Of a DNA stretch of 56,514 bases, positions 1-56,514 are shown piece after piece. Location: NCBI GenBank assembly GCA_012838915.1, contig DUOI01000021.1, positions 1-56,514 on the forward strand. The letters run 5' to 3'. This DNA is from Clostridiales bacterium. Lineage in GTDB: Bacteria > Bacillota > Clostridia > Caldicoprobacterales > DTU083. How positions within the stretch are numbered: position 1 is the stretch's first letter; the number at the start of each line of letters is the position of its first letter. The notes beneath the pieces were generated by a model. The model searched no databases. It worked only from the letters and a program-made list of their open reading frames with translations, and had not been told where the DNA came from. Both the position numbers and the translations under genes were made by a program.

Positions 1-28
1 ATTTGACTTGTCTTAAAAAGCTTTTCAT
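1..28 (-). CDS. start of a downstream gene, probably the ABC permease (partial)
   Basis: On the minus strand an ATG at 28-26 follows a GGGAG-like ribosome binding site and opens a frame that runs off the window edge after nine codons (MKSFLRQVK). It begins 27 bases beyond the stop of the ABC ATPase gene. In BcrA-type transporters the membrane subunit normally follows the ATPase, so this is probably the permease. Only the spacing, ribosome binding site and start are seen; the identity is inferred. Confidence 0.35.
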
Positions 29-55
29 AGCACCCTATCTCCCATCAATATTTTC

Positions 56-979
56 TTATCTGATTTGCGTCTTGCTGCCGGTGGTCATAGACAGAAAATC
101 CTGTTCCAGGGTTCTGTGTTTTTGGTTGACAGCGTATATTCTTATATTTTCGTGAACCAATTGTGAAATTATATCCGGAATCTCACTTTGCTTCAATACA
201 ACATTTACACCGCCGTTTACAATCTCGCAATTAGCCTTGCGTTTCTTGAAATACCCCAGTATTTTTTCATTGTTGTCTGTGACAAATGTATACTGATATA
301 TGTTGTCATTAACGGTTTCCTCTTCCTGATGGATGCGCTTCTCCCCGATTATAACGCCGTTGTCAATTATATAGATCCGGTCGCACATGAGCTCCATTTC
401 TGACAGCAAATGGCTGGAAATAAAGACACCCACATCGGCTTCCGTGGAAAGATATTTCAGCAAATCCCTTAACTCCTTTATCCCCAAAGGATCCAGGCCG
501 TTGGTAGGTTCATCCAGAACAAGGAGCCGTGGATTGTGAAGGAGAGCCTGGGCTATGCCTATCCGCTGGCACATACCCAATGAGTAGGTTTTGACCTTAT
601 GGTCGATACGCTCCGACATTTTGACCAGTTCCACAATGCCATCGATGCTCTCCTTATCAATACCGTCATGCATGGAAGCAAAGTACTCCAGGTTTTCCCT
701 TCCCGTCAGCCTCTTGTAGAGATCGGGGTTTTCCACGATGCCGCCCACATTTTTCATGGCATTCTCAAAATCCGTGGTAACGTCGTGGCCGCAAATACTG
801 ATGCTACCCTCGGTAATGCGGAAAAGCCCCAGAATTAACTTGATTGTGGTAGTTTTACCCGCGCCGTTGGGCCCCAGAAAACCTACAATCTCTCCGGAGT
901 TTACCGTTAGGGATATGCTGTCCAGTATCTTTTTTTTGCGGATTGTTTTTGTCAGATTTTCAATTCTTAATAATTCCAT
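56..979 (-). CDS. ABC transporter ATP-binding protein, BcrA/bacitracin-export type
   Basis: A 307-residue ATPase subunit that would power an efflux or lantibiotic/bacitracin-type exporter at the inner face of the membrane. Walker A is GPNGAGKTT near residue 40, the signature is YSLGMCQRIGIAQALL, and Walker B is LLVLDEPTNGLDP followed by the H-loop SSHLLSEME. A C-terminal stretch of about 90 residues follows the ATPase core, as in BcrA proteins. I chose the ATG at 979 because AAAGGA precedes it at normal spacing and the protein then starts MELLRIENLTKTI, typical for the family. An upstream ATG at 1069 would add 30 unrelated residues. Substrate unknown; the permease is probably just outside the window. 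Confidence 0.85.
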   Translation of the reverse strand: MELLRIENLTKTIRKKKILDSISLTVNSGEIVGFLGPNGAGKTTTIKLILGLFRITEGSISICGHDVTTDFENAMKNVGGIVENPDLYKRLTGRENLEYFASMHDGIDKESIDGIVELVKMSERIDHKVKTYSLGMCQRIGIAQALLHNPRLLVLDEPTNGLDPLGIKELRDLLKYLSTEADVGVFISSHLLSEMELMCDRIYIIDNGVIIGEKRIHQEEETVNDNIYQYTFVTDNNEKILGYFKKRKANCEIVNGGVNVVLKQSEIPDIISQLVHENIRIYAVNQKHRTLEQDFLSMTTGSKTQIR

Positions 980-1315
980 CTTACTGTTCCTTTCCCGTAT
1001 TATTAATTTACTTGAATATATATTGATTTTTTTGGCGGCGTGTATATCGGGGCATACAAGCTGGGACAATTTTGAAGACGATCTTGCATTCTGAATATGT
1101 ATCTATTAAACTGGAATCGCATGACAGATTGTTAATTTTTGCAACACAGATATATTTTAACAAAATGTATATGTTTTGCACACATGTTAATTATCACTTT
1201 CAATAAAAACATAATGCTGCCTGACAAAATAACAATCATGTAATACCCGGATATATGGTAATCACATTCAATAGACGTATTGCATCCGGAAAAGTTTCAT
1301 CGGCAGGTGAGATTT
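980..1315. other. divergent intergenic region, no gene seen
   Basis: This 336-base AT-rich stretch separates the divergent ABC ATPase gene and comEC and must hold both promoters. I see no convincing coding frame and no promoter on either strand with good -35 and -10 boxes at 17-base spacing. There is no RNA-gene-like fold or repeat. Confidence 0.5.
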
Positions 1316-3679
1316 TTGAAGAAAAAATGGGACATTTGGGTAAAAAGGCCTGTTTTGTGGTTCCTGGCTGTGTACGCAGCAGGTATTGTTTTTTCCATCT
1401 GTTTTCCGGTGAAACCCATATATCTGCTGCCGGTAATGACAGCGATTGCCGCAGCCGGTGTTTTGTTTCGAAAAAAAGCCCTGTTTCACATTCTGCTTGC
1501 GCTGATTCTCCTGTTTGGCTGTCTGAGGGGAGCCGTTTTCAAGGAGCGCAGCAACCCGCTGGCACCCTTTTCCGGTATGGAAATCAGCCTGCAGGGAGTG
1601 GTTACAGGTGCTCCTCAGATAGAAGAGGACAGGGCAATTTATGTTATACAATCCACGGCTGTGAAGGTGGATGATCTTATATACCCGATCAGGACAAGGA
1701 TAAAGGTCAGTGTGTATCCCGATGCTTTCGGCAAGGAAACAAAAATCCATAATACTTATAAAACCGGTGATTTACTCCAGGTAACCGGTACTGTCAAGGA
1801 ACCTTCCGGTCCGAGAAACCCAAAGGGCTTCGACTATGGAAGTTACCTGAAACGCCGGGGTATTTATAATATTGTTTCGGCAAAAGAGCGGAATACTGCT
1901 TTGATTGGAAAAGGCTCTTCACTTTCCCTGGATAGGATTCTTGCCATGTTCCGCGATGGGTCATCCGAGGTATTGGAGCAGGCAGTCGGTGGCAGGGAAG
2001 GCAATTTCTTAAAGGCTGTTTTGCTGGGGCAGCGCTGGCTGATTGAGCCGGAATCGGAAGATGCCTTTACCAGAACCGGCCTTGCACATATACTGGCAAT
2101 CTCCGGCCTGCACATCGGTTACCTTGTTGTTTTACTGAGTATAATACAATCTGTATTGCGGCTGCGGAAGGGGACGGCTCTGCTGTTCCAGGCTGTCATT
2201 CTTATTTTTTACTGTCTTATGACCGGCGCCTCCCCATCAGTTGTAAGAGCAGTAATCATGTCCCTTATCTATCTTACCGGTAAAGCGCTGGGAAGAAAAT
2301 CTGATTTAATCAACAGCATTGCCACTGCCGCATTTCTCATATTGTTAATCCGGCCTATGGATATCCAGGAAATCAGTTTTCAATTGTCCTTTATAAGCGT
2401 CTGCTCCATAGCATTGTTACACCAGCCCATCCAAAAAGCATTCAAATTTCTTCCGAAAAAAATCTCCTCCCTTATTGCTGCAGGTTTGTCAGCCCAATTG
2501 GGCACGCTTCCGTTGACTGCTTATTATTTTAATCTTGTTTCGCCGGTGTCTGTTCTTGCAAACATATTGGTGCTGCCTGTGTTAGGAGTAGTCACTGCAG
2601 GAGGCTTTCTGCTCATCCTGTCAGGAATGGTTTTCCTGCCTGCAGCTGCCATTGCAGCCATCCCCATCCGTTTTCTCTGCCGCCTGATTTTCATGGTTAC
2701 AGATTTTGCAATGGGGCTTCCCTTTTCCTTTTTCAGGGTGGTATCCCCTTCTGTCTTTGCCATTATCATTGCTTACCTGCTTCTATGGATTATTTCCCGG
2801 GAGAGACCTGCCTTTATCCGTCATCCTTCCCTTGTTTGCATGATGTTGATAGCAGTGTTTCTTGCAGGAAAGCTGTTGTCGGGTTTGACAGCACCCAGGG
2901 AGCTGAAAATTGTTTTTTTGGATGTGGGTCAGGGTGATTGCTGCTTCATTCAAACTCCGGACGGCAAAAACATATTACTGGACGGCGGAGGACAGGCGGG
3001 GACGGAGGTCGGGGAGGATATCCTGCTGCCCTTCCTTTTGAAAAACGGCATTGCCTCCTTGGACTTGGTGGTAATGTCCCACGGACATGATGACCATATC
3101 AGCGGATTGCTCTGCGTTTTGGATCAATTGAAAACCGCAGCATTTATGGAATACCCGCCGGGGGAGGCAAGTCCGGTTTATTTGGAATTGAAGAAAATTG
3201 TCAGCGAAAAAGGCATTCAGGTATTTATGGCAGACAAAGGACAATCCTATTGTATAGGAAAGGAAACATGGCTCCATGTTCTTTATCCTGAAGAGAAAAT
3301 CGCCTCAACATTGTATCAGGGAAATGAGAATAATCTTTCACTGGTTTTGCTGCTGGAATGCGGGGACGCTTCCGTACTTTTTACCGGGGACATTGAAAAA
3401 GGGGTGGAATATTTTTTATCCAAAAGAATGGAAAAGCAGGCATGCATATTGAAGGTACCTCATCATGGCAGTAATTCTTCCAGTACAGAGGCTTTCCTGG
3501 ATGCAGTCTCTCCGGAAGCAGCCGTGATCCAGTCGGGGATTAACTTTTTCGGACACCCTTCTCCCCAAACCCTGGAAAGACTGGAACAAAGAAATATAGT
3601 GGTTTACCGGAATGATTTGCATGGTGCCGTCATGTTGAACTACAGGGACGGCAAGTGGATTATTCGCACCATGATATAG
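1316..3679 (+). CDS. comEC: ComEC/Rec2-type DNA uptake channel
   Basis: A polytopic membrane protein that carries single-stranded DNA across the membrane during transformation. About 787 residues, usual for ComEC. The N-terminal part has membrane helices and a soluble OB-like region (DUF4131). The central competence domain has the hallmark LAISGLHIGYL. From about residue 535 there is a metallo-beta-lactamase-like domain with DVGQGDCCFI, MSHGHDDHISG (HxHxDH near residue 588) and PHHGSNSSS, so the nuclease-type metal site looks intact. Start: a TTG at 1316 preceded by AGGTGAG is preferred; the in-frame TTG at 1280 has no ribosome binding site. The gene stands alone here, and comEA lies about 40 kb away at 43917. 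That competence is active is inference. Confidence 0.88.
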   Translation: MKKKWDIWVKRPVLWFLAVYAAGIVFSICFPVKPIYLLPVMTAIAAAGVLFRKKALFHILLALILLFGCLRGAVFKERSNPLAPFSGMEISLQGVVTGAPQIEEDRAIYVIQSTAVKVDDLIYPIRTRIKVSVYPDAFGKETKIHNTYKTGDLLQVTGTVKEPSGPRNPKGFDYGSYLKRRGIYNIVSAKERNTALIGKGSSLSLDRILAMFRDGSSEVLEQAVGGREGNFLKAVLLGQRWLIEPESEDAFTRTGLAHILAISGLHIGYLVVLLSIIQSVLRLRKGTALLFQAVILIFYCLMTGASPSVVRAVIMSLIYLTGKALGRKSDLINSIATAAFLILLIRPMDIQEISFQLSFISVCSIALLHQPIQKAFKFLPKKISSLIAAGLSAQLGTLPLTAYYFNLVSPVSVLANILVLPVLGVVTAGGFLLILSGMVFLPAAAIAAIPIRFLCRLIFMVTDFAMGLPFSFFRVVSPSVFAIIIAYLLLWIISRERPAFIRHPSLVCMMLIAVFLAGKLLSGLTAPRELKIVFLDVGQGDCCFIQTPDGKNILLDGGGQAGTEVGEDILLPFLLKNGIASLDLVVMSHGHDDHISGLLCVLDQLKTAAFMEYPPGEASPVYLELKKIVSEKGIQVFMADKGQSYCIGKETWLHVLYPEEKIASTLYQGNENNLSLVLLLECGDASVLFTGDIEKGVEYFLSKRMEKQACILKVPHHGSNSSSTEAFLDAVSPEAAVIQSGINFFGHPSPQTLERLEQRNIVVYRNDLHGAVMLNYRDGKWIIRTMI

Positions 3680-3791
3680 TACAACCTTCATTCATATGCT
3701 AGAATATATATATTATTGGGAAATGTTGAAATTATTACAATTCATCAAACGATGGCGCGGCAAAAAAATAAGCCGGAAGGGAGATGCAATT

Positions 3792-5228
3792 ATGAAACGA
3801 TATGATTCTCAGCAATGGAAGGAATCCATGAGGATAACATTTGACTTCAACAATATGATGGCGGATATGATAGGGAAGGAACAGGGAATCACAAAAGAAT
3901 CCGTTAATTCCCTGAAAGATAAGTTGAAAACAGCGGCCCAGGCCATGGTAACAAAAAGAGCGGAAGGCAAAATGGATTGGAGGGATCTTCCTCATAATCA
4001 AGGTGACATCATAGAGGATATCCTGAAGACAGCGTCTGAAATCCAGGATAAATTTGATGCATTCGTGGTGCTTGGCATCGGCGGCTCTGCCCTGGGGCCT
4101 ATTGCCGTACAGCAGGCATTGAACCATATGCACTACAATGAATTATCCGAAGAGCAGCGGGGAGGATGCCCCCGGTTCTATGTAGCGGACAATGTTGACC
4201 CGGAACGAATGAAGGCATTGTTTGAAATCATTGATGTGAAAAAAACCATGTTCAATGTCATTACCAAATCCGGCAGCACATCGGAGACCATGGCTCAGCT
4301 TTTGATTGTTTGGGATATGCTTAAAAACGAGTTGGGGGAAGGATACAGGGACCATATAATTGCCACCACCGACAGGGAAAAGGGCAACCTGATAAGGATT
4401 GCCGGGGAGCATAAACTGAAAACCTATTACATACCCGGAGGTGTGGGCGGCAGATTTTCGGAGTTGACCCCGGTTGGATTACTGCCGGCAGCGGTTTGCG
4501 GTATTGATATCCAGGAGATGCTGGCCGGAGCCGCTTATATGGATGAGATATGCAAAACAGGGGATGTATACAAAAACCCTGCCTATATGGCAGCTGCCCT
4601 GCAATACCTTGCTATGAAAGCCGGGAAAAACATTTCCGTTATGATGCCCTATGCCGACTCTCTTAAATATATGGCTGACTGGTATGCGCAGCTTTGGGCG
4701 GAAAGCCTGGGCAAACGATACAATCTGAAGGGTGAGGAAGTCTTTGTCGGACAGACACCGGTTAAGGCACTGGGCGTAACCGATCAGCATTCCCAGGTAC
4801 AGTTGTATACCGAAGGGCCTTTTGATAAGGTGGTTACCTTCCTGGGAGTAGGCAAATACCGCACATCCATGGAAATTCCCAAGGGCTTCGAAGATATTCC
4901 GGCTGTATCCTTCCTGGGCGCTCATACGCTGAATGAGCTGATTCATGCGGAACAGGCAGCTACCGAGTATGCCCTCCTGAAGGCAAAGCGCCTGAATCGG
5001 ACGATAACCCTTCCTGAGGTCAATGCCTTTACCGTAGGTCAGCTGTTGTACTTTATGGAAGTGGAAACAGCCTTTACCGGAGAACTCTTGGAAATCAACG
5101 CCTTTGATCAACCCGGGGTGGAGGAAGGAAAAAATGCAACCTATGCCTTGCTGGGACGCCCGGGCTATGAAGAAAAGAAGGCTGAGCTGGACGCCCGGCC
5201 GAAAAAAAAGGAAGAGTTTATACTATAG
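3792..5228 (+). CDS. pgi: glucose-6-phosphate isomerase
   Basis: Interconverts glucose 6-phosphate and fructose 6-phosphate in glycolysis and gluconeogenesis; cytoplasmic. 478 residues, near the usual 450 of Firmicute enzymes. Visible family motifs are LGIGGSALGP (sugar-phosphate binding, about residue 95), TKSGSTSET, GGVGGRFSELTPVGLLP (PGI signature) and QHSQVQLYTEGP. The ATG at 3792 is chosen because AAGGGAG lies 8 bases upstream; the frame stays open to 3696 without a ribosome binding site. A TGC-TAGAAT extended -10 candidate at 3697-3705 could be its own promoter, so it need not depend on comEC. A palindromic terminator follows. Confidence 0.95.
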   Translation: MKRYDSQQWKESMRITFDFNNMMADMIGKEQGITKESVNSLKDKLKTAAQAMVTKRAEGKMDWRDLPHNQGDIIEDILKTASEIQDKFDAFVVLGIGGSALGPIAVQQALNHMHYNELSEEQRGGCPRFYVADNVDPERMKALFEIIDVKKTMFNVITKSGSTSETMAQLLIVWDMLKNELGEGYRDHIIATTDREKGNLIRIAGEHKLKTYYIPGGVGGRFSELTPVGLLPAAVCGIDIQEMLAGAAYMDEICKTGDVYKNPAYMAAALQYLAMKAGKNISVMMPYADSLKYMADWYAQLWAESLGKRYNLKGEEVFVGQTPVKALGVTDQHSQVQLYTEGPFDKVVTFLGVGKYRTSMEIPKGFEDIPAVSFLGAHTLNELIHAEQAATEYALLKAKRLNRTITLPEVNAFTVGQLLYFMEVETAFTGELLEINAFDQPGVEEGKNATYALLGRPGYEEKKAELDARPKKKEEFIL

Positions 5229-5277
5229 TTTTTCCCGGAATTTCCTCCGGAATTTTACATTGGTGGTTATATAAATT

Positions 5278-5332
5278 GAGCTCACCCTAACTTTTTTACT
5301 GTATTATTTGTATAGTAAAAAGGAGCTCTTTA
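5278..5332. terminator. probable terminator between convergent genes
   Basis: GAGCTC (5278-5283) pairs with GAGCTC (5323-5328), and TTTTTACT (5293-5300) pairs with AGTAAAAA (5314-5321); a short T run follows. It lies between the ends of pgi and the SpoVB-like gene, so it may serve both. The stems are AT-rich with internal mismatches. Confidence 0.45.
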
Positions 5333-5346
5333 TGCCGGCATCATTC

Positions 5347-6915
5347 TCAAAAAAGGTGTTGTGACCGAGCAGGTATGCCCTTAATCACCCGTAAGCAAAG
5401 CAGGAACAGGATGAACCCGGTGCCTGCGGAAATAATGAGATTCAATAAAGCAGGTATTTCATTGACGGAAAGCATTTTATAAACCGTACCGGACGAAAAG
5501 CCCATGAGTAGGGAGGCAGCTCCCGGCTTCATGATCCAATCCGGAAAACGGAAGGGCAACTTCGCTGTTTTAAGCAAAGTAACTAGATTGGCAGTGCAAA
5601 CCGTCAGACTGCTTAAGGTGAACCCAATAACCATTCCCCAGATGTTGATGGCAGGATTGGCTGCCAGAAACCAGGTGCAAATCAGTTGTATGAAACTGCC
5701 TGCTATAAAATGCGCTGCGGCTTGGTTTTGTCTGCCCAAACCGTTCAGGATACTGCTGCTGGTATGCTGCAGGGCATGAATGGGCAGGGCATAGGAGAGA
5801 GGAATTAACAATGTGGCAACCAGCGGCTGCCGGTAGAGCAAATCTCCGATTAGCCCGCCCAGCGCCGCCAGCAATGCGGCGGAGGGAAATGCAATATAAC
5901 AGGTCAGTTGTATGGCTCTGTTTATTTTACTTTTTATGTCCTGCCATCTGTTCAAAGCCCTGCTCTCAGCAAGATTTGGAATTATAACCACAGACAGCGC
6001 ATTGGTTATGGTAAAGGGCAGAAAAAAAAGGGGCATTACCATACCGGAAAATATACCGAACAGATCCAGGGCTTGTTCTCTGGTTAATCCGCTGACTGCC
6101 AGCCTTTGTGGGATCAATAAGGAATTTGCAGTGAACATAACGGAGTTTATTAGGCTGGTGGCTGTAATCGGCAGGGCTATTGCCGCTATTGCCCTTGCCG
6201 TTTTTTTTATGCTGTTTGTTCCAAAGGACAGTTTTCTGCTGAACTTTATATATGGCCATTGTAACTTCAAATCTTTTTTTGCCTTATTATAGTGAATATG
6301 CAGGTATAACAGGCCGGACATTTCCCCAATAACGGCTCCAATCATAACCAGCACAGCAGCCAGGGCGAAATTTTCTCCGGGTGCTAACCATAAAATCAAT
6401 CCGATAGCAACAGTCATACGTGTAATTTGTTCTGTAATTTCTGCCAAAGCAGGGGGATGAATATTCTTTTGGCCATGGAAAAAGCCTTTTAAGGTCGCGC
6501 TCAGGCCGATAAAGATTACGCAGGGAAACAGAATAAAAAGAGCTTCCTTTGTCCGTTCATCTCTGATGATGAATTTTACAATCAAATCCAGGTTAAGTAA
6601 AGCCGGCAGGGTCAGGCTGACGGAAATAACCGTAACCAGGCTGAGAGCTACGGCCATAGTGCGGCGCATTCCCCGGATGTCGCCCTTTGCATTTTTTTCA
6701 GAGATCAGCCGGGAGACAGCCACGGGGATGCCGGCTGCTGTAAGGGTGACGAGGATATAAAATACAGGGTAGACCAATTGCACTAACCCCATACCCTGGG
6801 GGCCGATTATTCTGCTTAGAAATACCCGGTAGGCAAAACCCAGCAATTGAACAATGAAATTAGCCATGGAAATAACTATTGTTCCATAGAGCAATGATTT
6901 GGTATTGATTTTCAA
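5347..6915 (-). CDS. spoVB: SpoVB/MurJ-like polysaccharide or lipid II flippase
   Basis: A multi-helix membrane protein of the MVF/MOP (MurJ-SpoVB) superfamily, which flips lipid-linked wall precursors. In Bacillus SpoVB is needed for spore cortex synthesis. About 522 residues with some 14 hydrophobic segments, matching SpoVB. The start region reads GTIVISMANFIVQLLGFAYR followed by RIIGPQGMGL, and IPVAVSRLISE lies in the first third; both are typical. The preferred start is a TTG at 6915, so that the protein begins MKINTKSLLYG, but upstream ATGs at 6957 and 7011 are also in frame and the ribosome binding site (GGGGGCTGGTAG) is weak. Convergent with pgi. Paralogs such as YtgP, YabM and YkvU cannot be excluded. 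Confidence 0.78.
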   Translation of the reverse strand: MKINTKSLLYGTIVISMANFIVQLLGFAYRVFLSRIIGPQGMGLVQLVYPVFYILVTLTAAGIPVAVSRLISEKNAKGDIRGMRRTMAVALSLVTVISVSLTLPALLNLDLIVKFIIRDERTKEALFILFPCVIFIGLSATLKGFFHGQKNIHPPALAEITEQITRMTVAIGLILWLAPGENFALAAVLVMIGAVIGEMSGLLYLHIHYNKAKKDLKLQWPYIKFSRKLSFGTNSIKKTARAIAAIALPITATSLINSVMFTANSLLIPQRLAVSGLTREQALDLFGIFSGMVMPLFFLPFTITNALSVVIIPNLAESRALNRWQDIKSKINRAIQLTCYIAFPSAALLAALGGLIGDLLYRQPLVATLLIPLSYALPIHALQHTSSSILNGLGRQNQAAAHFIAGSFIQLICTWFLAANPAINIWGMVIGFTLSSLTVCTANLVTLLKTAKLPFRFPDWIMKPGAASLLMGFSSGTVYKMLSVNEIPALLNLIISAGTGFILFLLCLRVIKGIPARSQHLF

Positions 6916-7295
6916 ATCTACCAGCCCCCGGTTCAAGCATACTGATGTCTGATACATATCTATTCCGGCAGACAGGCTGTTTAGAATTGCCGGACGCAGA
7001 TGCGGATGCAATGGTTTACGGATTGCTCCGAATCCCGGCAGACTGTTTTTATTTGGTAAGCAAACCGCAAAATTCTTGCTGTTTAGATAAAAAATTATTT
7101 AGGAAGAAGGATTTTTATCAGCAGAGCAGAAATAGTAAAGCTGAGGAGAAATATTTCTGCTGCCTTTGTGAATAAATAAAAGTTCAAATTGCAGAAATAC
7201 TTTCTGACTATATTGTTGAGCGGGTGTGGAAAAACTTTCCTCTGGTCAAGTTTGGCTATATTATGTATACTAAAAAGCAGGTGAGCAGGGTGTTG

Positions 7296-8369
7296 ATGGA
7301 AAGAAGAATGCAAAAGATTTTAGACAAACTGGTAAAAAGTCTTCAGGTGGATACGGATATCCTAGATGCCAATGGTATGGTTGTTGCCAGCAGCGACAAA
7401 GCCCGCATAGGCCACTTGGGAAATATTGCTGAAGGGCTGGCGGATGAAGACGATAAAGCCATATTCATAGACAGTTACAAAACATATATGAAGTTTACAG
7501 TTGATAAGCTTACCTATATACTTGTCATGGAAGGCACCAATCGGGTGATTCGCAACTATTGTCTGTTAATGGTTTCCCTGCTGGAAACTCAATTGGAAAA
7601 CTCCGTCCGGAAATTGGACAAGGAAGAGGTTATGCGCCGCATTCTTTTGGATCAATTGGGGGAATTGGAGCTGCGGGAACTGGTTCAGGATTATAAGCTG
7701 GAGCTTGGCCTGCCCCGCTGCGTCTATGTCATTCGTACAAGAGGTATAGAAGCGGATCAGGTCTACCAAATGCTGCAGAAGGCTTTTCCCGGCAGCAATG
7801 AGGATATGCTTATTCTGATAGACGGTATGACAGTTTCTCTGGTAAAGGCGGTATCCATGGAAACGGAAGAGGAAGAGCTGATGCAATTGGCGGAATCCAT
7901 TGACCGGTCCATTCTCAGCCAAACCTCCGTCAAGGCCTGTATCGGAGTGGGGGGTATCAAGGAGAATTTCTTCCGCCTCCAGGAGTCTTATGAGGAAGCC
8001 TCCAAAGCCATCGAAGTCGGGAAGGTTTACAATGCCCACAATCGGATCTATATGTACAGTTCCCTGCTGTTGGAACGCTTTTTGCATGAAGTTCCCCTTC
8101 ACTTGTGCGAGCGATACAGCAAAGGCCTCTTTGTCAAGGAATACAAAAAGCTTCTTACAGGAGAAATGCTTGAAACCATTGACAAGTTTTTTGAAAACAG
8201 CCTGAACTTAAGTGAAACAGCAAGACAGCTGTTTATACATAGAAATACACTTGTATATCGGTTGGATAAAATCCAGAAGGTCATGGGGCTGGATCTTCGT
8301 AATTTCCATCATGCTGTGACATTTAAAATTATGATGATGCTTAGGGATAGATATACTTGGGAGGTTTGA
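7296..8369 (+). CDS. CdaR/PucR-type transcriptional regulator
   Basis: A 357-residue cytoplasmic regulator. The N-terminal 120 residues resemble the sugar-diacid recognition domain of CdaR (ILDANGMVVASSDKARIGH). The middle is GGDEF-like as in this family (ACIGVGG, SYEEASKAIEVGK). The C-terminal PucR/CdaR helix-turn-helix reads NLSETARQLFIHRNTLVYRLDKI. The ATG at 7296 has GCAGGG five bases upstream; an earlier ATG at 7263 lacks a ribosome binding site. The stop is 3 bases before the ftsE start, so it is probably the first gene of the operon with ftsEX. The ligand is unknown; carbon-source sensing is inference from the family. A role in division is only suggested by position. Confidence 0.8.
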   Translation: MERRMQKILDKLVKSLQVDTDILDANGMVVASSDKARIGHLGNIAEGLADEDDKAIFIDSYKTYMKFTVDKLTYILVMEGTNRVIRNYCLLMVSLLETQLENSVRKLDKEEVMRRILLDQLGELELRELVQDYKLELGLPRCVYVIRTRGIEADQVYQMLQKAFPGSNEDMLILIDGMTVSLVKAVSMETEEEELMQLAESIDRSILSQTSVKACIGVGGIKENFFRLQESYEEASKAIEVGKVYNAHNRIYMYSSLLLERFLHEVPLHLCERYSKGLFVKEYKKLLTGEMLETIDKFFENSLNLSETARQLFIHRNTLVYRLDKIQKVMGLDLRNFHHAVTFKIMMMLRDRYTWEV

Positions 8370-8372
8370 CGT

Positions 8373-9059
8373 TTGATCCAGTTTATTAATGTTACGAAGG
8401 AATATGAAAACGGTCTTCGTGCATTGAACAATGTCAATCTGATTGTTGAAAGAGGGGAATTTGTTTTTATAGTCGGGGCAAGCGGTGCCGGAAAATCCAC
8501 CTTAATCAAGCTGCTTTTGAAGGAGATTGAACCTACTGCCGGGGCCCTGTTTGTGAATGACAGGGATTTGACCCAAATGAAGCCAAAGGAAATTCCCTTT
8601 TACCGGAGGAGCATGGGTGTAGTTTTTCAGGATTTTCGTTTGCTGCCCGACAAAACCGTTTTTGAGAATGTTGCATTTGCCATGGAAATTGTAGAAGCTT
8701 CGAGAAAGGAGATTCGCCGGCAGGTGCCCGCCGTATTAAGCATGGTAGGTCTGGCTTCCAAAGCCAACAACTATCCAAGCCAATTATCCGGCGGGGAACA
8801 ACAGAGGGCGGCTTTGGCCAGGGCACTTGTCAACAACCCTTCCATACTGTTGGCTGACGAGCCTACCGGCAACCTGGACAGTGCAACAGCAAGCGAAATC
8901 ATGAAGATCCTTAATATGATTAACCATCGGGGGACCACCGTTTTGATGGCCACTCATGCCAGGGATATAGTAGATTCCATGAAGAAAAGAGTAATCACCT
9001 TTCATAAAGGTACCATTGTATCAGATAAAGAGAAGGGAGAGTACTTCTTTGAAGATTAG
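8373..9059 (+). CDS. ftsE: cell-division ATP-binding protein FtsE
   Basis: The ABC ATPase of the FtsEX complex, which controls peptidoglycan hydrolases at the septum or lateral wall. 228 residues, the family length. Walker A GASGAGKST, Q-loop VFQDFRLLPDKTV (typical of FtsE), signature LSGGEQQRAALARAL and Walker B ILLADEPTGNLD are all intact. It starts with TTG at 8373, with GGGAGG upstream. It sits 3 bases after the CdaR-like gene and overlaps ftsX by 11 bases, so the two partners are translationally coupled. Confidence 0.95.
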   Translation: MIQFINVTKEYENGLRALNNVNLIVERGEFVFIVGASGAGKSTLIKLLLKEIEPTAGALFVNDRDLTQMKPKEIPFYRRSMGVVFQDFRLLPDKTVFENVAFAMEIVEASRKEIRRQVPAVLSMVGLASKANNYPSQLSGGEQQRAALARALVNNPSILLADEPTGNLDSATASEIMKILNMINHRGTTVLMATHARDIVDSMKKRVITFHKGTIVSDKEKGEYFFED

Positions 9060-9957
9060 AACCTGGAAGCGCATGGTAAGACAGGGGTTCCTGAATGTTT
9101 TTCGAAATCGGATCATGTCACTGGCCTCTATCAGTGCCATTGCAGCAGCACTATTTGTATTAGGCCTGGTTATGGCTGTGGTTATGAATATTAACAATAT
9201 TGTATCCTCACTGGAATCCAAGGTGGAGATTACTGTCTTTTTAAAGGACAATACCTCAAAGGCGGATATTGATAATATTGAGCAGCAAATCAACAGCTGG
9301 GATGGAATAAGTGAATGCCAATTCATATCCAAACATCAGGCTCTTAATAAGTGGAGGGAAGAATGGGGCGATAAGAAATACCTGCTGGACGGATATCATG
9401 AGTCCAACAACCCACTACCCGATTCCTTTCAAATTACGGCGATAAAACCGGAGTTTGTAGAGGGTATTGTGGAGAAGGCAAATAGTATACAGGCTGTGGA
9501 AAAGGTCCAATACAGCAAGGATGTGGTTGATTCCATTACCAGTATCGCCTCTACCACCCGCATATTCGGATTGAGCATCGTAGGAATTCTGATTGCTATG
9601 GCTATGGTAATAATAAACAATACCATTCGGTTATCCGTATATTCCCGGCGGCGTGAGATCAATATTATGAAATATATCGGTGCCACCGACTGGTATATTC
9701 GTTGGCCTTTTCTGATGGAAGGAATGCTGCTGGGCTTGTTTGGGGCAGTGCTTTCCTCCGGCCTGGTTGCGGCAGTATATTCCCTGCTGGAAAAGCGGAT
9801 GGGCGGCCCTTCAATTGAGAACAATCTGCTTTCACTGTTTCAGTTGCTTCCTTTGGATGCCATTCTATATCAAATTGCTGTATTGTTCATTCTGATAGGC
9901 AGCATAGTAGGTACGATTGCCAGCTTACTGTCCATGCGGAAGCATTTGCAGGTTTAG
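9049..9957 (+). CDS. ftsX: cell-division ABC permease FtsX
   Basis: Membrane partner of FtsE; its large extracellular loop normally binds a wall hydrolase or its activator. About 302 residues with one N-terminal membrane helix (near residue 25-45), an outside domain of about 120 residues (KVEITVFLKD, an FtsX hallmark) and three C-terminal helices in the MacB/FtsX fold (MKYIGATDWYIRWPFLMEG). The TTG at 9049 is preferred: it follows AGGGAG within the end of ftsE and gives MKIRTWKRMVRQGFLNVFRNR. No M23 hydrolase gene follows, unlike many Clostridia. A terminator lies 47 bases after the stop. Confidence 0.93.
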   Translation: MKIRTWKRMVRQGFLNVFRNRIMSLASISAIAAALFVLGLVMAVVMNINNIVSSLESKVEITVFLKDNTSKADIDNIEQQINSWDGISECQFISKHQALNKWREEWGDKKYLLDGYHESNNPLPDSFQITAIKPEFVEGIVEKANSIQAVEKVQYSKDVVDSITSIASTTRIFGLSIVGILIAMAMVIINNTIRLSVYSRRREINIMKYIGATDWYIRWPFLMEGMLLGLFGAVLSSGLVAAVYSLLEKRMGGPSIENNLLSLFQLLPLDAILYQIAVLFILIGSIVGTIASLLSMRKHLQV

Positions 9958-10004
9958 GTATTATTGTATTGAATTATTTGCAGCAATGCATCGCTGATTT
10001 TGAT

Positions 10005-10037
10005 AAGGGCTCGGAGTAATGCAGGGCTCTTTTTTTA
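10005..10037 (+). terminator. intrinsic terminator after ftsX
   Basis: AAGGGCTC (10005-10012) pairs with GGGCTCTT (10024-10031) using two G-U pairs, with an 11-base loop and seven T residues. It would end the cdaR-like/ftsE/ftsX transcript. Confidence 0.55.
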
Positions 10038-10342
10038 TTGCTGTGAAGATCGCATATTTCCGGGATCCATCACCGCCATTGATTGTATATCAGGGGGATT
10101 TCTCCAGCAGGATTGATATTTTATATTTTTGTCTATAATTATATATAATGATTAAAAAAAACGGCGCATCAGTCTATGCATGGCCGCCAATATCTATTTG
10201 TTCCCTGGAATGAATAGACCCGGTTTGTTCATATACTGATGAAAAAAGTATATATGGTATTAGGAAAACTTCTTTTGTATAAACAATTCATAGATGCTAT
10301 AATAAAGAATAATGCGGATAGCATGCAGTTGGGAGGACGCTT
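10038..10342. other. intergenic region with promoter only
   Basis: About 300 bases between the ftsX terminator and ctpA. Apart from the promoter at 10275-10303, I see no coding frame with a ribosome binding site, no clear fold and no repeat. Confidence 0.5.
10275..10303 (+). promoter_or_regulatory. sigma-A promoter of ctpA
   Basis: TTGTAT (10275-10280), 17-base spacer, TATAAT (10298-10303) with an extended TGC just before the -10. It lies 39 bases upstream of the ctpA start. Confidence 0.7.
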
Positions 10343-11578
10343 ATGATCAGCAAAAGGGCTGCCGTGTTTGGAGCAATCATACTCATTCTCTGCACGGCCT
10401 TTTTTTCATCCTTCATTACCTTGCGGGTAAACGAGTATATGATGATCAGTAACGGCGATGTAATACAGGCTCAGGAATATACCGAATTGAAGGACTTCTA
10501 CCGAAAATTCAATGAACTCAAGAGCATTATTCAGGCGGATTATCTGGAGGAGCCGGAGCTGGATACCTTGCTGACAGGTGCCTTGAAGGGAATGGTTTCT
10601 TCCTTGAATGATCCCTATACATATTACCTTACGGCTGAGGAATATCAGGACCTCCTGGTTGATATGGTAGGATCCTATGATGGAATAGGTCTCAGGGTAA
10701 CCGTCATGGATGAGGACATTATGATAACGGTTGTTAACGCTTTTAAGGACGGTCCGGCTGCGGAAGCGGGGATTGTATCCGGGGACAAAATAATCCGTGT
10801 TAACGGTGAAGACGTGGATGGTTCCATGCTTGATGAAGCGGTAAGAAAAATGCGGGGTGAGCCCGGCACATCGGTTACTATTTCCGTCCTGCGCGACGGG
10901 GAAATCAAGGATTATACCATGGTAAGAGCCAATATTGATATTCCCGATATGGAATATGAAATGCTGGACGATGAAGTGGGTTATCTCTGGCTTTATAGCT
11001 TTGATAAGAATTCCTCGAAAAATTTCATTGATGCAATAAATGATCTGAACTCCCAGGGTATGAAAGGCCTGGTATTGGATTTGCGCAGCAATCCGGGCGG
11101 TCTGCTGGATGAATGCGCAGCCATAGGCGATATGCTGCTGCCCGAAGGCCTTGTGCTGTACAGCGAGGACAAACACGGAAATCGTGTGGAATACACGTCA
11201 AATGAGGCACATATTGATATTCCCATGGCAGTATTGGTAAATGAATACAGTGCCAGCGCATCTGAGGTGCTGTCCGGTGCCATACAGGACCATGGGGTAG
11301 GAGTGGTTATAGGAAAGCCCACCTTTGGCAAGGGGTTGGTGCAAACCATTCGAGGGCCTTTCAAGGAAGGCGATGTAATCAAATTGACAACTGCTCAGTA
11401 TTTTACACCCAAGGGCAGGGATATAAACAAAAAAGGTGTGATTCCGGATATTGAAGTGGAGGAACTGGAAGAAGCCTATGAGTTTATTCTGAAGAATCCC
11501 AATAAAGAGCTTCCCCTGGAGCTGGATGCGCCCTTAGCCAGAGGATTGGAAGAAGTGAGGAAGATGCTCAGCGAATAG
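10343..11578 (+). CDS. ctpA: C-terminal processing protease, S41 family (CtpA/PRC)
   Basis: A membrane-anchored serine protease that trims or degrades extracytoplasmic proteins; in Bacillus the CtpB relative cleaves a sporulation factor. 411 residues: an N-terminal membrane anchor (about 7-28), a PDZ domain (about 100-185; GIGLRVTVMDEDI, DKIIRVNGEDV), then the S41 core with LDLRSNPGG, the nucleophile region EYSASASEVLSGAIQDHG and the lysine in GKPTFGKGLVQ. The Ser-Lys dyad looks intact. ATG at 10343 with GGGAGG upstream. It has its own promoter and is monocistronic. It occupies the place after ftsEX that in many Clostridia follows an M23 peptidase. Confidence 0.92.
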   Translation: MISKRAAVFGAIILILCTAFFSSFITLRVNEYMMISNGDVIQAQEYTELKDFYRKFNELKSIIQADYLEEPELDTLLTGALKGMVSSLNDPYTYYLTAEEYQDLLVDMVGSYDGIGLRVTVMDEDIMITVVNAFKDGPAAEAGIVSGDKIIRVNGEDVDGSMLDEAVRKMRGEPGTSVTISVLRDGEIKDYTMVRANIDIPDMEYEMLDDEVGYLWLYSFDKNSSKNFIDAINDLNSQGMKGLVLDLRSNPGGLLDECAAIGDMLLPEGLVLYSEDKHGNRVEYTSNEAHIDIPMAVLVNEYSASASEVLSGAIQDHGVGVVIGKPTFGKGLVQTIRGPFKEGDVIKLTTAQYFTPKGRDINKKGVIPDIEVEELEEAYEFILKNPNKELPLELDAPLARGLEEVRKMLSE

Positions 11579-11640
11579 CAGGGAAGAGGGAGTTTTGTAC
11601 ATTCTGATTATAATATTGGAGTACCGTCACATTAAAAAAG

Positions 11641-11674
11641 AGCCCAACTGGAACAAACCTGGTTGGGTTTTCTT
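11641..11674. terminator. bidirectional terminator
   Basis: AGCCCAACTGG pairs with CCTGGTTGGGTT across a small AACAAA loop. T residues follow on the plus strand and an A run (11633-11639) precedes, so it can terminate both ctpA and the convergent LysM gene. Confidence 0.7.
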
Positions 11675-11753
11675 CTGTGTTCCAGCCGGTTTAATGGACG
11701 GTGGGTGGTGCCTGTTGTTTGAAATTGTCAGGCTTAAAGAAGCAACAGGGACT

Positions 11754-12554
11754 TCAGGTTGATTCCTGCTCAATACGGATCATGACGTGCAATTTGATAT
11801 GGTTGATTTGTTTTGCAGTATTCCACCCGAAGACATGATACACTCCCTCCCGTGCTGCAGGGGGCAGAGTGAATTTTTCCGTATAGCGAACTACCTGGCC
11901 GGGAGCGAGGGAAACGCTGCCCAATACCTGGGTAAAGGATTTGTCATCGGACCATCTCCACAAGGTGCGGCCGGATGGATAGGACAGCTTGAAATCATAG
12001 CGTTGACTGGTATTGTAATTCAGCTTTATGGTCTGATCGGACTGGTTGATTTTGGTCAGGGCAAAGCTAATCGGCTGGCCCGGAGCAAAAACAGCCTTGT
12101 CAACGGATAATAACATGAACAGCCCGGACAACAGCATATCCCCATGATAGGGAGGTGCGTCAGGATAACCCCTGGTATCATCCAGCAGGTGCTTCCATGT
12201 ATCCATATCTGCCTGACCGGTAGGCTGTAAATTCCGGCTGGCCTGAAACTGCTTTACGCTTCCTTCGGTGGTGGGGGAATAAATACCGTCAAGGCTGCCC
12301 TTGTAATATCCCAGGCGGGCCAATCGGCTTTGCAGCAGCAGTACAAAGGGTCCGCTGCTGCCCTGCCGGATATCCGGCAGGCGGCTGATATCATCTGTCG
12401 GTGTGTGGGGCAGAGGAATGTTCAGTATTTGTCCTGGATAAATCATATTTGGATCCGCAATATGATTCGCCTGCATCAGGGCACTGACGCTGGTTTTGAA
12501 TCTTATGCCGATGGTATAAAGATTGTCGCCGGGCTGGATGATATACTGAATCAT
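11754..12554 (-). CDS. LysM - peptidoglycan-binding - BsuPI domain protein
   Basis: 266 residues in three parts. A LysM repeat (about 2-50: YIIQPGDNLYTIGIRFKTSV, IYPGQILNIP). A PG_binding_1 repeat (about 65-130: LLQSRLARLGYYKGSLDGIYSPTT split over two helices, then VKQFQASRNLQPTG). A BsuPI-like beta domain (about 150-260: WRWSDDKSFTQVLGSVSLAPGQ, GVYHVFGW), named for the Bacillus intracellular proteinase inhibitor. No signal peptide or membrane helix is present, so it is either cytoplasmic, in the spore coat as with other LysM proteins lacking signals, or exported in another way. The start has GGAGGAGGAA 6 bases upstream. Divergent from uvrB. Function is not known; spore or wall association is inference. 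Confidence 0.8.
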   Translation of the reverse strand: MIQYIIQPGDNLYTIGIRFKTSVSALMQANHIADPNMIYPGQILNIPLPHTPTDDISRLPDIRQGSSGPFVLLLQSRLARLGYYKGSLDGIYSPTTEGSVKQFQASRNLQPTGQADMDTWKHLLDDTRGYPDAPPYHGDMLLSGLFMLLSVDKAVFAPGQPISFALTKINQSDQTIKLNYNTSQRYDFKLSYPSGRTLWRWSDDKSFTQVLGSVSLAPGQVVRYTEKFTLPPAAREGVYHVFGWNTAKQINHIKLHVMIRIEQEST

Positions 12555-12755
12555 TTGCCATTCCTCCTCCGGAAGTCCAAAAGGGCGGATGTTTAAACAA
12601 AGCCTTCTGTATTAATATATATTATTTTATCACGAAACTATGCCTATGGATTGGGAACCTTTCATTCAACTGCTTGCTTCCGGGGTTGCCGGCAGAATGC
12701 TTTTTTGTCTGTTATATTATTGTCTATTATATAATTATGAAACGGAACCTATTAC

Positions 12756-12769
12756 AGAACGGGTGTTCT
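12756..12769 (+). promoter_or_regulatory. LexA (SOS) box upstream of uvrB
   Basis: AGAACGGGTGTTCT matches the Gram-positive LexA/DinR operator GAACRNRYGTTC at every constrained position and extends by one symmetric base on each side. It lies 49 bases upstream of the uvrB ATG, next to TTGACA (12776) and TATAAT (12789). uvrBA is a classic SOS operon, so repression by LexA is expected. Confidence 0.88.
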
Positions 12770-12817
12770 ATTTACTTGACATATATGTTATAATGAATGG
12801 ACGTAAGGAGGGAGATA

Positions 12818-14809
12818 ATGAAGTTTGTCATCAAATCCGGCATGACCCCTCAGGGGGATCAGCCTAAGGCCATCCAACAATTGACACAGGGTGTCCTGGA
12901 GGGAAAGAAGTATCAGACTCTGCTCGGCATTACCGGGTCGGGGAAGACCTTTACTATGGCCAATGTCATAGAGCGGGTGCAGCGTCCAACATTGGTCCTG
13001 GCACATAATAAAACCTTGGCTGCACAGCTTTGCAGCGAGTTTCGTGAAATTTTCCCGGATAACGCGGTTGAATATTTTGTAAGCTATTATGATTACTACC
13101 AGCCGGAAGCATATGTACCCTCCAGTGATACCTATATCGAAAAGGATGCCTCCATCAATGACGAAATTGACAAACTTCGGCACTCGGCTACGGCAGCCCT
13201 GCTGGAACGCAGGGATGTAATCATCGTTGCCAGCGTCTCCTGTATTTACGGCTTGGGTAATCCCAATGAATACAGGGATTTGATGCTTTCTCTCCGGCCG
13301 GGAATGGTCAGAGATCGGGATGAGGTTCTCCGTAAATTGGTTGACATTCAATATGAGCGCAATGACATGAATTTTGTCAGGGGTACCTTCCGTGTCCGGG
13401 GAGATGTATTGGAAATCATTCCGGCTGACAGCTTTGAGAAGGCAATCCGGGTGGAGTTTTTTGGGGATGAAATAGACAGGATTTCAGAAATTCATGCTTT
13501 AACCGGGGAGGTTTTGGGGTATCTGTCCCATGCAATTGTATTCCCTGCTTCACACTATGCCACCTCCCGGGCCAGGCTGGAAAGAGCCATGGTGATGATA
13601 GAGAAGGATCTGGAGGAGCAGGTCATCCTGTTCAAGGAGCAGGACAAGCTGCTTGAAGCCCAAAGGCTGCTGCAGCGCACCAATTTTGATCTCGAAATGA
13701 TGAGGGAAATAGGGTATTGCAATGGCATTGAAAACTATTCCCGTTATATGGACGGAAGAAGTCCGGGAGAACCTCCCTATACCCTTCTGGATTATTTTCC
13801 CGATGATTTTCTGCTTTTCGTAGATGAATCCCATGTAACGCTGCCCCAGGTAAGAGCCATGTATGCGGGGGATCGTTCCAGAAAGGAAACACTGGTGGAG
13901 TACGGGTTCAGGCTTCCCGCAGCTTTCGACAATCGGCCCCTGACCTTCGAGGAGTTCAGCTCCAGGCTGAATCAGGTCATCTTTGTCAGTGCAACTCCCG
14001 GTCCCTATGAAATGGAGAAGTCATCCAATGTGGTGGAGCAGATTATCCGGCCTACCGGCTTGCTGGATCCGGAGATTATTGTCATGCCCGTTCAGGGCCA
14101 GATTGACCATCTGATAGGTCAGATCAGGGAGAGAACGGCAAGGAAGGAACGGGTGCTGATAACCACTTTGACCAAAAAGATGGCGGAAAACCTGACCGAC
14201 TTTTTGAAGGAAATGGATGTAAAGGTGCGTTACCTGCATTCTGATGTAGATACCATGGAAAGAATGGAGATTGTCCGGGATTTGCGATTGGGTGTTTTTG
14301 ATGTGTTGGTAGGCATCAATCTGCTCCGGGAAGGGCTGGATTTGCCGGAGGTATCGCTTGTAGCCATTCTGGATGCGGATAAGGAAGGCTTTCTGCGGTC
14401 GCAGACCTCGCTGATTCAGACCATTGGGCGAGCAGCCCGGAACACAAACGGAAGGGTTATCATGTATGCAGATAACATTACTGATTCCATGCGTTATGCC
14501 ATTGACGAAACCAATCGCCGAAGGGCTATGCAGACGGAGTATAACAAAAAGCACGGCATCGTTCCAAAAACCATATTGAAGCAGGTGCATGACAGGATAG
14601 AGATCACTAAAGCCGCCGAGGAACACTCTCCCTATGAAGCCGGTGAGGCTATGACAGCGAAGGAACGGGAAAGAATGATCAGGAAGCTGGAAAAGGAGAT
14701 GAAGGCGGCAGCAGCTGCTTTGGAATTTGAAACAGCAGCAAAACTGCGGGATCAGCTTATGGAGCTGATAAAAAAACAGGAGCAGGAAACGGGAGACATT
14801 GATGAATAA
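12818..14809 (+). CDS. uvrB: excinuclease ABC subunit B
   Basis: DNA helicase-like subunit of nucleotide excision repair; it receives the lesion from UvrA and recruits UvrC. 663 residues, the family size. Walker [13 protein letters not shown] (near residue 35), beta-hairpin [21 protein letters not shown], motif [15 protein letters not shown] and a C-terminal UVR motif (about 622-655, [13 protein letters not shown]). The ATG at 12818 follows AAGGAGGGAG ideally; an upstream TTG-like start would add seven residues. The last 8 bases overlap uvrA. Controlled by the LexA box at 12756. Confidence 0.98.
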
Positions 14810-17636
14810 GAATGTACTGTATATAAAAGGTGCACGGGAGCACAATCTGAAAGATATTGAAATTTCCATACCCAGGGAGAAATTCATCGTATTGACCGGG
14901 CTCAGCGGCTCAGGGAAAACCTCCCTGGCCTTTGATACCATATATGCAGAGGGACAGCGCCGCTATGTGGAATCCCTGTCCGCTTATGCCAGGCAGTTTC
15001 TGGGTTTGATGGAAAAGCCTGATGTAGACTATATTGAAGGCCTGTCCCCGGCCATCTCCATTGACCAGAAAACCACCAGCCGGAATCCCCGGTCTACCGT
15101 AGGCACAGTGACGGAGGTCTATGATTATCTCAGGCTGCTGTTCGCCAGAATCGGGGTGCCCCATTGTCCCAAATGCGGACAGGAGATTCATCAGCAGACC
15201 GTGGATCAAATGGTGGATCAGATCATGAATCTGCCGGAACGAAGCCGTATCCAATTGCTGGCACCTCTCATACGGGGGAAAAAGGGCCAGTATATCAAGC
15301 TGCTGGACGGTATCCGCAGGGACGGATATGTAAGGGTACGGATAGACGGTGAAATGCGGGAGTTGTCTGAGGAAATTACCCTGGAGAAAAACAGGAAACA
15401 TACCATTGAAGTTGTGGTGGACCGTCTCATTGTCCGGGAGGGAATCCAGCAGCGCCTGACCGATTCTCCGGAAACCGTATTGGCTCTCGGGGGCGGTTTG
15501 GCTGTTGTGGATGTCATAGACGGGGAAGAATATATGTTCAGTCAAAACTATGCCTGCCCTGACTGCAACATCAGTATTGAGGAAATGGACCCCAGAATGT
15601 TTTCCTTCAATACCCCCTATGGCGCATGTGATGCCTGCAACGGCCTGGGTTCTCAAATGGAAATTGATGTCTCCCTTATTCTGCCCGATTGGAACCTTTC
15701 CCTGAATGAAGGGGCTCTTGTGGCACCGGGATGGAATATGTCCAACGGAGACAGCGTGGCGCAAATGTATATGAGGGCTTTAGCCAAACACTATGGATTC
15801 AATCTGAATACGCCCATCAAGGATTTGGATCCGAAATACATTGATTTGATTTTATACGGCACAAAGGGGGAAAAAGTCAAGGTACACTATAAGCGAGAGC
15901 ATGGTACCGGTTCCTTTCAGTCACCCTTCGAGGGCATAATTCCCAATTTGGAGCGAAGATACCGGGAAACCCAGTCTCAATACAGTAAGGAAGAAATCGA
16001 ATCCCTGATGAGCATGAAACCCTGTACAAAATGCAATGGAGCCCGGCTTCGCCCGGAATCCCTTGCAGTTACGGTGGCTGATAAGAACGTCCATGAAATT
16101 GTATCCATGTCCATCCGGGAATGCCGGGATTTCTTCCGTAATTTACAACTATCTGAGAAGGATACTATTATTGCTCAGCAAATACTGAAGGAATTGAATG
16201 CAAGGCTGGGTTTTCTTGTGGACGTGGGGCTGGATTACCTTACCCTGGCCCGTTCAGCCGGTTCCCTATCCGGAGGTGAAGCCCAGCGGATTCGTCTGGC
16301 TACTCAGATCGGATCCGGATTGATGGGAGTCTTGTATATATTGGATGAGCCCAGCATCGGTTTGCACCAGCGTGATAATAAACGTCTGATTCAGGCTTTG
16401 AAAAACCTGCGGGATTTGGGAAATACTCTGATTGTGGTTGAACATGATGAGGAAACCATGCTGGCTGCCGATCACCTGATCGATATCGGGCCGGGAGCAG
16501 GTTTGTGCGGCGGTGAGGTTGTGGCCCAGGGAACGCCGGCGGAGGTAATGGCCAATCCCAATTCCATCACCGGACAATACCTGAGTGGAGCAAAGCGGAT
16601 AGAAATTCCCTCCCGGCGCAGGCCGGTTAAGGGAAAGTGGCTTAAAATCCTGGGTGCGAGGGAAAACAATTTGAAAAATATAGATGTAGGTTTTCCCCTC
16701 GGTGTCATTACCTGTGTAACAGGTGTATCCGGTTCAGGGAAGAGCTCCCTGGTAAATGAAATTTTATACAAGAGCCTGGCTCAAAAGCTTAATCGTGCCA
16801 GAACCAAGCCCGGAGATCACGATGGAATGGAGGGCATTGAGCATCTGGACAAGGTTATTAACATCGATCAGTCGCCCATAGGCCGGACACCCCGGTCTAA
16901 TCCCGCCACCTATACCGGTGTTTTTGACATAATCCGCGATGTATTTGCCATGACCAATGAAGCTAAAATCCGGGGCTACAACAAGGGCAGATTCAGCTTC
17001 AACGTCAGGGGCGGGCGATGCGAGGCCTGTCGCGGCGATGGGATCATTAAAATAGAAATGCACTTTTTGCCCGATGTATATGTCCCCTGTGAAGTGTGCA
17101 AGGGGAAACGCTATAACCGTGAAACTCTGGAAGTTAAGTACAAGGGTAAAAGCATTGCGGATGTATTGGATATGACGGTGGAAACTGCAGTGGAGTTTTT
17201 CAGGAATATACCAAGGCTGCAAAGAAAATTGCAAACCCTGTATGATGTAGGGTTGGGTTATATCAAACTGGGTCAGCCCTCCACCACCTTGTCGGGGGGT
17301 GAAGCCCAGCGGGTCAAGCTGGCCAATGAACTGGGGCGAAGCAGTACCGGTCAGACCCTGTATATTCTGGACGAACCGACTACCGGGCTGCATACGGCGG
17401 ATGTAAAAAAGCTGATTGCCATATTGCAGCGCCTGGCAGAGGGCGGCAACACCGTTGTTGTCATTGAGCATAACCTGGACGTAATCAAAACAGCTGATTA
17501 TATTCTTGATTTGGGTCCGGAAGGAGGGGACGCAGGAGGGGAAATTATCGCCTGCGGTACTCCCGAAGAGATTGCAAAGAATGAAAAGAGCTATACGGGC
17601 GCATTTTTGAATAAGATTCTGGAACGTGGTTATTGA
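14802..17636 (+). CDS. uvrA: excinuclease ABC subunit A
   Basis: Damage-recognition ATPase of nucleotide excision repair, 944 residues. Two ABC modules: Walker [15 protein letters not shown] (about residue 30) and [13 protein letters not shown] (about 643), signatures [16 protein letters not shown] and [16 protein letters not shown], and Walker [13 protein letters not shown] and [12 protein letters not shown]. Zinc-binding cysteines are visible in CPDC...CDAC and CEAC...CEVC. The ATG at 14802 overlaps the end of uvrB by 8 bases with GGGAGA upstream, so translation is coupled. It shares the SOS promoter with uvrB. Confidence 0.98.
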
Positions 17637-17655
17637 TTTCCCGGAAGGCATTGTA

Positions 17656-18036
17656 CTAAAAAATATTGCTCAAGGTAAGCTTTTCCTTATCAGGTATATA
17701 GCGTATATTCTGTTCAAGGGCTGCTATTTCCGCAAGGCAGTCCTTCTCTTCCTGTACCAGGAGAAAAGCCTTCAGCCGGGCAAGGGATTCATCAATATGG
17801 CCGATTTGCGTATGGTCTGTCACTGCATGCCATTTTCTTCGGATGCGCTGCCATCGGCTGTTTATTACTGTTATGTCTGCATTTGCTTCTCCCCATTTCC
17901 CTGCCCGTATCAGCTCTGTAATGCCCTGCAAACTGGTGATTAACTCACGGGACTCATCGGTCAGCATGTTCTGAAAAAAGATGCTCAACCCAATAATCAA
18001 AGTGAGCAGGATCAGGAAAAAGATAATGGTTTTCAC
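17656..18036 (-). CDS. DUF4363-like small membrane protein
   Basis: 126 residues: one N-terminal membrane helix (about 3-22) followed by a helical domain with conserved tryptophans (GKWGEANADITVINSRWQRIRRKW) and paired acidic residues, as in DUF4363 proteins of Clostridia. No catalytic motif is visible. The start overlaps the stop of the DUF421 gene by four bases (ATGA), so the two form an operon; this pairing with DUF421 recurs in spore-formers. Biochemical function is unknown. The helix would anchor the domain outside the cell. Confidence 0.7.
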   Translation of the reverse strand: MKTIIFFLILLTLIIGLSIFFQNMLTDESRELITSLQGITELIRAGKWGEANADITVINSRWQRIRRKWHAVTDHTQIGHIDESLARLKAFLLVQEEKDCLAEIAALEQNIRYIPDKEKLTLSNIF

Positions 18037-18716
18037 TGGTTTTCACTCCTGTCATAAATGCGTATTTCGAAATTTCCGCCGGAATCCAAACCTGCGTAGA
18101 ATACATCTTTGGCTTTCAGATTTCGCTCTGCTAACTGCCGATGCAGCCAGGAAATATCCCGGTTTGCCTTGGCCAGGTTTTGGTGATGAATATGGCCGTC
18201 CATTATGAATGTATAAGGGATGCTTTCGTAGGGTGTTTGAATGTTTAAATCCGCCGGTGTCAGCGGCCGCTTTTGTGACTTGGGGATTACATTTAACTGC
18301 CCACCTGTTTCCAGTATGGCAAATTCTACATCCGACAGATCGAGGATGTCCTTAGAGCGGAGCTGCTCCATCAAATCGTTCAGATTCAGCCTTTGTTTTT
18401 CCAGCTCCTTATATTTCAATTTACCGCCCTCAATGACAATGGTGGGCGAACCGCAGACAAAAGCACGGATGCGTTCACTTTTCAGAGTGAGGTAGGATAA
18501 TAACAATTCAGCCAGCATGAGAGCTGTAATGGGTACTAAACCGCTGAGCAGGGGTTTGCTGGTGTCTTCCATGGGGATGGCTGCCAGATCTGCAATCATC
18601 AAAGCCACCACCAGTTCAAAGGGCTGCAGCTGAGCCAGCTGGCGTTTTCCCATGATGCGCATGACAATAACAACAACTGCATATATAAGCAGGGCACGAA
18701 CCAGGGATATCAGCAA
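18033..18716 (-). CDS. DUF421 membrane protein, YetF/YrbG type
   Basis: About 227 residues: three N-terminal membrane helices including MRIMGKRQLAQLQPFELVVALMIADLAAIPME split over the family's hallmark region, then a soluble DUF421 domain (GSPTIVIEGGKLKYKELEKQ, LRSKDILDLSDVEFAILETGGQLNV). In Bacillus, members (YetF and relatives) are tied to spore or membrane functions. Start: TTG at 18716 behind AAAGGATG. An ATG 60 bases further upstream lies inside the terminator hairpin at 18739-18779 and is rejected. Operon with the DUF4363 gene. Confidence 0.78.
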   Translation of the reverse strand: MLISLVRALLIYAVVVIVMRIMGKRQLAQLQPFELVVALMIADLAAIPMEDTSKPLLSGLVPITALMLAELLLSYLTLKSERIRAFVCGSPTIVIEGGKLKYKELEKQRLNLNDLMEQLRSKDILDLSDVEFAILETGGQLNVIPKSQKRPLTPADLNIQTPYESIPYTFIMDGHIHHQNLAKANRDISWLHRQLAERNLKAKDVFYAGLDSGGNFEIRIYDRSENQ

Positions 18717-18738
18717 GGGAATATCATCCTTTCGGTAT

Positions 18739-18779
18739 AAAATGAAAGCACAAGCCGGCTGGACTTGTGCTTTCATTTT
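18739..18779. terminator. long perfect hairpin terminator
   Basis: A 16-base perfect inverted repeat (18739-18754 and 18764-18779) with a 9-base loop and A/T runs at both ends. It lies directly after the SASP gene on the minus strand and would separate it from the DUF421 operon. Confidence 0.85.
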
Positions 18780-18817
18780 ACATCATTATTCTCACTGCAT
18801 CAGAGGATGCATGTTTA

Positions 18818-19015
18818 CTACTGTTGTTGATGCTTGTTTCTGAAGTCTGCGAAAACCTTTTTAACGATGGTTCCTCCGATTCGGCCTGCATCTCTGGAGG
18901 TCAGGTTTCCGTTGTATTCTTCATTAAGGGTAACACCAAGCTCATTTGCAACTTCATATTTCATGTTGTTAAATGCACCTGAGCTACGATTGCTGGAACG
19001 ATTACTGGTAGCCAC
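18818..19015 (-). CDS. alpha/beta-type small acid-soluble spore protein
   Basis: 65-residue DNA-binding protein that coats spore DNA and protects it, then serves as an amino-acid store in germination. Conserved motifs are present: MKYEVANELGV, which holds the GPR protease cleavage site, and GNLTSRDAGRIGG near the C-terminal half. The GTG start at 19015 follows a near-perfect AAGGAGGTGAT and gives the typical MATSNRSSNRS beginning; a start nine bases upstream would overlap the ribosome binding site. A sigma-G-like promoter lies at 19045-19074. Monocistronic with a strong terminator. Confidence 0.95.
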   Translation of the reverse strand: MATSNRSSNRSSGAFNNMKYEVANELGVTLNEEYNGNLTSRDAGRIGGTIVKKVFADFRNKHQQQ

Positions 19016-19044
19016 GAATATCACCTCCTTGTTGTTTGTAATCT

Positions 19045-19074
19045 TATTATGAACAGTCCAAATCCGTTCTATGA
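19045..19074 (-). promoter_or_regulatory. sigma-G-like promoter of the SASP gene
   Basis: Read on the minus strand: TCATA (19074-19070), 18-base spacer, CATAATA (19051-19045). The -10 matches the forespore sigma-G consensus CATNNTA and the -35 differs from GHATR at one position. The gene it precedes is a known sigma-G target family. Confidence 0.55.
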
Positions 19075-19261
19075 CTATTAAATTATGGAAGTATTAGAAA
19101 TTCCAATATGCTTATTTTTATTGTATATTGACAATCCACATAGAAACCTTTACGATTTGAGTATAATCAGAATTGTATTACGCTACACGTGGTAAATATA
19201 TACTTTTATTTAGAAATGCAAGGAAAAATTTTTGATATAAATTCGGGAGGGAGCAGGTCAG

Positions 19262-19804
19262 ATGATGCATTTGATACTATCCATTGCAGGTCTGGATTTT
19301 TCCGGCTTGGAAGGCCTTATAATCATTTTGTTTATTCTGGGTATTGCTTTGGTTGTAATCGAAATGGTTATGCCCGGAATCGGTGCAGCCGGCATATTGG
19401 GGATTATTTCCCTGATAGCCGGGGTTATACTGGCGGCACAGGTTGTTTCATTCACTGTTTTAATATTAATAATACTGGTTGTGCTTCTCATTATTACAGG
19501 TATGCTTGTATGGCTGTATAAATCCGCTGTCAAAGGCGGCAGGGTGTCCAGGCTGCTTATGCTGAAAACCCAGACCAGCAGGGAAGAAGGCTACAGCAGC
19601 ACTTCCGTCACCGAGGATTTGGTTGGTCTGGAAGGCATAACCACCACCGTTCTGCGGCCTGCCGGAACGGGGGATTTTCAGGGCAGAAAACTGGATGTGG
19701 TAACGGACGGTGAATTCATTCCTAAGGGTACTCCGATTCGGATTACGCAGGTAGAAGCTTTTCGCATTGTTGTAGAAAAAAGGGAGGACAAGTCTTCAGA
19801 TTGA
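19262..19804 (+). CDS. NfeD-like membrane protein
   Basis: 180 residues: three to four hydrophobic segments (about 14-95) with IEMVMPGIGAAGILGIISLIAG, typical of NfeD, then a C-terminal OB-fold-like domain (about 120-175: LVGLEGITTTVLRPAGTGDFQGRKLDV, EGEFIPKG-type end). NfeD proteins usually act with a stomatin/flotillin partner in membrane organisation; no such partner is adjacent here. No ClpP-like protease domain is fused. ATG at 19262 with GGGAGGGAG upstream. A strong terminator at 19860 isolates it. Confidence 0.82.
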   Translation: MMHLILSIAGLDFSGLEGLIIILFILGIALVVIEMVMPGIGAAGILGIISLIAGVILAAQVVSFTVLILIILVVLLIITGMLVWLYKSAVKGGRVSRLLMLKTQTSREEGYSSTSVTEDLVGLEGITTTVLRPAGTGDFQGRKLDVVTDGEFIPKGTPIRITQVEAFRIVVEKREDKSSD

Positions 19805-19859
19805 TTTTTTCTGCATGTATATTATCAGTAAACAAATAAAAAATATTATGCCAAATTCA

Positions 19860-19884
19860 GCCGGGCGGATACGCCCGGCTTTTC
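19860..19884 (+). terminator. intrinsic terminator
   Basis: GCCGGGCG (19860-19867), four-base loop, CGCCCGGC (19872-19879), then TTTT. A perfect GC-rich stem after the NfeD-like gene. Confidence 0.85.
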
Positions 19885-19968
19885 CACATTTTACATGGCA
19901 ACAAAACTCGGCGCAATGCAATACTAGTAGTATAAATCTATTCTGTAATCAATGAAGGAGGCAGGAAT

Positions 19969-20169
19969 ATGGCTCAATTAACTCACAAGGAATTGCTGCT
20001 GCTTCAGGATAACATCAAGATGTGCCAGGAAACGGTACAATTTCTGCAGGGCTGCATTCAGATGGTAAACGATCCACAACTGAAGAATCTTTGCCAGCAG
20101 ATGGTGCAGGATCATAAGCAGGATCAACAGATACTGTCCGGTTATATTACCAACACCGGCATTCAATAA
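19969..20169 (+). CDS. small CotF-related spore protein (probable)
   Basis: 66 residues, glutamine-rich and helical, with no membrane segment. It contains CQETVQFLQGCIQMVNDPQLKNLCQQM, which resembles the helical core of CotF-like coat proteins, and three cysteines that could crosslink. It starts with ATG 10 bases after AAGGAGG. The next gene, a clearer Coat_F member, starts 23 bases after its stop, and both begin MAQ. A 13-base palindrome ATACTAGTAGTAT lies upstream at 19921. Spore location is inferred from the neighbour. Confidence 0.6.
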   Translation: MAQLTHKELLLLQDNIKMCQETVQFLQGCIQMVNDPQLKNLCQQMVQDHKQDQQILSGYITNTGIQ

Positions 20170-20192
20170 TATAAAAAGGAGATGAAGGAATA

Positions 20193-20462
20193 ATGGCACA
20201 AAATCAAGGATTAGGCGACAGGGAGCTTGCATCCGCCCTGCTGAACAACCATAAATTGAGTGCAAATTCATTAAACAACCTGATTTTGGAGAGCGTTGAT
20301 CAAAGACTGCGCCAGGAAGCAACCCAGATTCTATATCGTACCTATCAGCATCAGAAAATGATTTGGGATTATATGAACAACAAGGGCTACTATCAAATAG
20401 AAGCTGCGCCTCAACAGGACATTGCAAGAGCCCGGCAGCAGCTTCAGCAGGGATTGCAATAG
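20193..20462 (+). CDS. CotF-family spore coat protein
   Basis: 89 residues; helical, glutamine-rich. It matches the Coat_F pattern: RELASALLNNHKLSANSLNNLI, then RQEATQILYRTYQHQKMIWDYMNNKGYY, with the typical YxxMxxKGYY ending of the domain. Coat_F proteins are small components of the spore coat. ATG preceded by AAGGAGATGAAGG. Second gene of a two-gene operon, closed by the terminator at 20496. Confidence 0.82.
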   Translation: MAQNQGLGDRELASALLNNHKLSANSLNNLILESVDQRLRQEATQILYRTYQHQKMIWDYMNNKGYYQIEAAPQQDIARARQQLQQGLQ

Positions 20463-20495
20463 CATCTTACAATACAGGGCAGCGACAAACACAAG

Positions 20496-20523
20496 GCGGA
20501 ATTTCAATGAATTCCGCTTTTCT
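20496..20523 (+). terminator. intrinsic terminator after the CotF-like genes
   Basis: GCGGAATT (20496-20503), six-base loop, AATTCCGC (20510-20517), then TTTTCTT. Confidence 0.8.
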
Positions 20524-20675
20524 TAATGTGTGTTGTGGATTCCAAACATCAGCTTCTTTATAATACCGTTAACCGTCTGAGAGGGACAGCCCGTCAAGCA
20601 AACAATATTCCCCCTTTTGAACCGTAATAGGAAAGCCCTGCTGCATCTTTTTTGAATCGAAACCTGCAAAACAGC

Positions 20676-20705
20676 TTGTATTTAGTTATAAAAGAGTGCT
20701 ATACT
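20676..20705 (+). promoter_or_regulatory. promoter of the DUF4321-maf (and mre?) transcript
   Basis: TTGTAT (20676-20681), 18-base spacer, TATACT (20700-20705) with an extended TGC before it. It lies 48 bases before the DUF4321 start. Confidence 0.62.
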
Positions 20706-20753
20706 AAAATAAGTATTACACCTTGCTGGGGTATCCAAAGGGAGGAGTTTTGC

Positions 20754-21020
20754 ATGCGCAGAGCAAGTAGTCGAGGCACCGGCAGATTATTGCTGCTTTT
20801 GCTGTGCGGTATTATTATCGGCACTATTATTGGTTATATCTTGTCCTTATATGTGGATCATCCGATATTTACCCACAATGTAAACCTGGGTATGGATGTG
20901 GAGAAGCCCATAACCCTGCATCTGAGGGTATTTACCATCACTTTGGGGCTTACACTGCATGTCAATTTTGGAACGGTTATCGGAGCAATCATAGGGTTGG
21001 CCTTGTATTTCAGATCATGA
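20754..21020 (+). CDS. DUF4321 small membrane protein
   Basis: 88 residues with two membrane helices (about 10-30 and 66-86) separated by a short loop, matching DUF4321 proteins of Clostridia, which are regularly encoded next to maf. The ATG at 20754 follows GGGAGGAG; the frame extends upstream without a ribosome binding site. Its stop overlaps the maf start (ATGA). Function unknown; the position at the head of the cell-shape block suggests, but does not show, an envelope role. Confidence 0.75.
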   Translation: MRRASSRGTGRLLLLLLCGIIIGTIIGYILSLYVDHPIFTHNVNLGMDVEKPITLHLRVFTITLGLTLHVNFGTVIGAIIGLALYFRS

Positions 21021-21640
21021 CACCATTGTTGTTCATTCCCAAAAAAATTGTATTGGCATCGGCATCCCCTCGCAGAAAGGAATTGCTGGCCCGTATGGGC
21101 CTTTCCTTTACCGTATTTCCCAGCAATGCGGAGGAGAATACAGAGGATATGAGTACTCTTCCGGCTGCCCGGCAGGTATGCCTTCTGGCGGGGAAAAAGG
21201 CAGAGGATGCGGCATCCCGTCTGCAGCATGACTGTCTCGTTATCGGAGCTGATACAATTGTGGTCAAAGACGGACGCAAATTGGGAAAACCGCAAAACCA
21301 GGAGCAGGCTGCTGCCATGCTGCGATTCCTGGGGGGCGGTAGGCATGAGGTTTTAACCGGAGTAGCTCTCATAGACCGAAAGATGAATTACAGGGATACT
21401 GACTGTGAACGTACCCTTGTGGAAATGATGAGGCTTACTGACAATGAAATAAAAAGGTATACGGATAGCGGTGAATACCTGGACAAAGCCGGGGGATATG
21501 CTATACAGGGTCTTGCGGCAGCCTTTATACCATGGATAGAAGGCTGTTATTTCAACGTTGTGGGGCTGCCGGTGAATCTTTTGTATACAATGCTGAAAAA
21601 ATATCTGCTCTGTGCAGAAGGCATGGAACAGGGTTATTGA
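21017..21640 (+). CDS. maf: Maf-type nucleotide pyrophosphatase
   Basis: 207-residue house-cleaning enzyme that hydrolyses non-canonical or particular nucleoside triphosphates (dTTP/UTP type) and in Bacillus affects septum formation. Motifs: LASASPRRKELLARMG near the N-terminus, VIGADTIV with the catalytic aspartate, GKPQNQEQAAAML, and YAIQGLAAAFIPWIEGCYFNVVGLP split at the end. The ATG at 21017 overlaps the stop of the DUF4321 gene, so the two are coupled. It immediately precedes mreB as in many Firmicutes; radC is absent. Confidence 0.95.
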   Translation: MTPLLFIPKKIVLASASPRRKELLARMGLSFTVFPSNAEENTEDMSTLPAARQVCLLAGKKAEDAASRLQHDCLVIGADTIVVKDGRKLGKPQNQEQAAAMLRFLGGGRHEVLTGVALIDRKMNYRDTDCERTLVEMMRLTDNEIKRYTDSGEYLDKAGGYAIQGLAAAFIPWIEGCYFNVVGLPVNLLYTMLKKYLLCAEGMEQGY

Positions 21641-21711
21641 ACATGGCAAGAATGGCAATAATATGAATACAGTAGACATCGATTTGATGAAGCGGAAGGA
21701 GAAATGAACAA

Positions 21712-22743
21712 ATGGGATTGTTTAATATATTTTCTAGAGATTTGGGTATTGACTTGGGCACAGCCAACACGTTGGTTCAGGCCAGGGGAAAAGGCATTCT
21801 CCTGAGGGAACCTTCGGTGGTTGCCATTCGCAGTGACAACAAGCAGGTACTGGCAGTTGGGGAAGAAGCCAAACGCATGATCGGCCGTACCCCGGGTAAT
21901 ATTGTAGCCATTCGACCCATGAAGGACGGTGTCATTGCCGATTTTGATGTAACCCAGGAAATGCTTCGGTATTTTATCAGGAAAGCCCTGCCCAAATTTA
22001 TGCCCTTTCATCCCAGGGTAGTGGTTTGTGTCCCTTCGGGAGTGACGGAAGTGGAGAAGCGGGCGGTTGACGAGGCAACCCGTTCCGCCGGTGCAAAAGA
22101 AGCCTATCTGATTGAAGAGCCCATGGCGGCGGCTATCGGCGCTGGGCTTCCCGTGCAGGAGCCAACCGGAAGCATGGTGGTGGATATCGGAGGCGGCACA
22201 AGTGAAGTAGCAATCATATCCCTTGGCGGTATAGTAACCAGCCGATCCATCCGTGTGGGAGGCAACAAGCTGGATGACGCCATTATTTCCTATATAAAAA
22301 AGGAATACAGTCTGATGATCGGTGAGCGGACTGCGGAAGAAATCAAAATCACCATTGGCTCCGCTTTTCCCAGGGACCAGGAAGACTCCATGGATATTCG
22401 GGGACGGGATTTGATTACCGGTTTGCCCAAAACCCTGAAGATTACTTCAACTGAAGTGCTGGAAGCCATGCGGGAACCCATCAACAGCATCGTGGAATCC
22501 ATCAAGTTGACCCTGGAAAAAACACCTCCGGAGCTGGCTTCCGATGTTATGGACAAGGGGATTATGTTAACCGGCGGCGGAGCGCTTTTGGATGGCATGG
22601 ATCGATTGGTGCAGCAGGAAACAGGCATGCCGGTACGCATTGCAGACAATCCCCTGGATTGCGTTGTATTGGGCGCCGGCAAGGCTTTGGAGGAAATCGA
22701 AACATTGAAGCGGGTAGCCATATCCACGAAAAACATAAGGTAG
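21712..22743 (+). CDS. mreB: rod-shape actin homolog MreB
   Basis: 343-residue cytoskeletal ATPase that positions the lateral-wall synthesis machinery beneath the membrane. Actin-fold phosphate loops are present: DLGTANTLV at residue 10, [17 protein letters not shown] at about 150 and [14 protein letters not shown] at about 285. ATG preceded by GGAAGGAGA. First gene of mreBCD-PBP2; mreC starts 12 bases after its stop. Internal N-terminal [10 protein letters not shown] is the expected membrane-binding start. Confidence 0.97.
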
Positions 22744-22755
22744 GGGGAGGAAGCG

Positions 22756-23592
22756 TTGCCCCATTTTAAGAAAAGGTGGCAGCTGGTACTTGTAATTGTA
22801 TTGGCAATCATGTTGATTGTGCTGACAGTTTTAACATCGGAACAAAGGATCAATCTGACAAAGGTAGAAGGGGTTGTGGGGGATATCATTTCCCCCGTTC
22901 AGGGATTCATGTATCGGGTTGCCACATCGGTATCTCAGTTTTTCCAATCCATATCTGAAAGACATCAATTATTGGAACAATATGAAGCTCTGAAGGAAAG
23001 GGTCACACAGCTGGAGCAGCAGCAGTTGGAAATGGATGAGGTAATACGGGAAAATCAGAGATTGAAAAGGCTGCTGGACTTTAAAGAAGAAAAAGACCAT
23101 TTCACTGTGGAAGGTGTGCGTATTACGGGTAAGAATCCCGGGAACTGGTTCAACACCATGACTATAAACAAGGGTTCCAATCACGGGGTTACCGTCAATA
23201 TGGCTGTGATAAACGATCGGGGTCTGGTTGGACGGGTTATTGATGTAGGAGGCAATTGGGCTACAGTAAGAACTATTATTGACGGACAGAGTTCTGTGTC
23301 AGCTATCATTGAACGGACCCGGGATAATGGCATGGTAAAGGGAAACAATACCCTGACCTTTGAAGACGGGCTGTGCCGTATGATTAATCTGCCATTGGAT
23401 TCAGATGTTGTAAAGGGAGACCGGGTAATCACCTCCGGACTGGGTGAAATTTTCCCCAAGGGAATACCCATTGGCGAAGTGATAGAAGTGTTGGATGAGG
23501 AACGGGACATGTATAAAACCGCCATTATCCGGCCCAATGTGGACTTTATGCGGTTGGAGGAAGTACTGGTTATCCGGAGTGCAGATGAATGA
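22756..23592 (+). CDS. mreC: rod-shape protein MreC
   Basis: 278-residue bitopic membrane protein that links MreB and MreD to penicillin-binding proteins. One N-terminal membrane helix (about 8-28), a coiled coil (about 65-112: ERVTQLEQQQLEMDEVIREN), then a beta domain with NPGNWFNTMTINKGSNHGV and GLVGRVIDVGGNWATV, all typical. It starts with TTG at 22756, 5 bases after GGGGGAGG. Followed by mreD after 18 bases. Confidence 0.95.
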   Translation: MPHFKKRWQLVLVIVLAIMLIVLTVLTSEQRINLTKVEGVVGDIISPVQGFMYRVATSVSQFFQSISERHQLLEQYEALKERVTQLEQQQLEMDEVIRENQRLKRLLDFKEEKDHFTVEGVRITGKNPGNWFNTMTINKGSNHGVTVNMAVINDRGLVGRVIDVGGNWATVRTIIDGQSSVSAIIERTRDNGMVKGNNTLTFEDGLCRMINLPLDSDVVKGDRVITSGLGEIFPKGIPIGEVIEVLDEERDMYKTAIIRPNVDFMRLEEVLVIRSADE

Positions 23593-23610
23593 AAAGGCAG
23601 GGATTGTTAA

Positions 23611-24123
23611 ATGAAGTATTGGACTGTGGCAGCAATTCTGTTCTTTAATAACATTCTGCAGTCTACCTTGTTTCCCTTTTTGCAAATCGCAGGCATTCAG
23701 CCGGATACGCTCATCGTACTAATCACTTGTTTTGGCTTGCTGGGCGGAACCGGTTACGGGGTGTTCACCGGCATTGCAGGCGGTCTTTTGCAGGATATCC
23801 TGTACGGAGGCCCCATCGGCATGAATGCCCTGATCTATATGGTCATCGGTTACCTAACAGGGCTTTTGTATGAAAGAATATTTGTGGACAGGTATATTGT
23901 ACCTACCTTTATTGTTTTCTGCGTATCTCTTCTTCGGGGCTTCATGATGCTGGGTTACCTGTACTTTTTAAGGTCGCCCTTTTCCGTGGATTATGGATTT
24001 ACTCTGGTGATATTGCCGGAGGCCTTGTATACCGCAATATTTATGCCTTTTACCTTTTACTTGATGTCCCTTTTGTTCCAGCAGAGATTTATGAAAAAGA
24101 AGTGGCAATTCAGGAGAAGATAG
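23611..24123 (+). CDS. mreD: rod-shape protein MreD
   Basis: 170-residue integral membrane protein with five to six hydrophobic helices, the third member of MreBCD. Family features: early NNILQSTLFPFLQIAGIQPDTL, then FTGIAGGLLQDILYGGPIGMNAL. ATG at 23611. The PBP2 gene begins 75 bases after its stop, so it is likely in the same transcript. Confidence 0.92.
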   Translation: MKYWTVAAILFFNNILQSTLFPFLQIAGIQPDTLIVLITCFGLLGGTGYGVFTGIAGGLLQDILYGGPIGMNALIYMVIGYLTGLLYERIFVDRYIVPTFIVFCVSLLRGFMMLGYLYFLRSPFSVDYGFTLVILPEALYTAIFMPFTFYLMSLLFQQRFMKKKWQFRRR

Positions 24124-24198
24124 CACTTCTCCTTTTTTATTTGTCCCGGACATGATAAAATAAAGTAGTGCAGGATGTTTTCAGGGGGAGGATACTCC

Positions 24199-26604
24199 GT
24201 GATTTGGAAGAAGTTCATAAAGCTGGTTAAGAACCGGTTTTTCATATTCAGCCTGATTATAACATTTATGTTGGGAATCCTGGGTTTCCGTCTGGCCTAC
24301 CTGACGGTGGATATGGGTGAGCATTATTATAATATGGCACAGGAACGGAAGAAAATTGAGGTCACTTTAAAAGGAGCAAGGGGCAATATTCTGGATCGCA
24401 ATGGAATTCCGCTTGCTGTAAACCGTCAGATCCATGTTGCCCAGGTGGACAGACGATGGCTGCCGGCTGGCGGTGATGAAATCAATGATATCCTCAGGCA
24501 GGCTATAGAAATCATTGAGCAGAACGGGGATACCGTTATCGACAATATCCCCATAAAGAACGGGGTTAAGGTATTTGAAGGCATAATACCTCATACTGTG
24601 GACGGATTTTACTATGATTTTGCAACCGGCAACGCAGAAACCCGGATTAAACGCTATAACGCCTGGAGGCAGGAAACCGGTATCAATGAAGACCTGCCCG
24701 CTGAACAGATGCTGGCAGCGCTTCGGGAACGCTATGAAATCCACCCCTCAATTTCCGATGAAATGGCCAGAAAGATTATTTCCATCCGGCTGGATCTGTA
24801 TTTGAATCGCTACCGCCAGGATGAACCGGTTAAAATCGCAGAGAATATAAGCGAACGGACGGTATCCCATCTGGAAACCTATTCAGATGAACTGCCGGGT
24901 ATTCAGACCGTAATTGAACTGGGCAGATACTATCCCTATGGTACCAGTGCCCAGCATATCATCGGCTATGTGGGCAGAATTACGGAAAACAATATTGAGG
25001 CGTATGAAAAAACATACGGCAGATCTCTTGAGGAAGCCGGTTACAATGTCTACAGCGACAAGTACGGTCAGGACGGTATCGAAGCCTATGCCGAAAGCTG
25101 GCTGACCGGAAATACCTCGGACAGGCACGGATACCTTGAGGCGGAAGTGGATGCTTCCCGCCGGGTTATCAAGGTGCTGGATGAACAGGTTCCGAAAAAC
25201 GGGAATGATGTGGTGCTGACCATGGACATCCGCCTGCAAAGAACAGTAGAGGCTATTCTGGAAGAAGAACTGGAGAAAATGCGGGAAGGCATCGAACCCT
25301 ACGACGGAGAAAACCAGGCACCTCTTGCTGATACCGCAGCAGCCATAATCCTGGATGTAAACACCGGTGAAATTCTGGCAATGGCCAGCTATGCCAACAG
25401 CGAGTACGAATACAACCTTAACGATTTTGCCCGGGGCATAACTGCCGCCGAATACAGCAACCTTGAGAGTGATCCGTCAAAGCCCCTGTTTGCCATTGCA
25501 TTCCAGGGAGGTCAGCTGCCGGGTTCCGTCATCAAAATGCTGGTAGGCATGGCAGCATTGGAAGAAGGAAAGATTAGAGTGAATGAAACCATACTCGACC
25601 GTCATCGCCTGAGGCCTTCCGCTCCTTCCTGCTGGTCTGCAAGAGGACACGGAAGAGTTAATTTAATGGATGCACTCAAGGTTTCCTGCAACTATTACTT
25701 TACAGCAATTGGTGACCGGATGGATATCTGGGATTTCCATAAATGGGCGGAAGCCTATGGTTTGCACGGCCCTACCGGCCTGGAGCTGCTGTCTATAAAC
25801 GGGAAAACCGATTTCAATGTAGTGGCCAATCCGGATGTGGTAGAGGAAATCCGGCGGAATAATGCATTTATAACAACCAAGTCCATCATGCTGAACAAAT
25901 ATGGGGTGGAGCTGACAGATGAGCAGGCATGGGCATTGGTGGATATCGACAGGCATTATTCCCGGCTTGTGGAATATCTTCGTGATGAAGGCATCTATGA
26001 TGAGCAGGATTCAACAGCTCATGACGCAGCAAACGATCTTCTCAGCAGGTTTTATGATGGCCGGTGGACAGACTGGGAGTACCTGAGGGTATTTATCGGA
26101 CAAAGTGCCACCAGTGTCAGTCCTTTGGCGGTTACCAGGTACATTGCCGCATTGGTTAACGGAAATCGTGTAATGGAGACCCATGTGATGAAGGAGGTCC
26201 GCAGTCAGGACGGAAGGGTACTTCATGAGATAAAACCTGAATATAGACAACTGGATGTAGATGAAAAGCATGTTGCAGCCATCAAGGAAGGAATGCGTCG
26301 GGTGGTTTATGAAAGAGGGGGTACTGCATTAAGAGCCTTTGCGGATTTGGATCCGTCCATAACCCTGGGCGGGAAGACCGGAACCGCTCAGACCAAACCC
26401 GGTATTGTGGAGAGGAATACGGCCTGGTTTACATCCTTTACGCCTTATGAGGAGCCGGAGATAGCAGTTGCGGTGGTGGTGCCCAACGGAAAGACAGCGG
26501 GTAATGCGGCACCCATCGGCAGGCGCATCATAGAGGAGTACTATAAACTCATGAAGAGTGAACAACACAATCCTCTTCCGGAATTCAATCAATTGATTCC
26601 ATGA
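24199..26604 (+). CDS. mrdA: penicillin-binding protein 2 (elongasome transpeptidase)
   Basis: Monofunctional class B PBP that crosslinks lateral-wall peptidoglycan together with RodA. N-terminal membrane helix (about 10-32), a dimerisation domain (GARGNILDRNGIPLAVNRQ near residue 58), then the transpeptidase with SxxK in GSVIKM (about 443), SxN in SCNYYF (about 495) and KTG in GGKTGTAQ (about 725). At 801 residues it is longer than the common 600-720: the stretch between SxN and KTG is about 230 residues and contains a charged helical insert (about 540-620), and the N-terminal part is enlarged too. The GTG at 24199 is chosen because GGGGGAGG precedes it; an ATG 24 bases earlier overlaps that site. 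Confidence 0.93.
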   Translation: MIWKKFIKLVKNRFFIFSLIITFMLGILGFRLAYLTVDMGEHYYNMAQERKKIEVTLKGARGNILDRNGIPLAVNRQIHVAQVDRRWLPAGGDEINDILRQAIEIIEQNGDTVIDNIPIKNGVKVFEGIIPHTVDGFYYDFATGNAETRIKRYNAWRQETGINEDLPAEQMLAALRERYEIHPSISDEMARKIISIRLDLYLNRYRQDEPVKIAENISERTVSHLETYSDELPGIQTVIELGRYYPYGTSAQHIIGYVGRITENNIEAYEKTYGRSLEEAGYNVYSDKYGQDGIEAYAESWLTGNTSDRHGYLEAEVDASRRVIKVLDEQVPKNGNDVVLTMDIRLQRTVEAILEEELEKMREGIEPYDGENQAPLADTAAAIILDVNTGEILAMASYANSEYEYNLNDFARGITAAEYSNLESDPSKPLFAIAFQGGQLPGSVIKMLVGMAALEEGKIRVNETILDRHRLRPSAPSCWSARGHGRVNLMDALKVSCNYYFTAIGDRMDIWDFHKWAEAYGLHGPTGLELLSINGKTDFNVVANPDVVEEIRRNNAFITTKSIMLNKYGVELTDEQAWALVDIDRHYSRLVEYLRDEGIYDEQDSTAHDAANDLLSRFYDGRWTDWEYLRVFIGQSATSVSPLAVTRYIAALVNGNRVMETHVMKEVRSQDGRVLHEIKPEYRQLDVDEKHVAAIKEGMRRVVYERGGTALRAFADLDPSITLGGKTGTAQTKPGIVERNTAWFTSFTPYEEPEIAVAVVVPNGKTAGNAAPIGRRIIEEYYKLMKSEQHNPLPEFNQLIP

Positions 26605-26714
26605 TGCAGTACCATATAAAAACATGGGAAAGATTAAAGGATTTTGTGTAATTTTGTAGAAATATAGTAAGGATATGCGGTTCAAAGGGACTGACAGCGG
26701 GGGATAGATGGAGA

Positions 26715-27404
26715 ATGAAAGAACAACCGGTTGTTTTCAAAGGCACGAGAAAAGGCCTTCATGTATATATTTCCAATGATTCGGACATGTCTGAAATTCT
26801 GGAGGCGGCAGCCGGCAAGCTGCGATCCGGCAAGCCTTTTTTTGAAGGAGCCACGGTAAACCTAACCTTTCTTGGCCGTGAATTTGATTCCAGGGAGCAA
26901 GCACAATTATTGGAATTGTTTTCACGTTATATGAAACCGGGCAGCGTAGATTTTCAAATTCAGCCTGTTTCCGGGGAAAAACAAGAAAACCCGACCACGG
27001 ATCACTATCATTCCTTCAACGGGATAGAAGAAGGAATGACCCGCTTTGTCCGGGGTACAGTTCGAAGCGGGCAGCGGATATTTTACGAAGGGAATATTGT
27101 CATCATTGGAGATGTGAATCCGGGCGGGGAAGTGATAGCCGGAGGAAATATCCTGGTACTGGGTACTATGAGGGGCATTGCCCATGCCGGTGCTACCGGT
27201 AATCCCGATGCAGTGGTTGCATCCTATTGTCTGCAGCCTACCCAGCTCAGGATTGCAGGTTATATTGCCCGGGCGCCGGAAGGTGAAACGGAGAAACCGC
27301 CTTATCCGGAAGTTGCCTATATTAAACAGGAACAGCTGTTCATTGAGCCATATCTTCCTGGCAAAGGAAAACAAACGGATTACATACTGAATAACAAAGT
27401 CTGA
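26715..27404 (+). CDS. minC: septum site-determining protein MinC
   Basis: 229-residue inhibitor of FtsZ polymerisation, delivered to the membrane by MinD. N-terminal alpha/beta domain (about 1-85) and C-terminal beta-helix (about 105-205) with GNIVIIGDVNPGGEVIAGGNILVLGTMRG, the family signature. ATG 26715 with GGAGA just upstream. minD follows after 23 bases. It comes 110 bases after the PBP2 gene. Confidence 0.94.
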   Translation: MKEQPVVFKGTRKGLHVYISNDSDMSEILEAAAGKLRSGKPFFEGATVNLTFLGREFDSREQAQLLELFSRYMKPGSVDFQIQPVSGEKQENPTTDHYHSFNGIEEGMTRFVRGTVRSGQRIFYEGNIVIIGDVNPGGEVIAGGNILVLGTMRGIAHAGATGNPDAVVASYCLQPTQLRIAGYIARAPEGETEKPPYPEVAYIKQEQLFIEPYLPGKGKQTDYILNNKV

Positions 27405-27427
27405 TATTGATTTAGGGGGAAGAAGCT

Positions 27428-28237
27428 ATGGGAGAAGTAATCGTCATCACATCCGGAAAGGGAGGAGTGGGGAAAACCACCACCACTGCCAACATCGGTA
27501 CCGCATTGGCGTTGGCGGGAAAGAAAGTTGTATTGATTGATGCCGACATCGGACTTCGCAACCTGGATGTTGTGATGGGGCTGGAAAACAGAATCGTATA
27601 TGATTTGGTGGATGCAGTGGAAGGAGTTTGCAGGTTGAAGCAGGCTCTCATTCGGGACAAGCGTTTTGAAGGCCTCTACTTGCTGCCTGCAGCCCAGACC
27701 CGGGATAAAAATGCCGTTTCACCTGCTCAAATGCAAAAGCTTTGTGAAGAATTAAAAGAACATTTTGATTTTATTTTAATTGACAGCCCGGCAGGTATAG
27801 AGCAGGGCTTCAAAAATGCCATTGCAGGAGCAGACAAAGCCATAGTGGTTACCGTCCCTGAGGTTTCGGCTGTGCGGGATGCAGATCGTATTATAGGGCT
27901 GCTGGCTGCAAATGAACTGATTGAACCTAAGCTTATTGTTAACAGATTGCGTATGGACATGGTGAAGCGCGGCGATATGATGAATATAGAGGATACCATC
28001 GATATCCTGGGCGTTGACTTGCTTGGCGTGGTACCCGATGACGAGAATATCATAGTGTCCAGCAATCGAGGAGAACCGGTAGTAACCGAGGAAAGATCCC
28101 TGGCCGGACAAGCCTATCGCAACATTTCACAAAGGCTGCTAGGAAAGGAGGTTCCTCTAATCAATATGGAAACAGAGGATACCTTCATGGAAAAATTGCG
28201 CAGACTGTTTTCCGGGAAAAATAACAAAAGGTATTGA
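27428..28237 (+). CDS. minD: septum site-determining ATPase MinD
   Basis: 269-residue deviant-Walker ParA/MinD ATPase. GKGGVGKTTTTANIG near residue 10 carries the signature lysine; DADIGLRNLDVVMGLENR and IDSPAGIEQGFKNAI are conserved. The C-terminus MEKLRRLFSGKNNKRY forms the amphipathic membrane-targeting helix. It cycles on the membrane and carries MinC. ATG after GGGGGAAGAAGC. Overlaps or abuts minE. Confidence 0.97.
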   Translation: MGEVIVITSGKGGVGKTTTTANIGTALALAGKKVVLIDADIGLRNLDVVMGLENRIVYDLVDAVEGVCRLKQALIRDKRFEGLYLLPAAQTRDKNAVSPAQMQKLCEELKEHFDFILIDSPAGIEQGFKNAIAGADKAIVVTVPEVSAVRDADRIIGLLAANELIEPKLIVNRLRMDMVKRGDMMNIEDTIDILGVDLLGVVPDDENIIVSSNRGEPVVTEERSLAGQAYRNISQRLLGKEVPLINMETEDTFMEKLRRLFSGKNNKRY

Positions 28238-28251
28238 AAGGGGGACGTGTA

Positions 28252-28542
28252 TTGCTGGACTTTTTTAAATTTTTGGGCAAGGAACAGAACAAGAGTAAAG
28301 ACGTGGCAAAGGAACGGTTGAAGCTGGTTTTGATACATGATCGGGCAAATATTTCCCCTAAATTTCTTGATATGGTAAAAGGCGATATTATAAAAGTGAT
28401 CTCCAATTACATGGAAATCGATGAATCGGGTTTTGACATCAGACTGTCCCGCATTGAGCATGAAGATGACAACTATACATCCGCCTTGATCGCTAATATA
28501 CCCATTAAAAGAATGAAAAACATAGGGAAGAATAATGGATGA
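28252..28542 (+). CDS. minE: cell-division topological factor MinE
   Basis: 96-residue activator of MinD ATPase that drives Min oscillation. N-terminal membrane/anti-MinCD segment (MLDFFKFLGKEQNKSKDVA), then RLKLVLIHDRANISP, the MinD-contact strand, and the dimerisation domain. The TTG at 28252 follows AAAGGGGGA at good spacing; a TTG overlapping the minD stop would add six residues. Its presence means a MinCDE oscillator rather than only MinJ/DivIVA recruitment. Confidence 0.93.
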   Translation: MLDFFKFLGKEQNKSKDVAKERLKLVLIHDRANISPKFLDMVKGDIIKVISNYMEIDESGFDIRLSRIEHEDDNYTSALIANIPIKRMKNIGKNNG

Positions 28543-28551
28543 GTTTTGACA

Positions 28552-28584
28552 GAGGGGGTGGCAGTAAACTCCCTCCTTTTTATT
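28552..28584 (+). terminator. intrinsic terminator after minE
   Basis: GAGGGGGT (28552-28559) pairs with ACTCCCTC (28568-28575) with one G-U pair, followed by CTTTTTATT. It would end the mre-min transcript. Confidence 0.7.
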
Positions 28585-28602
28585 GCCTTGACTGCTTTCT
28601 TG

Positions 28603-28631
28603 TTTTCAGAAACCCTTCCATATGTTATAAT
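28603..28631 (+). promoter_or_regulatory. promoter of rodA
   Basis: TTTTCA (28603-28608), 17-base spacer, TATAAT (28626-28631) with an extended TGT before it. It lies 33 bases before the rodA start and after the minE terminator. Confidence 0.6.
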
Positions 28632-28664
28632 AATTTTATGACTCTATTAGGATGAGGTCGGTAA

Positions 28665-29822
28665 ATGTCACAAAAAAAAATCTTTCAGAATTTTGACTTT
28701 TTCCTGTTGTTTCTTATTATATTGTTAACCAGCTTTGGTTTAATCGGTATAGCCCTGGCTACCCGTTCACCGGTGGAGGGGACGGATGGCGCTGTTTCGG
28801 ATGCCATTGGCAGCTTCAATCTGCAGCAGGTCAAGCTGCAGATTACCTGGTTTGTTACCGGCCTGGTTATAATGGCTGTCGTTGTAAGCATTGATTATCA
28901 CACCATCAGCGATCTGGCTGTGTATGCTTATTGGGTTGTGGTGGGTCTGCTGATTGTTGTCATGTTTTTCGGCACCAAGGGCGGCGGTGCTCAGAGCTGG
29001 ATTGAATTCGGGCCTTTTCGCATGCAGCCCTCTGAGTTCTCCAAGGTTGCGCTGATTCTGATGCTGGCCAGGATCATGGCCAAAAGGGAAGAGGAAGGCA
29101 TTAATAATCTGAAAACCTTTGGTTTGCTGTTTCTGACGTTAGCCATACCCTTTGTACTGACGGTCAAACAACCTGATATGGGAACAGCAATGGTATTAGT
29201 GGTAATTTTTACAGGCATGATTTTTGTCGGCGGAATCAAGTACAAGCACCTCTTCATTGTTCTAGGCCTTGCCATAGCCGCTGTTCCTGTGGTCTGGTAT
29301 ACCTTTTTGGACGACTATCAGAAAAATCGCATTCTTGTATACCTCAATCCCGGTATGGATCCCCTGGGAGACGGCTATCATGTTCTTCAGTCCATCATGT
29401 CCATAGGGTCAGGGCAGATGACCGGTCAATTCGGACGAGAGGGGCTGTTATCAGTAAATTTGCTGAGCCAGCTGGACTTTCTGCCCGCAAAGGACACTGA
29501 CTTTGTTTACTCTGTCACAACAGAAGCCCTGGGCTTTGTGGGAGGCATTGCCATCATCGTGCTGTTTTATCTCCTGCTCATGCGAACCATGCGCATTGCA
29601 AAGCGCTCCAGGGATACCCTGGGCTCCTACATCTGTGTGGGAGTGGCTTCCATGATTTTATTTCATGTGTTTGAGAATATTGGAATGGCTATGGGCATCA
29701 TGCCCATTACCGGCATTCCACTGCCCTTTATGAGTTATGGGGGAAGTTCAATGTGGACCAATATGATTGCTTTCGGCCTGGTTCTCAATGTGGGCATGCG
29801 GCGGCAGAAGATCAATTTTTAG
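28665..29822 (+). CDS. rodA: peptidoglycan glycosyltransferase RodA (SEDS)
   Basis: 385-residue SEDS polymerase with about ten membrane helices that makes glycan strands in the elongasome with PBP2. Motifs: [26 protein letters not shown] split near residues 105-130, [11 protein letters not shown], the loop aspartate in [14 protein letters not shown], and [16 protein letters not shown]. FtsW is a possible alternative, but the neighbourhood with mreBCD and PBP2 favours RodA. ATG at 28665 with GGATGAGG upstream; own promoter. Confidence 0.9.
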
Positions 29823-29833
29823 GAGGTTGTACC

Positions 29834-30250
29834 TTGAATATAGCTTTAATTGATCATGATAAGAAAAAAGAGGACTTAATCAACCTTTGCATAGCCTATC
29901 AGTACATTTTGGAACGACATACATTGTGTGCAACCGGAACTACGGGTAAACTCATCGGTGAGGCAACCGGGCTGAAAATTCACCGTTACTTGTCCGGACC
30001 GCTGGGAGGGGATCAACAGATTGGTGCCCGGGTAGCATATAATCAGATTGATTTGATTATTTTTCTCAGGGATCCCTTGACAGCACAGCCCCATGAGCCG
30101 GATGTCAATGCGCTGCTCCGACTGTGTGATGTTCATAATATACCCCTTGCTACCAATTTAGCCACTGCCGAAGCCATGCTGAAGGCGGTGGAGCGGGGCG
30201 ACCTGGATTGGCGTTATCTGGTCAACCCTCCCAAAGAACAAACCCATTAA
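29834..30250 (+). CDS. mgsA: methylglyoxal synthase
   Basis: Converts dihydroxyacetone phosphate to methylglyoxal and phosphate, a bypass of lower glycolysis when phosphate is short. 138 residues. Motifs: [12 protein letters not shown] at the start, [16 protein letters not shown] (phosphate loop), [15 protein letters not shown], and the catalytic aspartate region [20 protein letters not shown] start at 29834 after AGGAGG, 11 bases behind rodA, so cotranscribed with it. A good terminator follows. Confidence 0.95.
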
Positions 30251-30252
30251 CG

Positions 30253-30278
30253 GAATCCTGCCTGCAGGATTCTTTTTT
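30253..30278 (+). terminator. intrinsic terminator after mgsA
   Basis: GAATCCTGC pairs with GCAGGATTC (30253-30272), followed by TTTTTT. A perfect stem ending the rodA-mgsA unit. Confidence 0.85.
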
Positions 30279-30369
30279 ATGGGGCATATTCGGTACCTTC
30301 CCGAAATATATCTTATCTATAGGAAACAAGACTGATATGCGTAGGCGATAGAATGAGGAGGAACCGGAT

Positions 30370-31317
30370 ATGGAGGAAAAAGAGCCTGTTGTAATACAGG
30401 GAAGAACCATCCGGCGGGAAAGGCAGGCAGAAAGGCCGGCTTCGGACCGGTATGCCTATACCGGCTCCGTTAAAACTCGAAACCGGCCTGATAGATATTC
30501 CTTATCCGCCCTGCGGGAAAACAGGCGCCTCAGGGGTGTACAGAAACCGCGCATCCGGCCGCGTACCGGAACCGGAGGATGGGCGGACAGCCGTGCATAT
30601 TACGGGGATAACTTTCCCGGGCGAAAGGCTTCCGCCGGCAGCCACCGACTGCGAAGGCACAATGAGGAAGCGATTTCCCAAAACAACCCCTTGATGATTA
30701 AAATTGCCGTTTCGGTATTACTTGCACTTGTCGTTCTATTATTGAATTATATTCAAATGCCCTTTACCCAGGCAATTGTAGGCCATGTTAAAACCGCTCT
30801 TACGCAGGACTTTGATTTGGATGAGACCCTGGGCAAGTTAAAATTTGTGGGATCTGCCCTGCCCGAGGAGATAAAAGCGGTTTTCGGAGAGAATTCCGGG
30901 CTGTCCTTTGCTTCTCCTGCCCGTGGAAAAGTGATACATACTTTTGGAGAGCGGGTTTCATTGCCGGATACGGGTAAGAGCTATATCAATCAGGGCATTG
31001 ATATTGAAACCCGGGAGAATGCACCTTTCTTTGCTGCTGCCAGCGGAGTGGTGGCAGAAATTATAGAGCATGAGATTTACGGCGGCTCTTTATGGCTGGA
31101 TCATGGTGATGGGATATTTTCCTTTTACGGAAGGTGTGGGAATATAGAAGTCAAAAAGGGCGAAAAGGTACGAAGCGGCCAGAAACTGGGCATGGTGAAT
31201 ACACCGGCCGAAGGACACCCCATTCTTCATTTTCAGATTTGGATGGATGACAAGCCGGTAGATCCGCTGGAGCGAATTACCCAGGCGGGTCAGGAAGGGG
31301 AAGAACGAGGTGTGTAA
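30370..31317 (+). CDS. spoIVFA: SpoIVFA-like M23-fold sporulation protein
   Basis: 315 residues: a strongly basic, arginine-rich cytoplasmic part (1-105), one membrane helix (about 108-128) and a C-terminal LytM/M23-fold domain (about 180-305). The fold is recognisable (SPARGKVIHTFGERV, QGIDIETRENAPFFAAASGVV, GQKLGMVN, ILHFQIW), but zinc ligands are lost: the usual His before GIDI is Gln, and HxH reads IxH. This is what is known for SpoIVFA, a regulator that holds the SpoIVFB protease in the outer forespore membrane and, when cleaved, frees it to process pro-sigma-K. The partner spoIVFB starts 6 bases downstream. ATG with GGAGGAACC upstream. Confidence 0.82.
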   Translation: MEEKEPVVIQGRTIRRERQAERPASDRYAYTGSVKTRNRPDRYSLSALRENRRLRGVQKPRIRPRTGTGGWADSRAYYGDNFPGRKASAGSHRLRRHNEEAISQNNPLMIKIAVSVLLALVVLLLNYIQMPFTQAIVGHVKTALTQDFDLDETLGKLKFVGSALPEEIKAVFGENSGLSFASPARGKVIHTFGERVSLPDTGKSYINQGIDIETRENAPFFAAASGVVAEIIEHEIYGGSLWLDHGDGIFSFYGRCGNIEVKKGEKVRSGQKLGMVNTPAEGHPILHFQIWMDDKPVDPLERITQAGQEGEERGV

Positions 31318-31322
31318 GCGGA

Positions 31323-32204
31323 ATGCGCATCGGCAGGATATTTGACATCGATATTCATGTCAGCAAGGCTCTGGTACTGTTAATTATCGTTTTACTGATA
31401 ACGGGGCGAGGCGGTAAGTTTACCGCTGTTTTTTTCATATTTTTCATTCATGAGGCAGCTCATGTCATAGCAGCCAGGCTGCTCAATCTGAAGGTCAATG
31501 AGATAGAATTGCTGCCCTTTGGCGGAGCTGTCAAAATACAGAGCTTTTTTGAAAACAACCCTGCCCATGAAATTATTGTAGCCGTATCAGGACCTTTATC
31601 CAATATTTTGTTGCTGTTGCTTTACTTCAGCGGAATTCAACTGGGCTGGCTGTCCACCCGCATGCCCAACCCGGATTTTGTAAATATTAATCTTATGATT
31701 GCCGGCTTGAATCTGCTGCCCGCCCTTCCCCTGGACGGGGGAAGAATTCTAAGGGCTGTTTTGTCGCGGCAGATGAATATCGAAAGGGCAACAAAAATTG
31801 CTTCCGGCATGGGCTTGCTGCTTGCACTGGTGTTGGCCACCGCAGGCTTGTATGGACTTTATTACCGCGTGTTCAATTATTTCCTGTTTGTTCTGTCAGG
31901 TTTTATGGTGTATTCTGCAGTCCGGGAAAGAAGGAATGCTACCTATGTCATGCTCAGGGACATAACATATAAGAAGGAAGCTCTGCTCAGAGAAGGCAGT
32001 ATGCCCATACGGAATATTGCAGTACTGTCCAGCCTGCCCCTGAAGGATGTTGTCAGGAAATTTGTGCCTCAGCGTTATCATTATATTCAGGTTTTGGATG
32101 AGCAATTAAAGGAGTTGGGTACACTGAATGAAAGTGAGGTTGTTAACGGCCTGCTGGATTTCGGTGCCCATGCATCGGTGGGCAGGCTGTTTCGAAAGCG
32201 TTAG
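31323..32204 (+). CDS. spoIVFB: SpoIVFB-like M50 intramembrane metalloprotease
   Basis: 293-residue site-2-type protease expected to cleave pro-sigma-K during sporulation. HEAAH at residues 43-47 within a membrane helix provides zinc ligands, and LPLDGGRILR near 136 gives the third ligand. Helices surround these, followed by a C-terminal CBS-like domain (about 225-285: IAVLSSLPLKDVVRKFVP, GTLNESEVV), as in SpoIVFB where ATP binding regulates cleavage. Starts ATG at 31323, right after spoIVFA. Confidence 0.9.
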   Translation: MRIGRIFDIDIHVSKALVLLIIVLLITGRGGKFTAVFFIFFIHEAAHVIAARLLNLKVNEIELLPFGGAVKIQSFFENNPAHEIIVAVSGPLSNILLLLLYFSGIQLGWLSTRMPNPDFVNINLMIAGLNLLPALPLDGGRILRAVLSRQMNIERATKIASGMGLLLALVLATAGLYGLYYRVFNYFLFVLSGFMVYSAVRERRNATYVMLRDITYKKEALLREGSMPIRNIAVLSSLPLKDVVRKFVPQRYHYIQVLDEQLKELGTLNESEVVNGLLDFGAHASVGRLFRKR

Positions 32205-32261
32205 AAGGAATTTACCTGTCAGTGTCGAAAACAAAAAAGGGAACAATTCAAAGGAGGCTGC

Positions 32262-34100
32262 TTGTTGGACAAGTTTATACTGGATCAAATCATGGGACAG
32301 GTCAGCAAGCCTGTTCGTTACATGGGGAACGAATACAATATGGTGGAAAAGCATCCGAAGGAGGTTTTCATCCGATTTGCATTTGCCTTCCCGGATGTAT
32401 ATGAGGTAGGAATGTCCCATTTGGGCATGAAGATATTATACCACTTAATAAATGAAAGAAAAGATACCTATTGCGAAAGGGTTTTTGCCCCCTGGGTGGA
32501 TATGGAGGAAAAGATGCGGCAGGCCGGGATTCCCCTGTTTTCCCTGGAAACAAAAACCTCTGTTTCGCAATTTGATTTGATAGGCTTTACGCTTCAATAC
32601 GAGTTGAGCTATACAAATATGCTAAATATGCTGGATTTGGCCGGAATCCCCTTACTGGCAGAGCAAAGGACGGATGAGCACCCCTTTGTGATTGCAGGCG
32701 GCCCTTGCGCCTACAATGCCGAGCCTCTTGCAGATTTTGTGGATCTTGTTGCATTGGGGGAAGGAGAAGAGCTGATATCGGAACTACTGGATGCCTACGG
32801 AGAATGGAAGGATTCCGGGAAAAGCCGCCGGGCATTTTTGGAAAGTGCAGCGCGAATTCCCGGCATATATGTGCCCGGTTTTTATGATGTAACCTACCTG
32901 GAGGACGGGCGGGTTGAATCTGTAAAACCCAATACCGATGTGGTGCAGGAACGGGTTACAAAACGCATAGTGCATGATATGGATAAAACATATTTCCCTG
33001 ACAGAATCATTGTTCCCTTTATGGATATTGTACATGATCGTATCATGCTGGAGCTGTTCAGGGGCTGTACAAGAGGCTGCCGCTTCTGCCAGGCTGGGAT
33101 GATCTATCGTCCTGTTCGGGAGCGGACCCCGGAAAGGCTGCTGGAAATGGCGGAGAAACTGGTGAAAAGCACCGGATATGAGGAATTGTCCCTTTCCTCC
33201 CTCAGCTCCGGTGACTACTCCTCCCTGGAGGATTTAGTCAAGCAGTTAATTGAAAGCTTTGGAGAAAAAAGAGTAGCCTTGTCCCTGCCCTCTCTTCGCC
33301 TGGATTCCTTTGAAAAAGAATATATTCATGAGATGCAGAAGGTACGGAAGACAGGTTTGACCTTTGCCCCGGAAGCAGGTACCCAGCGTTTGCGGGATGT
33401 AATCAATAAGGGTGTTACCCAGGAAGATTTATTCAAAGCTGTATCTCATGCCTTTGAATCCGGATGGAACAGTGTCAAGCTGTACTTTATGATTGGATTG
33501 CCCACAGAAACCCAGGAAGATTTGCAGGGAATCGCTGACCTGGTAAAAGAGGTTGCCCGATGCTATTACATGGTGGATAGGGAAAAACGACAGAAGGGGC
33601 TTAAAATAACAGTAAGCACCTCTTCATTTGTACCCAAGCCCTTTACGCCCTTTCAATGGGAGCCTCAGGCTGCCATGAAACAATTCAGGGAAAAACAGGG
33701 TTTTTTGAAAAAGGCGCTCCGACTTAGGAATGTAAACTATAATTGGCATGATCCCGAGTCGAGCTACATGGAAGCAGTTTTTGCACGGGGAGACCGACGG
33801 CTGGGCAGGGTTTTGCTGTCGGCCTGGAAGAGGGGTGCCCGTTTTGACGGCTGGTCCGAGCATTTCAATATGGATGCCTGGATGAAGGCATTTGAAGAAA
33901 ACAATCTGCAGCCTGAATTTTATGCCCATCGCAAAAGGGAAGAGGATGAGGTTCTTCCCTGGGATCATATTGATGTCGGGGTTACCAAGGCATTCCTGTG
34001 GAAGGAACGTCAGATGGCCATCAAAGGGGAAACCACACCCGACTGCCGGATCGACTGTACCGGCTGCGGAATCCGCAGGCTGGGGAGGGGTTTGTGTTGA
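32262..34100 (+). CDS. radical SAM protein, TIGR03960-like, function unknown
   Basis: 612 residues. The N-terminal 200 residues resemble a B12-binding-like Rossmann part (FAFPDVYEVGMSHLGMKILY, FVIAGGPCAYNAEPLADFVD, ALGEGEEL). The radical SAM core follows with CTRGCRFCQAG, the CxxxCxxC [4Fe-4S] motif near residue 268, and conserved PSLRLDSFEKEY and TFAPEAGTQRLRDVINKG. Extra cysteines at the C-terminus (CRIDCTGCGI) could bind metal. A TTG at 32262 or 32265 follows AAGGAGG. Its stop overlaps the start of the next gene by one base. The pair is conserved in Firmicutes before rng and rplU. The substrate is not known to me. Confidence 0.85.
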   Translation: MLDKFILDQIMGQVSKPVRYMGNEYNMVEKHPKEVFIRFAFAFPDVYEVGMSHLGMKILYHLINERKDTYCERVFAPWVDMEEKMRQAGIPLFSLETKTSVSQFDLIGFTLQYELSYTNMLNMLDLAGIPLLAEQRTDEHPFVIAGGPCAYNAEPLADFVDLVALGEGEELISELLDAYGEWKDSGKSRRAFLESAARIPGIYVPGFYDVTYLEDGRVESVKPNTDVVQERVTKRIVHDMDKTYFPDRIIVPFMDIVHDRIMLELFRGCTRGCRFCQAGMIYRPVRERTPERLLEMAEKLVKSTGYEELSLSSLSSGDYSSLEDLVKQLIESFGEKRVALSLPSLRLDSFEKEYIHEMQKVRKTGLTFAPEAGTQRLRDVINKGVTQEDLFKAVSHAFESGWNSVKLYFMIGLPTETQEDLQGIADLVKEVARCYYMVDREKRQKGLKITVSTSSFVPKPFTPFQWEPQAAMKQFREKQGFLKKALRLRNVNYNWHDPESSYMEAVFARGDRRLGRVLLSAWKRGARFDGWSEHFNMDAWMKAFEENNLQPEFYAHRKREEDEVLPWDHIDVGVTKAFLWKERQMAIKGETTPDCRIDCTGCGIRRLGRGLC

Positions 34101-34804
34101 TGCGAGTTGTAGTGAAATATACCCGGGAAGAGCGGGTGAAATATATTTCCCACCTGGATTTAATGCGTACCATGCAGCGGGCTGTCAGGCGGGCTGATAT
34201 TCCCATTGCTTATTCCCAGGGCTTTAATCCTCATCCCGTTATGAGCTTTGCGTCTGCCCTGCCCGTCGGCGTGACCAGTGATGGGGAGTATATGGACATG
34301 ATTCTTTCTGAATCCATGTCTCTGCCGGTACTGAAGGAGAGATTGAACCATGCCCTACCCAAAGGCATTACGGTCTGCGATGCAATGGCAGTGGACAGTA
34401 AAGCTCCCTCCCTCATGAGCCTGATTGAGCGGGCGGATTATAAAGTGACGTCTATCGGCATTGATTGGAACAAAGCACTGGCTGCCTATCGGGAAACGCC
34501 CGAGATACGGGTGGAGAAAAGGGGGAAGAGGGCGGTTTCCACCGTTAACCTGAAGGAAAGCGTGTATGATATCGGGGTAGACCGGGAAAACCAGGAGGTG
34601 CTGCACCTCTCCATGAAGATAGGAAAAAAGGGAAGCCTGAAGCCGGATGCTGTTGTTGAAGCTTTATTGGAATTATCAGATCAGAATATCGCTGGATCAG
34701 AACAACGGGATACGCGGGGTTCATTGACTGCAATTCACCGCATTGGACTGTATTACCGCCGAAACGGTGAATGGGTTACTCCTCTGTTAGAAAAGAAGGA
34801 TTAG
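34100..34804 (+). CDS. radical SAM-linked DUF2344 protein (TIGR03936-like)
   Basis: 234 residues, soluble. It has the DUF2344 pattern KYTREERVKYISHLDLMRTMQRAVRRADIPIAYSQGFNPHP (in parts), then SFASALPVGVTSDGEYMD. In some genomes this domain is fused to the radical SAM partner, so they probably act as one enzyme. ATG at 34100 with GGGGAGGGG upstream and a one-base overlap (TGATG) with the radical SAM gene. rng follows after 10 bases. Function unknown; association with RNA or ribosomes is inferred from position. Confidence 0.82.
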   Translation: MRVVVKYTREERVKYISHLDLMRTMQRAVRRADIPIAYSQGFNPHPVMSFASALPVGVTSDGEYMDMILSESMSLPVLKERLNHALPKGITVCDAMAVDSKAPSLMSLIERADYKVTSIGIDWNKALAAYRETPEIRVEKRGKRAVSTVNLKESVYDIGVDRENQEVLHLSMKIGKKGSLKPDAVVEALLELSDQNIAGSEQRDTRGSLTAIHRIGLYYRRNGEWVTPLLEKKD

Positions 34805-34814
34805 GGGGCATTCG

Positions 34815-36383
34815 GTGAGCAAAAGGATTATCATTGATGTTCAACATGAGCAGATTCGGGTAGCCTTTCTGGAGAAAGGCGAGTTGGTAGAAATTCATAT
34901 AGAAGACAACGATCAGCAAAGAGTAGCGGGGAATATATACCGGGGCAGGGTGGTCAATGTTCTGCCCGGCATGCAGGCCGCTTTTGTGGATATAGGTTTG
35001 GAGAAGAATGCCTTCCTGTATGTGGGAGACATTAATACCGACAAGTCGGTTTTTGAATTTGCGGACAGCAGCAACAGGGTGGAGGAGGGTTTATGCAATC
35101 CTTCCATCCGGGATTTGCTGAAGGTAGGACAGGAAATAACGGTACAGGTGCAAAAGGAACCCATCGGTACCAAGGGGGCCAAGGTAACCACCCATATAAC
35201 CCTGCCGGGCCGATATATGGTTTTGATGCCCACCGTTAACTATGTAGGAGTATCCAGAAGAATTGAGGATGAAGAGGAAAGGCAGCAACTTAAGAAAGCG
35301 GCAGAGCGCATCAAGCCGGAAAACATGGGTCTGATTGTGCGTACAGCAGCCCTGGAGAAGGACAGCTCCGACTTTGAACCGGATGTGGAATTCCTGGTAC
35401 GCTTGTGGAATAAAATCAAGGATCGGGAGCGCAGGAGGGGCAGGGTACCCAGGCTCTTGCACAAGGATGAAAGCATCATTTACCGGACGGTCCGTGATTT
35501 ATTTACCGGTGATGTGGATAAGCTTATAATCAATGAAAAAAACCAATACTATAAAATACTGGAATGGGTGGACTTCATTTCTCCCAACCTGAAAAGCTGT
35601 GTGGAGTACTATGAGTCCAATCGCAGCATTTTCGAGCTGTACGGCATTGAGGATAAAATTGAAAAGATTATACAGAAAAAAGTGTGGCTGAAAAACGGCG
35701 GGCATATTATAATTGAGCCCACGGAAGCCCTGACGGCAATTGATGTGAATACGGGAAAGTATGTAGGCGGGGTCAATCTGGAGGATACAGTTCTCAATAC
35801 CAACCTGGAGGCAGCTGAGGAGATAGCCAGACAAATCCGGCTGCGTGATCTGGGCGGTATCATTATAATTGATTTCATAGACATGGAAATGGAGGAGCAT
35901 CGTCAACAGGTGGTTGAAGTTTTAAAAGCCGCCTTGAAACGGGATCGAACCAAAACCAATGTACTGGGGTTTACCGACCTGGGATTGGTGGAGATGACCC
36001 GGAAAAAAGTACGTGACCGCCTGTCTCAATCCCTGCTCAGGCCCTGTCCCTATTGCAGCGGTACCGGAAAGGTGTATTCTGAGAATCTGGTACTGAGCAA
36101 GCTGGAAAGGGAGTTGGAACGGTTGACCCAGAACAACAGCCTGTTTGGTATATTGGTGGAAGTTCATCCGGCAGTCGGCAGACTATGGATGGAGGAGGAC
36201 GGACGGGGACTGGAAATTCTGGAAGGAGCGTTAAATTGCAAGATTCTGCTTCGCGCCGACAATTCCCTCCATGTGGAGGATTTTCAGCTGACGCCCGTTC
36301 AAACCCTGAGGGAGGCGGAAAGGCTGCTGAAAGAGGATGATTCCATATATGCCTCCGACTTTGTCTTTATCAGTACAACATGA
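34815..36383 (+). CDS. rng: ribonuclease E/G family protein
   Basis: 522-residue endoribonuclease that processes rRNA or degrades mRNA. N-terminal S1-like RNA-binding domain (about 35-125: GNIYRGRVVNVLPGMQAAFVDIG), the 5'-sensor and RNase H-like catalytic region with LTAIDVNTGKYVGG and DLGGIIIIDFIDM holding the magnesium aspartates, then the zinc-link CPYCSGTG. GTG start at 34815 after TTAGGGGG. Length fits RNase G rather than the long RNase E. It ends 24 bases before the rplU promoter. Confidence 0.93.
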   Translation: MSKRIIIDVQHEQIRVAFLEKGELVEIHIEDNDQQRVAGNIYRGRVVNVLPGMQAAFVDIGLEKNAFLYVGDINTDKSVFEFADSSNRVEEGLCNPSIRDLLKVGQEITVQVQKEPIGTKGAKVTTHITLPGRYMVLMPTVNYVGVSRRIEDEEERQQLKKAAERIKPENMGLIVRTAALEKDSSDFEPDVEFLVRLWNKIKDRERRRGRVPRLLHKDESIIYRTVRDLFTGDVDKLIINEKNQYYKILEWVDFISPNLKSCVEYYESNRSIFELYGIEDKIEKIIQKKVWLKNGGHIIIEPTEALTAIDVNTGKYVGGVNLEDTVLNTNLEAAEEIARQIRLRDLGGIIIIDFIDMEMEEHRQQVVEVLKAALKRDRTKTNVLGFTDLGLVEMTRKKVRDRLSQSLLRPCPYCSGTGKVYSENLVLSKLERELERLTQNNSLFGILVEVHPAVGRLWMEEDGRGLEILEGALNCKILLRADNSLHVEDFQLTPVQTLREAERLLKEDDSIYASDFVFISTT

Positions 36384-36407
36384 TACAGCAAGGGTTGTGA
36401 AATCCTG

Positions 36408-36437
36408 TTGACAATCCAAAATAGATTGTGGTAGAAT
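36408..36437 (+). promoter_or_regulatory. sigma-A promoter of rplU operon
   Basis: TTGACA (36408-36413), 18-base spacer, TAGAAT (36432-36437). Transcription would begin near 36444, leaving a leader of about 90 bases before rplU. Confidence 0.78.
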
Positions 36438-36443
36438 AACTTT

Positions 36444-36534
36444 TGTGCAAGCCGCATGGATATGGTTGCGAAAATACCCGTTTAGTGCGGGTTACCACTA
36501 TTCAGCGAGACTGGTTAGAGGAGGTGTGTTGCCA
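36444..36534 (+). promoter_or_regulatory. structured L21 leader (probable)
   Basis: Two hairpins are visible in the rplU leader: GCAAGCC with GGTTGC (36447-36469) and ACCCG with CGGGT (36476-36492). Position and size fit the L21 leader RNA of Firmicutes, thought to mediate autoregulation by L21. I could not check the consensus. Confidence 0.55.
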
Positions 36535-36846
36535 ATGTATGCTGTTATAAAAGCAGGCGGCAAACAATACAAGGTACAGGAAGGAGATATCATCCGGGTA
36601 GAAAAGCTGGATGCAGAAGAAGGCTCCACCGTACAATTTAATGAGGTTCTTGCTTTGAGCAATGACAATGGCTTAAAGGTCGGTACTCCCCTTGTGGAAG
36701 GAGCCGCAGTGGAAGCCAGTGTGATGGGGCATGGGAAAGGTAAAAAGATTATTGTTTTTAAGTACAAGCCCAAAAAGAACTATCGGAAAAAGCAAGGTCA
36801 TCGTCAGCCCTATACCCAGGTTCAGATCACCAAAATCAACGGATAA
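36535..36846 (+). CDS. rplU: 50S ribosomal protein L21
   Basis: 103-residue ribosomal protein. It begins [18 protein letters not shown] and ends with [19 protein letters not shown], both diagnostic. The ATG at 36535 is preceded by GAGGAGGTG. First gene of rplU-prp-rpmA; prp begins 15 bases after its stop. Confidence 0.97.
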
Positions 36847-36861
36847 AGATGGTTGATAGCA

Positions 36862-37197
36862 ATGATTCGGGTTTATTTCCTGTCAGGTCCGGAAGGCCTG
36901 ATACAGGAGTTTACAGTAAAGGGGCATGCCGGCTGCGAAGTGGCAGGGAAGGACATCGTATGTGCTGCAGTATCTGCTGTGGTACAAACTGCAGTCATCG
37001 GCCTGACCGATGTAGCGGGCGTTCATCCGGAGCACACACAACACAATGGATTTTTGAAATGTGTTTTACCGGAAAAAATCAACGAAGAGCAGAAAAAAGC
37101 CGCCAGCATAATATTGCATACCATGCTGGCCGGATTGATGAGTATCAAGAGCGGATACCCAAACCTGATCTCCATACAGGAAAGGATGGTGGATTGA
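36862..37197 (+). CDS. prp: ribosomal-processing cysteine protease Prp
   Basis: 111-residue protease that removes the N-terminal extension of L27 in Firmicutes. The catalytic pair is visible: His in GHAGC (about residue 21) and Cys in DIVCAAVSAVVQT (about 33). The ATG at 36862 is preferred over a TTG at 36853 although the ribosome binding site is weak. It lies between rplU and rpmA, the invariant place, and its stop abuts the rpmA start; the L27 next door carries the matching extension. Confidence 0.93.
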   Translation: MIRVYFLSGPEGLIQEFTVKGHAGCEVAGKDIVCAAVSAVVQTAVIGLTDVAGVHPEHTQHNGFLKCVLPEKINEEQKKAASIILHTMLAGLMSIKSGYPNLISIQERMVD

Positions 37198-37500
37198 ATG
37201 TTCATAATGGATTTGCAATTGTTTGCAAGTAAAAAGGGAGTAGGCAGTTCCCGTAATGGTCGTGACAGTGAGTCCAAACGCCTTGGGCCAAAAAGAGCGG
37301 ACGGACAATTTGTTTTGGCAGGCAACATCCTGGTAAGGCAGAGGGGAACCAAGATACATCCCGGAAACAATGTCGGTATTGGAAAAGATGACACCCTCTT
37401 TGCTATCGCAGACGGTGTTGTAAGATTTGAGCGCAAGGGCAGGGATAGAAAGCAGGTAAGCGTATATCCCGTTGCAGACGGTGCAGCCGCCCAGATATAG
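37198..37500 (+). CDS. rpmA: 50S ribosomal protein L27 with cleavable N-terminus
   Basis: 100 residues. The mature part [20 protein letters not shown] is the conserved L27 start, whose N-terminal tail reaches the peptidyl-transferase centre. It is preceded by [10 protein letters not shown], the Prp cleavage extension; the usual motif is LQFFA, here LQLFA. An in-frame ATG at 37207 would still keep DLQLFA. A terminator follows at 37514. Confidence 0.96.
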
Positions 37501-37513
37501 TTCCGATGAAAAG

Positions 37514-37543
37514 ACCACTGCTTTTTCCGGCAGTGGTTTTTTT
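37514..37543 (+). terminator. intrinsic terminator after rpmA
   Basis: ACCACTGC (37514-37521), eight-base loop, GCAGTGGT (37530-37537), then a run of T. Confidence 0.88.
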
Positions 37544-37666
37544 GTTACCTGTTTTGAATGATGAACGTCCCGGAGATACTATAAAGGAAAAATTCGGCTG
37601 TGCACTGTTACAGGGAAAACGAGTATGGTATAATCCTATAACAGGTATGCAGCAGGTGAGGAAGAA

Positions 37667-38938
37667 ATGTTTGTAGACAAGGTAAAGATATATGTTAAAG
37701 CAGGAAACGGCGGAAACGGCGCTGTTTCCTTTCGGAGAGAAAAATACATTCCCCACGGCGGCCCGGATGGCGGTGACGGTGGTGACGGGGGCAATATTGT
37801 ATTCAAGGTCAACCCAGGGATGCATACCCTGATGGATTTTCGTTATAAAAGAAAATTCGCTGCTCAGTCCGGAGAAAATGGCAGGGGCAGCAAACAGACG
37901 GGTAAGAATGGAGAAGATGTTGTGATAGAAGTGCCCCCGGGAACCATTGTCAGAGATGAACTGACAGGCTTGGTACTGGCTGATTTGCGTTATCCCGGTG
38001 AAAGCAGGGTGTTAGCCCGGGGAGGCAAAGGCGGCAAGGGCAATGCGCATTTTGCCACTTCCACCAGACAGGCTCCCCGGTTTGCAGGGGAAGTTGGCAG
38101 GGGGCAGGAGCGCAGCCTTGTTCTGGAGCTCAAATCCATAGCCGATGTGGGGCTGATCGGTTTTCCCAATGTGGGCAAGTCTACCATATTGTCGGTTTTG
38201 ACATCTGCCCGGCCGAAAATAGCCGGTTATCATTTTACCACCCTGAAGCCCAACCTGGGCGTGGTGGAGGTTGGAAGAGGCCAATCCTTTATTATGGCGG
38301 ATATTCCGGGAATCATAGAAGGTGCCCATCAGGGGACGGGTCTTGGTTATGATTTTCTCCGGCACATTGAACGGACAAGAATTCTGGTTCATGTCGTCGA
38401 TGTGTCCGGTTCGGAAGGGCGGGATCCCCTGGAAGATTTTCATGTCATAAACCGGGAACTGAAAGAGTACAGCGAAGAGCTGGTCCAGCGCCCCCAAATT
38501 ATAGCTGCCAACAAATCGGACATACCCGATTCGGAAGCTAATATTCAAAGATTAAAGGATGCCCTTGAACCGATGGGATATAAGGTATTTTCCGTATCTG
38601 CCGCCCAAAACAAGGGGTTTGCACCTTTGCTGAATGAGATTATGCGCCTGCTGGGCGAGCTTCCTGAAATTCCGTCCTTTGAAGAGGAGGAAGTGGATGT
38701 GTACAGGCCGGATGAGGCAGAATCCTTTGAAATTACAAAGGAGGACGGTGAATATACAGTGTCCGGTCCGGCTGTTGACAAGCTGCTGGGCAGGGTCAAT
38801 CCGGATGATTATGAATCCCTGCAGTATTTCCAAAGAGCCCTCAGAAAACTGGGCATAATAGATGCCCTTAGGGAAAAGGGCGTTCAGGACGGGGATACGG
38901 TTCATATGGGCGGCTGGTCTTTTGATTTTCTGGATTAG
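37667..38938 (+). CDS. obgE: GTPase Obg
   Basis: 423-residue essential GTPase in late 50S assembly and stress/sporulation control. Glycine-rich Obg domain (1-158; AGNGGNGAVSFRREKY, GGPDGGDGGDGG), G domain with GFPNVGKSTILSVL (about 165), DIPGIIEGAHQG and NKSD, and a C-terminal OCT domain (about 350-423). ATG with GTGAGGAAGAA upstream. An extended -10 (TGG-TATAAT at 37626-37634) suggests its own promoter. spo0B, present before obg in Bacillus, is absent. Confidence 0.96.
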   Translation: MFVDKVKIYVKAGNGGNGAVSFRREKYIPHGGPDGGDGGDGGNIVFKVNPGMHTLMDFRYKRKFAAQSGENGRGSKQTGKNGEDVVIEVPPGTIVRDELTGLVLADLRYPGESRVLARGGKGGKGNAHFATSTRQAPRFAGEVGRGQERSLVLELKSIADVGLIGFPNVGKSTILSVLTSARPKIAGYHFTTLKPNLGVVEVGRGQSFIMADIPGIIEGAHQGTGLGYDFLRHIERTRILVHVVDVSGSEGRDPLEDFHVINRELKEYSEELVQRPQIIAANKSDIPDSEANIQRLKDALEPMGYKVFSVSAAQNKGFAPLLNEIMRLLGELPEIPSFEEEEVDVYRPDEAESFEITKEDGEYTVSGPAVDKLLGRVNPDDYESLQYFQRALRKLGIIDALREKGVQDGDTVHMGGWSFDFLD

Positions 38939-38948
38939 ACATTAATAT

Positions 38949-39275
38949 TTGCTGCTCATAAAAATTGCTGCTGATACTCATTTAAATTGCTGCAAATACT
39001 CATTCGCCTGAGCCACGTTGCAAATCAGCATTCGCCTCATCTTGCATTTTCTCGCCGCATCTCATGCAAGCATCCTGCTTGGAGATGCTAAAAATGACAT
39101 CACGTCATTTTTGCTTCGAAAATACTGCGATTTCGGCGGCTGATTTTAGTAACTCAGGCTAAAGCTCCTTCGTACTTTGCAGCAATATTGAATATGTAAC
39201 TTTAGAAGTAACCTTGTATTTCGCAGCTAACAGGATTTATACATTTGAGAAAGAGTATCCTCATATTTCGCAGCA
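38949..39275. repeat. nested palindromic intergenic element (MITE- or RNA-like)
   Basis: The obg-yhbY gap has no gene but dense symmetry. TTGCTGC occurs three times on the left (38949, 38965, 38987), the last two followed by near-identical ATACTCAT. GCAGC in opposite orientation occurs three times on the right after a T-rich stretch (39179, 39221, 39269). Inner pairs are GCCTGAG (39006) with CTCAGGC (39153) and AAATCAGC (39022) with GCTGATTT (39139). The centre holds two strong hairpins, 39057-39088 and 39090-39112 (AAAAATGAC/GTCATTTTT). It may be a non-autonomous mobile element or a structured RNA. Confidence 0.6.
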
Positions 39276-39331
39276 TACAGAATTATTATGATAAAATAAC
39301 TGTTATAAAATGTGAGACGGGAAGAGGTTTA

Positions 39332-39628
39332 ATGATTATGCTGACAAGCAAACAAAGAAGCTATTTGCGTAAATTGGCAAACAAAGAAAAGACCATTTTG
39401 CAAATTGGCAAGGGCGGCATCTGTCCTTCCCTGGTGGAACAGGTAAGAGAAGCCCTGGAAGCCAGAGAATTGATTAAGATACATGTACTGGATAACTCGG
39501 ATTTGGCTCCCAGAGAGGCTTGTGATGCTCTTGCTGAGCAAACCGGTGCGGAAGGCGTTCAGGTAGTGGGCAGCAGATTTGTGCTTTATAAAAAATCCAG
39601 GGAAAATCCCCGGATTCAGCTGCCCTGA
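39332..39628 (+). CDS. yhbY: YhbY-type CRM-domain RNA-binding protein
   Basis: 98-residue protein that binds pre-50S particles. It begins MIMLTSKQRSYLRKLANKEKTI and has the CRM-domain GKGG loop (QIGKGGICPSLVEQV), followed by ELIKIHVLDNSD and GSRFVLYKKS. Start at ATG 39332 or 39338; the former is reported, and GAAGAGG lies upstream of both. The 3' end overlaps the convergent Mrr-like gene by 13 bases. Confidence 0.9.
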   Translation: MIMLTSKQRSYLRKLANKEKTILQIGKGGICPSLVEQVREALEARELIKIHVLDNSDLAPREACDALAEQTGAEGVQVVGSRFVLYKKSRENPRIQLP

Positions 39629-40551
39629 CGATTGCCGGCTGCCGGCGGATCCAGCAGTGACTCACTTTTTTCAGGATGATATTTGTTTTTCAAATTCAAA
39701 AACAAGGCCAACAAGGCCAGGATGAGGAATATAACGGCAATTATCACATAATACAAGGAAAGGTTTTCAAACAGCCTGGACAGCACAAAGAAAAAGAGGG
39801 AATAAGCAAGATAGGTGCGGATCCGTCCGGGCAGAAAAACTTGCTTTCTCAGAGCCTGCAGCCTGTGTTTCCCGCGTTGGATTTCCTTGTCAATCAGCGC
39901 ATCAATGGTTTTTTCATCCGGAAATATGCCTGTATGCTCCATGCGATCCAGCAAATCCTCCAAGCTCAGCAATTGTACCTTGATAGTGCTCTTTTTTTCC
40001 GCCAAAGCCCTGCCGGAATCCGAAAAGTTTCCAGATGCTATAAACAAGGCCTGGAAATAGCCTTCCATACTGACTTGGTTCAGGAATTCAGTCAATTTGG
40101 AGCTGGGTACTTCCTCTTCATAATCGGCATGATAGATACCGATGGCAGTTTTCCTGCCATGCAGAGTTGTCTCCAGAAAGTGTTTTCGCTCCTGAATATC
40201 GCTGATGCCTTCTATCTTCAGCAGCAGCTGTGTAACCTGCCACTTGAATTCCTCGCCATTCAATTGTTTTATTTTATTGCTCAGAAAATCCCGGCCTGCC
40301 TTGCGCCTTGCTTCAGCTTTCCTTATTTTGAAAGACTTGCGTTCGCGCAGGAGTAATGCTATTGTGAACAGTACTACGATGGTTAAGGTCAGGATTAAGG
40401 ATAATAATGGGATTTTTGTTCTTTGTACAAACCACAGGTATCCGATTATCAGTAACAGCAGCTGGACAAAAATCAGATTGATAACCGGTATCAGCAGAGA
40501 ACTGCCGCGATAATAGCGGTAGCGACGAATGGAATCCAGCCATTTTTGCAT
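39616..40551 (-). CDS. membrane-anchored Mrr-like protein, nuclease motif degenerate
   Basis: 311 residues: two membrane helices near the N-terminus (about 20-70), a soluble centre (about 95-240) and two helices near the C-terminus (about 245-290). The centre follows the Mrr/restriction-endonuclease-like pattern: GEEFKWQVTQLLLKIEGISDI, then a strand IGIYHADYEEE where active enzymes have QxK, then FQALFIASGNFSDSGRALAEKK and LLSLEDLLDRM, resembling the Mrr C-terminal strand-helix. The catalytic Lys is not evident, so it may bind rather than cut DNA. The ATG at 40551 has AGGAGGTG 10 bases upstream. Single gene on the opposite strand within a conserved block. Family assignment is tentative. Confidence 0.6.
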   Translation of the reverse strand: MQKWLDSIRRYRYYRGSSLLIPVINLIFVQLLLLIIGYLWFVQRTKIPLLSLILTLTIVVLFTIALLLRERKSFKIRKAEARRKAGRDFLSNKIKQLNGEEFKWQVTQLLLKIEGISDIQERKHFLETTLHGRKTAIGIYHADYEEEVPSSKLTEFLNQVSMEGYFQALFIASGNFSDSGRALAEKKSTIKVQLLSLEDLLDRMEHTGIFPDEKTIDALIDKEIQRGKHRLQALRKQVFLPGRIRTYLAYSLFFFVLSRLFENLSLYYVIIAVIFLILALLALFLNLKNKYHPEKSESLLDPPAAGNRQGS

Positions 40552-40643
40552 GAATACAACACCTCCTATGGAAATGTTTGCCAAAATTTAATAATCTTAA
40601 ACATCTCCAACAGGTTTATCATACAAGGAAAGGCAATGTTAGG

Positions 40644-41270
40644 ATGAAAGACGCTTCTTTCAACAGGAAAATCGGAATTATGGGCGGCACCTTTGATCCG
40701 GTGCACACAGGGCATTTATTTATTGCAGAGGCTGCACGGGAAGCCTTTGAATTGGATCGGGTGATTTTTATTCCCACCGGGTACCCGCCTCATAAAGAAG
40801 CATGCAGCCTGACATCCGGGCAGCAGCGAATCAATATGCTGCAATTGGCTGTTCGGGATCATCCGTTGTTTCAGGTAAGCGAAATTGAAGTCAAGCGGAA
40901 AGGGACTACATATACGGTAGATACTCTGACTGAGCTGAAGGCTGTTTACCGGCGGGACCATTTGTTTTTTATAATAGGCGGTGATACTCTGCCGGAGTTA
41001 AGGACATGGCGGAATTTTGAGAAAGTAGCCGGGTTGTGCAGCTTTATCGTTTATCACAGGCTGGGCTATGACAGAACAGATCTGGAGCAGGAGGCGCACA
41101 GACTGATGGACACATATAAGGCCGACATTCACTTTATTGAGGGGCCGTATCTGGAGATCTCCTCCAGCGGCATAAGGAAAAGGCTGGCTGAAAATAAAAC
41201 AATCCGGTATCTGGTACCCGACGGTGTGGTTAAATATATATTGGAACATAAATTGTATAAAGGGGAATAG
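40644..41270 (+). CDS. nadD: nicotinate-nucleotide adenylyltransferase
   Basis: 208-residue enzyme of NAD synthesis that joins ATP to nicotinate mononucleotide. GGTFDPVHTGHLFIAE near residue 15 holds the nucleotidyl-transferase HxGH motif. FIPTGYPPHKE and the C-terminal ISSSGIRKRL (ISSTxIR motif) complete the site. ATG at 40644 with AAGGAAAGG upstream; the frame extends upstream without a better start. It is followed after 3 bases by yqeK, the usual Firmicute order. Confidence 0.95.
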   Translation: MKDASFNRKIGIMGGTFDPVHTGHLFIAEAAREAFELDRVIFIPTGYPPHKEACSLTSGQQRINMLQLAVRDHPLFQVSEIEVKRKGTTYTVDTLTELKAVYRRDHLFFIIGGDTLPELRTWRNFEKVAGLCSFIVYHRLGYDRTDLEQEAHRLMDTYKADIHFIEGPYLEISSSGIRKRLAENKTIRYLVPDGVVKYILEHKLYKGE

Positions 41271-41273
41271 CAA

Positions 41274-41894
41274 ATGGTGGATGGCAGCATAGTGGAAAAG
41301 CTGAAGGATTTGATCGACGAGAGGAGATTGAACCATTCCATTGGTGTAAGCCGATGTGCAGCGAAACTGGCCCTGCATTACGGTGCGGATGTGGAAAAGG
41401 CTGAGCTGGCCGGCCTGGTTCATGATTGTGCTAAGGGCCTGTCTCCTGAAGAAGCCATTCAACTGGGAAGGAAATACGGATATGAGCCTGATACAATTAC
41501 CAGGATGAATCCTGCTTTAATCCATGCCCCTCTGGGATCCTTCCTGGCACAAGAGCTGTTTAATATCCAGGACCCTGAAATCCTGGACGCTATTGCCTGT
41601 CACACCACCGGAAAAAGCAATATGTCATTAATGGATAAAATTATTTGCCTGGCAGATTTTATAGAGGAAGGGCGTTGCTTCAAGGAGGTAGAAAAAATCA
41701 GAGAGCTTGCCTTTCTGGACATAAATCGGGCTCTGCTTACCGGAATGGACCTGTCAATTAAATATGTTCTGGAAAGAGGCAGACTTCTCCATCCTGCAAC
41801 GGTGGAGGCAAGAAATGCTTTGCTGTTGGAAATAGGGGATATGGATTCAACTGAAATTAAGGCATCCCTGAAAAAACCGAATTCACATAAATAA
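41274..41894 (+). CDS. yqeK: HD-domain hydrolase YqeK (diadenosine tetraphosphatase)
   Basis: 206 residues with an HD-type metal site: RRLNHSIGVSRC, then LAGLVHDCAKG (HD), NPALIHAPLG and AIACHTTGKSNMS. The family hydrolyses Ap4A symmetrically to ADP, removing a stress nucleotide. ATG at 41274, 3 bases after the nadD stop. rsfS follows after 23 bases, so nadD-yqeK-rsfS is one operon. Confidence 0.93.
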   Translation: MVDGSIVEKLKDLIDERRLNHSIGVSRCAAKLALHYGADVEKAELAGLVHDCAKGLSPEEAIQLGRKYGYEPDTITRMNPALIHAPLGSFLAQELFNIQDPEILDAIACHTTGKSNMSLMDKIICLADFIEEGRCFKEVEKIRELAFLDINRALLTGMDLSIKYVLERGRLLHPATVEARNALLLEIGDMDSTEIKASLKKPNSHK

Positions 41895-41917
41895 AAATTC
41901 AAAAGGAGGATTCATCA

Positions 41918-42262
41918 TTGTACAATCCTGAAATCCTTGTCCGGCAAATCGCTGATTTGCTGGAGGATAAAAAAGCGGAAAGCGTAGTGGTGCTGGACAT
42001 CAGCCGACTGACGGTGCTGGCTGATTATTTTGTTATTGCATCCGGTCGCTCCGAGCTTCAGGTGGAAGCCTTGCACAATGAGCTGCATGAGCGGTTGTCA
42101 AAAGAGGGCATCCATCCCAGGCATCTGGATCAAAGCAAGCGCTGGGTTGTGCTGGACTACGGCGACATCATCGTTCATATCTTTCATCATGAGGAACGGT
42201 CCTTTTACAACCTGGAAAGGCTTTGGGCGGATGCCAGGCAGATTTCTTCATCAGCTGATTAG
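41918..42262 (+). CDS. rsfS: ribosome silencing factor RsfS
   Basis: 114-residue protein that binds L14 and blocks 30S-50S joining under starvation. Signature VVVLDISRLTVLADYFVIASGRSELQVEAL and the WVVLDYGDIIVHIFHHEERSFYNLERLW ending, each seen in part, are diagnostic. The TTG start at 41918 follows AGGAGGA. The stop overlaps the stop of the convergent dacF by four bases. Confidence 0.96.
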   Translation: MYNPEILVRQIADLLEDKKAESVVVLDISRLTVLADYFVIASGRSELQVEALHNELHERLSKEGIHPRHLDQSKRWVVLDYGDIIVHIFHHEERSFYNLERLWADARQISSSAD

Positions 42263-43689
42263 TATCTGCGGAATATGGTATAATGCCTGCGTCTTCTTCT
42301 GCGTTTAATAAATAAGACCGCAATTTTTATGAGAGCTAAAGCTGACACTGCCAATCCCGCAAACTTTAACCAGCTTAACCCAAAGGGAGTCCCATCTCCG
42401 GGTTGGTTGGTCAGGATATCCAAAATATCTTTGCGCTTAACATCCCGAACTGCTATAAGAGGCACATTTTTCAGCACCTGCCCCCGCAGGGTCACTTTCA
42501 GCTCCCCGATTTTTTGCCCCTTGCTGATGGGAGCTTTCAACCGGGGCAGGTCCTGAGTCGATTTTTCCGATAAAAGAGAGGGTTCCCATATGATTTCCCT
42601 TCTGATTTCCGGAATATCATCTTTGTGAAACACATCTCCCCAGTCATCTGAAGAAACCTGAACCGCCAGGCTGCCCCAATCATCGGAGGCATAATTGTCC
42701 ACCGGCAGTGTCTCCACAATTTCTCCCCGCTCCAGAACAGCATGATACCTGAAATTGGAAAAGCCGTATTCAAGCAATTCCCTGGTTTCACACCATTGCA
42801 TATCAGGATCGGACTTTAATACCACACTTATCAAATCCAGCCCGTCTTTGGATGCAAAGGTAACAAGGCACTGGCCGGCGGCACTGGTGTAGCCGGTCTT
42901 ACCTCCCGTAGCCCACTCATAATATTCTGAATCATCTTCTTTCAGCAGCCTGTTTTTACTCCTCCAAAATCGGGGTGCCCCGGATGTCCAAAAGGTATTG
43001 TTCATGGCGGTGGTGGACACAGCCTCCATAAAAAACTCGTTTTTAGCAGCTTCCCTGCCTATCATGGCTAAATCGTAGGCAGTAGTGTAATGGCCGGGGT
43101 CATGATAACCATGGGCGTTGACAAAGCTGGAATTCTGTGCACCTGCTTTCCTGGCCCGCTCATTCATCATGTTGGCAAAGTATTCCATTGCTTCCTCCAC
43201 AGGAAGATTTTTTTCTGAAACTCTTCGGGCAATATGAACCGCAATGGTATTGGCGGCATCGTTGCCGGAGTGGATCAGCAGTCCGTATACCAGGTCGCGC
43301 AGGGTTATCTCTTCGTTTTCCTCAAGGCCGGCTTTGGATCCGTCCAAGGCAGCCAGAAAAATTTCCTCGCCTACAACTATGGTTTCGTCCAGGTCTCCAT
43401 ACTCTGCAGCAAGCAGGGCTGTAAGGATTTTTGTTGTGCTGGCAGGATACAGCCTGCGATCCTCGTATTTACCATAGAGAACTTTTCCGGTGCTTTGTTC
43501 TATTACCACTGCTCCGGCAGCCGATAGCTGACCGGGAGAGTTAAGAATCGGTTGCTGCCCTTCAATAACGGAAATATCAATATCCGATGCAGAATCAATT
43601 TGCTGCCCGTGTGCTGTCCGGGGAGCAAGCGACATAAGCAGGAGAGAAATACAAATAATTGTCAATACTTTTTTTGATTGATGTTTCAT
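42259..43689 (-). CDS. dacF: D-alanyl-D-alanine carboxypeptidase (S11, DacF-like)
   Basis: 476-residue low-molecular-weight PBP that trims pentapeptide side chains of peptidoglycan. Signal peptide (about 1-28, ending near AHG), catalytic S11 domain with the nucleophile motif SxxK in ASTTKI (about residue 80), SGN in IHSGNDAA (about 140) and KTG in TGGKTGYTSAAGQ (about 255). A C-terminal beta domain, a membrane helix (about 440-462) and a run of six arginines follow, so it is tail-anchored. The ATG at 43689 has AAGGGG upstream. Convergent with rsfS. DacA and DacB paralogs cannot be excluded. Confidence 0.87.
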   Translation of the reverse strand: MKHQSKKVLTIICISLLLMSLAPRTAHGQQIDSASDIDISVIEGQQPILNSPGQLSAAGAVVIEQSTGKVLYGKYEDRRLYPASTTKILTALLAAEYGDLDETIVVGEEIFLAALDGSKAGLEENEEITLRDLVYGLLIHSGNDAANTIAVHIARRVSEKNLPVEEAMEYFANMMNERARKAGAQNSSFVNAHGYHDPGHYTTAYDLAMIGREAAKNEFFMEAVSTTAMNNTFWTSGAPRFWRSKNRLLKEDDSEYYEWATGGKTGYTSAAGQCLVTFASKDGLDLISVVLKSDPDMQWCETRELLEYGFSNFRYHAVLERGEIVETLPVDNYASDDWGSLAVQVSSDDWGDVFHKDDIPEIRREIIWEPSLLSEKSTQDLPRLKAPISKGQKIGELKVTLRGQVLKNVPLIAVRDVKRKDILDILTNQPGDGTPFGLSWLKFAGLAVSALALIKIAVLFIKRRRRRRHYTIFRRY

Positions 43690-43916
43690 TGATAACCCCT
43701 TTGCAAATCTAACGTACATTCTGAACCAGTGTTTATATAATTGATTTTATGTGGAAATTAAAAACTATTATATCATATCATGATGAGGGATTCACGAAAA
43801 GTTACGGAGGTTTTCATTAAAACAAATATTGGAAGAAATTGAGATTAGAAGGAATTTTCGGATTCTTACCGAATTGTATACTATATTTCTTATTTTTATG
43901 AAATACGGGTGAGAAT

Positions 43917-44570
43917 ATGTTTCATTTTGATACTATTCAACAGAAACTATTGCTCATTACAGGTGTAATTATATTAGTTCTTTCCGTCGGGCTGATATAC
44001 AATTATATTAAAGATCAGGCGGACAGCTCCCTGCAGGAAGCTTCGACCGTTCAACAAGGGTCTTGGGCGCAAAGGCCGGATGAAACAGCGGGCATTGAAT
44101 CAGATGAGAATATGCCCCATGAAACAAATCAACCGGAAATAATTAAGATATATATCACCGGTCAGGTCCAGTGTCCGGGCGTTTATTCTTTGACTGAAGA
44201 AAGCCGATTGATTGATGCCATTGATCTGGCCGGGGGCTGTACGCCTCAGGCTGATTTGACCCGTATAAATCTGGCTGCAAGGGTAGTAGACGAGGGTATG
44301 TATTATGTGCCTGCCATAGGGGAGGAAATTTCACCTGATCCGGTTATTACCCCATCTAAAGGGGAGGCGGGCGCAGAAAAAGTCAATATCAATGTGGCGG
44401 ATCAGAGCCAATTGGAAACATTAACCGGCATCGGCCCCGTAAAAGCACAGAAAATCATCGAATATCGGGACAAGAACGGCGGTTTTAAATCCATTGAAGA
44501 AATCATGAATGTCCCCGGCATCGGTAAAAAAACCTTCGAAAACATCAGGGATGAGATTAGTATTAATTAG
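43917..44570 (+). CDS. comEA: ComEA-type DNA receptor
   Basis: 217-residue membrane-anchored DNA-binding protein that hands DNA to ComEC. N-terminal membrane helix (about 10-30), a variable linker, an SLBB domain (about 75-135: IKIYITGQVQCPGVYSL) and a C-terminal double helix-hairpin-helix (about 155-215: NINVADQSQLETLTGIGPVKAQKIIEYR, VPGIGKKTFENI). ATG with GGTGAGAAT upstream. Not next to comEC. It may instead act on environmental DNA or in DNA repair if the cells are not competent. Confidence 0.88.
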   Translation: MFHFDTIQQKLLLITGVIILVLSVGLIYNYIKDQADSSLQEASTVQQGSWAQRPDETAGIESDENMPHETNQPEIIKIYITGQVQCPGVYSLTEESRLIDAIDLAGGCTPQADLTRINLAARVVDEGMYYVPAIGEEISPDPVITPSKGEAGAEKVNINVADQSQLETLTGIGPVKAQKIIEYRDKNGGFKSIEEIMNVPGIGKKTFENIRDEISIN

Positions 44571-44613
44571 CTGTATGCAGGAAAAGTATGGTAACCGGAT
44601 AAAGCGGGTAAAA

Positions 44614-44654
44614 TTGATTTTAGAGGCCTGCTGTGATAGAATATTCTAAAATCA
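44614..44654 (+). promoter_or_regulatory. promoter with overlapping inverted repeat, two-component operon
   Basis: TTGATT (44614-44619), 17-base spacer, TAGAAT (44637-44642) with an extended TGA. A perfect 10-base inverted repeat, TGATTTTAGA (44615-44624) and TCTAAAATCA (44645-44654), brackets the -35 and the start region. It would suit an operator, possibly for autoregulation by the response regulator 55 bases downstream. Confidence 0.65.
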
Positions 44655-44708
44655 GTATATGTAACACAGGTGTTTATTAAATACAGGTACATGAAAGGAT
44701 AAGATTGT

Positions 44709-45395
44709 ATGTCTAAAAAAATATTAATTGTTGACGATGAACCTGCTATCATAAAGGGTCTTTCCTTCAGCCTGAAACAGGATGGTTATGAAATAGATGC
44801 CGCGTATGACGGAGAAGAGGCAATTGAAAAGTTCAACGGCAATCAATATGACCTGATCATACTGGATGTAATGCTTCCCAAGCTTAACGGCCTGGGTGTA
44901 CTCCAACGTATCCGGGAACAATCCAAAGTGCCGGTTATTATGCTGACTGCCAAGGGTGAAGACATGGACAAGATACTGGGCTTGGATTACGGTGCTGATG
45001 ACTATATGACCAAGCCCTTCAATATTCTGGAGCTGAAGGCGCGGATTAAAGCGGTTTTTCGCCGGTCAACCAATGCCGGCCACAGCAACGAACAGGTTAT
45101 CAAGGTGCGAAATATGGAAATCAATCTGTCCAACAGGAATGTCATCATTGATGGCAAAGAGGTGAACCTCACTGCCAAGGAATTTGACCTGCTGCAATTG
45201 TTTGCCTCCAACCCCGGCAAGGTATACAGCCGGGAAAGCCTGTTGGAGATAGTATGGAAATATGATTACCTGGGAGATTTGAGAACAGTTGACGTCCACA
45301 TCCGCCGACTCCGGGAAAAAATAGAGAAAAACCCCAGCCAGCCGGAATTCATCTTTACCAAATGGGGAGTTGGATATTATTTTGCGGATAAATAA
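44709..45395 (+). CDS. OmpR/PhoB-family response regulator
   Basis: 228 residues. Receiver domain (1-120) with acidic DDEP, phospho-acceptor Asp in LIILDVMLP (about residue 54), T in MLTAKGE and K in DYMTKPFN. C-terminal winged helix (about 130-226: LTAKEFDLLQLFASNPGKVYSRE, LRTVDVHIRRLREKIE). It acts as a transcription factor phosphorylated by the kinase encoded downstream, which it overlaps. ATG with GAAAGGATAAG upstream. Targets unknown; the adjacent GerMN genes and its own promoter repeat are candidates. Confidence 0.93.
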   Translation: MSKKILIVDDEPAIIKGLSFSLKQDGYEIDAAYDGEEAIEKFNGNQYDLIILDVMLPKLNGLGVLQRIREQSKVPVIMLTAKGEDMDKILGLDYGADDYMTKPFNILELKARIKAVFRRSTNAGHSNEQVIKVRNMEINLSNRNVIIDGKEVNLTAKEFDLLQLFASNPGKVYSRESLLEIVWKYDYLGDLRTVDVHIRRLREKIEKNPSQPEFIFTKWGVGYYFADK

Positions 45396-46866
45396 ACACT
45401 TTTTCTCCAGTCTGCGCTGGAGAATTGCCTTTACTTACCTGATGGTTATCGGCATTGGGTTTTTAATCGTCAATCTTTCCATTATGGAAATCCTGGAGCA
45501 GCATTTGCTGGAAAGCAAGAAGGTGGCTTATCAGAAATATTCAATCCAACTGGCTCAGATTATTGCGAATGGCTATTACGAACGGGACCCGAATATTTTC
45601 TATCAAATCCGGGAATTTGGCGACGAAATCGATCAGATTGAGGGGGAGTCCACACGGATTCTTCTTCTCAACAGCAGGGGAATTGTTGAGCAGGACTCCT
45701 ATCAGAGCACCAGCCTGCTGCGTAGAAATCTGATGGAGGATTATGAGCAGGTTCAACTGGTTTTAAACGGCGAGTCGGTTCCCGCCGTGGATTTATTTAT
45801 TTTAACAGGGCAGCCTGCTGAGTATAAAAGGATACTTTATGCATTTGCTCCAATTACCCATTATTCAGAGGGTATTATAGGCATGGTATTTCTATCCGCC
45901 TCACTTGATGGAATCGAAGCAATTCTGGCAGATATCCGAAAAGCCATTATATTTTTCTCAGGAATTATCAGTTTATCCATTATACTAATCAGCCTTATCC
46001 TGTCAGGCTTCATCACACATCCGATTAAGGAATTAACGGCTGTTATTACCAAGATGAGCAAGGGACATTTGAATCAGAGGGTGAATATCCGAGGCGGGGG
46101 CGAATTCCGCCAGCTGGGTGAAGCCTTTAATATTATGAGCGAAAAGCTGGAAAACCTGGATAATGCCAGAAATGAATTCGTATCAAATGCCTCCCATGAA
46201 TTAAAAACGCCCCTCAGTGCTATGAAGGTATTGGCTGAATCCCTGCTTAACATGGAGTCAGACGATCCTGCTATTTATAAGGAATTTTTATCCGACATTA
46301 ATTTTGAAATTGACAGGCTGAACGCCATTATAACGGATTTGCTGGTACTGGTAGAGATGGACAAGGAAGGTGCCGACGGGCAATTTAAGCGGGAGCCGGT
46401 AAATTTGAAGGAATTGGTTTTAAGGACAATCAAAGGCCTCCAATTACTGGCTGCACAGAAGAATATCCGGCTGGAGCTGTTACAGGATGAAGAGGTAGTG
46501 GTACCGGGCGACAGGCTCAAGCTGCAGCAGGTAATATCCAATATCATAGACAATGGTATTAAATATACGCCGGAAGGCGGCAGAGTTATGGTGGAGGTAT
46601 ACAATACAGCGGAATACGGCGTTGTAAAGGTAAGTGATACCGGATACGGCATAGACGAAGAGAATATCAACCGTATTTTTGACCGATTCTTCCGGGTGGA
46701 CAAGGCCCGATCGCGATCCACCGGCGGAACCGGCCTGGGGCTGTCCATTGCCAACCGCATTGTTCTGCTGCACAATGGCTATATCCGGGTGGAAAGTGAG
46801 GAAAACGTGGGAACCACCTTTTACATCCAACTTCCTTACGGGAATTTGGAAGAAATTGAATCATGA
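45382..46866 (+). CDS. HAMP-domain sensor histidine kinase
   Basis: About 494 residues: membrane helix 1 (about 16-38), an extracellular sensor of about 150 residues, membrane helix 2 (about 190-212), HAMP (about 212-265), HisKA with FVSNASHELKTPLSAMK (phospho-His), and HATPase_c with NIIDNGIKYTPEGG, DTGYGIDEENINRIFDRFF and GTGLGLSIANRIV. Start: a TTG at 45382 with GGGGAG 12 bases upstream is preferred; a TTG at 45370 has no space for a ribosome binding site. It overlaps the response regulator gene and is followed after 74 bases by GerMN lipoprotein genes. Confidence 0.9.
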   Translation: MRINKHFFSSLRWRIAFTYLMVIGIGFLIVNLSIMEILEQHLLESKKVAYQKYSIQLAQIIANGYYERDPNIFYQIREFGDEIDQIEGESTRILLLNSRGIVEQDSYQSTSLLRRNLMEDYEQVQLVLNGESVPAVDLFILTGQPAEYKRILYAFAPITHYSEGIIGMVFLSASLDGIEAILADIRKAIIFFSGIISLSIILISLILSGFITHPIKELTAVITKMSKGHLNQRVNIRGGGEFRQLGEAFNIMSEKLENLDNARNEFVSNASHELKTPLSAMKVLAESLLNMESDDPAIYKEFLSDINFEIDRLNAIITDLLVLVEMDKEGADGQFKREPVNLKELVLRTIKGLQLLAAQKNIRLELLQDEEVVVPGDRLKLQQVISNIIDNGIKYTPEGGRVMVEVYNTAEYGVVKVSDTGYGIDEENINRIFDRFFRVDKARSRSTGGTGLGLSIANRIVLLHNGYIRVESEENVGTTFYIQLPYGNLEEIES

Positions 46867-46940
46867 CGATTCACGAGATTGTTAAGCTTGCTTAACGGAT
46901 TTGTAAAAACAACCTGATATAATACACTCTTATAAGGCAG

Positions 46941-47960
46941 GTGAATTTTATCAAAAAGTCGATTCTATTAATCCTGGCTGTGATAGTTCTTGTAGCTCAA
47001 ACAGGCTGCATGGGTTTTATCGACAATCTGAAGAATGATAAAAACAATAATGAACCAGCCGACTCGGAGGAGGGACAGCAGGGAGATCCGCTGCCGATTG
47101 ATCCCTATGAACAAGCCAGAGAAATACAAATTACCCTGTACTTCAAGCACGAAATAGCAGATTTTCTGGTGCCTGAGACACGAACGGTAATGCAGGAGAA
47201 GAAAAGCACCGAGCAAATCATTCTAGAGGAATTGCTCAAGGGCCCCCAGGAGTTCCAACGACTGCTGATTATGCCGCCGGGCACGGAAGTCATAGATGTT
47301 ACCAGGCGAAACGATACGGTTTTTGTCAATCTGACGGATGATTTTTTGAATCCCATAGATTTGTCCACCATCCCCGGCAGAGAAAATACCACTGAAGAGG
47401 ATTATCTTGTTGCACAGGCTGAGATGAAGCGATTTGCGGTTTATTCCATCGTCAACTCCCTGACAATGCTGGATGGTGTCAATCTGGTCAAGCTGATGGT
47501 AAACAATACCCAGCTCTCCTATCGGGAAATGGGAACCGAGCTGCTTCTGGGAGAGGATTCCGAGCTTGAGCCGGATTCACCTATGGTTGCTTTGCGAAGA
47601 AACAAAAATATGAATCAATCACCCGCACGAACCGTCAGACTTGTTTTGAATGCACTGACTGCCGAACCGGATTGGGATCTAATATATCCTTTTTTGTCCA
47701 ATAAAACCATGGACGGCAGCACCCTGCCTCCCCTGGATGAGTTCAAAGCTCAAATCCCCCCCGTAGTAGGCGGGATGATTGCCTTCGAAGGAAATCCCGT
47801 GCTGGAAGATGAATACCTCTTGGATAAGGCTTTTGTAACAGTGCAATATATCGATAAAACTGCGGAGACAGAGAAAGAGACAATTGAAATGCTCACAGTG
47901 GATGTTGTGGATGGAGTTTGGAAGGTGCGCCTGCCGTCCTTTTTCAGTCAGTTTCAATAG
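46941..47960 (+). CDS. GerMN-domain lipoprotein
   Basis: 339 residues. A lipoprotein signal peptide with lipobox LVAQTGC near residue 20-23, an acidic linker, then a GerMN domain (about 55-190: IQITLYFKHEIADFLVPETRTV, IILEELLKGPQEF, VFVNLTDDF) and a second poorly classed C-terminal region (about 210-335). GerMN is named for the germination protein GerM and is also found in LpqB. GTG at 46941 with AAGGCAGG upstream; start not certain. A weak hairpin (46881-46896) and a -10-like TATAAT (46918) precede it. It follows the two-component genes on the same strand. Confidence 0.82.
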   Translation: MNFIKKSILLILAVIVLVAQTGCMGFIDNLKNDKNNNEPADSEEGQQGDPLPIDPYEQAREIQITLYFKHEIADFLVPETRTVMQEKKSTEQIILEELLKGPQEFQRLLIMPPGTEVIDVTRRNDTVFVNLTDDFLNPIDLSTIPGRENTTEEDYLVAQAEMKRFAVYSIVNSLTMLDGVNLVKLMVNNTQLSYREMGTELLLGEDSELEPDSPMVALRRNKNMNQSPARTVRLVLNALTAEPDWDLIYPFLSNKTMDGSTLPPLDEFKAQIPPVVGGMIAFEGNPVLEDEYLLDKAFVTVQYIDKTAETEKETIEMLTVDVVDGVWKVRLPSFFSQFQ

Positions 47961-48000
47961 CAGGACGGACTGAATAAATACTATGTGAAAGGAGGGGACG

Positions 48001-49512
48001 ATGATGCAACGCAAAATTGGACTGCTGATAACCATAATACTCATGGGCGCGTTATTGGCAGCATGTGCGTCTGAACAGCCCGCAAAACAGGATAATGAAA
48101 AGATTACTCAATTCAACAAGCTGGGCGAAGAAGATGATACGGTGGATTCTGATGAGGCTTCTGAACAGCCAATAACCGGGCTTCATGCCACGGGGCTGAA
48201 CGGTGTTACGCTTTATTTCCTGGATGAAACAGTCGGGCAATTGTCCCCTGAAACAAGAAAATTAGGCAGCGGGAAAACAATTGACGAACTGGCTCTTTAT
48301 ATTTTGAAGGAGTTGGCGGAAGGGCCGGAAACAAGCGGCCTCAGCCCGGTGTTCCCGGAGGACGTAAAGATCAACCGTGTTGATATTGCCGATAATATTT
48401 TGGTTGTAGATTTGTCAGCCGCCTTTAATGAATCTGAAGAGCCGGCCTTGGCAAGAGCGGCTTTGGTAAACTCCCTGCTGGATATAGGAGCCTTTAAATA
48501 TATTAAACTGTATATTGACGGCAGGGTGGCTACCGTTACTCCGGAAAGCCAATCTGCTCCATTGGGCCTGTTAACCAGATATCCCATGATATTTGCTGAA
48601 ATCAAGGCATTGGAAGAGCAGAATTACAACAATCAGGCAATGCGAAAGGTAAATTGGGAATTGTTCTTCCAGGACAATTCAGGCAAGTATTTATTGTCCG
48701 AGGTCAGGCCAATAACAATAGCAGAAGGCAAGGCCGCTGAAACCATAGTCAATGAATTAATTAAAGGCCCGGTAGCAGAAGGGGAAGGTTATTATCCCAC
48801 TTTGCCCAAGGGAACGACTTTGCAAAAGGCCGAAATAATTCATGGTAAAAACGGTAATACCGGTATTGCAGTGTTTTTCTCCAAGGAATTTCGTACCCAG
48901 TTTTCCCGGGATGCTGTTCACGAGCATTCCATGATAAGCTCCCTGGTATACAGCCTGACTTCACTGCCTGATGTGAATTTTGTGAAGATTTATTACGACA
49001 ACGGGCACGGACGTTACATTGATGATCCCGTTCACAGCATTGATTTGAATAAGGAATTAACCAAGGAAGACTATCCCGACAAGCCGGGCAGGCGTATTCG
49101 GGTATATTTTGGAAACAATCAGTGTATGCTGGTACCGGAATATCGGGCCATATCCGGCAGGGAAGTTGATATCGCTTACCGCATATTGAAGGATCTGACT
49201 ACTGATCCGGTGAATCCTGACAGCGTCAGGGTGCTGCCGCCTCATATTTCAGTTGAAGATATCCATTTAGAGGTAAAAGGTGAATTGGCTGTTGTTGATT
49301 TGCCCTTTAATTATTTTGATGAAATGGAATTGGATAACAAAAAAATCATCCGGGATCTGTATGCATTGGTAAATTCCCTGACCGACCCAATGAATGGAAC
49401 AGGTATCAAGGAGGTTCAGTTTACCGTAGGGGGTAGAATTATAGAATCCTACATGGATATTTCCTTAAAGGATTCCTTTGTTATGAATCCTGCCCTTATC
49501 AGTGAAGAGTAA
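48001..49512 (+). CDS. triple GerMN-domain lipoprotein
   Basis: 503 residues. Lipobox LLAAC near residue 20, then three GerMN repeats: about 62-180 (GVTLYFLDETVGQLSPETRKL, LVVDLSAAF), about 215-345 (WELFFQDNSGKYLLSEVRP, VNELIKGP, IAVFFSKEF) and about 360-480 (RIRVYFGNNQCMLVPEYRAI, AVVDLPFNYF). Each has the YF...P-E-R pattern and the LVNSL-like helix. Most GerMN proteins have one or two copies. ATG at 48001 or 48004 after GGAGGGG, 40 bases behind the other GerMN gene, so cotranscribed. Extracytoplasmic ligand-binding is inferred. Confidence 0.82.
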   Translation: MMQRKIGLLITIILMGALLAACASEQPAKQDNEKITQFNKLGEEDDTVDSDEASEQPITGLHATGLNGVTLYFLDETVGQLSPETRKLGSGKTIDELALYILKELAEGPETSGLSPVFPEDVKINRVDIADNILVVDLSAAFNESEEPALARAALVNSLLDIGAFKYIKLYIDGRVATVTPESQSAPLGLLTRYPMIFAEIKALEEQNYNNQAMRKVNWELFFQDNSGKYLLSEVRPITIAEGKAAETIVNELIKGPVAEGEGYYPTLPKGTTLQKAEIIHGKNGNTGIAVFFSKEFRTQFSRDAVHEHSMISSLVYSLTSLPDVNFVKIYYDNGHGRYIDDPVHSIDLNKELTKEDYPDKPGRRIRVYFGNNQCMLVPEYRAISGREVDIAYRILKDLTTDPVNPDSVRVLPPHISVEDIHLEVKGELAVVDLPFNYFDEMELDNKKIIRDLYALVNSLTDPMNGTGIKEVQFTVGGRIIESYMDISLKDSFVMNPALISEE

Positions 49513-49529
49513 AAAAGCGGAATGCGGGG

Positions 49530-49570
49530 CAACTCGTCTATCAGACAGTCAGATTGGCGGGTTGTTTTTT
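49530..49570 (+). terminator. intrinsic terminator after the GerMN genes
   Basis: CAACTCGTC (49530-49538) pairs with GGCGGGTTG (49556-49564) with three G-U pairs, followed by six T residues. Confidence 0.6.
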
Positions 49571-49686
49571 ATCTTTTTTGTATTTATACGTTACGCTGTA
49601 TACCGGCGCTTTTAGACATATGCAGCAGTATAATATTCCCGAAGATACATTGGCTGTACTTTATATTCCAAAAGGAGGGGCTTTGT

Positions 49687-50412
49687 TTGAAAAAACCTGT
49701 TATTTATGCCCATAGGGGTGCTTCGGCCTATGCACCGGAAAATACCGGTGCCGCTTTCCGTAAGGCTTTGGATATGAAGGCGGGAGGCATAGAATTGGAT
49801 GTCCATTTGTCCAGGGATGGGCATGTGGTGGTTTGCCATGATGAACGGGTGGACCGGGTCAGCAACGGCTCAGGCCTGGTTAAGGACATGACATTGGAGG
49901 AACTGAAGGGCCTGGATTTCGGCAGCTGGTTCGGAAAGGAGTTTGAGGGGGAACGAATACTGACTCTGAATGAGTTCCTGGAACAAATACGCAGCTGGGA
50001 CGGCATGCTTAATGTAGAGCTGAAATCCGGGATTGTTCTATACGATGGCCTGGAAGAGAAGGTGGTGGATGCACTGCGAAGATTTGACCGCATAGACAAT
50101 TGCATCATCTCCTCCTTTAATCACTACAGTCTGCTTACAATCAAAAAGCTGGAGCCCAATCTGAAAATCGGCCTTCTTTATTCTGCCGGTCTGGTGGAAC
50201 CCTGGGAGTATGCGAAAAGAATAGGGGCGGATGCCGTTCATCCTCTGTTCTACAGCCTGATTCCTCCCATAATCCGCGGATGCAGGGAGAATGGAATTAT
50301 TATAAATGCCTGGACTGTGGATCAACCGGAGTATATCAGAGCTTTGGCTGCAAACGGTGTGGACGGAATTATTACCAATGTTCCTGATATCGCATTGGAA
50401 GTTACTTCCTAA
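49687..50412 (+). CDS. glycerophosphodiester phosphodiesterase
   Basis: 241-residue GDPD-family TIM barrel that splits deacylated phospholipids into glycerol 3-phosphate and an alcohol. YAHRGASAYAPENT with the catalytic His (about residue 8), ELDVHLSRDGHVVVCHDERVDR with metal ligands and the second His, LNVELKSG and the C-terminal NAWTVDQPE and GVDGIITNVPD are diagnostic. No signal peptide, so cytoplasmic. TTG at 49687 after AAAGGAGGGG; the upstream frame is hydrophobic but has no ribosome binding site and overlaps the terminator. Confidence 0.92.
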   Translation: MKKPVIYAHRGASAYAPENTGAAFRKALDMKAGGIELDVHLSRDGHVVVCHDERVDRVSNGSGLVKDMTLEELKGLDFGSWFGKEFEGERILTLNEFLEQIRSWDGMLNVELKSGIVLYDGLEEKVVDALRRFDRIDNCIISSFNHYSLLTIKKLEPNLKIGLLYSAGLVEPWEYAKRIGADAVHPLFYSLIPPIIRGCRENGIIINAWTVDQPEYIRALAANGVDGIITNVPDIALEVTS

Positions 50413-50416
50413 TTGT

Positions 50417-50433
50417 AACATTAATGTAATGTT
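50417..50433. repeat. 17-base AT-rich palindrome
   Basis: AACATTA-ATG-TAATGTT lies between the GDPD gene and the VanW gene, followed by TTTT. It may be a weak terminator or an operator. An extended -10 (TGG-TATAGT, 50471-50479) downstream could serve vanW. Confidence 0.3.
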
Positions 50434-50527
50434 TTCTTAACAACCTTATGAAAATTCTTCCGTAGAATTATGGTATAGTTTAGGTTATCAAATGTGTTGC
50501 ATCGTGTTGCGATTGGGAGGAATGGGA

Positions 50528-52033
50528 ATGAAAAAGAAGTATCTCCTGCTTGGAGCACTGGCTTTGGTTCTTTTGGTCACTGCCGGTTTTGTCTACTACA
50601 ATTACCGTGAGAAACATGCACAGGAGCAATGGATTGCACATATGACCGATACGGTTGAGCGCAGCACCTTTTATGAAGGCATCTTTCTGGACGAAATTCC
50701 TTTAGGCGGTCTGACCCTTCAGGAGGCTTCTGATCATTTCAGGAAGGCAGCAGAAAGCCGCTTAGGCAATTTAAAAGCTGAGCTTACTTATGAGGATCAA
50801 AAATGGATCTTTACCCATGAAGATATCCGGGCTCATATTAATTGGGAAGAAAAGCTGGAAGAATTATACCAGTTGGCCAGGGAAGGGCAGTTGGAAGACA
50901 GATACAGGCAGGTGGAGGAAATCCGGGAAAAGGGTGTCAGAGAACAAACCACTCTAACCATGGATATCACTCAAATCAAAAAAGACATTGCAGATATTGC
51001 TGAAAGCCTGACCATTCAGCCGGTAGATGCAGATATCAAGTTTTATCCCGACAGGAAGGAAAAGTTCAGCCTGATACCCGAGCAGGCCGGGCAGAGTGTG
51101 GATGCAGAGCAGCTGTATCGATCAGTCCAACAGATTTTTGCATCAGAACAGCCGGGAACGATTGCCATTGAACCCATTTCAGTGGAAGCGGAAGTTCGCA
51201 TGGCGGATTTGGAAAAGGCAACCTCTAAAATTGTTACCTTTTCCACCAGCATGAGCGGAAGCTCTGAAAACCGTATGAGCAATATCGGGTTGGCTTTACG
51301 AAAAATCAATGGTACCAAACTGAATCCAGGTGAGGTTTTCTCCTTTAACGACACAGTAGGAAGAAGAACGGAGAAGGCCGGGTTCAAACTCGCACCTGTC
51401 ATCGCTTCGGATAAGAGTATGAAGGATTCAATTGGGGGCGGAATTTGCCAGGCTTCTTCCACCTTATTCAATGCCGTAGCCATGGCAGGTCTGGAAGTTG
51501 TTGAACGATACCATCATTCTTTTCCGGTATCCTACCTGGATGCCGGATTGGATGCTACGGTATCCTGGGGCGGGGCGGATTTCAAGTTCAGGAACAATAA
51601 GGACACACCGATTTTTATTCGCTCCTATCGCGATGGCACCAGGGCGGTAGTGGAAATATACGGGGAACCGATTCCCAATAACGGCGAATATCGATTGACT
51701 ACCAAGGTGATTGAGACCATAAAGGCTCCCAAACCCAAGCGGGTGTTGGATGAAAAAGGACAATATGTCAAAAAACCAGGCGGGGAGTATCAACATGTGA
51801 AATCCAGGATGGGATTAAAGGTGAATACCTATCGGGTGCTTAAACAAAACGGCAAAACAATCTCTTCTGAACTTTTTGTGACAAACTACTATCGGCCCAT
51901 TCAGGGAATTATATACTACAGGGAGGATAAACCGACGCCCACAACGAAGCCAAAACCAACGGAACCGGCGGAATCACCAAAGCCAACGGAATCGGCGGAA
52001 CCGGAGCCGGAACCGACACCGGATACGGACTGA
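50528..52033 (+). CDS. VanW-family membrane-anchored protein
   Basis: 501 residues. N-terminal membrane helix (about 3-22), an extracellular region with a PG_binding_4-like module (about 45-230), a VanW domain (about 255-390: NPGEVFSFNDTVGRRTEKAGF, GGGICQASSTLFNAV, SWGGADFKFRNN), a G5-like stretch and a Pro/Thr/Glu-rich tail ending in TPDTD. VanW is named from vancomycin-resistance clusters but is common in Clostridia; its function is unknown and no other van genes are here. The ATG at 50528 follows GGGAGGA at 6 bases; 50522 is possible. Confidence 0.85.
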   Translation: MKKKYLLLGALALVLLVTAGFVYYNYREKHAQEQWIAHMTDTVERSTFYEGIFLDEIPLGGLTLQEASDHFRKAAESRLGNLKAELTYEDQKWIFTHEDIRAHINWEEKLEELYQLAREGQLEDRYRQVEEIREKGVREQTTLTMDITQIKKDIADIAESLTIQPVDADIKFYPDRKEKFSLIPEQAGQSVDAEQLYRSVQQIFASEQPGTIAIEPISVEAEVRMADLEKATSKIVTFSTSMSGSSENRMSNIGLALRKINGTKLNPGEVFSFNDTVGRRTEKAGFKLAPVIASDKSMKDSIGGGICQASSTLFNAVAMAGLEVVERYHHSFPVSYLDAGLDATVSWGGADFKFRNNKDTPIFIRSYRDGTRAVVEIYGEPIPNNGEYRLTTKVIETIKAPKPKRVLDEKGQYVKKPGGEYQHVKSRMGLKVNTYRVLKQNGKTISSELFVTNYYRPIQGIIYYREDKPTPTTKPKPTEPAESPKPTESAEPEPEPTPDTD

Positions 52034-52171
52034 GCTATAATCAATCCGGATTAGAAAGGCCAGCGGATTGGTATTTTTACCCGACAGGCATTTGGCAGCA
52101 AGGCAGCAAAACACATTCGTCCGGTTAGGCAGCCGGCAACAGCGGGAGAATATATAAGCATTAAAATGCAG

Positions 52172-52203
52172 GAGGTGTGTTTGGTACATGCCTCTTTGTT
52201 TTA
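52172..52203 (+). terminator. intrinsic terminator after the VanW gene
   Basis: GAGGTGTGT (52172-52180), five-base loop, ACATGCCTC (52186-52194) with two G-U pairs, then TTTGTTTT. The 139 bases between the stop and this stem hold no gene. Confidence 0.65.
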
Positions 52204-52286
52204 TCTATCAACACAGGGCAACATTAATATTATTTTAATGATATGCTGGCATACTAAATTCAGACTTTTTTGAAAGGAGAGATGAA

Positions 52287-53948
52287 ATGCCCGGCAAAAT
52301 AAGGATAAACTTTAACGGCAAAAATATCGAAAGCCCAGAAGGAATCACTTTGCAGGAGCTGGTTTCGCAGCATATGATGGATTCCGAGCAGCCGCCGGTG
52401 GTGGCTGCCAAGGTGGACAATCGCATGAGAGAGCTGACCTATGCTCTTAAGCAGGACTGCACAGTAGAATCCATTGATCTGTCCATGAAAGACGGTGAGC
52501 GAATCTATACGCGGAGCCTGGTCTTTCTGTTTCTCCGGGCCTGCAGGGAATTGTTCCCGGATTGCTATGTAACCGTGGAGCACTCCTTTGGAGGAGGCTT
52601 ATATTGCGAAGTTCATGGATGTGTGGCTCTCAGCCCCCTGGTAACAGAGCGTATTGAAGAGCATATGCGTGCCATTGTGAATATGGATGAACCCTTTGAG
52701 AAGAAAGATGTTCCCATGGAAGAGGCCAATAAAATTTTCCTTCAGCAGGGATTAAAGGATAAAGTGGAAGTAATGAAATACCGCAAGGAAGATACCATGA
52801 ATTTGTATCAATGCGGAGATGTAATAGATTACCTGTATGGATATATGGTACCTTCCACCGGATATTTGAAGAAATTTGGCTTGAAATTTTATCTGCCCGG
52901 TGTCATCCTGCAATATCCAAGCTGCGAGGACCCGATAAGAGTCCGTCCCTTTCAAGATAATCCAAAGCTATTTACAGTATTCCGACTGGCTGAAAAATGG
53001 TCTGCTGCTATGGGAATTCGCAATGTGGCAGATTTGAACAGGTGCATTGAGGAAGGGCGGGCTTCGGATTTGATTCGCATCAGCGAAGCATATCAGGAAA
53101 AGCAGATAGGAGCAATAGCAGACCGCATTACTCAGCATGCGGACGCTGTGCGGATGATTCTCATTGCCGGCCCTTCCTCTTCTGGAAAAACCACCTTTGC
53201 CCAGAGGCTGAGGGTACAGCTGATGGTGAACGGCCTGCATCCGGTTCCCATTTCAATGGACAATTATTATCTCGACCGGGATCAGGTATCGGTTGATGAT
53301 AATGGAGAACAGGATCTGGAATCCATAGAAGCCATCGATTTGAAACTGTTCAATGAACAAATGACTCAGCTGATTCAAGGCCAGGAAGTGGAGATTCCTC
53401 ATTACAATTTTTTAACCGGTAAAAGGGAGTGGGTAGGACATGTGATTAAATTGTCCAAGGATCAACCCATAATTGTGGAAGGAATCCACGGGCTGAATGA
53501 AAAGCTGACGGAAATGATCCCGGCGGAAAATAAATATAAAATCTATATCAGTGCATTAACCCAGCTAAACGTAGATGATCATAATCGGATTCCTACAACC
53601 GATGCCAGGCTTATCCGTCGGATGGTGCGGGATTACCAATTCAGGGGTACGCCTATAGAGGATACCCTGGCCATGTGGCCTATTGTCAGAAGGGGAGAGG
53701 AGAAAAACATATTTCCCTTCCAGGAATCTGCTGATATTATGTTTAATTCAGCCCTGCTGTATGAATTGGCGGTTCTCAAGCCCTATATTTTACCCCTGCT
53801 GGAAAATATAACGGAAAGTCACCTTTATTTTTCTGAAGTAAACCGGTTGAATAAATTCCTGAAATATTTCCTGGATCTGGATTCCAGGGATATTCCCAAT
53901 AATTCCATATTAAGAGAATTTATAGGGGGCAGCACCTTTGAAAAATAG
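52287..53948 (+). CDS. TGS-domain uridine kinase-like protein
   Basis: 553 residues. N-terminal TGS-like domain (about 1-65), a ThrRS/AlaRS second-additional-domain-like part (about 70-200, HSFGGGLYCEV), a linker, then a uridine kinase/phosphoribulokinase domain (about 285-490) with Walker A AGPSSSGKTTFAQRL, SMDNYYLDRD and IVEGIHGLNE. The kinase part resembles Udk, which phosphorylates uridine and cytidine; the tRNA-synthetase-derived front suggests a different or regulated substrate. The fusion recurs in Firmicutes and some other bacteria. ATG with AAAGGAGA upstream. Monocistronic, between two terminators or promoters. Confidence 0.87.
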   Translation: MPGKIRINFNGKNIESPEGITLQELVSQHMMDSEQPPVVAAKVDNRMRELTYALKQDCTVESIDLSMKDGERIYTRSLVFLFLRACRELFPDCYVTVEHSFGGGLYCEVHGCVALSPLVTERIEEHMRAIVNMDEPFEKKDVPMEEANKIFLQQGLKDKVEVMKYRKEDTMNLYQCGDVIDYLYGYMVPSTGYLKKFGLKFYLPGVILQYPSCEDPIRVRPFQDNPKLFTVFRLAEKWSAAMGIRNVADLNRCIEEGRASDLIRISEAYQEKQIGAIADRITQHADAVRMILIAGPSSSGKTTFAQRLRVQLMVNGLHPVPISMDNYYLDRDQVSVDDNGEQDLESIEAIDLKLFNEQMTQLIQGQEVEIPHYNFLTGKREWVGHVIKLSKDQPIIVEGIHGLNEKLTEMIPAENKYKIYISALTQLNVDDHNRIPTTDARLIRRMVRDYQFRGTPIEDTLAMWPIVRRGEEKNIFPFQESADIMFNSALLYELAVLKPYILPLLENITESHLYFSEVNRLNKFLKYFLDLDSRDIPNNSILREFIGGSTFEK

Positions 53949-53977
53949 TTTACAATTTATCTGTCCATTGGTATAAT
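53949..53977 (+). promoter_or_regulatory. strong sigma-A promoter before the CNNM gene
   Basis: TTTACA (53949-53954), exactly 17 bases, TATAAT (53972-53977), with an extended TGG before the -10. Transcription would start near 53984, giving a leader of about 187 bases. Confidence 0.82.
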
Positions 53978-54010
53978 GTACGATAATATATATACTAATA
54001 TCAAGGTGGT

Positions 54011-54091
54011 GGGTAATTCGTGGACGATGGCCCTTGTAGTACAGCCTGCTATTGGAAAACTAAGGTTTACGCAATGAGACAATGAATTCCC
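54011..54091 (+). promoter_or_regulatory. candidate riboswitch aptamer (class not recognised)
   Basis: The leader folds compactly. Closing stem: GGGTAATTCG (54011-54020) with TGAATTCCC (54083-54091), one bulged U. Internal stem: CCTTG (54032-54036) with TAAGG (54061-54065), stacked on a hairpin TAGTA-CAGCC-TGCTA (54037-54051). The 3' side of the closing stem is also the 5' arm of the terminator at 54077, so formation of this fold should prevent termination. I do not recognise a known class; a 22-codon leader peptide (GTG at 54009) is a less likely alternative. Confidence 0.6.
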
Positions 54092-54132
54092 TTGTTAAAG
54101 GTTTCTTTGGCCGGGGTTTGTTGTCTTTTTTT
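54077..54132 (+). terminator. attenuator-type terminator in the CNNM leader
   Basis: A 14-base stem, 54077-54090 with 54113-54126 (four G-U pairs), a 22-base loop, then seven T residues. It stands 38 bases before the gene start, so it would stop transcription of the gene it precedes unless the competing upstream fold forms. Confidence 0.75.
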
Positions 54133-54170
54133 CTATTAACCTATTATTTTTCCATGGAGGGCGAGAGGTT

Positions 54171-55466
54171 TTGCTTTTGAATATCCTGATTATCATTATT
54201 CTGATTATTTTAAACGCTTATTTTGCCGGTTCGGAGATGGCATTGGTATCCATTAACGATACCAAATTAAGGATGATGGCGGAATCCGGGGATAAGAAAG
54301 CTGAATCAGTTAAGCAATTGCTGAGTGAACCCAGTAAATTTTTATCCACTATACAGATTGGGATAACTTTGGCCGGCTTCCTGTCCAGTGCATTTGCATC
54401 CGAAGCGTTTGCCGACAGGCTGGTAGCGTGGATACTGGCAAGAGGGGTCGGAATTTCTGCTGCTGTGCTTAAGCCTGTTGCAGTAATTTTAATTACCTTT
54501 ATCCTGTCTTATTTTACCCTGGTGTTTGGAGAGTTGGTACCCAAGCGGCTTGCAATGCAGCAAGCGGAGAAGCTGTCTCTTAAGGTGGTAGGACCCCTGC
54601 GTTTACTTTCAGCCATTACCTCTCCCATTGTCAAACTGCTTACTGTGTCTACCAATTTTTTTGTCAGACTGGCAGGAGGAAATCCCTATGCCGATGATGA
54701 AGAGGTAACGGAAGAAGAAATACGCATGCTGATAGATGTAGGGGAAGAAAAGGGAGCCATAGACGAAATCGAAAAGCAGTTCATCAACAATGTTTTTGAC
54801 TTCGATGACAAGTCAGCAGCAGATATTATGACCCACAGAACCAGAGTGGCTGCGATTCCGGCTGACTCCAGCCTGGATGACATTGTGGAATTGCTCAATG
54901 CTGAAAAATACACAAGAATACCTGTTTATGAGGATTCCATCGACAATATTATAGGTATCCTCCATGTAAAGGATTTGCTTATGTATCTTACCAATAACGG
55001 TATGCAAGACTTTGATATTAAAAAGCTAATCCGCATGCCGTATTTTGTACCGGAATCCAAAAAACTGAATGATTTGTTCCGGGAACTGCAGATTAAAAAA
55101 ATCCACATGGTTGTTGTGGTGGATGAATATGGCGGTACTGCAGGCATTATTACCGTGGAGGACCTGCTGGAGGAAATAGTTGGTAATATCTTCGACGAGT
55201 ATGATGAAGAGGAATACAAATATGAAAAAGTGGATGAATCCACCTATCTTTTCGACGGTTCTATCAGCCTGGAGCAGGTATCGGAGCTGATCAATGTTAT
55301 GTTGCCGGTGGATGATTATGATACTCTCAGCGGTTATGTTATAGGCCAGCTGGGTCAGATTCCTAACGAAGGGGAAAAACCCATAGTGGAGATGGACAAT
55401 CTGGTGTTCAAGGTAGAAGAGATTGAAGACAAAACCATATCCAGAATTAAAGTCTGCAAAGCATAA
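54171..55466 (+). CDS. CNNM/HlyC-CorC family membrane transporter
   Basis: 431 residues. DUF21/CNNM membrane domain (about 1-190: NAYFAGSEMALVSINDTKLRM, FVLSYFTLVFGELVPKRLAMQ-like region), two CBS domains (about 205-330: DIMTHRTRVAAIPADSSLD, IIGILHVKDLLMYL, MVVVVDEYGGTAGIITVEDLLEEIVG) and a C-terminal CorC_HlyC domain. Relatives such as staphylococcal MpfA export magnesium; the older name hemolysin is misleading. TTG start after GGAGGGCGAGAGG. Its leader carries a putative riboswitch. It overlaps the DUF368 gene by one base. Confidence 0.88.
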   Translation: MLLNILIIIILIILNAYFAGSEMALVSINDTKLRMMAESGDKKAESVKQLLSEPSKFLSTIQIGITLAGFLSSAFASEAFADRLVAWILARGVGISAAVLKPVAVILITFILSYFTLVFGELVPKRLAMQQAEKLSLKVVGPLRLLSAITSPIVKLLTVSTNFFVRLAGGNPYADDEEVTEEEIRMLIDVGEEKGAIDEIEKQFINNVFDFDDKSAADIMTHRTRVAAIPADSSLDDIVELLNAEKYTRIPVYEDSIDNIIGILHVKDLLMYLTNNGMQDFDIKKLIRMPYFVPESKKLNDLFRELQIKKIHMVVVVDEYGGTAGIITVEDLLEEIVGNIFDEYDEEEYKYEKVDESTYLFDGSISLEQVSELINVMLPVDDYDTLSGYVIGQLGQIPNEGEKPIVEMDNLVFKVEEIEDKTISRIKVCKA

Positions 55467-56311
55467 TGGTTTTGAAAGAACGGGGGAAACATGTGGTTGA
55501 TTTTTTTAAGGGCATAGTCATCGGAATGGGTGCCGTTGCACCCGGTGTCAGCGGAGGCACACTGGCTGTTATATTGGGTATTTACGAGAAAATCACCAAG
55601 GCCATAGCCAATTTGTTTCATGATTTCTGGAAGAAGGTAAAGGAGTTTTTCCCATTGGCCTTGGGTGGCGCAGTCGGAGTATTGGGGTTCAGCAATATTA
55701 TCAATTATTTGTTTAATAACCATGAGCTGGAAGTGAAATACCTTTTTATCGGGTTGATGATCGGCACCTTCCCCTCGCTGAAAAGGCAGGCTGACAGAAA
55801 GGGCTTTAAATTTTGGTATCTGATTCCCTTTATGCTCACCCTGGCTGCAGCCGTCATACTTTCCCCCCAGATGGGCAACATAGCAGGAGATATCGCAGTA
55901 ACCGAAGCCCATTTCCCGCTTCTGGTTCTCTGCGGTGTTATTATTGGATTTGGCACCATTGTACCGGGGATAAGTGCTTCCTTCATTCTCATGTATCTGG
56001 GCACCTATGGAATCCTGATGGAGGGAATAGCCCTGCTGAAACCGGATGTACTGTTCCCTGCCGGCATAGGTTTTGTGATCAGTGTCCTGGCCTTTGCCAA
56101 GCTGATCAATATGTTGTTTAATAAAGTCTATGGTTTCACTTATTATGCCATATTCGGCTTAACCACAGGATCCGTTCTTGCTATTTTCCCCGGTTTTGGA
56201 GCCGGATGGCGTTATGTGCTTTGTTACCTGCTGTTGGCTGGGGGATGCATTGCTTCCTATTTTTTAAGCAACCTGGAAAAAGGCAGACTAAAAAAGCAGG
56301 ATGGTACATAA
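55466..56311 (+). CDS. DUF368 membrane protein (PopT-like undecaprenyl-phosphate translocase)
   Basis: 281 residues with about eight helices. The two conserved half-repeats GMGAVAPGVSGGTLAVILGIYE (near residue 20, seen in part) and FGTIVPGISASFILMYLGTYG (near 150) define DUF368. Recent work assigns DUF368 (PopT) and DedA (UptA) proteins to flipping undecaprenyl phosphate back across the membrane for wall synthesis. The ATG at 55466 overlaps the CNNM stop (TAATG), so the two are co-translated. A general role in envelope recycling is inferred by family. Confidence 0.85.
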   Translation: MVLKERGKHVVDFFKGIVIGMGAVAPGVSGGTLAVILGIYEKITKAIANLFHDFWKKVKEFFPLALGGAVGVLGFSNIINYLFNNHELEVKYLFIGLMIGTFPSLKRQADRKGFKFWYLIPFMLTLAAAVILSPQMGNIAGDIAVTEAHFPLLVLCGVIIGFGTIVPGISASFILMYLGTYGILMEGIALLKPDVLFPAGIGFVISVLAFAKLINMLFNKVYGFTYYAIFGLTTGSVLAIFPGFGAGWRYVLCYLLLAGGCIASYFLSNLEKGRLKKQDGT

Positions 56312-56345
56312 TCCAGATTCCCATAGGAAGGGAGTATGAAAAATT

Positions 56346-56514
56346 ATGATAAGAGGATATCAAAGGGGGTTATCCTGTATCCTTGTTGTTTGCATAATTT
56401 TGCTCTCATCCTGTATTTCTGATTCTCTGCCCCGGCAGAATGCAAAACAACCGGGTCAGTCCCGCCGGCCGGAGGTTACACCTGAATCCACACCGGCGCC
56501 GATGCCTGCCGGCA
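56346..56514 (+). CDS. start of a lipoprotein gene (partial)
   Basis: From the ATG at 56346 a frame stays open to the window end (56 codons). It encodes a short basic start, a hydrophobic core and lipobox LLSSC at about residue 20-24, then a Gln/Pro/Thr-rich linker. GGAAGGGAG lies about 12 bases upstream. A competing ATG at 56336, nearer the ribosome binding site, hits a stop after about 29 codons. The mature domain is beyond the window. Confidence 0.6.
   Translation, partial: MIRGYQRGLSCILVVCIILLSSCISDSLPRQNAKQPGQSRRPEVTPESTPAPMPAG

Follow-up and report, generated by a model that had tools for sequence, protein, structure and literature searches.

A conserved leader peptide before a predicted Mg2+ exporter gene in a Clostridiales bacterium suggests a ribosome-read transcription attenuator

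How Mg2+ export is switched on in Gram-positive bacteria is largely an open question, and no regulator of CNNM/MpfA genes is described in the literature searched. The window analyzed here, the whole 56,514-nucleotide stretch of contig DUOI01000021.1 of a Clostridiales bacterium, raises this question at a single locus, where a promoter and a gene for a CNNM transporter are separated by a leader that ends in a terminator. Is the leader read as a folded RNA or by a ribosome? We suggest that the region is probably a ribosome-read transcription attenuator before a Mg2+ exporter gene, in which Mg2+ is sensed through early destabilization of the ribosome. The features on which the argument rests are as follows.

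53949 to 53977, + strand: sigma-70 type promoter, TTTACA-17-TATAAT with an extended -10 (TGGTATAAT); pattern scan, 11 of 12 matches
54003 to 54011, + strand: ribosome-binding site of the leader ORF (AAGGTGGTG), 8 nt 5' of its start codon; from the sequence
54020 to 54085, + strand: leader ORF of 21 codons with a GTG start and a UGA stop, MDDGPCSTACYWKTKVYAMRQ; frame kept in homologs
54020 to 54034, + strand: acidic/proline start M-D-D-G-P, the proposed ribosome-destabilizing (Mg2+-sensing) segment; from residue conservation in leaders
54077 to 54085, + strand: final codons and stop, AGA CAA UGA (R-Q-stop), identical with the first nine bases of the terminator 5' arm; from the sequence
54077 to 54132, + strand: intrinsic terminator with stem 54077-54090/54113-54126 and U tract 54126-54132; from folding
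54171 to 55466, + strand: CNNM/CorB-type predicted Mg2+ exporter of 431 aa, TTG start, GGAGGG site at 54156-54161; Pfam and PDB match
55466 to 56311, + strand: coupled PF04018 gene (DUF368, undecaprenyl-phosphate translocase-like); ORF list, Pfam 4.3e-39

The original prediction for this region, an ON-type attenuator with promoter, leader, and intrinsic terminator before a transporter gene, is borne out in its layout. The promoter, in which TG precedes the -10 element, keeps its position in an alignment of seven related genomes of the same family. The 14-bp terminator and the seven T that follow it are recovered by folding (-22 kcal/mol for the hairpin in a per-locus scan) and are kept in seven of seven family genomes. 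The assignment of the downstream genes also stands. The transporter has the Pfam domains PF01595 (CNNM, 1.1e-53), two CBS, and PF03471 (CorC_HlyC, 7.6e-22), its closest solved structure is that of archaeal CorB (PDB 7m1t, 3.6e-55), and the start of the DUF368 gene overlaps its stop by one base. CorB and MpfA relatives function in Mg2+ export or Mg2+ tolerance (PMC12421838). A Mg2+ exporter and a lipid-carrier translocase-like gene are here placed under one switch. Upstream, a uridine-kinase-like gene occupies 52287-53948, and the promoter sits between it and the leader ORF. That ORF, which fills the supposed aptamer, was overlooked in the original prediction.

Comparison with homologs establishes the leader as a conserved coding ORF, which is predicted to be translated. 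Its codons run GTG GAC GAT GGC CCT TGT ... ATG AGA CAA TGA. The frame is shared by all seven aligned homologs, with indels in multiples of three, a fixed MD(D/E)GP start and RQ end, and N-terminal changes that are almost all synonymous; overall dN/dS for the middle of the peptide is only moderately low. Its ribosome site reads RGGTGGTG in seven of seven family members and AGACARTGA is invariant within the family, while other families have different but good ribosome sites such as GGAGGTGG. Across 43 leaders, residue 2 is acidic in 88%, residue 3 is acidic in 95%, and residue 5 is proline in 32, proportions that are only descriptive because the first search filter used outside the order required acidic residues; neither Pro-5 nor an R-[P/A/Q] end was part of that filter. 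The conserved residues are encoded by varying synonymous codons (GAC/GAT and CCT/CCG/CCA/CCC), so it is the peptide that is kept and not the RNA. None of the 43 leaders has a run of codons for a single amino acid of the kind looked for in amino-acid attenuators (trp/his type).

The leader is distributed well beyond the family. We surveyed regions upstream of CNNM orthologs in 30 genomes of the order and found a leader ORF before 17 of 18 close orthologs (at least 57% identity), spread over four families between which the leader DNA otherwise cannot be aligned (for example MDDNPGSKTGNQNAENMH, MDDSPGGLWNNYSIWLLFKRNRNQKIGYYIRA, and MDGNSDEEDYSKALLDLFLKAKVCLKPFYYPRP). In the sole close ortholog lacking a leader (L035, genome G009), the CNNM gene directly follows the uridine-kinase-like gene, with no promoter, leader, or terminator. 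Beyond the order, where the DNA again cannot be aligned, at least six additional family-level groups and named taxa have leaders built to the same plan, among them other Clostridia, Erysipelotrichaceae, Bacillales MAGs, and Paenibacillus. The peptide starts M-[D/E]-D-x-P and often ends YY-x-R-[P/A], and its stop falls a few bases into a terminator. Leaders from the class and from named genomes include MDDIPGHIRSSKALCGLLKTKSRIKTPFYRRP and MDEYPADIRCSNAHWMLLRSKGSGKVGYYRRP, and others are those of Peptococcaceae UBA2264 (MDDNPGDRRSSKEYW...), a Bacillales MAG (MDDEPGETLSIK...FYHRSP), an Erysipelotrichaceae member (MNDDPGDEDSN...), and Paenibacillus timonensis (MSDSDDPESS..., MSDSDDPESSNTVQPKNNRFGIGGVQA). 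In family f32, the leader before CNNM hardly varies among three loci (L089, L096, and L097; MDDGPSCRQCNALVICRLHGRLNL), and no terminator was found there.

Together with a ribosome site, the start motif is present in 31 of 177 distinct CNNM upstream regions, 29 of which have true leaders and two of which (L140 and L200) are ordinary coding starts; dinucleotide shuffles gave a mean of 0.15 per set and the reverse strand gave 0. A leader of the M-[D/E]-D-x-P kind is absent from many CNNM genes of Bacillaceae, Paenibacillus, and gut Clostridia in the set and from CNNM paralogs of the 36-41% group (L050, L052, L053, and L055-L058). The wide set of leaders was obtained through CNNM orthologs rather than through a leader DNA pattern. 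Because leader DNA diverges, a strict leader pattern matched only four times in 391 genomes of the class, all in the same family. An eighth match in the leader-DNA search (L008), weak and 32 bases long, was rejected as unrelated. A short-motif scan of the order returned, besides the CNNM leaders, mostly ordinary starts of long genes, and in the genome of the window it returned only the leader at 54020 and one match on another contig that resembles a CDS fragment.

The position of the leader stop codon relative to the terminator is also conserved. Of the 37 leaders that have a stop codon and for which a terminator is predicted, 23 place the stop between -5 and +13 of the first hairpin base, compared to a mean of 9.8 when leader lengths were permuted (0 of 10,000 permutations reached 23). 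With one locus per group, 13 of 23 are in this range versus 6.6 permuted (P = 0.0009), and 10 loci from several families share an offset of exactly +7. Comparison across loci establishes a stop codon in the 5' arm of the predicted terminator as a conserved geometry. Other arrangements exist. The ORF reads right through the terminator in L170 and in L047 and L049 (genomes G008 and G011), the latter two being distant CNNM loci (41-43% identity) with a 51-codon leader (MDDSSGPEPGPGRQ...) that crosses the terminator and T run. L149 and L177 lack a terminator, and the stop of their acidic leader ORF overlaps the CNNM start (ATGA), a version suited to translational coupling. The read-through and ATGA layouts are other ways for leader translation to decide synthesis of the exporter.

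Conservation of frame and geometry suggests that a translated leader peptide very probably controls the terminator. The 21-codon peptide would be translated while the mRNA emerges. A ribosome completing it would wait at the stop codon with its leading edge at about 54095 (stop in the A site) and cover the 5' arm of the terminator, such that the hairpin would not form and transcription would continue into the exporter and DUF368 genes. If the ribosome were instead lost early, at codons 3-5, its footprint would end near 54047, the terminator would fold, and the exporter would be OFF. That the signal is Mg2+, acting through early ribosome destabilization, has a slightly better than even prospect, judged by analogy with enterobacterial leaders. 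Low Mg2+ would cause drop-off at the Asp-Asp-Gly-Pro start and high Mg2+ would allow completion. We infer ribosome occupancy, destabilization by MDDxP, Mg2+ as the signal, and the sign of the response, which is predicted, from the position of the ribosome relative to the arm and from acidic/proline precedents, to be OFF when Mg2+ is low and ON when it is high. For an exporter, ON at high Mg2+ is the physiologically sensible sign.

The closest precedent is MgtL, the leader of mgtA in E. coli and Salmonella, likewise a short acidic/proline ORF before a Mg2+ transporter gene; when Mg2+ is low the ribosome is lost from it prematurely, the sensing event that is also proposed here (PMC12421838, PMC11282234). 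In E. coli MgtL, acidic residues and proline early in the leader destabilize the ribosome at low Mg2+ (PMC12421838, PMC11282234), and the destabilizing motif is EPDP (PMC11282234). In MgtQ, Asp2 and Glu5 act in destabilization (PMC8092293). The consequences differ, since mgtA encodes an importer and abortion or pausing keeps Rho away and turns the gene ON, whereas here the gene encodes a predicted exporter, the terminator is intrinsic, and abortion is expected to turn it OFF. We claim no sequence homology between MgtL and the leader in the window. In addition, EPDP and DPEE are the motifs tested in E. coli, where double acidic residues alone are insufficient (PMC11282234), and MDDxP matches neither of them exactly, its order differing from that of EPDP, which counts against the Mg2+ reading.

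In B. subtilis, ribosomes are also stalled by Asp-Pro and by charged stretches. Coupling of ribosome and RNA polymerase is weak in this species, so the ribosome would have to catch up, perhaps by way of an RNA polymerase pause; we looked for a conserved pause motif in support of such a pause and found none. Ribosome-mediated attenuators nevertheless do exist in B. subtilis. The bmrB-bmrCD and yxjB leaders resemble the one here in being ribosome-mediated attenuation systems of Bacillota but, unlike it, respond to ribosome-stalling antibiotics and control drug-resistance genes (PMC4191407, PMC6851288).

A leader peptide has also been linked to a CorC-domain exporter. In Salmonella and E. coli, YoaL precedes mgpA (yoaE), which is upregulated at high Mg2+, and translation of YoaL raises MgpA (PMC12421838). 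YoaL overlaps yoaE and thus works by translational coupling, MgpA has a TerC rather than a CNNM membrane domain, and YoaL itself, 52 codons long (MDRHRRHFSIRP...), has a non-acidic start unlike the leader here. We considered E. coli YoaL as a possible relative and rejected it because its start is not acidic. In layout, YoaL is resembled by L149 and L177.

Considered across species, the chances are even that Bacillota have a widespread class of M-[D/E]-D-x-P leaders in which ribosome stability reports cytoplasmic Mg2+ to a Mg2+ exporter, with an outcome the reverse of that of MgtL, and which is read by an intrinsic terminator in certain species and by translational coupling in others, the acidic start being located in yet others at the N-terminus of the exporter itself. 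The class is apparently undescribed in the open-licence literature searched, in which we found no description of a leader peptide, attenuation, or riboswitch for CNNM/MpfA genes. If the class is real, the ribosome, as the cell's most basic Mg2+-dependent machine, would serve to gauge Mg2+ for import as well as for export in phyla far apart, and the leader here and MgtL would be independent inventions with opposite outcomes. More such genes could be found by a recognizable signature, an M-[D/E]-D-x-P leader whose stop codon lies in a terminator arm.

Possible, yet unlikely, is that the signal is read at the other end of the peptide. As an arrest peptide, the leader would stall the ribosome at the stop through its C-terminus (often F/Y-Y-x-R-P/A; here M-R-Q) in response to another signal and so block the terminator. 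A ribosome stalled at the stop would be in precisely the position to block the hairpin. An R-[P/A/Q] end occurs in 25 of the 43 leaders and [F/Y/H]-x-R-[P/A/Q] in 17, counts that are descriptive and partly confounded with the terminator arm, to which part of the conservation of the C-terminal codons is owed. Several leaders have other ends (MH, KD, LI, and NL), and residues 2-5, for which a pure arrest peptide would have no use, are more widely kept than the C-terminus. TnaC of E. coli is a leader peptide that ends in R-P-stop and holds the ribosome at its stop codon. Unlike the leader here, TnaC is arrested by tryptophan, acts on a Rho-dependent terminator, and has no acidic start. An arrest peptide could also be combined with early destabilization, the acidic start being the sensor and the C-terminus the brake; a YYxRP-stop sequence may contribute a pause or itself act as the main sensor.

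It is less probable still that the leader is a general sensor of translation, in which ribosomes following close behind RNA polymerase turn the exporter ON and neither the peptide nor Mg2+ has a specific role. The geometry alone permits this. The leader pyrL of pyrBI in E. coli is the studied case of an advancing ribosome preventing an intrinsic terminator hairpin from forming in this manner (PMC5021804), as also proposed here, but in pyrL it is UTP that is sensed, via pausing of RNA polymerase, and there is neither an acidic start nor a metal transporter. Such a sensor leaves unexplained why M-[D/E]-D-x-P is kept across families that have unrelated leader DNA and differ in their synonymous codons.

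The aptamer at the center of the original prediction, a metal- or metabolite-binding riboswitch, is now very improbable. In agreement with the earlier failure to match known consensus sequences, Rfam searches at gathering and permissive thresholds (to E 10) found no riboswitch and nothing else apart from one chance snoRNA hit. The fold of the 158-nt leader is no better than that of dinucleotide shuffles (z -1.26; 25 of 200 shuffles were as good), and the minimum free energy structure contains the terminator and lacks the proposed aptamer. Apart from the terminator, RNAalifold on the seven homologs yielded just one 4-bp GGAC/GUCC hairpin, mismatched in two sequences, and the consensus contains no conserved antiterminator hairpin. 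The bases of the proposed closing stem (54011-54019/54084-54091) exist and overlap the terminator arm, so the two could be mutually exclusive as was claimed, but the stem is not supported as a structure; its pairs are formed in 40 of 56 cells, the same count as when the partner is slid by one base. For the inner helix proposed within 54032-54065, 40 of 49 cells are paired, its two central pairs are broken in three and five of the seven sequences, and no clear compensatory change was found among the seven. Covariation among orthologs, on which the aptamer had been staked in advance, is seen in neither the closing stem nor the inner helices. The shuffles, RNAalifold, the one-base slide, and the lack of covariation largely rule out an aptamer stabilized by an ion or metabolite, and the leader ORF accounts for the conservation. 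Since the bases folded as an aptamer are codons of a peptide that is kept where DNA is unalignable, the sensor is most likely the translating ribosome with its nascent peptide rather than an RNA aptamer. A caution for similar predictions is that a conserved leader in which stems overlap can turn out to be a small ORF instead of an aptamer.

Least probable is a small functional protein encoded by chance beside the terminator of the preceding uridine-kinase-like gene, without attenuation: such proteins are common and the terminator could stop upstream read-through, but the promoter separates that gene from the ORF, the ORF always precedes CNNM, and the offset between stop and terminator is conserved.

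In some genomes, an acidic start is found on the CNNM protein itself. At least two of the first eight residues are acidic in 29 of 87 leaderless CNNM proteins versus 1 of 39 with a leader, a complementary pattern that is not independent proof because the N-terminal tail of CNNM may be acidic for reasons of membrane topology; the related sequences compared also do not count as independent cases. Judging from these N-termini, the acidic start has apparently shifted between the leader and the main gene. A parallel is E. coli CorC (YbeX), a CorC-domain protein of a Mg2+ efflux pathway that, in an account citing Chadani 2021, is likewise tied to a destabilizing sequence, located in the protein itself rather than, as in the window, in a separate leader (PMC12421838). 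Three leaderless CNNM proteins of Clostridia (L196, L200, and L205) have such a CorC-like start on the exporter, MDDPDPAGN, MDDLPG, or MDDPGPN, and several other leaderless ones start MSDDGSIP, MDGDLW, or MEDG. A second group of CNNM genes in the same genomes (L055, at G000:C50:3684-4892, and L050-L058) is leaderless, and its proteins have an LDSDSIWR or LDPDGTWQ start just before the first membrane helix.
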